Notes under the pieces: generated by a model
Told to the model about the DNA's origin: nothing
Databases searched by the model: none
Seen by the model: the letters and a program-made list of their open reading frames with translations, nothing else
Part shown: piece by piece, positions 1 through 34,656 of the stretch
Layout of the letters: each line of letters begins with the position of its first letter
Numbering within the stretch: the stretch's first letter is position 1
Translations under genes and position numbers: made by a program
DNA from: Acidimicrobiales bacterium
GTDB taxonomy: Bacteria; Actinomycetota; Acidimicrobiia; Acidimicrobiales; SHLQ01
DNA: 34,656 bases
Reading direction: 5' to 3'
Assembly: GCA_020628865.1 (NCBI GenBank)
Contig: JAHDEJ010000007.1
Coordinates: 101,722-136,377, forward strand

Positions 1-30
1 AAGATGACGCCATGGAAGATGACGCCATGG
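1..30. repeat. Two perfect tandem copies of a 15-bp unit
   Basis: Bases 1-15 and 16-30 are identical (AAGATGACGCCATGG). The unit is a multiple of three and encodes an Asp-Asp-Ala-Met-Glu type linker in the reading frame of the partial first gene. More copies may lie upstream of the window. Confidence 0.9.
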
Positions 31-836
31 CCGACAGCGGCGACTACGCCGAGGTTGCGCTCTCGTTCGAGGGCCTCGAGCCCCTCGGCGACGGCTTTGT
101 CTACGAAGGTTGGGCCATTGTCGACGGCGATGCGATCAGCACCGGCCGGTTCACCATCGAGGCCGATGGTGAACAGCTTGCCCATTCGGGTTCGCTCGTC
201 GAGGACCTTGCCGTGGCGACCACCTTCGTTCTCACGATCGAGCCTGCCGAAGGCGACGACCCGGCACCCGCAGATGCTCATGTGCTGGCTGGCGACTTCG
301 TCGATGGTGTCGCCGACCTGAACGTGGCCCATCCGGCCGCGCTCGGCTCGGACTTCTCCGACGCTGGTGGAGAGTTCGTCCTCGCCACCCCGACCACCGA
401 TGCGACCGACGATGAGCTCTCCGGCATCTGGTTCATCCGCTTGGACCCGACCCGAGCAGGCCTTGACCTTCCGGAACTCCCGGCGGGCTGGGTGTACGAA
501 GGCTGGGCCGTGATCGACGGGCAGCCAGTGAGCACCGGACGCTTCGTTAGCGCCGACGGCGTCGACGAGTTCAACGGCTTCTCCGGCACCGACGCCTCGG
601 GCCCCGCATATCCGGGTGAGGACTTCATCCAGAACGCACCCGAGGGCCTCGACTTCCCGGTGGACCTCACCGGATCCACCGTCGTGATCAGCATTGAACC
701 GCTGGACGACGACAGCCCGGCACCGTTCGCTTTCAAGCCGCTTGCCGCTGAGGTTCCCGCAGGCATCGGCGATCACGAAGCGATCCAGCTCGGCGTTGGA
801 CCGGCCTTCCCGACCGGAGTCGCCACGGCAGGCTGA
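1..836 (+). CDS. Repeat protein with two RskA-like (anti-sigma-K C-terminal type) modules, 5' partial
   Basis: The reading frame is open from the first base and ends at TGA 834-836, so the true start and any signal peptide or membrane anchor lie upstream; the ATGs at 12 and 27 sit inside a tandem repeat and are unlikely starts. The protein holds two copies of one module, each with a YEGWAIVDG / YEGWAVIDG core followed by STGRF and later an xISIEP-DDxxPAP or LTIEPAEGDDPAP segment. This pattern (Y-x-x-W-x-I-x-x-G-x-x-x-x-x-G-x-F, then an IEP-PAP strand) resembles the extracytoplasmic domain of RskA-type anti-sigma factors. I infer an exported acidic domain protein. No sigma factor is visible in the window, so an anti-sigma role is not shown. 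Confidence 0.6.
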   Translation, partial: DDAMEDDAMADSGDYAEVALSFEGLEPLGDGFVYEGWAIVDGDAISTGRFTIEADGEQLAHSGSLVEDLAVATTFVLTIEPAEGDDPAPADAHVLAGDFVDGVADLNVAHPAALGSDFSDAGGEFVLATPTTDATDDELSGIWFIRLDPTRAGLDLPELPAGWVYEGWAVIDGQPVSTGRFVSADGVDEFNGFSGTDASGPAYPGEDFIQNAPEGLDFPVDLTGSTVVISIEPLDDDSPAPFAFKPLAAEVPAGIGDHEAIQLGVGPAFPTGVATAG

Positions 837-861
837 CCGCACCCCCTTCCTCCTTGCGGCC

Positions 862-892
862 GTGCCGGTCCCTCAGAACGAGGGGCCGGCAC
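862..892 (+). terminator. Strong hairpin after the first gene
   Basis: A 13-bp stem (862-874 with 880-892, one T-G pair) with loop AGAAC lies 25 bases after the stop of the first gene and just before the next promoter. It has no T-run, so it may be a terminator of the U-less kind common in high-GC actinobacteria. Confidence 0.6.
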
Positions 893-901
893 TGCCGCGA
901 G

Positions 902-907
902 TACGCT
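902..907 (+). promoter_or_regulatory. -10 box TACGCT, leaderless start at 914
   Basis: TACGCT fits TANNNT and ends 6 bases before the ATG at 914, which places the transcription start at or next to the start codon. Confidence 0.5.
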
Positions 908-913
908 CGGAAC

Positions 914-1810
914 ATGTCGAACATCTCGCAGGTCGGAACCGCTGTCGCCCTCCTCGGCGAGTGCCCGGTGTGGAGCGAAACCGAATCGGCGCTCTACTGG
1001 GAGGACATCGAGGGGCGCTGTATTCACCGCTGGGATCCGGCGACCGAGACGCAGCAGACACGCAAGCTTGCAGGCCGTCCGGGATCGTTCGTCCTGACCC
1101 CCACGGACGGCGAGCTCGTCGTCGCCATGGAACACGAACTCGTGCGGCTGCAATGGGAGAGCGGGGAGACGACGCCGATCGTCCAGGTCGAGGATCCGAG
1201 TGCCGGGAATCGCCTGAACGATGGTCGGTGCGATGCACGAGGCCGATTCCACGTCGGAACGATGTGGCCGGATGGCGCAGCGGGGGAGTTTCGGGGTGGG
1301 TTCTATCGAATCGACCCGGACGGCTCCGTGCACACCCTCGAAACGGATGTGGGGATTCCCAACGGTCTCGTGTTCGACGAGGCTCGATCGCGGATGTATT
1401 GGGCGGACACGCTGCATCGGAAGATCTGGGTCTGGGACTACGACGTCGAGACAGCGGTACGGGAGAACAAGCGAGTGTTCTACGACTACGGCGCCGAAGA
1501 TGCCGTCGCCGGACTCCCGGATGGCGCCTGTTTGGACGCTGAAGGCGGCTACTGGTCTGCGTCGGTCTATGGATGGGCGCTCACCCGGATCGGCCTCGAC
1601 GGCGTCGTCGACCACCAGATTGAGGTGCCCGTCCAGAAGCCGAGCATGCCGGCGTTCGGTGGCGAGGACCTTCGCACGTTGTTCGTGACATCGATTGGCA
1701 ATGCGGGCAACACGCCCTCGGAGCCGGGCCGAGATGGATTCGAACCCGGCGCCCTGCTGGCGATCGATGCCGAGGTAGCCGGGGTCGTTGAACCCCGATT
1801 CGGAGGCTGA
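914..1810 (+). CDS. SMP-30/gluconolactonase/LRE-family sugar lactonase-like protein
   Basis: 298 residues. Six-bladed beta-propeller of the SMP-30/Gluconolactonase family, which uses a divalent metal to hydrolyse sugar lactones. Hallmarks visible are the opening LGECPVWSETESALYWEDI (metal-ligand Glu in GECP.W), NRLNDGRCDARGRFHVGTM in the middle, the GIPNGLVFD strand, YWADT and the LPDGACLDAEGGYWSA segment with the typical catalytic Asp. An in-frame TTG at 854 would add 20 residues, but the ATG at 914 starts exactly at the conserved N-terminus and has a -10 box six bases upstream. No neighbour defines the substrate. Its end faces the PPK2 gene with 14 bp between stops. Confidence 0.88.
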   Translation: MSNISQVGTAVALLGECPVWSETESALYWEDIEGRCIHRWDPATETQQTRKLAGRPGSFVLTPTDGELVVAMEHELVRLQWESGETTPIVQVEDPSAGNRLNDGRCDARGRFHVGTMWPDGAAGEFRGGFYRIDPDGSVHTLETDVGIPNGLVFDEARSRMYWADTLHRKIWVWDYDVETAVRENKRVFYDYGAEDAVAGLPDGACLDAEGGYWSASVYGWALTRIGLDGVVDHQIEVPVQKPSMPAFGGEDLRTLFVTSIGNAGNTPSEPGRDGFEPGALLAIDAEVAGVVEPRFGG

Positions 1811-1824
1811 CGCAAACGCTGGTC

Positions 1825-2640
1825 CTACTCGACGACGACCCCGTCGAGCTCCGGGTTGGGAGGAAAGCGGTCGGCCGCAATCTCCTCGAGCGTGCGCACG
1901 AGCTCGCCGGTGATCACCAGATTGCGGAACCACTTCCGGTCGGCGGGGACGGCGAACCAGGGCGCCTGATCGGTTGACGTCTCTTCGAGCATCGCCGCAA
2001 ACGCAGTCTGATACGCGTCCCAGTGCTTGCGCTCTTCGAGGTCGCCGAAAGAGAACTTCCAGTGCTTGGCGGGCTCATCGATCCTGTCCTGGAGTCGTTG
2101 CCGTTGCTCGTCCTTGCTGATGTTGAGGAAGAACTTCCGAATCGTGACGCCTTCATCCACGAGCATCTGCTCGAAATTGCGGATGTGCTCGTAGCGGCGC
2201 CCCCACACGTCGGGAGGCACGAGATCGTGAACCCGCACGACGAGGACGTCCTCGTAGTGGCTGCGGTTGAAGATGGTGATGTCGCCACGCTTGGGTGCGT
2301 GCTGATGTACCCGCCAGAGGTAGTCGTGCGCGAGCTCTTCGTCGGTCGGTTTGCCAAACGATGCGACCTTGACGCCCTGCGGGTTCGTGCCGTCGAAGAC
2401 CGCACGGATCGTTCCATCCTTGCCACCGGTGTCGGTGGCTTGGAGGACGACGAGGAGTCGTTCCTTGCCATGTGCGTACAGGTTCTCCTGGAGTTCCTCG
2501 AGCCGCTTGTTGAGCGCCTTCTGCAACGGCTTGGCTTCGTCCTTGCTCAGCTCGCCGTGCTCATTCGTGGACCAGTCGGACAGGTCGATGTCGGCGTTCG
2601 GTGGAATGCGGAACGTGCTGGGATCGATCGGAAGCTCCAT
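1825..2640 (-). CDS. ppk2: Polyphosphate kinase 2 family (polyphosphate:nucleotide phosphotransferase)
   Basis: 271 residues. PPK2 enzymes transfer phosphate between polyphosphate and nucleotides (AMP, ADP or GDP). A Walker A motif is visible in LQATDTGGKDGTIR, the Walker B region is FNRSHYEDVLVVRVH, and the lid region carries DEGVTIRKFFLNISKDEQRQRLQDR. A single PPK2 domain fills the protein, and the NRSHYEDVLVVRV variant is typical of the PPK2-related group that includes AMP/ADP-using class III enzymes. Exact class cannot be fixed by eye. The frame stays open further upstream, but the ATG at 2640 begins the normal N-terminus (MELPIDPSTFR) and has a TATGCT box 6 bases before it. Confidence 0.93.
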   Translation of the reverse strand: MELPIDPSTFRIPPNADIDLSDWSTNEHGELSKDEAKPLQKALNKRLEELQENLYAHGKERLLVVLQATDTGGKDGTIRAVFDGTNPQGVKVASFGKPTDEELAHDYLWRVHQHAPKRGDITIFNRSHYEDVLVVRVHDLVPPDVWGRRYEHIRNFEQMLVDEGVTIRKFFLNISKDEQRQRLQDRIDEPAKHWKFSFGDLEERKHWDAYQTAFAAMLEETSTDQAPWFAVPADRKWFRNLVITGELVRTLEEIAADRFPPNPELDGVVVE

Positions 2641-2646
2641 GGCCCG

Positions 2647-2652
2647 AGCATA
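2647..2652 (-). promoter_or_regulatory. -10 box TATGCT, leaderless start at 2640
   Basis: On the minus strand TATGCT ends 6 bases before the PPK2 ATG. The same hexamer at the same distance precedes the kinase gene at 12041. Confidence 0.55.
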
Positions 2653-2678
2653 GGAGACTCGGCGGTCGTGGTTCCGGC

Positions 2679-3071
2679 TCAGTAGTTCGGGCGGCCGGGA
2701 CTCGAGACCCGATTCGGGTTGTCGTCGGCGCCCGGGTCGAGGTTCTGGGTGAGGTTGGCCCCAGCGCATCGTGCGGCCGCGTCGCCGCTGGCGGTCGGCT
2801 CCCAGCACGCACTGTCCTGGGCTGCTGCGGCGGACTCGATCGCGACGGAGATCGACTGGCCGGAGGTCACGTCTGGTCCACTGCCCAGCGCAGCTTCGTG
2901 CGTCGGATCCCACAGATTCCACGCCACGATCCAAGCCCAGAAGCCCACCGCAAGTGAGACGACGATGGGGGCGACAAGAATCGAGGTGCGGATGACGCCC
3001 GCGGCGAAGGGCCGCGCCGCCCAGGCTTCCTGCGCGCGTGCGTTCGAAACTTGTGTGGGACCGCTCGCCAT
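2679..3071 (-). CDS. Small single-span membrane protein of unknown function
   Basis: 130 residues, not recognised as a named family. A short polar N-terminus is followed by one strong hydrophobic segment (about residues 26-49, SILVAPIVVSLAVGFWAWIVAWNL) and then an Ala/Ser/Asp-rich tail with two Cys (DSACWEP and ARCAG) that could form a disulfide outside the cell. The tail is acidic and Asn/Pro-rich. I chose the ATG at 3071 because an AAGGA sits 6 bases upstream; a GTG directly before it (3074) is the alternative. It lies 38 bp upstream of the PPK2 gene on the same strand and may be co-transcribed with it. Confidence 0.6.
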   Translation of the reverse strand: MASGPTQVSNARAQEAWAARPFAAGVIRTSILVAPIVVSLAVGFWAWIVAWNLWDPTHEAALGSGPDVTSGQSISVAIESAAAAQDSACWEPTASGDAAARCAGANLTQNLDPGADDNPNRVSSPGRPNY

Positions 3072-3075
3072 CACG

Positions 3076-3082
3076 CTTCCTT
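3076..3082 (-). promoter_or_regulatory. Shine-Dalgarno AAGGAAG
   Basis: Its AAGGA core lies 6 bases before the ATG at 3071 and favours that start over the GTG at 3074. Confidence 0.5.
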
Positions 3083-3122
3083 GAATCGGTTGCTTTCTGG
3101 CTGTGCTTTATCGGGAAAACGT

Positions 3123-3151
3123 ACTCAGGGTGGACTCAGGGTCATCCCTGA
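3123..3151. promoter_or_regulatory. Direct repeat plus dyad, candidate operator
   Basis: ACTCAGGGT occurs twice (3123-3131 and 3134-3142, 11-bp spacing), and the second copy begins a dyad TCAGGG-TCAT-CCCTGA (3136-3151). The block lies in the divergent region between the small membrane protein and the hydroxylase gene. Helical-turn spacing suggests a regulator site; this is inference. Confidence 0.4.
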
Positions 3152-3160
3152 TTGCTCACC

Positions 3161-3177
3161 GTGACGTCGTGCGTCAC
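3161..3177. promoter_or_regulatory. Second dyad before the hydroxylase start
   Basis: GTGACG-TCGTG-CGTCAC is a perfect 6-bp dyad ending 9 bases before the ATG at 3187. It could be an operator or a leader hairpin that covers the start region. Confidence 0.35.
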
Positions 3178-3186
3178 CGTCGAACC

Positions 3187-4221
3187 ATGACCTCCACGAC
3201 GACTCCGCCCCACGTTTCCCCGCCACCACCAGCGCCCATGGCGCAACCGGTCTCGATGGGTCCGCCACCGGTGCCTCGACGGGCGAGACGTCGGGCCCTC
3301 TGGTTGCGCCTCGGCGCAGCCGCGGTCGTGCTCGGTTCGCTCGTCGTCGACCCGTCGCCGATCGTTCTCGTTCTGCTGCTGTTCGTCCTCGTGGTGCCAT
3401 TCGAGAAGCTGTTCCCTCGGCACGACCAGCCCTTCCGGCGCCCCCGGCTCGGACTCGATGTCGGCTACGCGCTTGCGCAACCGGCACTCACCGGCGTCAG
3501 CCTCGTGGCGGGCGGAATCGTCGCAATCGGCAGCCTGTTCTGGCTCCCGGGTCTTGCGCTGCGGCCCGTCGTCACCGCGCTTCCGCCATTGGCACAGCTA
3601 CTGGTCGGCGTGCTCGCCTTCGATCTGCTGATCTACTGGGTGCATCGCTGGAGCCATGAGGTGCCGTTCCTGTGGCGGTTCCACTCCGTCCATCACTCGA
3701 TCGAGACGATGGACTGGGTCTCAGCGTTTCGCAACCACCCGATCGACGGAATCATCCTGGCGCCACCGATCGCCTTCCTGCTCGCTGCGGGTTTCAGCTT
3801 GGAGACCACCGGCGTGCTCACGGTGCTGCAGATCGTGACGGGCATCTTTCTTCACGCCAACGTTCGGTGGCGCTGGCGTCCGTTGCAACGAATCATCATC
3901 ACGCCGGACTTCCATCATTGGCATCACGCGAACGAACCGGGCGCGATCAACTCCAACTACTCGGTCTTCCTGCCGGTGTGGGACATCATCTTCGGCACCT
4001 GGTTCATGCCGAAGGACCGACGACCGTCCGTGTATGGCATCGATGAGTACATGCCACCGACCATGGTGGCGCAGTTCCTGCACCCGTTCCGCGGACTCCA
4101 GAAGCCAACGACAGTGTTGCGTCATCCGGTTCGCTCAACCAAAAGAGCCGTGCGCGACCTCCGACGTGGTGCCGGTCAGATTCGGCGAGCGTCTCGCCGG
4201 CGGGATCGTCAGATCGCCTGA
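3187..4221 (+). CDS. Fatty acid hydroxylase/sterol desaturase superfamily membrane protein
   Basis: 344 residues. Di-iron integral-membrane oxygenase family (ERG3/carotene hydroxylase-like). The histidine clusters are visible in order: HRWSHE (from residue 153), FHSVHHS a dozen residues on, FRNHPIDG, then HANVRW and [18 protein letters not shown] (about residues 240-260). Several hydrophobic segments precede and separate them. The first 35 residues are Pro/Thr-rich and of low complexity. The ATG at 3187 follows two dyads; an earlier in-frame start at 3103 would run through them and encodes nothing family-like. Substrate (sterol, hopanoid, carotenoid or fatty acid) cannot be deduced. The 3' end overlaps glpX on the other strand by 13 bp. 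Confidence 0.85.
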
Positions 4222-5183
4222 TACTTCTCGAGCATGTGGTGGGCCTCGACGAGGCGGACGGTGCCGGACTTCGAGCGCATGACGAGCGACTGCGTCTTGG
4301 CGATACCGCGGTCGTACTGCACGCCCTTGAGCAGATCGCCGTCGGTGATGCCCGTGGCGGCGAAGAAGCAGTTGTCGGACGACACCATGTCGGCGATGTG
4401 GAGGACCTTCTTCAGGTCGTACCCGGCTTCGATGGCCTCCTTGCGCTCGGCCTCGTTGCGCGGCCAGAGCAGCCCCTGCTGCTCGCCGCCCATGCAGCGG
4501 AGTGCGGCTGCGCTGATGACGCCTTCCGGAGTGCCGCCGATGCCGAACAACACGTCGGCGCCCGAGTCCGGCCATGCGGTGGAGATCGCTCCGGCGACAT
4601 CGCCGTCGGGGATGAGGCGAATGCGGGCACCGGTGGAGCGAACTTCCTTGATGAGTTCACCGTGGCGATCGCGATCGAGGATCACTGCGGTGAGGTTCTC
4701 CACCGGCTGGTTCTTCGCTTCGGCGATCGAGTGCAGGTTCTCGGTGGGGGACTTCCGGATGTCGATCGATCCGGCGGCATCGGGGCCGACGGCGATCTTC
4801 TCCATGTACACACACGGCCCGGGGTCGAACATCGAGCCGCCTTCGGAAGCCGCGATGACGGCCAGGGCGTTGGCCCGACCGAGCGCGGTCAGCGTGGTGC
4901 CGTCGATCGGGTCGACGGCGATGTCGACCTTCGGCGGCTCACCGGTGCCGATGTTCTCACCGTTGAAGAGCATCGGCGCTTCGTCTTTCTCGCCTTCGCC
5001 AATGATGACGAGTCCGTCCATCGCCACCCCAGCGAGCTGATGACGCATGGCGTCAACGGCCGCGCCGTCGGCGGCTTCCTTGTCGCCGCGGCCCATGAAC
5101 CGGGACGCGGCAATGGCTGCGACCTCGGTGACCCGGACGAGTTCAAGCGCCAGGTTGCGGTCCGGCGTGGTGAGATCAGACAT
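4209..5183 (-). CDS. glpX: Class II fructose-1,6-bisphosphatase
   Basis: 324 residues, normal for GlpX. It hydrolyses fructose 1,6-bisphosphate to fructose 6-phosphate in gluconeogenesis. Hallmarks seen are the [19 protein letters not shown]-terminal segment, the metal-binding [19 protein letters not shown] (the lithium-sensitive phosphatase motif) and the later [20 protein letters not shown]. This is the essential type of FBPase in actinobacteria. The frame continues far upstream without family similarity; the ATG at 5183 is the standard N-terminus ([20 protein letters not shown]) and has AGGAG seven bases upstream. It is transcribed divergently from the zinc-ribbon gene at 5271. Confidence 0.96.
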
Positions 5184-5190
5184 GGTTGAG

Positions 5191-5195
5191 CTCCT
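5191..5195 (-). promoter_or_regulatory. Shine-Dalgarno AGGAG of glpX
   Basis: AGGAG on the minus strand with 7 bases to the ATG at 5183. It decides the start in a frame that is open for another 500 bases, and it contrasts with the leaderless-looking neighbours. Confidence 0.7.
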
Positions 5196-5256
5196 GTCAA
5201 CTGTTCCCGTGCTCCTGTCGGCAGCTCGCGCCCATACCTGACAGCAAAAGAGAGAG

Positions 5257-5262
5257 TAGCTT
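5257..5262 (+). promoter_or_regulatory. -10 box TAGCTT, leaderless start at 5271
   Basis: TAGCTT ends 8 bases before the ATG at 5271, and no Shine-Dalgarno is present. Confidence 0.5.
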
Positions 5263-5270
5263 TCACGGGC

Positions 5271-6092
5271 ATGTCGACGATGTATTGCTTCCAGTGTTCC
5301 CGCGAGTACGCCGAGGACGTGTCCGCCTGCGTCGAGTGCGGGGTCGATCTGGTCGAGGAAGCACCGACACCGCCCGAGGAAGTCGGCACGGCGGATGAGG
5401 CCCAGGTGGCTTACGAAATGCACGACTGGTCGTTCGAGGCGCGCAGCCGTGCAGAGCGCCTGCTGACCGAGGCCGGAGTCGTCCACGGTTGGCAGGGGCC
5501 GATGCTGATCGTTCGCGAAGCCGACGAGGAGCAGGTGGATGCGCTCGTCGAGCAGGCGGAGGCGGAAGGCGACGCCACCCCGAGCCTCGATCCCGACGTC
5601 GACAAGATCGGCTACGCGATGGACGATTGGACGGACGATGCTCGGTCCGCCCTGGTGACTGCGCTGAATCTGAACGACGTGCGCCACGAGTTCGATGAGG
5701 ACGGCGAGCTGCTGGTTGCCGAAGACGATGAGGAGGTCGTCGACGCCATCATCACGGCCATCACCGAGAAGCTTGCGCTCGAAGAGGAGCTCGGCGAAGC
5801 GACCACCGAGATGGAGGGTCTCCAGCTCAACGACTTGCTGGGTGATGTGCGAGGCCTTGCGCAGAAGTTGGTGAAGAACCCGGGCGACGCGAAGGCGACG
5901 ATCGCAATCGTCTCCAAAGCCGGACTTCTGGCAGACGTTCGCACACCATTCGGCTTCGACAGTCGTCGTTGGGCCGCCATCCGCAAGGGCGGTGCCGACA
6001 TGAAGTCCGTGCTCTCAGACGAGGACCGCACCGAGGAGGACGTCGTCGATGCTGCCGGCACGCTGCGCGGGCTGCTCGAAAACGTTGTCTGA
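5271..6092 (+). CDS. Zinc-ribbon protein with two internal acidic repeats, unknown function
   Basis: 273 residues, family not recognised. The N-terminus is a CxxC-CxxC zinc ribbon (Cys 6, 9, 20, 23: YCFQCSREY...ACVECG). Two related modules follow, one starting [18 protein letters not shown] and one [18 protein letters not shown], each with a [YF]x[MF]xDW opening, a helix, a turn with a strand ([14 protein letters not shown] / [14 protein letters not shown]) and a second helix. This plan resembles DUF2007-like ferredoxin-fold modules but is more divergent. The C-terminal 100 residues are helical, with [14 protein letters not shown] and a conserved-looking end. The protein is strongly acidic and has no membrane segment. 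A cytoplasmic binding or regulatory protein is likely; the partner is unknown. Confidence 0.7.
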
Positions 6093-6132
6093 ACGACGGC
6101 GGTTCGGTAGCGAGCGGCGCAAGCGGATTCGG

Positions 6133-6138
6133 TAACTT
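6133..6138 (+). promoter_or_regulatory. -10 box TAACTT, leaderless start at 6146
   Basis: TAACTT ends 7 bases before the GTG at 6146 and supports that start over longer in-frame choices that overlap the previous gene. Confidence 0.5.
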
Positions 6139-6145
6139 GGCAGTT

Positions 6146-6856
6146 GTGATCCTGGCGTCGCTCGAAGTGTGGCATTCCCGTCCGATCGCGCCCACACGAC
6201 GGGTTGCGGTCGGCGATTGCGTGCTCCCGACCGACCCGGCTCCCGGCCCCGGCGGCCTTCTCCTCGGCGCGGTGTTGGCCCGGTTCTCGGCCGACCTGGA
6301 CAAGGACACCCGCAAGGAGATGCTAGTCCTGATGAAGGAGGTGGAGCGTGGCGACCGAATCGGGCAGCCTCGGCTTCGCCACCGCCTCCAGGACGATCGG
6401 GTCGGCCTGAGCCGCAGCCGTCACCGGCTGGTTCGTGGTGCCAACGGTCTTCAGTTCGAGCTGGAGACGGACAAGGGCGCTCCCGCCCAGTCGGCGCTGG
6501 CCGCCGTGTACGCCTGCGCTGCGATTCCCCCCGATCAGCGAAGCGCGGTCGTGGACGTGCTTCGGCGCGGGCTCGACTGGGTCGGCCCAGCGGGTCCCGG
6601 TCTGATCGACCACCTGGTCGGTGCGGATGTTGCGATGCGCTTCCGAAGCGGTGCGCTCAACGTTGCCTCCGATCCGCTGCTCTGGGCCCTCGACGTTCTC
6701 GGGCTCGAGACCGACGGAAAGCCCGGAGCCAAGGACGTGCAGAAGCGGTATCGGGCGCTCGTCCGAGACGCGCATCCCGATCACGGTGCGGAGGACGACG
6801 GTGCCGCCGACCGGATTGCCGAGCTCAGCCGGGCTCGGGAGATCCTGCTTTCATGA
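6146..6856 (+). CDS. Protein with C-terminal J domain
   Basis: 236 residues. The last 60 residues are a J-domain: ALDVLGLE, then KDVQKRYRALVRDAHPDHG with the invariant HPD at 210-212, and a final helix IAELSRAREILL. J domains stimulate the ATPase of Hsp70 (DnaK). The J domain is C-terminal here, unlike DnaJ itself, and no G/F or zinc region follows. The first 170 residues are not a family I can name; they contain DCVLPTDPAPGPGGLLLGAVL and a basic stretch (RHRLQDDRVGLSRSRHRL). The GTG start is set by the upstream -10 box; longer starts would overlap the previous gene. The stop overlaps the next ATG (ATGA), so the two are translationally coupled. Confidence 0.75.
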   Translation: MILASLEVWHSRPIAPTRRVAVGDCVLPTDPAPGPGGLLLGAVLARFSADLDKDTRKEMLVLMKEVERGDRIGQPRLRHRLQDDRVGLSRSRHRLVRGANGLQFELETDKGAPAQSALAAVYACAAIPPDQRSAVVDVLRRGLDWVGPAGPGLIDHLVGADVAMRFRSGALNVASDPLLWALDVLGLETDGKPGAKDVQKRYRALVRDAHPDHGAEDDGAADRIAELSRAREILLS

Positions 6857-7398
6857 GTACGACCAACCCGCCGGCGGGGCTGATTCTCACGCCGGGCGCC
6901 AGCGCCGACAGAGACCACCCCACCCTCGTTGCGATCGAGCATGGCCTGCCGGAGATCACGGTGGAACGGTTGACCCTCGGCACGACGAGCGTTCCGAGAG
7001 CCGCGGCGAAGATCGTGGACGCTGCCGCAGCGCTCGCTGCGAAGCTCGATGTTCCCGCCGATCGGATTGCCCTCGGCGGGCGTTCGTTTGGCGGCCGAGC
7101 ATGCTCCGTCGCCGTTGCGGAGGGCCTCGGCGCGTCGTCGCTCGTGTTGTTGTCCTACCCGCTGCACCCGCCGGGGAAGCCGGAGAAGCTGCGCACGGAT
7201 CACTTCCCTGCGTTGGACGTTCCCTGTCTGTTCGTGTCCGGCGAGAAGGATCCCTTCGGCTCACCCGAAGAGTTCGGTGAGCACGTCGGTGCCATCAGCG
7301 GGCCGGTGCATCAGGAGTGGGTCGTCGGCGGTCATGCCCCGAAGAACAAGGACGATGAAATCATCGGCCATATTCGGGCCTTCCTCAGCCTCGACTGA
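6853..7398 (+). CDS. Small alpha/beta hydrolase (KANL3/Tex30-like, dienelactone-hydrolase type)
   Basis: 181 residues. The nucleophile elbow is GGRSFGGR (Ser 78), the acid is Asp 133 in SGEKDPFG and the base His 161 in VVGGHAP, so the catalytic triad is complete. The N-terminal LILTPGASADRDHP is the oxyanion-side loop usual in the KANL3/Tex30 group. Length fits that compact cytoplasmic family. The substrate is unknown. The ATG overlaps the stop of the J-domain gene by four bases, and its end faces the L,D-transpeptidase with 12 bp between stops. Confidence 0.82.
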   Translation: MSTTNPPAGLILTPGASADRDHPTLVAIEHGLPEITVERLTLGTTSVPRAAAKIVDAAAALAAKLDVPADRIALGGRSFGGRACSVAVAEGLGASSLVLLSYPLHPPGKPEKLRTDHFPALDVPCLFVSGEKDPFGSPEEFGEHVGAISGPVHQEWVVGGHAPKNKDDEIIGHIRAFLSLD

Positions 7399-7410
7399 GG
7401 GCGGGAACCG

Positions 7411-8217
7411 TCAGGCCACGTCGACGGGAACACCGAGCGGCAAGAACCGAACCAGCCGCTCGACGTCGTTGTTGTGCAGCCGAATGCAACCTGCGCTCAC
7501 CGCCGAACCGAGCGTTTCCGGCTCGTTGGTGCCATGGATTCCGAGCTGGCCGGGGCCGCCGTTGAACGTTTCGAAGGTCTCACTGAAGCCACTCAGGCCA
7601 TAGGCGAACGTGCCGTAGATGGTGTCCGGCTCGAGCGGAGCGAGCAGTTCGGTGATGTAGTACCGGCCGCCGGGCGTTGGGGCGTTGTCCCTCGCCACGC
7701 CGGCCACCGCATCGAAGATCGCCGATCCGCGGTCGAACACCCGCAGCCGAAATGCGGCGAGATCGACGCCGATGCGGAAGTGGTGGGCGGCGAGGGACAC
7801 ATCGGCGGTACGAACCCATCCCGTCGATCCGTTCGGCCGAACAGGAAGCAACACCTCGTGCCAGTCCGACTGATTCTCGGTGGTCAGGAACACGAGCGGC
7901 CCGCCGGTCGGTGTCGGATTCTCCATCAAATGGGTGACTTCGCCCTCGGGCGCGTCCCGGACCTCGAGCAGAGCAGGCAGCGCCGTGGCGACAACCGACC
8001 GGTCCACATCGACCGTCTGCACCTGCTCGGCACTGATGGGTTCTGCCGGGGCGGGTTCGCGGAGCACCTGACCGACACGCGGGAAGGTCGTGACCGGGCT
8101 CGGTGCGTCGACCAGGTCGGGCCGGCCGTTGTCCGGTGTGCACGCCGTGATTCCGGCGACGGTTAATCCGCCCAACAGCCGTCGGCGGCTGATCGAGGGA
8201 AACCCGTTCGCGTGCAC
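7411..8217 (-). CDS. L,D-transpeptidase (YkuD), Tat-type lipoprotein
   Basis: 268 residues. The N-terminus carries twin arginines (SRRRLLGGLTVAGITAC), and ITAC makes a lipobox, so it is probably exported by Tat and lipid-anchored. An SH3-like segment (about residues 85-140: LLEVRDAPEGEVT to STGWVRTADV) precedes the YkuD domain. The catalytic motif is complete: IHGTNEPETLGSAVSAGCIRL with Cys 244. Such enzymes form 3-3 cross-links in peptidoglycan or attach proteins to it. The frame is open far upstream, but the GTG at 8217 directly precedes the signal region and has a TATTCT box six bases before it. It lies 29 bp downstream of the MFS gene. Confidence 0.92.
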   Translation of the reverse strand: MHANGFPSISRRRLLGGLTVAGITACTPDNGRPDLVDAPSPVTTFPRVGQVLREPAPAEPISAEQVQTVDVDRSVVATALPALLEVRDAPEGEVTHLMENPTPTGGPLVFLTTENQSDWHEVLLPVRPNGSTGWVRTADVSLAAHHFRIGVDLAAFRLRVFDRGSAIFDAVAGVARDNAPTPGGRYYITELLAPLEPDTIYGTFAYGLSGFSETFETFNGGPGQLGIHGTNEPETLGSAVSAGCIRLHNNDVERLVRFLPLGVPVDVA

Positions 8218-8223
8218 GTGTCG

Positions 8224-8229
8224 AGAATA
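8224..8229 (-). promoter_or_regulatory. -10 box TATTCT, leaderless start at 8217
   Basis: This is the closest match to TATAAT among the start-proximal boxes here. It ends 6 bases before the GTG of the L,D-transpeptidase and sits in the 29-bp gap after the MFS gene, so the transpeptidase can be transcribed on its own. Confidence 0.6.
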
Positions 8230-8246
8230 CCGAAGTTCCCGGACCG

Positions 8247-9824
8247 TCAGTCCGCGAGCTCCGGCTCGTCGTTGATCGTCTCGAGCGTCTTGTTGGCCGT
8301 CTCCGGGTAGAGCGTCAACAACAACACCACGACGAGTGCCGGGCCGAACGCCATCACCGCCAATGCTGGACCGAACGCGTCCCACCGCTCCGCCAGCCGA
8401 CCGACGACCTGCAACCCGATCACGCTGCCGATCACCCCCGCGGCGATGATGAGTCCGTTCGCCGAGCTGCGGAGCCGGGTGGGGAAGAGCTCCGGGCCGT
8501 AGACGCCCAGTGCCGGGATGGCCAGACCGCTGCCCAGGATCGTTCCACCCGCTCGAATGAACCACAGCGGGAGCCCGGAGGCGAAGAACGACCAGAGCGT
8601 GAGTGCCGCGCCGATCGCCGTGCCGAGTGCACCGATGGGACGGCGACCGACTCGGTCCGCAAGCATGCCGCCGGCGAGCACTCCCAACCCGATGGGGGTG
8701 GAGGTGACGAGCGTGAAGAGGCTGATCCGCGTTGCTGAGAAGCCGAGTTCGTCCCGCAGGTACTGGTTGTCGAACTGTGATGCCGGTGTGGCAAAGAGGG
8801 CAGCGAGCAGCGCCGCACTGGCCAACAGCGCAAGCCGGCGGCGAAAGGTCGGATGGGACCGGAGCTCGGTGAGGGCGGCTCGCATGGACGGATTCGTGTT
8901 CGTCGCGAAGCGGCGCGTGGTCGGGAGCTTGGACGACGCCCAGAAGGCGGCAGGCAGGAACACGAGGGCAGTCGCGTAGACGAGGCGCCATCCCCATTCC
9001 GCCACATCGGCGAGCGGCAGGATCCAGACCACCATCCCGGAACCGAGGCCGGCGAGGAGGACGAGCACGCTGATGCCGTAGGCGCGGCTTTTCGGGGGAA
9101 GTTCCTCAGCGGCCACGACGGCGATGAGGATGGCAAGGCCGGTGGCCAGTCCGCGGGCGAAGATCTGACTCAGGGCAAGCAAACCGAGGCTGGGCACGAT
9201 CGCGCCGAGCGCCGTCGCCACACACGAGGTGGTGACCGCGGCACGGATGGCAGCCCGGCGGCCAAAGCGGTCGGCGGCGATCGTCAGTCCGAGCGAAAGC
9301 ACGATCGCAACCCGCACGATCGTGAAGACATCGGCGCGGGCCGACTCGTCGGCCCCGGGATCGATGCAACTGCGCAAGCCATCGACCGCCTCGAATTCGC
9401 CACAGAACTCGTCGGCCGCGAACGTGAGCGTCTGCCCGATGACCGTGCCGAGGAACCCGTTGATGAGTGCGAGGGAGCCCAGCAACCCGATCACGTGCCC
9501 GGCGCGTTGATCCAGCCGCCCGCCCGGCGCCCACCACGGCGCCGCTTTCGTCATGCCCTTTCGGATGTGCAGGAAGAGGGGAACCCACACGAAAACCCAG
9601 AAGATCGGTACGTCGAGGCGCCAGTCGACGGTCTCGACGACCGTGTGTGATCCGTCGTCGTGGGAGGTCACGTCGAGCGTGCGGGTCCAGTGGTGGAGTG
9701 CGCCTTCCTCGAGTTCGAATCGATCGGTGTCCGCACGGCGCTCGAGGACGACCCCATCGCGGGGAGTGCGCAATGCCGCGAGTTCGCGATCATCGACCGT
9801 GAGTGTGCGGCGCTGGGTGGTCAC
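8247..9824 (-). CDS. MFS transporter with an extra N-terminal soluble domain
   Basis: 525 residues, against about 400-450 for a plain MFS protein. The first 100 residues are soluble and beta-rich (TTQRRTLTVDDREL to DWRLDVPIFWVFVWVPLF), with the last part already hydrophobic. The MFS core follows, with the loop 2-3 signature ADRFGRRAAIRA in the first half and its counterpart ADRVGRRPIGALG in the second, typical of sugar/metabolite:H+ symporters. A loop after the first core helix holds two Cys (EFCGEFEAV...LRSC) that may pair. The substrate is unknown. GTG 9824 is my start because it begins just after the murA gap; in-frame ATGs further upstream would run into murA. It may instead start downstream. 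Confidence 0.8.
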   Translation of the reverse strand: MTTQRRTLTVDDRELAALRTPRDGVVLERRADTDRFELEEGALHHWTRTLDVTSHDDGSHTVVETVDWRLDVPIFWVFVWVPLFLHIRKGMTKAAPWWAPGGRLDQRAGHVIGLLGSLALINGFLGTVIGQTLTFAADEFCGEFEAVDGLRSCIDPGADESARADVFTIVRVAIVLSLGLTIAADRFGRRAAIRAAVTTSCVATALGAIVPSLGLLALSQIFARGLATGLAILIAVVAAEELPPKSRAYGISVLVLLAGLGSGMVVWILPLADVAEWGWRLVYATALVFLPAAFWASSKLPTTRRFATNTNPSMRAALTELRSHPTFRRRLALLASAALLAALFATPASQFDNQYLRDELGFSATRISLFTLVTSTPIGLGVLAGGMLADRVGRRPIGALGTAIGAALTLWSFFASGLPLWFIRAGGTILGSGLAIPALGVYGPELFPTRLRSSANGLIIAAGVIGSVIGLQVVGRLAERWDAFGPALAVMAFGPALVVVLLLTLYPETANKTLETINDEPELAD

Positions 9825-9843
9825 TCCGGTAATACTGGCAGCG
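9825..9843. promoter_or_regulatory. 19-bp divergent gap with a -10-like TAATAC readable on both strands
   Basis: The whole space between the MFS GTG (minus) and the murA ATG (plus) holds TAATACT at 9830-9836. On the plus strand TAATAC lies 8 bases before the murA ATG; on the minus strand the overlapping TATTAC lies 4 bases before the MFS GTG. Neither is a perfect TANNNT (last base C). A shared bidirectional -10 is inferred. Confidence 0.4.
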
Positions 9844-11112
9844 ATGACCTCGCACTCCACCACCGAATTCGTCGTTACACCGGGCGGCCGTCTCGAAGGC
9901 GAGGTCACGGTCAGCGGGGCCAAGAACTCGGTGCTCAAGCTCATGGCGGCCACAACGATGGCCTCGGGCACCCACACGCTGTACAACGTCCCGGACATCT
10001 TCGACGTCGAGGTGATGTGTCGACTGCTCGAATCGATGGGCGCCACGACCAACCGTCGTCCGGGCGTGGTCGAGATCACCGTCGGCGAGCTGACCCCGGT
10101 GGCACCGTTCGAACTGGTCGAACAAATGCGAGCGTCAACCGCCGTTCTGGGCCCGTTGCTCGCCCGCTTCGGGCATGCCGAACTCGGGATTCCCGGCGGC
10201 GACGACTTTGGTCACCGTCCCATCGACATGCATCTCTCTGGCCTCGAGACCCTCGGCGCCACGTTCACCTCGTCCGCAGACGGTGTGGTCGGTGAGGCCC
10301 CCGACCTGATGGGTGGCGATGTCCTGCTGGCGTTTCCGAGCGTCGGCGCCACCGAGAACATCATGATGGCGGCCGTGATGGCCAAGGGGACCACCCGAAT
10401 CGAGAACGCCGCACGTGAGCCGGAGATCGCCGACCTCGCGTCCATGCTGAACAAGATGGGGGCTCGCATCACCGGGTCGGGCTCGTCGACCATCACGATC
10501 GAAGGCGTCACCGAACTCGAGGCCGTGACGCACCGCGTCATCCCCGATCGCATCCAGGCGGCCACCTTCCTGGCCGCTGTCGGCGTGGCCGGCGGCGAAG
10601 TGCTGCTTCGCGAAGCCCGCTACGACCACATGGACATGGTCTGCCAGAAGGTGGGGGAGATGGGGCTTCGAACCTCTCCCGATCGCAACGGCATCTGGGC
10701 GATGGGCCCGGGCCGGCTCAACTCGGTCGACCTGCAGACGCTTCCGTATCCGGGAGTCGCCACGGACTACAAGCCGTTCCTCGTTGCACTCCTCGCCGTC
10801 GCCGATGGAACGGCAATCGTGACCGAGAATCTCTTCGCTGGCCGTTTCCGGTACGTCGACGAGTTGGTGACGATGGGTGCCAACATCCGAACGGACGGCA
10901 ACCACGCAATCGTTCGAGGTGTCGAGCGTCTTCGGGGTGCGCGAGTCAAGAGCCACGACATTCGCGCCGGTGCTGCACTGGTGGTCGCCGCCTTGGGCGC
11001 CGACGGCGAGACGATCGTGATCGACGACGGTCACGTGAGCCGGGGCTACCCCGACCTGGCCGGCGATCTTCGAGCGCTCGGTGCCTCCGTGGAGACCCGA
11101 CCCGCCAGCTGA
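9844..11112 (+). CDS. murA: UDP-N-acetylglucosamine 1-carboxyvinyltransferase with Asp in place of the active-site Cys
   Basis: 422 residues, normal for MurA, the first committed step of peptidoglycan synthesis (enolpyruvyl transfer from PEP to UDP-GlcNAc). Lys27-Asn28 in VSGAKNSV, the TDYKPF general-base Asp, ENLFAGRFRYVDEL, and RAGAALVVA with the C-terminal Arg are all present. The mobile loop that normally reads GGCxxGxRP reads GGDDFGHRP, so the Cys alkylated by fosfomycin is Asp120. The same change is known in Mycobacterium, Chlamydia and Borrelia MurA and gives intrinsic fosfomycin resistance. The ATG at 9844 starts the conserved N-terminus; the frame is open upstream only as a shadow of the MFS gene. 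Confidence 0.96.
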   Translation: MTSHSTTEFVVTPGGRLEGEVTVSGAKNSVLKLMAATTMASGTHTLYNVPDIFDVEVMCRLLESMGATTNRRPGVVEITVGELTPVAPFELVEQMRASTAVLGPLLARFGHAELGIPGGDDFGHRPIDMHLSGLETLGATFTSSADGVVGEAPDLMGGDVLLAFPSVGATENIMMAAVMAKGTTRIENAAREPEIADLASMLNKMGARITGSGSSTITIEGVTELEAVTHRVIPDRIQAATFLAAVGVAGGEVLLREARYDHMDMVCQKVGEMGLRTSPDRNGIWAMGPGRLNSVDLQTLPYPGVATDYKPFLVALLAVADGTAIVTENLFAGRFRYVDELVTMGANIRTDGNHAIVRGVERLRGARVKSHDIRAGAALVVAALGADGETIVIDDGHVSRGYPDLAGDLRALGASVETRPAS

Positions 11113-11121
11113 GCGTTCTGC

Positions 11122-11280
11122 TCAGGCTTTCGGGGAGCGTGCGGAACCGGCCTCACCTTGTTCCGCAATGCGGTCCGCCCGGCGGTTCGCAATCTTCAAG
11201 AGGCCGCCGAGCACGAGGATCGGGCCGACGACGAGCAGAATCTCGTCCCAACCACCCTGATGCGCAAGCAGCGAACCCAT
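11122..11280 (-). CDS. Small single-span membrane protein (52 residues)
   Basis: ATG at 11278-11280, stop at 11122-11124. The protein starts MGSLLAHQGGWDEILLVVGP, continues with a hydrophobic run (about residues 14-31), then a basic IANRRADRIAEQ and a short polar tail. The His-Gln-Gly-Gly-Trp-Asp-Glu N-terminus before a single membrane span, with an ANRRA basic end, matches a layout I associate with short actinobacterial membrane proteins of unknown function. Its stop lies 9 bp from the murA stop on the other strand. It is easily missed because of its size. Confidence 0.65.
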   Translation of the reverse strand: MGSLLAHQGGWDEILLVVGPILVLGGLLKIANRRADRIAEQGEAGSARSPKA

Positions 11281-11382
11281 GGTGCCCAGCCTACGGCTTG
11301 GCCGGGCTCCCGATCGGTCGCTGGACGCGAAACTGTCCGCCCATGGGGCGAGCAGCTCGTCGGGGTTCCGCTACCGATTCTG
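11281..11382. other. Short gap with no gene seen
   Basis: About 100 bases between two small membrane-protein genes on the minus strand. I find no convincing frame, hairpin or -10 box in it. Confidence 0.4.
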
Positions 11383-11544
11383 TCAGGTGCTGATCGTCGC
11401 CATGATCGGCTCGCTCAGCGAGAGCGCCAGAAGGAATGCCAGCACCATCGCCGTGAGGAGCAGGACGATCAATCCCAGCAGACGGCGACTCGACGGAGCC
11501 GTGCTCGTTCGGGGGGCGGTGGTTTGGGGGGTAGTTCCGGTCAC
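11383..11544 (-). CDS. Small single-span membrane protein (53 residues)
   Basis: GTG at 11542-11544, stop TGA at 11383-11385. The N-terminal 20 residues are Thr/Pro/Ser-rich and end in SSRR; a long hydrophobic segment follows (LLGLIVLLLTAMVLAFLLALSLS), then a short tail EPIMATIST. One membrane helix with a cytoplasmic basic N-side is predicted. I do not recognise a family. Coding is supported only by the clean frame and membrane character, so it is less certain than its 52-residue neighbour. Confidence 0.45.
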   Translation of the reverse strand: MTGTTPQTTAPRTSTAPSSRRLLGLIVLLLTAMVLAFLLALSLSEPIMATIST

Positions 11545-11628
11545 GCTGAGAGGACGGGTGCCACCGGCGAAAGGTCGCGGATATCCGGCCGTTCGGGAGG
11601 TTTCACCCAGCGCGCTGGGCCTGACGGA

Positions 11629-11967
11629 TCAGAGAGTGACGGCGGTTCCGTCGTCGTAGTAGAGCTGACCGACGTTGACGACCTCGGTCACGCCGGGCAC
11701 ACGGTCCATCATGATGCGCTCGACGCCGGCCTTGAGCGTTGCCGACGATGCGGGGCAGCTGACGCAGGCGCCCTGCAGCTCGACCTCAACGATGCCCGTC
11801 TCGGTGTCGACCGAGATGAGCTCGATGTCGCCCTTGTCTGCTTGCACGGCGGGGCGGACGGCAGCGATGACCTTCGCCACCTCGGCCTCCATCGCAGCGG
11901 AATCCATGACGTCGCCGCTCGGCGGAGCGGCGGTCTCGGCAGCGGCGGCGACGGGCGATTCCTTCAT
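11629..11967 (-). CDS. NifU C-terminal-domain Fe-S scaffold protein
   Basis: 112 residues. The NifU-like domain fills the C-terminal 85 residues: VIAAVRPAVQADKGDIELISVD, then GACVSCPASSATLKAGVERIMMDRVPGV with the cluster-binding CxxC (Cys 68 and Cys 71). Such proteins carry and deliver Fe-S clusters. The first 25 residues are Ala/Pro-rich and probably disordered. Two adjacent ATGs exist (11970, 11967); a TACACT box is 4 bases before the first and 7 before the second, so 11967 fits a leaderless start better. It is divergent from the kinase operon at 12041. The cysteine desulfurase at 32304 is distant and is more likely tied to tRNA thiolation. Confidence 0.9.
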   Translation of the reverse strand: MKESPVAAAAETAAPPSGDVMDSAAMEAEVAKVIAAVRPAVQADKGDIELISVDTETGIVEVELQGACVSCPASSATLKAGVERIMMDRVPGVTEVVNVGQLYYDDGTAVTL

Positions 11968-11974
11968 CATGGTG

Positions 11975-11980
11975 AGTGTA
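11975..11980 (-). promoter_or_regulatory. -10 box TACACT, start at 11967
   Basis: TACACT on the minus strand; 7 bases separate it from the second of two tandem ATGs. Confidence 0.5.
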
Positions 11981-12028
11981 CGAACACCAACGGCCCTTCG
12001 GAGATTCCTGCGGGTGTTTCCCGTTCCT

Positions 12029-12034
12029 TATGCT
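12029..12034 (+). promoter_or_regulatory. -10 box TATGCT, leaderless start of the kinase-isomerase-SDR operon
   Basis: TATGCT ends 6 bases before the ATG at 12041 and is the only promoter-like element seen for the following three coupled genes. Confidence 0.55.
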
Positions 12035-12040
12035 TTGACG

Positions 12041-12562
12041 ATGGATCATCTCGTGATCATGGGGCCGATGGGCGTCGGCAAGTCGACAACCGGTCGCTCC
12101 GTGGCCGAGCATCTCGGGTGGCCGTACTCGGACTCGGATGCGGAGATCGAACAGCGAACGGGGATGACGGGACGCGAGATGGTCGAACGAGACGGTCTGG
12201 CCGCGTTGCATCGCCTCGAGGCTGATGTTCTCGTCCAAGCGTTGGAGCGCCCGAGCCCAACGGTGATCTCTGCTGCTGCGTCGACCATCGAGGACGCCGA
12301 CGTCCGTGTGGCGCTCGGGCACTGCGCTCGAGTGGTGTTCCTCGATGCTCCAACGGACGAGGTGATCACGCGTCAATCAGCCGAGTCGCATCGCCGGGCG
12401 ATGTCCGCCGCCGAGCATGAGTCGCTGATGGCACGACGTGACGTGCTGTTCCGACAGGCGGAGGATCTTCGCCTGTCCGCGCTGCGATCCACCGCCGAGC
12501 TCACCGTCGACATCGTCGCGTTCCTCGGTGAGGACGACGACAACGGAGGAACACACCGATGA
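12041..12562 (+). CDS. Shikimate-kinase-like P-loop kinase lacking shikimate-binding residues
   Basis: 173 residues, the length of AroK. The Walker A motif is GPMGVGKST (residues 8-16) and the DSDAEIEQ segment (31-38) matches the Mg/substrate Asp region of shikimate kinases. Other key residues are lost: the Arg of the FR-x-x-E motif aligns with His 57 (ALHRLE), and the glycine triad that holds shikimate is replaced by Ala in ISAAAST (76-82). A lid-like region ESHRRAMSAAEHESLMARRDVLF is present with RR. I infer a small-molecule kinase of this fold with another substrate, or a degenerate copy. The stop overlaps the next ATG (ATGA), so it works with the isomerase and SDR that follow. Confidence 0.75.
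   Translation: MDHLVIMGPMGVGKSTTGRSVAEHLGWPYSDSDAEIEQRTGMTGREMVERDGLAALHRLEADVLVQALERPSPTVISAAASTIEDADVRVALGHCARVVFLDAPTDEVITRQSAESHRRAMSAAEHESLMARRDVLFRQAEDLRLSALRSTAELTVDIVAFLGEDDDNGGTHR
12545..12550 (+). promoter_or_regulatory. Shine-Dalgarno GGAGGA for the isomerase gene
   Basis: A perfect GGAGGA lies 8 bases before the ATG at 12559. It sits in ACAACGGAGGAAC, a block repeated exactly before the SDR gene. Confidence 0.75.
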
Positions 12563-13341
12563 TTCGATTCTCGGCGAACCTCGGGTTCCTCTGGACGGAT
12601 CTGCGGCTTCCCGATGCCATTCGGGTGGCCGGCGCTGCGGGATTCGATGCGGTCGAATGCCACATGCCGTACGAGACAGAACCCGCGGAGATCGTGGACG
12701 CCCTCGACGAAACTGGCCTCACGATGATGAGCCTCAACACGCGGCTCGGTGGAAGGACCGACGACTTCGGCGTCGCTGCGATCCCCGGGCGAGAGGCTGA
12801 GGCTCGTCGCCTGATCGAGGAAGCCGTCGCGTACGCCGCATCGATCGGTTGTGGACTTGTCCACGTGCTCGCCGGTCGAACCGACGGATCGGCGGACGCA
12901 CAGCGTGCCTACGAATCGAACCTGGCCCACGCTGCAGCCTGCGCCGCCGACGCTGGCAAACAAATCATCATCGAGCCACTCAACTCCACCGTCGCCAACT
13001 ACCACCTGACCCGAGTCGTCCATGCGGTGAACACCGTGGAGGCGGTCGGCAGCGACAGCCTCAAGATCATGATCGACTGCTTCCACAGTCGGATGATGGA
13101 CGGTGGGCTCGACGCCGTCTTCGATCGGGCCTGGCCGCATCTCGGTCACATCCAGATCTCTGCCTATCCCGACCGAGGCGAGCCGATCGGCGGAGAGATC
13201 GATTTTCACGAACTGCTTCCCGCACTCGCTGCGAGGGGCTGGGACGAGCCATTCGGCGCGGAGTACACGCCACGGAGTGGCGTCGCAGACGGGCTCGGAT
13301 GGTTGATGTATTGGCACGAACAACGGAGGAACGACTCATGA
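12559..13341 (+). CDS. Hydroxypyruvate isomerase-like TIM-barrel protein
   Basis: 260 residues, the length of Hyi/OtnI. It belongs to the AP-endonuclease-2-like TIM-barrel superfamily and opens with the Hyi-type [33 protein letters not shown]. Metal and substrate residues are visible in IIIEPLN (Glu), IMIDCFHS (Asp, His), [13 protein letters not shown] (Gln) and GAEYTP (Glu). Hydroxypyruvate isomerases interconvert hydroxypyruvate and tartronate semialdehyde; OtnI isomerises a four-carbon acid sugar. Both ends overlap neighbours by 4 bp (kinase upstream, SDR downstream), which shows one translational unit. The precise substrate is not shown by sequence. Confidence 0.85.
13325..13330 (+). promoter_or_regulatory. 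Shine-Dalgarno GGAGGA for the SDR gene
   Basis: GGAGGA lies 7 bases before the ATG at 13338, inside the same ACAACGGAGGAAC block as at the preceding junction. Confidence 0.75.
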
Positions 13342-14078
13342 GCGGTATCGCAATTGTCACCGGAGGCGGACGTGGCATCGGACGAGCAGCGGCGGTCGCT
13401 CTGGGAGCTGCGGGCTGGTCGGTCGTCGTGGCTGGTCGGACTCGTTCATCGCTCGAGTCGACGGTGGAAGAACTGAACGGCGACGGCCTCGCTGCCGTGG
13501 CCGACGTGAGTAACTCGACCGAGGTCGACGACCTCTTCGCCACAACCGTGAACCGGTTCGGCCGGGTCGACCTGCTCTTCAACAATGCGGGCATCGCCGC
13601 GCCGGGGGTGCCGGTGGACGAGCTGGAGGTGGACGCCTGGGAACGACTGATCGCCGTGAACCTCACCGGCTCCTTTCTGTGTGCGAGAGCTGCCTTTCGG
13701 CAGATGAAGGCACAGGATCCTGCCGGTGGGCGCATCATCAACAACGGGTCCATCTCCGCCACGACGCCCCGGCCGTTCTCCGCTCCGTACACGGCGAGCA
13801 AACATGCGATCACCGGGCTGACCAAGAGCCTGAACCTCGACGGGCGCGAGCACGGCATCGCTGTCGGACAGATCGACATCGGCAACGCGGCCTCCGAGAT
13901 GGTCGATCAGATGGCTGCCGGCATCGTGCAGGCAAACGGAACGACGCTCTCCGAGCCGACCATGGCGGTTGAACACGCCGCCGACGCGGTCGTCCACATG
14001 GCCGGCCTCCCGCTCGATGTGAACATCCTCACCATGACCGTGATGGCGAACGGTATGCCGTTCGTCGGTCGGGGATAG
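13338..14078 (+). CDS. Short-chain dehydrogenase/reductase
   Basis: 246 residues, classical SDR. The nucleotide-binding motif is TGGGRGIG, the structural NNAG is present, and the catalytic residues are Ser138 (NNGSIS), Tyr151 and Lys155 ([11 protein letters not shown]). AGRTRSS after beta-2 has Arg where NADP-preferring enzymes carry a basic residue, so NADP(H) is likely. The [12 protein letters not shown] segment follows the usual PGxxxT position. The start is fixed by the ATGA overlap and a strong ribosome-binding site. In context it probably oxidises or reduces the product of the isomerase (an aldehyde acid or sugar acid); that is inference. Confidence 0.92.
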
Positions 14079-14127
14079 GCCGGACGATGCTGGACCTGTC
14101 GGGGGACTGGGGTCCACACTGGTGCCC

Positions 14128-15876
14128 ATGACCGAACAGGCAGACCACGACCTCATCGTCATCGGCGGAGGTGCCGGCGGTTTGTCGGTCGCCATCTCCT
14201 CGCTACGGTCCGGACTCGAACGAGTCCGAGTGATCGAATCCGGCGCATCGGTCGGGTTCCCCGACCTCGTCCCCGAGAACCGGATCGACGTCTCCTACGA
14301 CGAAGAGATCTCCTCGATCACGATGGAAGGCGAACTTGTTCGCATCGTGACCAACCTGCACACGTATCGGTCCCGTGGCTGCCTGATCGCCGTCCGTTGT
14401 GAGGATCCTGCCTGGTCCATTCCCGTCAAGGGCGCGACCGTGGGGGAGCGGGTCAGCATCGACAGCCTTCCCGATGGGTTGCAGGACCGCGATGTGCTCG
14501 TCGTCGGCATGACCAACAACGCGGTCGAGGTGGCGGCCGCGGCAGCGGCTGCGGGCGCCGGCGTGGTTCTCGCCGCAGGTGGCATGGACCCCGCCCAGCT
14601 CGCTCCGGCCGCCGACAACATGCTCCGCCGGCTCGAGCGCGAGCGTCGCATCACCGTGCTGTACCGCGCGGTGCCGGACGAGATCGGTGCTCGCGACGGG
14701 TTCCCGGTCGCCTACTTCAACGACCGGCGCACCCCCGATCTCGAATTCGATCACGTCGTGTTCGCCTCGCAACGGCGAGAACTCGGTCCGGACTCCTTCG
14801 GCGTGTCTGCTGAAGCGTTGGCATCAGGGAAGGTCTGGTTCCAGGGCACGCCGAGCGAGAACGTTCCGAATGCGGCGAGCTCGTGGGAGGTCGGCACGCT
14901 CCTCGCCGAAGCGTGTTTCCCCGAACTCGATGCGCCGGTGGCGCCGACCGCATTGGCCCGACGGGTTCGCAACGAGTCGGCGGTCGCCGAGCTTCGGATC
15001 GAGCACTACAACGCCACCATCACGAAGTTCGAGCCCACACACTCCGACCTCTGGGTGCTTCGGGTCAAGCCCGACCACGGAGACACCTCACACCTTCCCG
15101 GCCAATATGCCTCGCTCGGGCTGGGCTACTGGGAAGACCGGATCGACGACGCCCACGACTCCGGCATGGACGACAAGTGGTTCAAACTCATCAGGCGCTC
15201 GTACTCGATCAGCCATCCGATCTTCGACGACACCGGCTACCTGGCCGCGCCCGACACAGAGGAGCTCGAGTTCTACATCGTGCTCGTACCGCCGACCGAC
15301 GGACACGTGCCGGCGCTCACTCCCCGCCTCGCCCTCAAGCGTCCCGGCGACCGGATCTACCTCGGCCCGAAGGTCGCAGGCCGCTACACACTCGCCTCGG
15401 TGACGGATCCGGAATCGGCCGTGATCTTCTTTGCGACCGGCACCGGCGAGGCCCCGCACAACTCGATGGTCACCGAGCTGCTGCGCAAGGGCCACACGGG
15501 CCCGATCATCTCCACCGTCACCGTTCGCAACAACGCCGACCTCGGCTACCTGGATGAACATCGGACGTTGGCCAAGCGGTTCGCCAACTATCACTACCTC
15601 CCGATGCCAACCCGTGAGCCCGACGTCGCCAAACGCTACCTCCAGGATCTGATTCGTGACGGCGACCTCGAACGGGTCCTCGGCGGCGAGATGAACCCCG
15701 CCGAGATCCACGCGTTCCTCTGCGGCAACCCGGCCATGATCGGCCTGCCGGAAGACGAGGACGGAACGATGCGCTTCCCCGACCCCGCCGGCGTCATCGA
15801 GCTCCTCGTCGACCGGGGTTTCACGCTCGACAAACGCGGTGCCCCCGGAAACATCCACTACGAGGAATACTGGTAA
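14128..15876 (+). CDS. Flavoprotein: N-terminal FAD/NAD(P)-binding reductase fused to ferredoxin-NADP reductase
   Basis: 582 residues. Residues 1 to about 285 form a thioredoxin-reductase-like two-dinucleotide-fold domain: HDLIVIGGGAGGLSVAIS at the N-terminus, a second fold near DVLVVGMTNNAVEVAAAAAAAGAG, and no CxxC redox pair. Residues from about 290 on are a ferredoxin-NADP reductase: the FAD motif RRSYS (356-360), GPKVAGRYTL, the NADP motif FATGTGEAP (about 434-443), FLCGNPAMIG, and the characteristic end GNIHYEEYW with a terminal aromatic residue. It probably passes electrons between NAD(P)H and a ferredoxin or flavodoxin. It lies 49 bp after the SDR gene and may be co-transcribed. A GTG at 14122 is a two-codon-longer alternative. 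Confidence 0.85.
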   Translation: MTEQADHDLIVIGGGAGGLSVAISSLRSGLERVRVIESGASVGFPDLVPENRIDVSYDEEISSITMEGELVRIVTNLHTYRSRGCLIAVRCEDPAWSIPVKGATVGERVSIDSLPDGLQDRDVLVVGMTNNAVEVAAAAAAAGAGVVLAAGGMDPAQLAPAADNMLRRLERERRITVLYRAVPDEIGARDGFPVAYFNDRRTPDLEFDHVVFASQRRELGPDSFGVSAEALASGKVWFQGTPSENVPNAASSWEVGTLLAEACFPELDAPVAPTALARRVRNESAVAELRIEHYNATITKFEPTHSDLWVLRVKPDHGDTSHLPGQYASLGLGYWEDRIDDAHDSGMDDKWFKLIRRSYSISHPIFDDTGYLAAPDTEELEFYIVLVPPTDGHVPALTPRLALKRPGDRIYLGPKVAGRYTLASVTDPESAVIFFATGTGEAPHNSMVTELLRKGHTGPIISTVTVRNNADLGYLDEHRTLAKRFANYHYLPMPTREPDVAKRYLQDLIRDGDLERVLGGEMNPAEIHAFLCGNPAMIGLPEDEDGTMRFPDPAGVIELLVDRGFTLDKRGAPGNIHYEEYW

Positions 15877-15879
15877 CGG

Positions 15880-15896
15880 GGAACCCTTCGGGTTCC
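15880..15896 (+). terminator. Hairpin after the flavoprotein gene
   Basis: GGAACCC-TTC-GGGTTCC, a perfect 7-bp stem, starts 4 bases after the stop at 15876. A second stem (15899-15906 with 15918-15925, CAGCTTCA/TGAAGCTG) follows at once. Together they make a plausible terminator without a T-run. Confidence 0.55.
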
Positions 15897-15913
15897 TACA
15901 GCTTCATCCCTGC

Positions 15914-15990
15914 GGGCTGAAGCTGCCCGACGTTCGTCGCCTTGGGGCTCCTCACTTCATGCCTTTCGGCCCTGGCGGGCCGAAACGCAG
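15914..15990 (+). repeat. Repeat A, copy 1 (77 bp)
   Basis: Matches 16000-16076 with about 6 differences. It contains the dyad TTTCGGCCC-TGGC-GGGCCGAAA (15964-15985). It lies in the 443-bp gene-free stretch 15877-16319. Confidence 0.9.
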
Positions 15991-15999
15991 ACTTCTTCG

Positions 16000-16076
16000 G
16001 GGCTGAAGCTGCCCGACGTTTGTTGCCCAGGGGCTCCTCACTTCGTGCGTTTCGGCCCTGGCGGGCCGAAACGCAG
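16000..16076 (+). repeat. Repeat A, copy 2 (77 bp)
   Basis: Second copy, 86 bp after the first start to start. Its dyad is longer: a perfect 12-bp stem (16047-16058 with 16063-16074, loop TGGC). One of the changes against copy 1 restores outer pairing, as expected if the structure matters. Confidence 0.9.
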
Positions 16077-16112
16077 GCTCACTTCGGACTGGGCTCAGCG
16101 CTTCGTTTCCGT

Positions 16113-16180
16113 CGATCCGTGGTCGGATCACCACATTCGTACCGGGTACCGATGTGGGGGAGTGAGCGCTTTGGGTGGTC
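16113..16180 (+). repeat. Repeat B, copy 1 (68 bp)
   Basis: Matches 16254-16321 with 3 differences. The centre is a dyad around CCACAT (16131-16136) and ATGTGG (16152-16157) with GGTACC-like inner bases. No frame in it looks coding. Confidence 0.9.
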
Positions 16181-16253
16181 TTGCTGAGCGGCTCGACGTG
16201 TACCGGAGAGCCGCAGGAAGTGGAATAGGTGCGGTTGGCGGTTCGTTCTTCGA

Positions 16254-16321
16254 CGATCCGTGGTCGGGTCACTACATTCGTACCTGGTACCGATGTGGGG
16301 GAGTGAGCGCTTTGGGTGGTC
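16254..16321 (+). repeat. Repeat B, copy 2 (68 bp), touching the stop of the trehalose gene
   Basis: Starts 141 bp after copy 1 and ends inside the stop codon (16320-16322, minus strand) of the OtsB-GH15 gene. On the minus strand it would be the immediate 3' untranslated region of that gene. Confidence 0.9.
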
Positions 16322-18863
16322 AGTTGCTGAGGTTCAGGGCGTTGTTGATGGCGCCCAGGTGGCTGTAGGCCTGGGGGTGGTTGCCGAGGGAGCGGCCTGT
16401 TGCGGGGTCGACCTCCTCGGAGAGGAGGCCGGTCTGGCCGGCTGTCGCCAACAGTGCGCGGAAGAGCTCCTCGGCGTTTTCCCGCTCGCCGATGAGCAGA
16501 TAGCTGTCGATCAGCCAGGAGGTCATCAGGTGGAAGCCGCCCTCCGCTCCCGGCAGACCGTCGTCGTGGTGGTAGCGGTACACGGTCGTGCCGGCCCGGA
16601 GCTGGGCCTCGACTCCACGCACCGTTCCGACGAATCGAGGATCCGTCGGCTCGACCAATCCGAAGAGGCCAACGCTGAGCACCGAGGCGTCGAGATCGAC
16701 CCCGTCGTAGGCGGTCGTGAAGCTGCCGACCGTCTCGTTGTAGCCGTTCTCGAAGATGTCGGCAGCAATCGTGTCGCGGAGCGTCTCCCATTCCGGGCGC
16801 TGACGGCCGAAAACCTCGCTGGCGAGATCGATGGCCCGATCGACGGTGACCCAACACATCACCCGTGAGTACACGTGGTGACGGGGCGCCGAACGGATCT
16901 CCCAAATGCCGTGATCCGGCTCTTCCCACCGGTTCTCGACAGCGCTCACCATCGCCTCGACCAGCCGCCAGTGACGGGCCGAGAGGGGAGCGCCCCGCTG
17001 CCCGAGCAGATGGACCAGATCGACGATCGGTCCGAACACATCGAGCTGCACCTGGTTGTCGGCGGCGTTGCCCACGCGGACCGGCCGAGAACCGCCGTAG
17101 CCGGCGAGCTCGGTGATGTCGGCCTCCGGCGGAAGCTTGCCGCCGTCGAGCGTGTACAGCGGGTTGAGCCGGTCGGCTTCGCCGCCGCCCTCCTCGAGCA
17201 CGCCGAGCACCCAGTCCAGGTAGTCCATCGCTTCGGTATGACTGCCCAAACGCACGAGGGCCGCCGCGCTGAGCGCTGCGTCCCGAAGCCAGCAGTAGCG
17301 GTAGTCCCAGTTGCGAACACCGCCGATGAACTCCGGCAGGCTCGTCGTGGCTGCTGCAGCGATACCGCCGCTCGGCCCGTAGACGAGCGCTTTCAGAATC
17401 AGCGCAGATCGTTTCACGAACGACGAGGACTCCTGAGGGAGTTCGAGGCGGTCGGCCCAATCGTTCCAGAACCGCCGGGTGTGATCCCGACGTCGACCCT
17501 CGTCCGCTTCGGCCCGGAGGCTGGCGGTACCCACGCGGAGTTCGAGCGTGAGCGGACCGTTGCTGAGATCGACCGTGGCGCGAGCGGTCTGATGTTGGCC
17601 GTCCGGCACGATCTCCCAGTCGACGCCTTCGGACCGGAGCACGACGAGATCGCGCGCCCCCATCACCTCGAGCCCACCGTCACGAACCTCCAGCTGGGTG
17701 GGGAAGCGGCCGAAGTCCTGGCGTGGAGCAAACTCGATGACTGCGCTCCCGGTGCCCGACAGTTGCCGAATCAGGTCGGAGCGACCGGCCAGCAAACCGG
17801 GCCGGCCATCGGAAACGTCGAGGTAGTCCAACGTGGTCACACCGGACCAGATCGTCTCGAGGATCATCGTCGAGCCGCTGTAGCGCTGCAGGATCGGGGC
17901 GCTGCCGTCGGCAGCCGCAACCGAGAAGTAGCCGGCGCTCGGGCCGCCAAGGAGTTCGGCGAAGATGGCGGGGTCGTCCAGGCGCGGAGCGCAGAACCAC
18001 GTGATTCGAGCGTCGGGCGTGACGATGGCGGCAGTGCGCTGATCGGACAACAGACTGTGCTGCTCGATCGGGACCAGGCCGGCCCCGGCAAGCCATTCGG
18101 CGCGAAGCGTGGCGAGCTGGCTGAGGAGCCGGGCGACGTCGGTCGTGCCATCAATGCGAAACTCGGCGATCGTGTCGCCGTCGCCAACCTTGACACCGAG
18201 ATCCGGGCCGCCGAGTGTGGCGAACGCGTCTTCGTCCGTTCCCTCGTCGCCGAGGAACAGCACGGCACTGGCGCTCAGGTTGGACCGGAGTGTGTCGAGC
18301 GCCCCGCCCTTGTCGGTCTGCATGACGCCGAGCTCGACCACCCGCTTGCCGTGTCGGATGGAGAGATCGGGGTTGTCGACGGCGATCGCCGCGACCTCGT
18401 CGACGGCGGCTGGAACGATGGCGTCCTCGGCATTGCGGGTGTGGAAGGCCACCGAGGCGGGCTTCTGCTCCAGGACCGTTCCCGGGTAGCGGTTGGCGAT
18501 CTCGGCGAGGAGTTCTCCGAGTTCGTTCCGGCGGGCGATGGTCTCGGCGTCCATTTGCAGGGCGAAGTCCACATCGAACTCGCTGCCGTGACTGCCGACG
18601 AGGTGAATCTCGGCCGGGAGCCGGCTGAGCGCGGCGAGATCGCGGAGCGATCGGGAGGAGATGACGCCGACTTCGGTCTGGTCGAGTCCGGCGAGCGTTC
18701 GCAGCGCGACCGCAGCTTCGCGATCGGGTACGGCCTTCATCGGGTCGTTGACGATTGGAGCAATGGTGCCGTCGTAGTCGGTGGCGACGAGGAGATGTGG
18801 CACCTGGGCGAGGAGCACCAGGCGGTCCTGGAGCTCGGCGGAGAAAGGCATGATGTCAGTCAC
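16320..18863 (-). CDS. Trehalose-6-phosphate phosphatase fused to GH15 glucosidase/trehalase
   Basis: 847 residues in two domains. Residues 20-255 are an OtsB-type HAD phosphatase: ATDYDGTIAPI (nucleophile Asp29, Asp31), GVISSRS, TDKGGAL (Lys185) and GDEGTDEDAF (205-214). Residues from about 265 to the end are a complete GH15 (alpha/alpha)6 enzyme: PIEQHSLLSDQRTAAIV at its N-terminus, RNWDYRYCWLRDA, LDVFGP, GIWEIR (proposed acid Glu) and LLSEEVDP (proposed base Glu). Actinobacterial GH15 members include trehalases, so one chain may dephosphorylate trehalose 6-phosphate and split the trehalose. A TACCGT box 8 bases upstream supports GTG 18863; ATG 18851 is possible. No signal peptide, so cytoplasmic. 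No otsA is in the window. Confidence 0.9.
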   Translation of the reverse strand: MTDIMPFSAELQDRLVLLAQVPHLLVATDYDGTIAPIVNDPMKAVPDREAAVALRTLAGLDQTEVGVISSRSLRDLAALSRLPAEIHLVGSHGSEFDVDFALQMDAETIARRNELGELLAEIANRYPGTVLEQKPASVAFHTRNAEDAIVPAAVDEVAAIAVDNPDLSIRHGKRVVELGVMQTDKGGALDTLRSNLSASAVLFLGDEGTDEDAFATLGGPDLGVKVGDGDTIAEFRIDGTTDVARLLSQLATLRAEWLAGAGLVPIEQHSLLSDQRTAAIVTPDARITWFCAPRLDDPAIFAELLGGPSAGYFSVAAADGSAPILQRYSGSTMILETIWSGVTTLDYLDVSDGRPGLLAGRSDLIRQLSGTGSAVIEFAPRQDFGRFPTQLEVRDGGLEVMGARDLVVLRSEGVDWEIVPDGQHQTARATVDLSNGPLTLELRVGTASLRAEADEGRRRDHTRRFWNDWADRLELPQESSSFVKRSALILKALVYGPSGGIAAAATTSLPEFIGGVRNWDYRYCWLRDAALSAAALVRLGSHTEAMDYLDWVLGVLEEGGGEADRLNPLYTLDGGKLPPEADITELAGYGGSRPVRVGNAADNQVQLDVFGPIVDLVHLLGQRGAPLSARHWRLVEAMVSAVENRWEEPDHGIWEIRSAPRHHVYSRVMCWVTVDRAIDLASEVFGRQRPEWETLRDTIAADIFENGYNETVGSFTTAYDGVDLDASVLSVGLFGLVEPTDPRFVGTVRGVEAQLRAGTTVYRYHHDDGLPGAEGGFHLMTSWLIDSYLLIGERENAEELFRALLATAGQTGLLSEEVDPATGRSLGNHPQAYSHLGAINNALNLSN

Positions 18864-18871
18864 TGAGGAAA

Positions 18872-18877
18872 ACGGTA
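18872..18877 (-). promoter_or_regulatory. -10 box TACCGT, leaderless start at 18863
   Basis: TACCGT on the minus strand, 8 bases before the GTG of the OtsB-GH15 fusion. The same hexamer precedes the SpoIIM gene. Confidence 0.5.
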
Positions 18878-18944
18878 GCGGTCTGCGACCGGCCGCGGGA
18901 CCACCCGGGGAATGGAAACGCTAGCGTCAGTGCTTGGAGTACAA

Positions 18945-19820
18945 ATGACCTCACACGACCACCCCACCCCAACCGACAGTGATGTCTGTTATCGGCACCC
19001 GGATCGGACCTCTGGTGTGACCTGCCAACGCTGTGATCGCACGATCTGCCCGTCCTGCATGAACCAGGCCTCGGTCGGCGTGCACTGTCCCGAATGCGCC
19101 AAGGGAAACAAGCAGAAGGTGTACAACGCCCGCACCCTTCCGGGCGCGCAGGGCACCGTGACGAAGGGCCTCGTTGGGGTCAACGTCGCCATCTGGGTTC
19201 TGACGATCGCGGCTCTCGGCGCCACGATCAACAGCGCCGGTCCTGTCGGCGCCGACTATGGCACCTGGGGTCCGGCGATCGATGTCGACAACGAGTGGTG
19301 GCGGATCATCAGCGGTGGTTTCCTCCACTCCGGCCTGTTCCACATCGGGTTCAACATGTACCTGCTGTGGCAGCTCGGGCAGCAGCTTGAACGAATTCTC
19401 GGCGAAGCCCGGTTCGGTCTCGTCTATCTGGTGAGCCTGCTCGGCGGAACCTTCGGCGCGCTCCTGCTCGACCCCGAAGTGCCGGTGGTCGGCGCGTCCG
19501 GTGCCGTGTTCGGTCTCATCGGCCTCACGGTATTTGCCTACCGCAGCCGCGGCATCGGCCTCTTCGACACGGGGCTCGGGTTCCTCATCCTGATCAACGC
19601 CTTCTACAGCCTTCGTGGCGGCGTCAGCCTGGGCGGGCACCTCGGCGGCTTCGTCGTCGGTGCGCTGCTCGGCATCATGTGGTTCGGCCTGAATCCCGGA
19701 GACGGACCGTTGTTCGGCCGAGACCTGCGCAAGCCGTGGATCGTCAGTGCGGTCCTCGGCGTGCTCTTGATCGTGGGCAGCATCTGGGCCGCTGGAACGT
19801 GGACGGACCCGCTCTTCTGA
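18945..19820 (+). CDS. Rhomboid-family intramembrane serine protease with N-terminal zinc B-box
   Basis: 291 residues. The N-terminus is a Cys/His-rich B-box-like zinc finger (CYRHPDRTSGVTCQRCDRTICPSCM...HCPECAKG). Multiple membrane segments follow with rhomboid motifs: FLHSGLFHIGFNMYLLWQLG, the nucleophile Ser185 in VGASGAVFG and the base His232 in LGGHLGGFVVG. The dyad is complete, so protease activity is likely. I prefer ATG 18945 (GGAG five bases upstream); ATG 18912 would add 11 residues. A TAGCGT box at 18922-18927 lies 17 bases before it. Zinc-finger rhomboids of this layout are common in actinobacteria. Confidence 0.93.
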   Translation: MTSHDHPTPTDSDVCYRHPDRTSGVTCQRCDRTICPSCMNQASVGVHCPECAKGNKQKVYNARTLPGAQGTVTKGLVGVNVAIWVLTIAALGATINSAGPVGADYGTWGPAIDVDNEWWRIISGGFLHSGLFHIGFNMYLLWQLGQQLERILGEARFGLVYLVSLLGGTFGALLLDPEVPVVGASGAVFGLIGLTVFAYRSRGIGLFDTGLGFLILINAFYSLRGGVSLGGHLGGFVVGALLGIMWFGLNPGDGPLFGRDLRKPWIVSAVLGVLLIVGSIWAAGTWTDPLF

Positions 19821-19844
19821 CCCGAGCTGCAGTCGGTTGTCCGG

Positions 19845-20297
19845 TCAGGTGACGACGGCGCCGTTGCGGTAGCGGTTTGCCAGGTTCTGGAGGTTCCGCT
19901 TCCAGATCATCTTGAGAATCACGCCACCGACCGGCTCACCGAGCTTGCCGCCGAAGAACCACGGGAAGTGAAGTTCCTCGGTCCAGCTGAACAGCGTCTT
20001 CGACCCGTGGATTGGGGTGAGCGTGAAGACGCCCTCGCCCGTCACGATTCCGCTGTGGCGGACACCCATCCGTTCGTTGTCGACCCACTCGGTGATCTCC
20101 ATCACGTCGGTGAGTCGGATCGGTCCAACCTTGGTCTCGCAGTCGAACATGGTGCCCACGCCCTCCGTGGTCGTTGACGTGAACCAGATCGACTCGGCGT
20201 CGTGCATCCATTCGACGTGGGAGGAGAGGTTCCGTACGTCGGACCAAACCACCTCCGGCGGGGCATCGAGTTCGGTTTCCACGGAGATCGCAACCAT
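19845..20297 (-). CDS. SRPBCC-family (polyketide cyclase/START-like) protein
   Basis: 150 residues, the usual single-domain length. It begins VAISVETELDAPPEVVWSDVRNLSSHVEWM, the classical beta1-alpha1 opening of SRPBCC lipid/ligand-binding folds, continues with GTMFDCETKVGPIRLTDVMEITEW and ends in the long C-terminal helix (GGVILKMIWKRNLQNLANRYR). It binds or processes a hydrophobic ligand of unknown identity. The ATG at 20297 has a TACCCT box 6 bases upstream. It is divergent from the thioesterase with 63 bp between starts. Confidence 0.85.
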   Translation of the reverse strand: MVAISVETELDAPPEVVWSDVRNLSSHVEWMHDAESIWFTSTTTEGVGTMFDCETKVGPIRLTDVMEITEWVDNERMGVRHSGIVTGEGVFTLTPIHGSKTLFSWTEELHFPWFFGGKLGEPVGGVILKMIWKRNLQNLANRYRNGAVVT

Positions 20298-20303
20298 GGT
20301 CTG

Positions 20304-20309
20304 AGGGTA
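20304..20309 (-). promoter_or_regulatory. -10 box TACCCT, leaderless start at 20297
   Basis: TACCCT on the minus strand, 6 bases before the SRPBCC ATG. Confidence 0.5.
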
Positions 20310-20346
20310 CGTCGGGCGCAGCCGAAACGGAGGACTCACCCCGGGC

Positions 20347-20352
20347 TAGAGT
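20347..20352 (+). promoter_or_regulatory. -10 box TAGAGT, leaderless start at 20361
   Basis: TAGAGT, 8 bases before the thioesterase ATG, which otherwise has no Shine-Dalgarno. Confidence 0.5.
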
Positions 20353-20360
20353 CCAGCCCC

Positions 20361-20783
20361 ATGCCTGCGCACATCACGCCACACCGCGTCCGCTTCCATG
20401 AATTGGACCCGTACAACCATGTGAACCATGCGATGTATGTGACCTACTTCGAGATCGGCCGGGTCGATGCGCTCGAAGCCATCGACATGGCGCTGCACAC
20501 GCTCAAGGACCAGGGCGTCCAGTTCGTCGTTACGCGGCTCGAGGTGCGGTTTCGCAACGCGGCGACCGCGGGTGAGGACCTCGAAATCCACACGGGGGTT
20601 TCGAGCTTCGGTCGAGCCTCGACCGTCTGGTCACAGACGATCCGCCGGGGCGACGACGTGATCGCAACCAGCGAGGTCACCGTTGCGGTGACCGATGGGA
20701 CCGGCAAGCCGATGCGGCCGCCGGCTCACGTGTTCGAAGCGCTCGAGGTTCTGGCGCTCGACTCGCCCGGTGGTGCGCGGTAG
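20361..20783 (+). CDS. Hot-dog acyl-CoA thioesterase (YbgC/4-hydroxybenzoyl-CoA type)
   Basis: 140 residues. The signature VRFHELDPYNHVNHAMYVTYFEIGR carries the catalytic Asp of the 4HBT/YbgC hot-dog family (HxxxDxxxHVN). VVTRLEVRFRNAATAGEDLEI is the usual second half. It hydrolyses a short or aromatic acyl-CoA thioester; the acyl group is not predictable. Its last 58 bp overlap the end of the methyltransferase gene on the other strand. Confidence 0.9.
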   Translation: MPAHITPHRVRFHELDPYNHVNHAMYVTYFEIGRVDALEAIDMALHTLKDQGVQFVVTRLEVRFRNAATAGEDLEIHTGVSSFGRASTVWSQTIRRGDDVIATSEVTVAVTDGTGKPMRPPAHVFEALEVLALDSPGGAR

Positions 20784-21553
20784 ACGGTGACGTGGTGCGG
20801 GTCCTCTGCATCGAACGCGGCACCTGACCAGTCTGCGACGCGGTCGGTTCGCACGAGGTCGGCGGCTGCTGCCAGCCGGTCGAGTTCCTTCGGGCCGATG
20901 AAGCGGATCTTCCATGGGCGAAGCCGGATGCCGTCGTTGGAGATGTCGATGTGCTGGCCGGTGACCGTCTGCGCTGCTTCGTCTCGAATCGTGGCGGTGA
21001 GGACCACGCGGTCCGGTTCGATACTGCGCGTCGAGACGAGTCGATCGAGCGCCGGGTCACTCGGGGCAGGAACATCGGCTTCCACGACCATCGAGCCGCC
21101 CGGGCGCAGGACCGCAGCCACATTGCGGAAGCAGGCCGCCTGATGGTCGGCGTCGGCGAGGTTGAACAGCGTGTTGGTGGCCACGAGCACACAGTCGAAT
21201 GAGGCGTTGGCGAAGGGGAGTTGCGCCATGTCGGCAGCGATCGCAGACGCGCCGGCCGCCTCGAACCGGTGCAGCATGGGAATCGAGGCATCGATGCCGA
21301 CGACCCGATGGCCGGCCGCCGTGAGCGACCGGGCCAGACGACCGGTTCCGGTGCCGAGCTCGAGGACGTCCAGCTGGGTTCCGAGGCGGCTGACGAAGCC
21401 AGCGGTTGCAGCGGCGTCGGAGACATCGGGGTACCACTCGTCGTACACATCGGCGAAACTGTCACCGTACGTGGCCGCATCGAACCCGCCTGAAGCGTGG
21501 GAGCGTCCGGCGGTCGATTCCGGCGTCGGTATGTCGGGCGGTTCGGGCGTCAC
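20726..21553 (-). CDS. Class I SAM-dependent methyltransferase
   Basis: 275 residues. Motif I is VLELGTGTGRLARSL, motif post-I is VVGIDASIPML, motif II is FDCVLVATNTLFNL and motif III VLRPGGSMVVEADVP, so the Rossmann methyltransferase fold is complete. The N-terminal YGDSFADVYDEWYPD resembles small-molecule methyltransferases of the Methyltransf_25/11 type. GTG 21553 lies only 17 bp from the divergent GTG 21571; a later in-frame start is possible because the conserved part begins near residue 20. The C-terminus, from about residue 257, lies over the thioesterase gene. Confidence 0.88.
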   Translation of the reverse strand: MTPEPPDIPTPESTAGRSHASGGFDAATYGDSFADVYDEWYPDVSDAAATAGFVSRLGTQLDVLELGTGTGRLARSLTAAGHRVVGIDASIPMLHRFEAAGASAIAADMAQLPFANASFDCVLVATNTLFNLADADHQAACFRNVAAVLRPGGSMVVEADVPAPSDPALDRLVSTRSIEPDRVVLTATIRDEAAQTVTGQHIDISNDGIRLRPWKIRFIGPKELDRLAAAADLVRTDRVADWSGAAFDAEDPHHVTVYRAPPGESSARTSSASNT

Positions 21554-21570
21554 TGAGTAAGAATGACCCA
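21554..21570. promoter_or_regulatory. 17-bp gap between two divergent start codons
   Basis: It reads TGAGTAAGAATGACCCA. TAAGAAT on the plus strand and CATTCT on the minus strand are imperfect -10-like elements, each about 6 bases before its GTG. If both starts are right, the two promoters overlap each other and the opposite coding region. Confidence 0.35.
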
Positions 21571-22488
21571 GTGACGGCACAGCGATCCAATGCGGCGGCG
21601 CAGCCCGACGGCCCTGTGCCGATGTCCCGGCCGCTGCGCGCTCCCGACGCCGCCGAACTACCACCGCTCGTCCCGCGGTCTTCGCTCGCCGTGATCGACG
21701 AGGCCGTCAACTTCCTTCGCATCTCGCCGGCGCTGTTGTTCGGTGTGGCGCTGATCGTGCTGCTGCCGTTGCGGGTGATGGCTCTGGCCTTCCCCGGGTC
21801 ACCGCTGCGGGACGCCCGGCCCGACCAACTGCTCGATGTGTTTATCGGCAACGTGAGCGAACCGGGTGCCGTGGTCGCTGCGTTCGCCACGCTCGTCCTC
21901 GAATCGCTTGCGCTCTTCACGGTGGCCGCCATCTACGGCAGCGTCATCGAAGCGTGGTTCTCGAGCCGGCCCGTGACCGCCACCGACCTGCTCGTCGACT
22001 CGGTCAAGCGGTCGCCGGCACTGTTCGTCGGCTGGTTCGGCGCGCACGTGCTGCAGGGCCTTGCCTCGCTGGTGACCGTCGGCCTCGCCGTGGTCGTGCT
22101 CGGCCCGCTCTGGATGGTCATGGCGCCGGCGATGGGAGCGGAACGTGTCGGCCCCATTGCCGCAATGCGTCGCAGCGCCCGGCTCACGGGCAACACGTTG
22201 TTCCACGTCGCGATGGTCTTCGTCTTCTCCGGAATCGCCGCGCTCGCCATTCGGGGTGCCATCCGATTCCTCCCGTCGCTCGTCGGCCTCGAGCTGCTCA
22301 ACCTTCCGTTGTGGGCGGTCTCCGGGGTGGCGGACGTGCTGGCATCGGTCGTGGTCACCGCCTTCGTTGCGGCGGTCTCGACCGTGCTCTACCTCGACCT
22401 TCGCGTGCGCCGCGAGGGCATCGACTTGGACATGGCGATGGCCCAGGCGTTTCGCCCTCGTGCCCGCGGCGCCGGTGCTCGACGGTGA
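21571..22488 (+). CDS. Polytopic membrane protein heading the MoxR cluster
   Basis: 305 residues. The first 50 are Ala/Pro-rich and soluble. At least five hydrophobic segments follow (for example SPALLFGVALIVLLPLRVMAL, VVAAFATLVLESLALFTVAAIYG, SLVTVGLAVVVLGPLWMVMAP, NTLFHVAMVFVFSGIAALAI and VVVTAFVAAVSTVLYLDL), with a short LRVRREGIDLDMAM tail. The RVGPIAAMRRSARLTGNTLF segment resembles the glycerophosphodiesterase-membrane-domain type proteins found beside DUF4129 genes. GTG 21571 is chosen; ATG 21622 is the alternative. Its stop overlaps the next GTG by 4 bp. Confidence 0.75.
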   Translation: MTAQRSNAAAQPDGPVPMSRPLRAPDAAELPPLVPRSSLAVIDEAVNFLRISPALLFGVALIVLLPLRVMALAFPGSPLRDARPDQLLDVFIGNVSEPGAVVAAFATLVLESLALFTVAAIYGSVIEAWFSSRPVTATDLLVDSVKRSPALFVGWFGAHVLQGLASLVTVGLAVVVLGPLWMVMAPAMGAERVGPIAAMRRSARLTGNTLFHVAMVFVFSGIAALAIRGAIRFLPSLVGLELLNLPLWAVSGVADVLASVVVTAFVAAVSTVLYLDLRVRREGIDLDMAMAQAFRPRARGAGARR

Positions 22489-23138
22489 CACCACTGCAGA
22501 CTCCGGCCGGCGAGATCGGGAACGACGACGCCAACGAACTGGCCGACGAGATCCTTCTGCGCGGCGAGTTTCTCGGAAGTCGCGAACCGGGGTTCTTCTC
22601 TCGCACCGTCAACCGCGTGCTCGAGTGGATCGGGAACCTGCTGGATCGCATCTTCAGCACGATCTTCGGGGGCAGCGGAGCGGGCGCCGGAGCAGCGATC
22701 GCCTACATCCTGCTCGCGGTTGCGATCGTCATCGTGGCGATCGCCCTGATCCGGGCGATTCGGAACCGGCGAGCAGACCGCGACACTGCGCTCGACGCAA
22801 CGGCACGCATCGTCTTCGACGAGGTGGTCGATCCCGACGAGTTGCGGGCCGACCTTGCATCGCTACGGGCCGCCCAGGACTGGCGGGGCGCCGTTGTGGC
22901 GGCCTTCCGACTGGCGATCGTCGCGCTCATCGAGCAGGGAATCGCGCTGGAACGGCCAGGGGCCACCACCGGAGACTTCGGACGCGCCGTCGAACGGAAC
23001 CGGGCCGACCTCGTTGCCGACTATCGCGGTGCCGCCGACTCGTTCGAACGGGCCTTCTACAGTGACGCCCCAATCACCGAGGCCGATCAGCTCGCCACGG
23101 CAGCGTTGCTCGAACGTCTCGATCGGGTTCCGGCATGA
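22485..23138 (+). CDS. DUF4129-domain membrane protein
   Basis: 217 residues. A soluble N-terminus with amphipathic helices, one membrane span (about residues 68-88, AAIAYILLAVAIVIVAIALI) and a cytoplasmic C-terminal DUF4129 domain with the usual RIVFDEVVDPDELRADLASLRAAQDWRGAVVAAFRLAIVAL start and later RPGATTGDFGRAV...FERAFYSDAPITEAD. The function of DUF4129 is unknown; it regularly accompanies MoxR and DUF58 genes. Start GTG overlaps the previous stop (GTGA); the stop overlaps the next ATG (ATGA). Confidence 0.88.
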   Translation: MTPLQTPAGEIGNDDANELADEILLRGEFLGSREPGFFSRTVNRVLEWIGNLLDRIFSTIFGGSGAGAGAAIAYILLAVAIVIVAIALIRAIRNRRADRDTALDATARIVFDEVVDPDELRADLASLRAAQDWRGAVVAAFRLAIVALIEQGIALERPGATTGDFGRAVERNRADLVADYRGAADSFERAFYSDAPITEADQLATAALLERLDRVPA

Positions 23139-24373
23139 CCGGCACGACCGCATCGACCCGGAGCAATGTGGTGGTCTGGATCGGCGTCGCACTGATTGCG
23201 GCGATCGTTCTGCTCGTCGCCTTCGCCGGCCAGGACGATGCGACCGTCGGATCCACCGGCGACCCGAACGGCACGGGTCGCACCGGCCTGTTGGCCTTGC
23301 GGTTGTTCGTCGACGAAGCGGGTGGCGTGGCGGACCCGGACGTCAGCTATCCCGACGCCTCGCATGATGTCGCCATCGTGGCGCTCCCGCTCTATGTGGA
23401 CATCCTCGCCCAGTTCGACGATTCGGCCGACGACACGACCGACGAGATCGTCCAACCGATTCTGGATTGGGTGGAGGACGGTGGTGTCCTGATCACCGGC
23501 GTCGACATCGCCGGAGCACCGGAGCCGGCCTTTGCGTTCGTCGACGATGACACCAACGTGGCGATCGGCCAGTGCTCGATCGATCGGCTCGACCAGCTCA
23601 CCGAGGTCCGTGCCCTCCCACACGCGCCGATCGAGATCGGCTCCGGCGACCGGAGTTGCTTCGGGTCGGGGAGCGAGGCACTCGTGGTGGAACGCTCGAT
23701 GGGCGCCGGGAGCATCGTGCGACTCGCATCCTCCGAGCTGATGTACAACCAGAGCCTCGACGACGCAGACAACGCTGCGATGATGGCGCGCCTGATCAAC
23801 CTCGGCCCGGGCCGTTCGGTGGCCTTCCTCACCGGACCGGGGCTCCTCGGCGGTACCGGTACGGTTCCGGTGAACGAGGACGGCGACCCAGTCGGTGCCG
23901 GTGACGGCGGCGTGTTCGATCTGGTGCCCAACACGGTCATCGCGCTGCTCGTGGGCCTTGGCGGCTCCTTCCTGATCTACGCGCTCTCTCGTGGTCGCCG
24001 CCTCGGCTCTCCGGTCGAGGAACCACAACCGATCGAACTCCCGAGCTCGTCGTACACCGAGGCGGTGGGTCGTCTCTTCGCCCGGACCGAACAATCAGCA
24101 GCCCGGAGCGGCGCGGTGCTCCGTCATGAGTTCCGCACCGCGATGGCCCGCCGTGTGGGCCTCGGCGCCGAGGCGACCGGTGAGGACCTGGCTCGTGCAC
24201 TCGCGATCCCAACGGGCATGGACGAGGCAACCCTCCTCCATCTGCTCGATGGGCCGCCGCCCGCCGACGACGACGCCCTCGTGGCGCTCGCCAACGATCT
24301 CGCAATTGCCCGGGACGCAATGACCCGAGGCCGCTCGACACTTGTCGCTGCCAGGAAAGGAACCACCGAATGA
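23135..24373 (+). CDS. DUF4350-domain membrane protein
   Basis: 412 residues. A first membrane span (about residues 13-31) leads into an extracytoplasmic domain with the DUF4350 pattern: TGRTGLLALRLFVDEAGG, HDVAIVALPLYVDIL, WVEDGGVLITG, then GSIVRLASSELMYNQSLDDADNAAMMARLI. A second span near residues 266-284 (VIALLVGLGGSFLIYALSRGRR) returns to a cytoplasmic helical tail. This domain has a GATase-like fold without catalytic residues and often neighbours DUF4129 and MoxR. Both ends overlap neighbours by 4 bp. Confidence 0.87.
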   Translation: MTGTTASTRSNVVVWIGVALIAAIVLLVAFAGQDDATVGSTGDPNGTGRTGLLALRLFVDEAGGVADPDVSYPDASHDVAIVALPLYVDILAQFDDSADDTTDEIVQPILDWVEDGGVLITGVDIAGAPEPAFAFVDDDTNVAIGQCSIDRLDQLTEVRALPHAPIEIGSGDRSCFGSGSEALVVERSMGAGSIVRLASSELMYNQSLDDADNAAMMARLINLGPGRSVAFLTGPGLLGGTGTVPVNEDGDPVGAGDGGVFDLVPNTVIALLVGLGGSFLIYALSRGRRLGSPVEEPQPIELPSSSYTEAVGRLFARTEQSAARSGAVLRHEFRTAMARRVGLGAEATGEDLARALAIPTGMDEATLLHLLDGPPPADDDALVALANDLAIARDAMTRGRSTLVAARKGTTE

Positions 24374-25503
24374 GCACACTGCCGCCCCCGCAGGATGGTC
24401 CGGGAACACCTCCGCCACAGTCTCCACTGCCACCGCCCATGTCTCCGCCCGCCACACCCCCGGCCGGGACGCCGCCGCCGGTTGCGCCCGGCGCCGCAGT
24501 CCCGGCAGCTCCGTCGGCCGCCTCGCCGAACCCACCTGCGGGCGCGGCGCCGACCGGCGGCTCCCGCCCCATGATCGACGCCATCCGGGGTGAAGTCGGC
24601 AAGGTCGTCGTTGGACAGGACGGCGTGCTCGCCGGCTTCCTGGCCGCGCTCCTCGCAGACGGTCACGTACTTCTCGAAGGCGTTCCCGGTGTGGCGAAGA
24701 CGCTGCTGGTGAAGACCGTGGCGGCGACCCTCAGTGTGGACATGAGCCGCATCCAGTTCACGCCCGACCTCATGCCGTCGGACGTGACCGGGCAGCTGAT
24801 GTACGAACAGCACACCGGTACCTTCGAGTTCCGTGAGGGTCCCGTCTTCACGAACCTTCTTCTGGCCGACGAAATCAACCGAACGCCACCGAAGACCCAG
24901 GCGTCGCTTCTCGAGGTGATGGAGGAACGTCAGGTTTCCGTCGGCGGCGAACCGCGGCCGTTGCCGAGCCCGTTCATGGTCATCGCGACCCAGAACCCGG
25001 TGGAGTACGAGGGCACCTATCCGCTCCCGGAAGCGCAGTTGGATCGCTTCCTTGCGAAGCTCCGAGTCGGCTACCCGGAGCGGGACAACGAGCAGGAGGT
25101 ACTCGCCCGCCACAACCGTGGCCTCAACCTCCACGCCGTCGAGGAGAGTGGTGTGCGCGCCGTCGCCACTCCACAACACCTCGCCGCAGCCCGTGCGGCG
25201 GTTCGCGCCGTGCAGGTCGAGGACTCGATGCTTGGCTACATCACCGAAGTGGTTCGGGCCACGCGGGTTTCGCCTGTCGTTGATCTCGGCGTCTCGCCGC
25301 GTGGTGGCGTGGCGCTGCTCGGCCTCTCGAAGGCGTGGGCGTGGATGGCGGGTCGGGACTTCGTCACGCCGGACGACGTCAAGGCCATCGCCAAGCCGGG
25401 TCTGCGGCATCGACTGCACGTCCAGCCGGAGGCCGAGCTCGAAGGCGTCAACGCCGACATGGTGCTCGACGGCATCCTCGATTCGGTGCCGGTTCCTCGC
25501 TGA
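24370..25503 (+). CDS. MoxR-family AAA+ ATPase with Pro-rich N-terminal extension
   Basis: 377 residues. From residue 68 on it is a standard MoxR ATPase: MIDAIRGEVGKVVVGQDGVL, Walker A GVPGVAKTLLVK, FTPDLMPSDVTG, Walker B LLADEINRTPPKTQASLLEVMEERQVSV, sensor 1 VIATQNPVEYEGTYPLPEAQLDRFL, and sensor 2 SPRGGVALLGLSKAWA. MoxR proteins act as chaperones for complex assembly, often on partners with VWA/DUF58 domains. The first 67 residues are almost wholly Pro, Ala, Gly, Ser and Thr. The ATGA overlap and AAAGGAA ribosome-binding site support this long start; ATG 24571 would give a family-length protein. Confidence 0.95.
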   Translation: MSTLPPPQDGPGTPPPQSPLPPPMSPPATPPAGTPPPVAPGAAVPAAPSAASPNPPAGAAPTGGSRPMIDAIRGEVGKVVVGQDGVLAGFLAALLADGHVLLEGVPGVAKTLLVKTVAATLSVDMSRIQFTPDLMPSDVTGQLMYEQHTGTFEFREGPVFTNLLLADEINRTPPKTQASLLEVMEERQVSVGGEPRPLPSPFMVIATQNPVEYEGTYPLPEAQLDRFLAKLRVGYPERDNEQEVLARHNRGLNLHAVEESGVRAVATPQHLAAARAAVRAVQVEDSMLGYITEVVRATRVSPVVDLGVSPRGGVALLGLSKAWAWMAGRDFVTPDDVKAIAKPGLRHRLHVQPEAELEGVNADMVLDGILDSVPVPR

Positions 25504-25507
25504 CCTG

Positions 25508-26809
25508 ATGGTCGTTCAACCCCGCCTCGCTCTCGTTGCAGCGCTGCTGTGTCCGGTCGTCTTCCTGGTGCCGGACCAGCCGTGGCTGGCCCTCCTCGGG
25601 GTGGCCGTGGTGGTGTTTTTCCTGTGGCTGCTCGACCGGCAGCTGACGCCATCGCCGACTCGGATCGGCATGGCCAGGCGGCTGCCGAACTCGATCAGCC
25701 TCGGTCGTTCCGGAACGGTTCGCTGGACGCTGCGAAACGACAACGACCGGCCGGCGACCATTCGCTTCGCGGAGGCGTTCGCCCCGTCGCTCCAGGCCGA
25801 GGTGCGTCGGGCGGAGCTGCGGCTCGACCCGGGACGGACGGCGACCGTGGAGACCGATCTGCTGCCCCAACGGCGGGGCCGATTCGACCTCGGCGAGTTC
25901 GTCGTTCGTGTCGACGGGCCACTCGGCTTCGCCGGTCGGCAACAAACCCGCTGGATCCCCGCCGAGATACGCGTGTTGCCGAGGTTCCCGAGCCGGGCCG
26001 AGGCGGAGCTTCGCATCCAACGCAGCCGGCTCGACATCGGCTTGCGTTCCGCCAGGGTGCGGGGCGGTGGTTCCGAGTTCGACCAGTTGCGGGACTTCAC
26101 GATCGACGACGAGTTCCGCAAGATCGACTGGTCGGCAACGGCTCGAACCGGACGAACGATCGTCAAGACCTATCGGGCGGAACGGAACCAGACGGTCATC
26201 AACATCCTCGACAACGGCCGACTGATGGCCGGTCAGGTGGCGTCGGTGCCACGGGTCGAATACGCGATGGACGCAATCATGGGGGTGACGACGCTGGCCA
26301 CCCGCCTTGGGGACCGGGCCGGCCTGCTGATCTTCGACAAGGACGTTCGGGCATCCGTGGCGGCATCGAACCGGCTCACCCAGCTCGGACGGGTCACCGA
26401 CGTCATGTTCGACCTCGAGCCCGAGCTCGCCGAGAGCGACTATCGCAGCGCATTCACCGAAACGCTCTTGCGGTTCTCGCGGCGCACGATGCTCATCATC
26501 CACACCGAACTCTCGGAGCAGGCCATCGGGGAGTTCCTCCTTCCCGCCCTGCCGCTGCTCACCCGTTCCCATGTCGTGGTCATCGCAAGCGTGCAGGACC
26601 CCGCCGTGATGGAGTGGGCGACCGCCGGCCCGGCAGACGGCGAACGGGCCCATCGCCATGCCGCCGCCCAGGCCGCACTCGCCGAACGCGACCGCACCAT
26701 CGCCGCACTGCGTCGAACCGGAGCGACCGTCGTCGACGCGACCCCCGGCCAACTCGCCGGACGTCTCATGGACCACTACCTGGACGTCAAGGCGACCGGC
26801 CGCCTCTGA
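25508..26809 (+). CDS. DUF58-domain membrane-anchored protein
   Basis: 433 residues. Two N-terminal membrane helices (LALVAALLCPVVFLVP and WLALLGVAVVVFFLWLL), a beta-rich domain (GRSGTVRWTLRNDNDRPATIRF to RRGRFDLGEFVVRVDGPLGF), then the DUF58 core GGGSEFDQLRDFTIDDEFRKIDWSATARTGRTIVKTYRAERNQTVINILDNGR, followed by a VWA-like half. The DNGR replaces the DxSxS of full metal-site VWA domains. It is the typical MoxR client, starting four bases after the moxR stop. ATG 25508 is the natural start. Confidence 0.93.
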   Translation: MVVQPRLALVAALLCPVVFLVPDQPWLALLGVAVVVFFLWLLDRQLTPSPTRIGMARRLPNSISLGRSGTVRWTLRNDNDRPATIRFAEAFAPSLQAEVRRAELRLDPGRTATVETDLLPQRRGRFDLGEFVVRVDGPLGFAGRQQTRWIPAEIRVLPRFPSRAEAELRIQRSRLDIGLRSARVRGGGSEFDQLRDFTIDDEFRKIDWSATARTGRTIVKTYRAERNQTVINILDNGRLMAGQVASVPRVEYAMDAIMGVTTLATRLGDRAGLLIFDKDVRASVAASNRLTQLGRVTDVMFDLEPELAESDYRSAFTETLLRFSRRTMLIIHTELSEQAIGEFLLPALPLLTRSHVVVIASVQDPAVMEWATAGPADGERAHRHAAAQAALAERDRTIAALRRTGATVVDATPGQLAGRLMDHYLDVKATGRL

Positions 26810-26850
26810 GCGCCAACTCACAGCCGCGGGTTCGCCGCCGATTGGACATC

Positions 26851-28725
26851 ATGTCCCGCCAGACCGCCCACCTTCGCGCCGTCGCGTCTCCGGTGCCATC
26901 GAACGACGACGAGAAGCAGCTCCAGCTGATCCGAGAGCTGAACGATGCGCTCGCTCAGGTGTCCGGAACGGACGAGACCGCCGCAGTCGCCGCACAAGCA
27001 CTTGGCTATGACGACCTGATCGTCTACCTGCGAACGGACGATGATCAGCTCGTGCAACGAGCCGCGTTCGGTGCGAAGGAAGCCGATGAGAGCCATGCGG
27101 TCGAAGATCCGTTGTTGCTCCCATTCGGTGTCGGGATCGTGGGATCGGCCGCCGTGTCGCAGCAGACCGTTCGGGTGCTCGACACCCACACCGACGACCG
27201 ATACATCGTGGACGACAACTCCAGACGCTCAGAGATGGCCGTGCCGGTGGTCGTTGAAGGCGAGACGATCGCGGTGCTGGACTCCGAGCACGACGAGGTC
27301 GGCTTCTACACCGAGACGGATGCGAAACGCCTCGAGGACATTGCGGCCATCGCCGGCGCTCGGCTGAAGGCGGCAATGGTCTCCGAGTCGCTGGCCCGCT
27401 CGGTCACCGAGTTGACACAGACGCGGCTCGAACTCGAACAACTCTCGAACAGCGACCCGCTCACCGGTGTCTCGAATCGCCGGCGTTTCGATGCGGAACT
27501 CGAACGCCTCGGTGGATCGGGGCAACGACTCGGCCTCCTCGCCTTGGACGTGGACCGTTTCCGGGCGGTGAATGAGGTTCTGGGACACACGGCGGGCGAC
27601 GACCTGCTGCGTCAGATCGCTGCGGTGCTGGCTGCATGTGTGCGTCCGGTGCCGGGTGTGTGCCTGGCCCGCGTGGGCGGGGACGAGTTCTGTGTCCTGA
27701 TTCCGAACGCCACCGACTCCGGGTGCCGTGCCGTGGCGCGTTCGATCGTGACTGCAGTGGGAAGTGCCGCATTCGGGGCACTGCGGGACACCTCGCTTCG
27801 TATGGGCATCTCGATCGGCATCGCCACGGGCTCCAACCGTGCGGTCTGGACATTGGCGAGCGAGGCGCTGCGCATCGCCAAGGAGGATCGACGGCCCTGG
27901 TTCGTGCACGACGAACAGGACCCTCGCGTCCACGCCCGTCGCAACGACCTCGACTGGGCGGAGCGAATCGACCGTGCCCTCGACGGCACCCGGTTCGAAC
28001 TCTTCGGACAGCCGATCGTGCTCACGGACACACCGCAAGATCCGGCTCCGCTGTACGAGACACTGCTTCGCTATCGCGATGCGAAGGGCAACGTGGTGAG
28101 TCCCGTTCACTTCTTGGGCAGCGCTGAGCGCACCGGACTGCTCCCACGGATCGATGCGTGGGTGCTCGATCGGGCCGTCGAAGAACTCGCATGGTCGGGC
28201 GGCGACTCGAGCCTCACCGTCAACACGACGCCGCAGAGCTTCATGAACGGCGTGGTGAACCGGACGGTGCTCGACTCCTTGCACCGGACCGGTCTCGACC
28301 CGACGCGGCTCGTCATCGAGGTGACCGAGCATTCTGCGGTCGAGGATGCCGAACAGTTTCGAGTGCGGGCGAGGGAGCTCACGTCCAACGGTGTCCGGCT
28401 GGCGATCGACGACCTGGGCGCCGGCTTCTCGTCCATCGAGCTGCTCGCGGATGCCGAGGTCAGCATCGTGAAGATCGCCGGCGAATGGGTCGCCCGAGCC
28501 GTCGACGACGCCGTGGCTCGCACCGTCGTGCGTGCCATCGCCGAGTGTTCGAACCTTCTGGGTGTGCAGGTCGTAGCCGAAGGCGTCGAGGACGACCGCA
28601 CGCTCGACTTCGTCCGTGCCGCGGGCATCGAATTCACACAGGGTTGGCTCACCGGCCGGCCGGGTCCGCTGGCCGATGCGCTGGGAGAAACCGCCGAGGT
28701 CATCACGCTTCCGCACGCTGCCTGA
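26851..28725 (+). CDS. GAF-GGDEF-EAL cyclic-di-GMP turnover protein
   Basis: 624 residues, soluble. A GAF domain (about 30-175, VPVVVEGETIAVLDSEHDEVGFY) precedes a GGDEF domain with intact GGDEF at 276-280 (DPLTGVSNRRRFD upstream) and no RxxD inhibitory site before it. The EAL domain (about 370-615) has ETL in place of EAL (403-405, YETLLRY). The other catalytic residues look kept: Asn in VNTTPQSF, Glu in IEVTEHS, Asp-Asp in IDDLGAGFSS, Lys in VKIAGEW, Glu in AEGVED and Gln in TQGWLTGRP. It may both make and degrade c-di-GMP, sensing a ligand through GAF. It lies 41 bp after DUF58, same strand. No -10 box or good Shine-Dalgarno at this ATG. Confidence 0.93.
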   Translation: MSRQTAHLRAVASPVPSNDDEKQLQLIRELNDALAQVSGTDETAAVAAQALGYDDLIVYLRTDDDQLVQRAAFGAKEADESHAVEDPLLLPFGVGIVGSAAVSQQTVRVLDTHTDDRYIVDDNSRRSEMAVPVVVEGETIAVLDSEHDEVGFYTETDAKRLEDIAAIAGARLKAAMVSESLARSVTELTQTRLELEQLSNSDPLTGVSNRRRFDAELERLGGSGQRLGLLALDVDRFRAVNEVLGHTAGDDLLRQIAAVLAACVRPVPGVCLARVGGDEFCVLIPNATDSGCRAVARSIVTAVGSAAFGALRDTSLRMGISIGIATGSNRAVWTLASEALRIAKEDRRPWFVHDEQDPRVHARRNDLDWAERIDRALDGTRFELFGQPIVLTDTPQDPAPLYETLLRYRDAKGNVVSPVHFLGSAERTGLLPRIDAWVLDRAVEELAWSGGDSSLTVNTTPQSFMNGVVNRTVLDSLHRTGLDPTRLVIEVTEHSAVEDAEQFRVRARELTSNGVRLAIDDLGAGFSSIELLADAEVSIVKIAGEWVARAVDDAVARTVVRAIAECSNLLGVQVVAEGVEDDRTLDFVRAAGIEFTQGWLTGRPGPLADALGETAEVITLPHAA

Positions 28726-28754
28726 GCCAACGGGCTCCCGGCCGGGTCGGCGCT

Positions 28755-29435
28755 TCAGCTGTCGTGGTCGTCCGTGAGCGTTCCCGTGTGCGCGGCATCG
28801 TTGAACGACCGGATCGTCCAGCCGTGCCCGCTGACGACGATGTGTGAAACGGAGCCATTGCGAACACTCGGAAACGTTCGCGGGCTGTGTACACCTGCGG
28901 CGTGGGAGAGGAGCATCGAGATGACCCCGCCGTGGCACACGACCGTCACGAATTGATCGGGGTGGCGTTCGGCGATCCGTTCGATGGCGGCGACCGTTCG
29001 GGTCCGAAGGGAATCGTTGCTCTCGGCGCCGGGGAGCGACGCCCACTCGCCGGTGCGGCGCAGTTCTGCCACGGCGGGATGCCCCTCGCTCAGCTTCTGG
29101 CGGAAGATGCCACCCTCCCAATCGCCCATGTGGATCTCGCGAAGGTCGGGTTCGACCGTCGGCGTGATGCCGAGATGGGAGGCGAGCGGAGCGGCCGTCT
29201 GATGCGTGCGTTGGAGTGACGTGACGTAGATGGCGTCGATCGGCTCGCTCCTCAGCCGTTCACCCACCTGCACCGCCTGCCATTCGCCGCGTGGAGACAG
29301 GGGAGGATCGCCCTGACCGTCGACGAGCGGAAACGGGTTGCCCTCCACGTAGGGGATCGACTGGCCGTGGCGCACCAGCGCGATCTGACAGGAACCCGAA
29401 GGTGGCTCGTACGTGTGCTGGGGATGACTCGTCAT
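28755..29435 (-). CDS. Histidine phosphatase (phosphoglycerate-mutase-like)
   Basis: 226 residues. The RHG motif LVRHGQS, the conserved Arg in TSLQRTHQTA, EIHMGDWEGG and the second His in TVVCHGGVISML are all present, so the active site is complete. These cytoplasmic enzymes dephosphorylate small metabolites, and similarity does not settle which. The ATG overlaps the stop of the SpoIIM gene by 4 bp, so both are translated from one message. Its stop faces the GGDEF-EAL gene with 29 bp between. Confidence 0.92.
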   Translation of the reverse strand: MTSHPQHTYEPPSGSCQIALVRHGQSIPYVEGNPFPLVDGQGDPPLSPRGEWQAVQVGERLRSEPIDAIYVTSLQRTHQTAAPLASHLGITPTVEPDLREIHMGDWEGGIFRQKLSEGHPAVAELRRTGEWASLPGAESNDSLRTRTVAAIERIAERHPDQFVTVVCHGGVISMLLSHAAGVHSPRTFPSVRNGSVSHIVVSGHGWTIRSFNDAAHTGTLTDDHDS

Positions 29436-30481
29436 GACGTGGCGAAGGGGCTTGCCGCGTCCCCCTCGACCGGCGCCGAGGCGGTGGTCGAGGTCGGAGG
29501 TGTGATGATCTGACCCGTGTGGCCGGCGGCCGCCGCCGACGGACCGAAGGCGAACACGTAGCCCCAGAATGCGAGGAAGGCCGCTGCCCCAATGGACACG
29601 CGGGCTTCGGTGGGGAGCGACGACGGTGTGACGAAGCCTTCGATGAGGCCGGCGAGCGTGAAGACGAGCACCAACCCGATGATGATCGACACCGACCGTT
29701 GTGCTTCCTGCACCAGTGCCTTCGCCCGGGAGAGGTCGCCGGGAACCACGAGCGACCATCCGAGACGGAGCCCGGCTCCTCCCGCCACGATGATTGCGGT
29801 GATCTCGAGCAGGCCGTGCGGGAGAATCAGACCCCAGAACTTCGCTGCCTGGCCGGCGTCGTGGAACAACCCGGCCGCCACACCGATGTTTGCGCCGTTG
29901 AACGCCAGGAGGAAGATCGTTGGTACGGCCCAGGCGATCCCGGACACGAAGGCGAGGAAGCTGACGCGAATGTTGTTGGTGAGCACCTGGGTGGAGAATT
30001 CTGCCGCCGGAGCGGACGAGTAGTACGCCTCGAAGTCCTCGTTGATGTACGCCTCTCGCAGTGCCTCGGGAGCGAATGCCTCGATCGCGGCCGGAGAGTT
30101 CGCGATCCAGATGGCGACCACGGCCCAGGGCAGCAGCAGCGCGACCGCGGAGATGGCGATCTGGCGGCGCGCCACCCACACCGCTGCCGGGAACGTGGAC
30201 GCGAAGAACCGGCGGAGCGCTCCGGGCGCTCGTTCCTGGTGTTGGTAGATGACCGCTCGGGCGCCGGACACCGCCCGGGTGAGCCGCGCCGTGAGTTGAG
30301 GATCGGCGTAGGTGGCCCGAACGAAGGACAACTGCGCCGATGACTGCTGGTAGCGCAGCAGCAACTCGTCGAGCTGTTCACCGCTCAGACGGGTGCGTCG
30401 GTGGCTCGCCAGGCGGACCAGTTCCTCCAAACGCGACCATCCGTCGGAATTCTCGAGGACGTACCGGTCGAGGCTTTGCAC
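29432..30481 (-). CDS. Stage II sporulation protein M (DUF95)-family membrane protein
   Basis: 349 residues. A cytoplasmic helical N-terminus (LDRYVLENSDGWSRLEELVRLASHRRTRLSGEQLDELLLRYQQSSAQLSFVRA) and YxHQERAPGALRRFFASTFP lead into about six membrane segments. Family features are FSTQVLTNNIRVSFLAFVSGIAWAVPTIFLLAFNGANIG, then WGLILPHGLLEITAIIVAGGAGLRLGWSLVVPG. The SpoIIM name comes from Bacillus engulfment, but this homologue is widespread in non-sporulating bacteria next to RDD and MoxR genes. GTG 30481 has a TACCGT box 7 bases upstream. It is divergent from the RDD gene. Confidence 0.92.
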   Translation of the reverse strand: MQSLDRYVLENSDGWSRLEELVRLASHRRTRLSGEQLDELLLRYQQSSAQLSFVRATYADPQLTARLTRAVSGARAVIYQHQERAPGALRRFFASTFPAAVWVARRQIAISAVALLLPWAVVAIWIANSPAAIEAFAPEALREAYINEDFEAYYSSAPAAEFSTQVLTNNIRVSFLAFVSGIAWAVPTIFLLAFNGANIGVAAGLFHDAGQAAKFWGLILPHGLLEITAIIVAGGAGLRLGWSLVVPGDLSRAKALVQEAQRSVSIIIGLVLVFTLAGLIEGFVTPSSLPTEARVSIGAAAFLAFWGYVFAFGPSAAAAGHTGQIITPPTSTTASAPVEGDAASPFATS

Positions 30482-30488
30482 AACGCCT

Positions 30489-30494
30489 ACGGTA
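30489..30494 (-). promoter_or_regulatory. -10 box TACCGT, leaderless start at 30481
   Basis: TACCGT on the minus strand, 7 bases before the SpoIIM GTG. Confidence 0.5.
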
Positions 30495-30560
30495 GTCAAC
30501 CGTGATGCCCCGAATGGACAGGCCCGCTCGATTGCTTGCCGGTCGCCGTCGCCCGATCCC

Positions 30561-30564
30561 GGAG
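30561..30564 (+). promoter_or_regulatory. Shine-Dalgarno GGAG of the RDD gene
   Basis: GGAG lies 8 bases before ATG 30573 and supports that start over longer in-frame choices that overlap the SpoIIM gene. Confidence 0.6.
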
Positions 30565-30572
30565 ATCGACCG

Positions 30573-31391
30573 ATGACGGCCTCGGTGATTGCCGGACGAG
30601 GGATCGTCACACCCCAGGGGGTCGTTCTGGATCTCGAGGCGGCCGGGATCGGCCATCGGGGCGCAGCCCGGTTGATCGACGCGTTCGGTTTCCTCGTGCT
30701 GGTCGGCATCGGGGTGACGCTGAGCGAGACGATCCTGCCGTCGGGAAGCCTCATCAACATCGCCTTGCTGATCCTCTTCCTGGTGCTCTTGTTCTTCTAT
30801 CCGGCGGTGTCCGAGACGTACTGGCGTGGACGCACCGTCGGCAAGGCGGCCTTCGGGCTGCGCGTGGTCACGCTTGAAGCGGGCCCGATCGGGTTCCGTG
30901 AGGCGATGATCCGGTCGCTGTTCCAGCTCGTCGACTTCGGAACCTTCGGCGTGGCGGCGTTGCTCAGCGGCATGCTGACCGACCGGTCGCAACGTCTTGG
31001 CGACTTGGCGGCCGGCACCTTCGTGGTTCGCGAGCCGAAATCCCTTGCCCACATCCCGCCGGTGCCGTTCACCCCGCCGATGGGTATGGAACAGAAAGTC
31101 GCCGATCTCGACGTGTCGAAGCTCCGGCCTGAACAGGAGCGAATCATCCGGTCGTTCCTCCTGCGGGTCGGGCAGCTCTCGCGGGACGCCCGGGTCGATC
31201 TGGGCACTCGCCTTGCTGCGACGACCGCCGACCGGCTCGGTCACACCGTCGCGGAGTGGCCCGATCACGAGGTGTATCTGGCCGGGGTCATGGCGGCGCG
31301 ACAGATGCGCGAAGGCGACCTGGCGACGCTCGCCCTCAAGGACGAGACAGCGACCTCGGGGCGGCGCTGGCGGCGTGGAGGCGATGGATGA
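30573..31391 (+). CDS. RDD-family membrane protein
   Basis: 272 residues. The N-terminal half is an RDD domain: GHRGAARLIDAFGFLVLVGIGV (the R-x-x-D-x pattern), a second span LINIALLILFLVLLFFYPAVSE and the family motif YWRGRTVGKAAFGLRVV, then RSLFQLVDFGTFG and a third span. The C-terminal 120 residues are soluble, helical and charged (EQERIIRSFLLRVGQLSRDARVDLGTRLA...). RDD proteins of this sort pair with SpoIIM (DUF95) genes. The stop overlaps the FkbM-type ATG by 4 bp. Confidence 0.9.
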   Translation: MTASVIAGRGIVTPQGVVLDLEAAGIGHRGAARLIDAFGFLVLVGIGVTLSETILPSGSLINIALLILFLVLLFFYPAVSETYWRGRTVGKAAFGLRVVTLEAGPIGFREAMIRSLFQLVDFGTFGVAALLSGMLTDRSQRLGDLAAGTFVVREPKSLAHIPPVPFTPPMGMEQKVADLDVSKLRPEQERIIRSFLLRVGQLSRDARVDLGTRLAATTADRLGHTVAEWPDHEVYLAGVMAARQMREGDLATLALKDETATSGRRWRRGGDG

Positions 31392-32254
31392 ACGCGCTGA
31401 CTGCCGAGACCTTCCGCTGGACGTACACGGCCGGCGACCGGTGCACGGTGCAGATCGACGGATTCGAACCCGTGCATTTCGACGGCTCCCGTCGGCGCAC
31501 CCGGCAGTGGCTCGACGGCAAACACGCCAACGGGACGATGCACGAGCCCAACTTCGCGTTCACGCTGGCCCGTCTCGTGCAGCTGCTCGATCCGTCGGTG
31601 TACTTCGACGTCGGCGGTTACATCGGCTACTTCGCGCTCTTCCCACTGCCGTGGCTCCGACCGGGTGCCTTGGTCTATTCGTTCGAGATGAACCCGCTGT
31701 TCATCCGCCAGATCCGATTCAACGTGGATCAGAACCGGCACCTCGTGCCGTCGCGGGTGTTTCCGATCAACGCCGGTCTGTCCGACGAGGTGGCCTTCGC
31801 CCGAGCCTCGCACATCGAGGGGTTTGCGTTGGATGCCGGCGACGATGCCGAACCGAACGTGACCATCGACCTGCTCACGCTCGACTACGTGCACGAGACG
31901 ATGGGCCTCACACCGGATCTCATCAAGATGGACATCGAGGGGTTCGAGGCGCGGGTGCTTCGCGGTGGCGAAGCCATGCTGCGCGAGGCTCAGCCGACGA
32001 TTCTGTTCGAGCTTCACAGCGAGGAGTTCGTCGGCCGGCACGGCGAGAGCCGCTCGTCGGTACTGGAACGCCTCGAAGCGCTCGGGTACGAACTGTTCGC
32101 CTTGCCGGGTGATCGCTGGGACGGCCTTGCCGGCGACCGTCCACTCATCCGTCTCTCTGCGGCGAACCGAGCGGACTTCGTGGCCCAAGGGAACTCGGCC
32201 TTCGTCGCAGCTGTTCCCGACGCCGTGGCCAAGCTCGAACCCATCATCGCCTGA
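31388..32254 (+). CDS. FkbM-family SAM-dependent methyltransferase
   Basis: 288 residues. The SAM-binding motif is VYFDVGGYIGYFAL, followed by VYSFEMNPLFIRQIRFNVDQN, and the family hallmark LIKMDIEGFEARVLRGG sits in the second half with ILFELHSEEF after it. FkbM proteins O-methylate sugars or polyketides. The partner substrate is unknown. It starts within the RDD stop (ATGA), so it is translated with that membrane protein although no functional link between the two families is known to me. The frame opens earlier, but the upstream part lies within the RDD gene. Confidence 0.88.
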   Translation: MNALTAETFRWTYTAGDRCTVQIDGFEPVHFDGSRRRTRQWLDGKHANGTMHEPNFAFTLARLVQLLDPSVYFDVGGYIGYFALFPLPWLRPGALVYSFEMNPLFIRQIRFNVDQNRHLVPSRVFPINAGLSDEVAFARASHIEGFALDAGDDAEPNVTIDLLTLDYVHETMGLTPDLIKMDIEGFEARVLRGGEAMLREAQPTILFELHSEEFVGRHGESRSSVLERLEALGYELFALPGDRWDGLAGDRPLIRLSAANRADFVAQGNSAFVAAVPDAVAKLEPIIA

Positions 32255-32290
32255 CCGGCCCGCGCCCGACCCAACACCAGGGTGCGGGCG

Positions 32291-32296
32291 TACGCT
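32291..32296 (+). promoter_or_regulatory. -10 box TACGCT, leaderless start at 32304
   Basis: TACGCT, 7 bases before the cysteine desulfurase ATG; the same hexamer as at 902-907. Confidence 0.5.
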
Positions 32297-32303
32297 TGAA
32301 GGC

Positions 32304-33431
32304 ATGACCGCCTACCTCGACCACGCAGCATCTTCGCCGCTGCGACCCGAGGCGCTCGACGCCATGTTGCCGTGGTTCACGGAGCAGCACGCCAACCCGA
32401 CCGCGGCACACCGTCGGGGTCGTCATGCGCGCCAGGCGTTGGACGACGCCCGGGCGGTGCTGGCCGAAGCCGCCGGCTTCACTCGCGGCGAAATCGTGTT
32501 CACCGGTGGTGGGACCGAGTCGGACAACCTCGCCGTCGGTCGGAACCACCCGGCAGGGACGATCGTGGTCGGAGCGACCGAACATCCCGCCGTGCTCGAG
32601 CCGGCCGTCCGCCAAGCTGCCCGGGTCGTGTCGCCCGACGCCAACGGTCGCATCGACGCTGCTGCGGTGCTCGAGCACGTCGACGACTCCACCGAGCTCG
32701 TCACCGTGATGGCCGTCAACAACGAGACCGGTGTCATCCAACCGCTCTCGGAAATCGCCGGTGCGGTTCACGACCGTCACCCCGAGGTCATCGTGCACAC
32801 CGATGCCGTGCAGGCGCTGCCCTGGCTCGACCTGCCGACCGACGTTGCCGGCGTCGATCTGATGTCGATCACCGGTCACAAGCTCGGCGGGCCGCAGGGT
32901 GTCGGCGCCATCGCCGTGCGGGACGGCCGGATGCCCGAACCCATGCTGGTCGGTGGAGGCCAGGAACGCGAACGGCGTGCCGGGACGCAGAACGTTGCCG
33001 GCATCGTCGGCTTCGCTGCCGCCGTGCAAGCCGCGCTCGATGACCGAACCGAACGGCTCGCTCGGATCGACCGGTTGGCCACGCGGCTTCTCGAAGGCCT
33101 GGAGCACCGGATCGATGGGCTTCGTCCCACCGTGCCGCGCGACGTGCGCGTCCCCGGCATCGTCCACGTCTGCGTTCCCGACGTGCAGAGCGAGCCCTTG
33201 TTGTTTCTCCTGGACGAACAGGGCGTGGCCTGCTCTGCGGCGTCATCCTGCGCGAGCGGTGCGCAGGGCGCATCGCATGTGCTCAGCGCCATGGGATTGG
33301 ACACGACCAACGTCGCTCCGCTTCGGCTTTCACTCGGATGGTCGACCACGGACGAGGACATCGACATTGCACTCGATCTGATCCCCGCAGCCGTCGACCG
33401 GCTTCGAACACACGGAGGCACCCATGGCTGA
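32304..33431 (+). CDS. Cysteine desulfurase (NifS/IscS family)
   Basis: 375 residues. A PLP-dependent fold-type I enzyme that releases sulfur from cysteine as a persulfide. The opening YLDHAASSPLRPEALDAM, the TGGGTESDNLAV phosphate-binding loop, TEHPAVL, VNNETGVIQPL, HTDAVQALPWL, PLP-Lys193 in TGHKLGGPQG, GGGQERERRAGTQNV and the catalytic Cys316 in SSCASGAQ are all seen. The gene overlaps mnmA by 8 bp, which points to sulfur supply for tRNA 2-thiolation, as in many bacteria where this pair is adjacent. It may also feed Fe-S assembly. Confidence 0.96.
   Translation: MTAYLDHAASSPLRPEALDAMLPWFTEQHANPTAAHRRGRHARQALDDARAVLAEAAGFTRGEIVFTGGGTESDNLAVGRNHPAGTIVVGATEHPAVLEPAVRQAARVVSPDANGRIDAAAVLEHVDDSTELVTVMAVNNETGVIQPLSEIAGAVHDRHPEVIVHTDAVQALPWLDLPTDVAGVDLMSITGHKLGGPQGVGAIAVRDGRMPEPMLVGGGQERERRAGTQNVAGIVGFAAAVQAALDDRTERLARIDRLATRLLEGLEHRIDGLRPTVPRDVRVPGIVHVCVPDVQSEPLLFLLDEQGVACSAASSCASGAQGASHVLSAMGLDTTNVAPLRLSLGWSTTDEDIDIALDLIPAAVDRLRTHGGTHG
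33414..33418 (+). promoter_or_regulatory. Shine-Dalgarno GGAGG of mnmA
   Basis: GGAGG lies 5 bases before the mnmA ATG and within the last codons of the desulfurase gene. It fixes the 8-bp overlapping start. Confidence 0.7.
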
Positions 33432-34467
33432 ACGCGTGCTGGTCGGAATGTCCGGCGGGGTCGACTCGTCCGTTGCTGCAGCGCTGCTCGTCGATGCCGG
33501 TTACGACGTCGTCGGGGTGACGATGAAGCTGTGGGGCGGTGAGTCCGACAGCGGGTGCTGTTCGGTGTCGGATGTCGACGACGCACGTTGGGTCGCCGCC
33601 GAGCTCGGGATCGAGCACCACGTGTTCAACTTCGGCGACGAGTTCACGCAACACGTCGTGCAGCCGTACGTCGACGCGCATCGAAGCGGTGGCACACCGA
33701 ACCCGTGCATCGAATGCAACCGGCACATCAAGTTCGATCTCTTCTTCGACCGGGCCCGGATGATCGGATTCGATCGGATCGCCACCGGGCACTACGCCCG
33801 GGTCGCCGAGCTGCCCGATGGCACGTTCCGGCTTCGTCGAGCCGTCGATCCGAACAAGGACCAGAGCTACGTGCTGCACATGTTGGGGCAGGACGTGCTC
33901 GGACGTCTGCTGCTTCCCATCGGTGGGTGGCGCAAGCCGGAGCTTCGGGCTGAAGCCGAGCGCCGTGGGCTCGTCACCGCCGCCAAGCCGGACAGTCAGG
34001 ACGTCTGCTTCATCACGAAGGCGGGCGGCCGTGAGGACTTTCTCGAGGCACGAGGCGGTCTGACGCCCGGCGTCATCGTCACCGAGTCCGGCGAGGAGAT
34101 CGGCGCCGTGCCCGCAACCGAGCTCGTCACGGTCGGTCAGCGCAAAGGCTTGAACGTGTCCGGGATGGGGGAGCCCCAGTTCGTGCTCGACGTCGACCTG
34201 AAGGAATCGGTCGTGACCATCGGCCCGCGGCGGTCGCTGCGGGTCGCGGAGACCGGGTTTGCGCAGCCGGTGTGGGCCGACGAGTCGTTCGAAGGGGCGG
34301 CGATGGTGCAGGCCAGCGCCCACGGGGCGGCTCCTCCGGCACTGGTCGAGGGCGACCGGGTCGTCTGGGATACACCTCGAGACCGCATTGCCCCAGGCCA
34401 ATCGCTCGTGTTCTACGAGTCGCACCCCGACGGCGACCTCGTCATCGGCGGCGCCATCGCCACCTAG
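33424..34467 (+). CDS. mnmA: tRNA-uridine 2-sulfurtransferase
   Basis: 347 residues. MnmA thiolates U34 of Lys, Glu and Gln tRNAs. The PP-loop is GMSGGVDSSVAA, then VTMKLWGG and CCSVSDVDDARWVAAELGI. The catalytic pair is Cys98 (PCIECNRHIKF) and Cys195 (PDSQDVCFI), 97 residues apart as in E. coli MnmA. GHYARV, DQSYVLHMLGQ and the C-terminal beta-barrel start GVIVTESGEEIG are present. The protein is complete. It follows and overlaps its likely sulfur donor, the cysteine desulfurase. Confidence 0.97.
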   Translation: MAERVLVGMSGGVDSSVAAALLVDAGYDVVGVTMKLWGGESDSGCCSVSDVDDARWVAAELGIEHHVFNFGDEFTQHVVQPYVDAHRSGGTPNPCIECNRHIKFDLFFDRARMIGFDRIATGHYARVAELPDGTFRLRRAVDPNKDQSYVLHMLGQDVLGRLLLPIGGWRKPELRAEAERRGLVTAAKPDSQDVCFITKAGGREDFLEARGGLTPGVIVTESGEEIGAVPATELVTVGQRKGLNVSGMGEPQFVLDVDLKESVVTIGPRRSLRVAETGFAQPVWADESFEGAAMVQASAHGAAPPALVEGDRVVWDTPRDRIAPGQSLVFYESHPDGDLVIGGAIAT

Positions 34468-34511
34468 GTGCCTGGCACCTTTCGCCCCCAATGGTGCCAG
34501 GCACGATTGGG
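34466..34511. repeat. Palindromic repeat, copy 1, beginning in the mnmA stop codon
   Basis: AGGTGCC-T-GGCACCT (34466-34480) is a perfect palindrome. The same word pairs across a 13-base loop with GGTGCCAGGCAC (34493-34504), a 12-bp stem that could terminate mnmA transcription. A second, alternative palindrome CCCAAT-GGTGCC-A-GGCACg-ATTGGG covers 34487-34511 with one mismatch. Confidence 0.85.
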
Positions 34512-34547
34512 AAATCGCCGGAAAATCAACGATTCGGTCATAAAGAG

Positions 34548-34589
34548 GCCTGGCACCTTTTGCGCCCAATGGTGCCAGGCACCATTGGG
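34548..34589. repeat. Palindromic repeat, copy 2
   Basis: GCCTGGCACC (34548-34557) pairs with GGTGCCAGGC (34571-34580) across a 13-base loop, the same loop length as copy 1. The perfect 25-base palindrome CCCAATGGTGCC-A-GGCACCATTGGG spans 34565-34589. The design is like REP/BIME elements. Confidence 0.85.
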
Positions 34590-34601
34590 GGTGTGGTGGG
34601 T

Positions 34602-34656
34602 TCAGGCCATGTCGGCGAGGATCTGGTCGATCTCGTCGGTGCTGGTGCGGGGGTTG
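34602..34656 (-). CDS. C-terminal tail of a minus-strand gene (partial)
   Basis: The stop is at 34602-34604, and the frame is open to the window edge, encoding NPRTSTDEIDQILADMA at the end. The pattern N-x-R-T-[ST]-x-x-[ED]-[IV]-D resembles the C-termini of some PLP-dependent decarboxylases/aminotransferases, but 17 residues are too few to name a family. It converges with mnmA, and the palindromic repeats lie between the two. Confidence 0.5.
   Translation of the reverse strand, partial: NPRTSTDEIDQILADMA

Follow-up and report, generated by a model that had tools for sequence, protein, structure and literature searches.

A probable mosaic of REP-like repeats between two convergent genes of an Acidimicrobiales bacterium

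RESULTS

A 443-bp gap between two convergent genes of an Acidimicrobiales bacterium was found to carry two pairs of repeats, units A and B, and the mosaic intergenic element suspected there in an earlier note on this DNA was borne out, as both units are dispersed through the genome. The reading that we prefer, at a probability of about 75%, is a mosaic of REP-like mobile elements, in which B would have been spread by a RAYT transposase and A would be a separate double-hairpin element at the 3' ends of genes and tRNAs. The 34,656-nt stretch of DNA that was analysed is referred to below as the window.

Layout of the intergenic block

The gap lies between a plus-strand gene ending at 15876 and a minus-strand gene ending at 16320, and it holds, in this order, a GGAACCCTTCGGGTTCC hairpin, a second hairpin, two A units and two B units (Table 1). 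A repeat search recovered both tandem pairs, which the earlier note had described accurately to a few bases: its periods of 86 (A) and 141 (B) stood, while its unit lengths of 77 and 68 nt were slightly short of the actual 80 and 71 nt. The two copies are 91% identical for A and 94% identical for B. The hairpin of A copy 2 is indeed longer and perfect, with a stem of 13 bp rather than the 12 bp reported, and in copy 1 a single C.C mismatch interrupts the stem; the T-G wobble described for B copy 2 was also found (CTACAT/ATGTGG versus CCACAT/ATGTGG). The orientation of A was defined by the strand bearing its G.A steps, the minus strand of the window.

The right end of B copy 2, GGGTGG, abuts the stop codon (TCA, 16320-16322) of the downstream minus-strand gene, and the junction GGGTGG/TTAG in contig C104 of a close relative (G008) is the same as at this end. 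The GGAACCCTTCGGGTTCC hairpin was found at 13 places in the genome (the window and 12 others), with 0 matches for a reversed-pattern control. Since A, B and this hairpin are all dispersed, at least three families of dispersed repeats make up the mosaic. A scan of the block for T-tail terminators gave no match, and no T run was seen behind the A hairpins in the copies listed. Between 7000 and 26900 of the window, T-tail hairpins were rarer than in shuffled sequence (3 versus 9.0), so termination in this region may rarely use T tails.

Table 1. Features of the intergenic block (window coordinates) and RAYT genes of the genome
Feature	Position	Strand	Remarks
GGAACCCTTCGGGTTCC hairpin, UUCG-type loop	15880..15896	+	3 nt past the stop codon of the upstream gene
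AGCTTCATCCCTGCGGGCTGAAGCT hairpin	15900..15924	+	3' half GGGCTGAAGCTGCCCG recurs before A copy 2 (repeat search)
Unit A, repeat copies 1 and 2	15914-15993; 16000-16079		80 nt
A element copy 1	15927..15989	-	covariance-model match C51:117648-117710, E 3.3e-16
A copy 1, hairpin 1	15989-15960
A copy 1, hairpin 2	about 15957-15930
A element copy 2	16013..16075	-	covariance-model match C51:117734-117796, E 8.4e-16
A copy 2, hairpin 1	16046-16075		perfect 13-bp stem, 4-nt loop (inverted repeat)
Unit B, repeat copies 1 and 2	16110-16180; 16251-16321		71 nt
B element copy 1	16108..16180	+	covariance-model match C51:117829-117901, E 5.7e-13
B copy 1, core palindrome ACATTCGTACCGGGTACCGATGT	16133-16155		core pattern match
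B element copy 2	16249..16319	+	covariance-model match C51:117970-118042, E 2.8e-13; core 16274-16296
B-flanked RAYT ORF	L012 1603-2157		contig C112
Four further RAYT genes	L021, L022, L023, L024		G000 contigs C101, C81, C96, C108

Unit B is a dispersed palindrome that flanks a RAYT gene

The bacterium's own genome (G000) is a draft, fragmented assembly of 5.36 Mb in 113 contigs. Searching it with the B part of the block at the DNA level gave 23 matches, the window included, and the B core pattern (up to 3 mismatches) gave 33 matches at about 24 places, several of them being one palindrome counted on both strands, with 0 for the reversed pattern. None of 21 loci placed B inside a predicted gene, and the unit adjoins stop codons at other loci as it does in this block. 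Among 30 genomes (G000 and 29 relatives), only G000 and G008 gave covariance-model matches at E<=1e-3. The B palindrome is imperfect, and 20 of 24 copies oppose C to C at the sixth pair; the aligned copies have the foot CACC/CCACC on both strands, and a 5' GT[AG]G guide was absent from the foot of the hairpin. Covariation in its stems was no higher than in shuffles (0.142 versus 0.140), as expected for DNA copies kept by sequence rather than for a selected RNA fold, and B as a structured RNA was rejected on this result.

An intact ORF of 184 aa has one copy of B directly upstream and another directly downstream, and 23 nt of the B core (CCACCACATCGGTACCAGGTACG) are identical on the two sides. 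Its match to Y1_Tnp (PF01797; E 7.9e-4, 20 bits) was below the cut-off of 23, and that to its best NCBIfam family, REP_Tyr_transpos (NF047646; E 1.5e-8, 34.6 bits), was below the cut-off of 80. H60 and H62 (HUH) and Y119, whose role was assigned from the RAYT literature, are invariant across all five RAYTs of the genome. A PDB search with the B-type RAYT returned no match. The flank script found a RAYT's own palindrome on both flanks in four of the five cases, the B-flanked ORF included: L021, L022 and L023 each have their own palindrome family on either side, and L024 is visibly surrounded by GTGAGACGCGACCCC-type copies. The palindromes of these other RAYTs are AGGTGCCTGGCACCT, GGGGTCTGACCCC and GGGGGCAGCCCCCAC, plus the GTGAGACGCGACCCC-type copies. 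In the B-bearing relative G008, B's RAYT was not found in a genome that is 67% complete. Judged by its association with a RAYT, B is a REP/TIR element of a REPtron, and a mobile-DNA footprint is the better explanation for it.

Unit A consists of two hairpins conserved as structure

A DNA search of the same genome with the A part of the block gave 19 matches, the window included; the covariance model of A gave 30 matches in G000 at E<=1e-3, and 12 of 39 relatives had matches too. Read on the window's minus strand, hairpin 1 has the form GnGTTTCG-tip-CGAAAnnC and is followed by a short linker and by hairpin 2, GT-GA-N-GA-tip-GA-N'-GA-AC, with two conserved tandem G.A steps. N and N' were complementary in 62 of 64 copies (shuffled mean 28.7, maximum 40), some of these copies having been found with a pattern that imposed the G.A frame but not the pairing. 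With an explicit structure, covariation in eight copies was 0.188 versus 0.052 when shuffled (0 of 500 shuffles; slid controls <=0.056), and compensatory changes were seen at 6 of 13 predicted pairs in an unconstrained alignment of 14 copies. The tips of the hairpins vary freely, being common to the copies within one genome and differing between genomes. The G.A steps, which standard folding programs leave open, probably form sheared pairs. Dispersed copies with covarying stems had been named in advance as support for a mobile or regulatory element: A shows both, whereas B shows the dispersal without the covariation.

Rfam 15 returned only tRNA and chance matches at gathering and at relaxed thresholds, and the small-RNA source also suggested in the earlier note gained no support. 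A hammerhead-like reading of GTGANGAG...CGA was rejected, as its 3' side has symmetric G.A instead of GAAA and no Rfam match was found. A broad IUPAC scan with hairpin 2 placed many Acidimicrobiales records among the matches listed; since matches in other phyla were mostly single and the matches listed are incomplete, our claim for this hairpin is confined to the order.

A lies flush with stop codons and tRNA 3' ends in one orientation

Genes around A were predicted by a simple gene caller based on codon usage. The hairpin-2 end of A lay within 3 nt of an antisense stop codon at 8 of 13 loci (expected 0.46; P about 1.5e-9, which refers to distance only, the 13 loci having been picked for a stop on that side), and its hairpin-1 end at none of the 13. 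The gene context on the hairpin-1 side was mixed, with starts and stops. The sequence GGGGTRTGACA (TGTCAYACCCC on the other strand) adjoins the hairpin-2 end at six loci (L048, L049, L074, L124, L128 and L129), where it is perhaps a promoter or a target preference.

At 7 of 42 loci, A was flush with the 3' end of a tRNA (Ala, Val, Ile or Arg), always in the same orientation, with about 0.0015 such cases expected by chance. Behind tRNA-Ala(TGC), A is present in G000 and G002, whereas G006, G007, G009 and G010 have a hairpin with a T tail 3-10 nt from the tRNA instead. In G000 such a terminator is retained 78 nt downstream of this tRNA, behind A, and the order tRNA, A, terminator recurs at tRNA-Val of G013, a case missed by the script and found by eye. 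These arrangements suggest that A was inserted between tRNA and terminator rather than being the terminator. A pure terminator is thus unlikely, in agreement with the earlier note's view of the block as "not only a terminator". Directly behind tRNA-Ala of relatives, other two-hairpin repeats with sequences unlike A were observed (L328, L334, L335, L339 and L341). At L060 (1400-1500), A directly follows an apparent tRNA 3' end that ARAGORN did not call, with a run of N further on.

Presence and absence of the units in a close relative

At this locus, G008 is 92-98% identical to the window. Its contig C206 runs from A copy 1 and the first bases of a truncated A copy 2 straight into the downstream gene, lacking the A2+B+B segment, and on contig C104 B and a GGGGTCTGACCCC palindrome lie in front of this gene end. 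The two contigs overlap by 32 bp in the downstream gene, an overlap that points to two alleles within the population sampled, although in this fragmented, 67% complete assembly they could also reflect strain mixture or misassembly. The copies analysed are from draft, fragmented assemblies. Neither a target-site duplication nor a clean empty site was definable for A or B, and transposition, which was not observed, is inferred.

DISCUSSION

A, and perhaps B, could serve to terminate transcription or to stabilise mRNA 3' ends and be maintained by selection downstream of genes and tRNAs, in which case their spread would be functional rather than selfish. The position of A directly behind stop codons and tRNAs, its strong and RNA-compatible covariation, and the rarity of T-tail hairpins in this part of the window would all fit, but we regard this reading as unlikely, because a hairpin with a T tail still stands behind A at tRNA-Ala of G000 and tRNA-Val of G013 and four relatives have one close to the end of tRNA-Ala. 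Moreover, relative to the gene the G.A steps are on the antisense strand, T.C mismatches being what the sense strand would carry, and the tips are shared within a genome but differ between genomes. Transcription from the G.A strand would make A a source of structured small RNA or a cis-acting RNA element. Covarying stems with conserved noncanonical G.A steps do resemble structured RNAs; yet the lack of an Rfam match and the mixed gene context on the hairpin-1 side, with no fixed promoter, make this very improbable.

For the agent that moves A, one of the genome's RAYTs acting in trans comes to mind, given that RAYTs occur in G000 and in most A-bearing genomes of the family and that the location of A is REP-like. 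We nevertheless think it quite improbable, as none of the five RAYTs of G000 has A at its borders and G035, a genome 95% complete with 45 A matches, has no Y1_Tnp (PF01797) protein. On the same two grounds, A as a RAYT-borne element was rejected. G035 thus excludes the usual suspect for A, which might be maintained without transposition. Between the nearby paired copies of A that were inspected, only ordinary genes were found, with no autonomous partner.

Under the preferred reading, a mosaic of REP-like mobile elements, small elements would have landed in the gap between the two convergent genes. A RAYT-family HUH Y1 single-stranded-DNA transposase would recognise the folded B hairpin and spread nonautonomous copies of it. 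A would be a separate element in which both stems are conserved as structure, tandem G.A mismatches forming a collar in the second. It would insert, or persist once inserted, in a single orientation immediately after the 3' ends of genes and tRNAs, and the enzyme that recognises it, encoded away from it, most likely does so on folded single-stranded DNA. Tentatively, and with low confidence, we propose that A may represent a mobile-DNA class that lacks a known transposase, with two covarying hairpins, sheared tandem G.A collars and an insertion machinery that recognises exact gene 3' ends, mature tRNA ends included, in one orientation.

B resembles the REP/TIR elements of REPtrons and TIRtrons, which are associated with RAYT (TnpAREP) transposases (PMC2817692, PMC3116915, PMC3733652, PMC6006769, PMC8266576), in being a dispersed imperfect palindrome with a conserved internal mismatch, in ending at stop codons, as published REPs often do and which they supply, and in having copies on the flanks of a Y1 HUH transposase gene in a genome with a different palindrome for each RAYT. 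Unlike the canonical REP, it has no 5' GT[AG]G guide, it is longer, at about 70 nt including the outer arms, and it occurs in Acidimicrobiales; the two REP surveys that were searched for the word (PMC3733652, PMC6006769) do not mention Actinobacteria. Since TIRtrons, whose RAYTs have other repeats on their flanks, and class 3 elements, whose feet differ, are already published and likewise lack GT[AG]G, B can be counted as a new REPtron/TIRtron member despite the missing guide. As a kind of element it is ordinary, and its lineage is new: the finding extends REPtrons that comprise several RAYT/palindrome pairs to Acidimicrobiales and offers a clean case for pairing each RAYT with its own palindrome.

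Integron attC sites fold in a strand-specific manner, have the outer boxes AAC...GTT and form cassette arrays. A is like them in that it folds on the gene's antisense strand, abuts the stop codon and combines a conserved frame with a variable tip; however, its outer boxes are GTT...AAC, it forms no cassette arrays and it also lies behind tRNAs. The attC reading was rejected because the boxes are in the wrong order.

Among published elements, A comes closest to the CGTC-tagged REPs (PMC3733652), which are likewise dispersed hairpin repeats beside gene 3' ends with a patchy, wide spread and no dedicated transposase found. Those elements consist of an unpaired CGTC tag, one stem of 8-9 bp whose first pairs are A-T, and a CCA tail (PMC3733652), whereas A has two hairpins (about 64 nt) with covarying stems, of which the second contains two tandem G.A steps; some copies of A lie exactly at the 3' ends of tRNAs, and CGTC is found at its end in some copies only. 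A is the more interesting half of the block, a structurally constrained REP-like family without a transposase and with an oriented address at gene ends, and its strong structural signature, the precision of that address at stop codons and tRNA 3' ends, and G035 as a genome with 45 matches and no Y1 transposase make the spread of transposase-less REPs testable.
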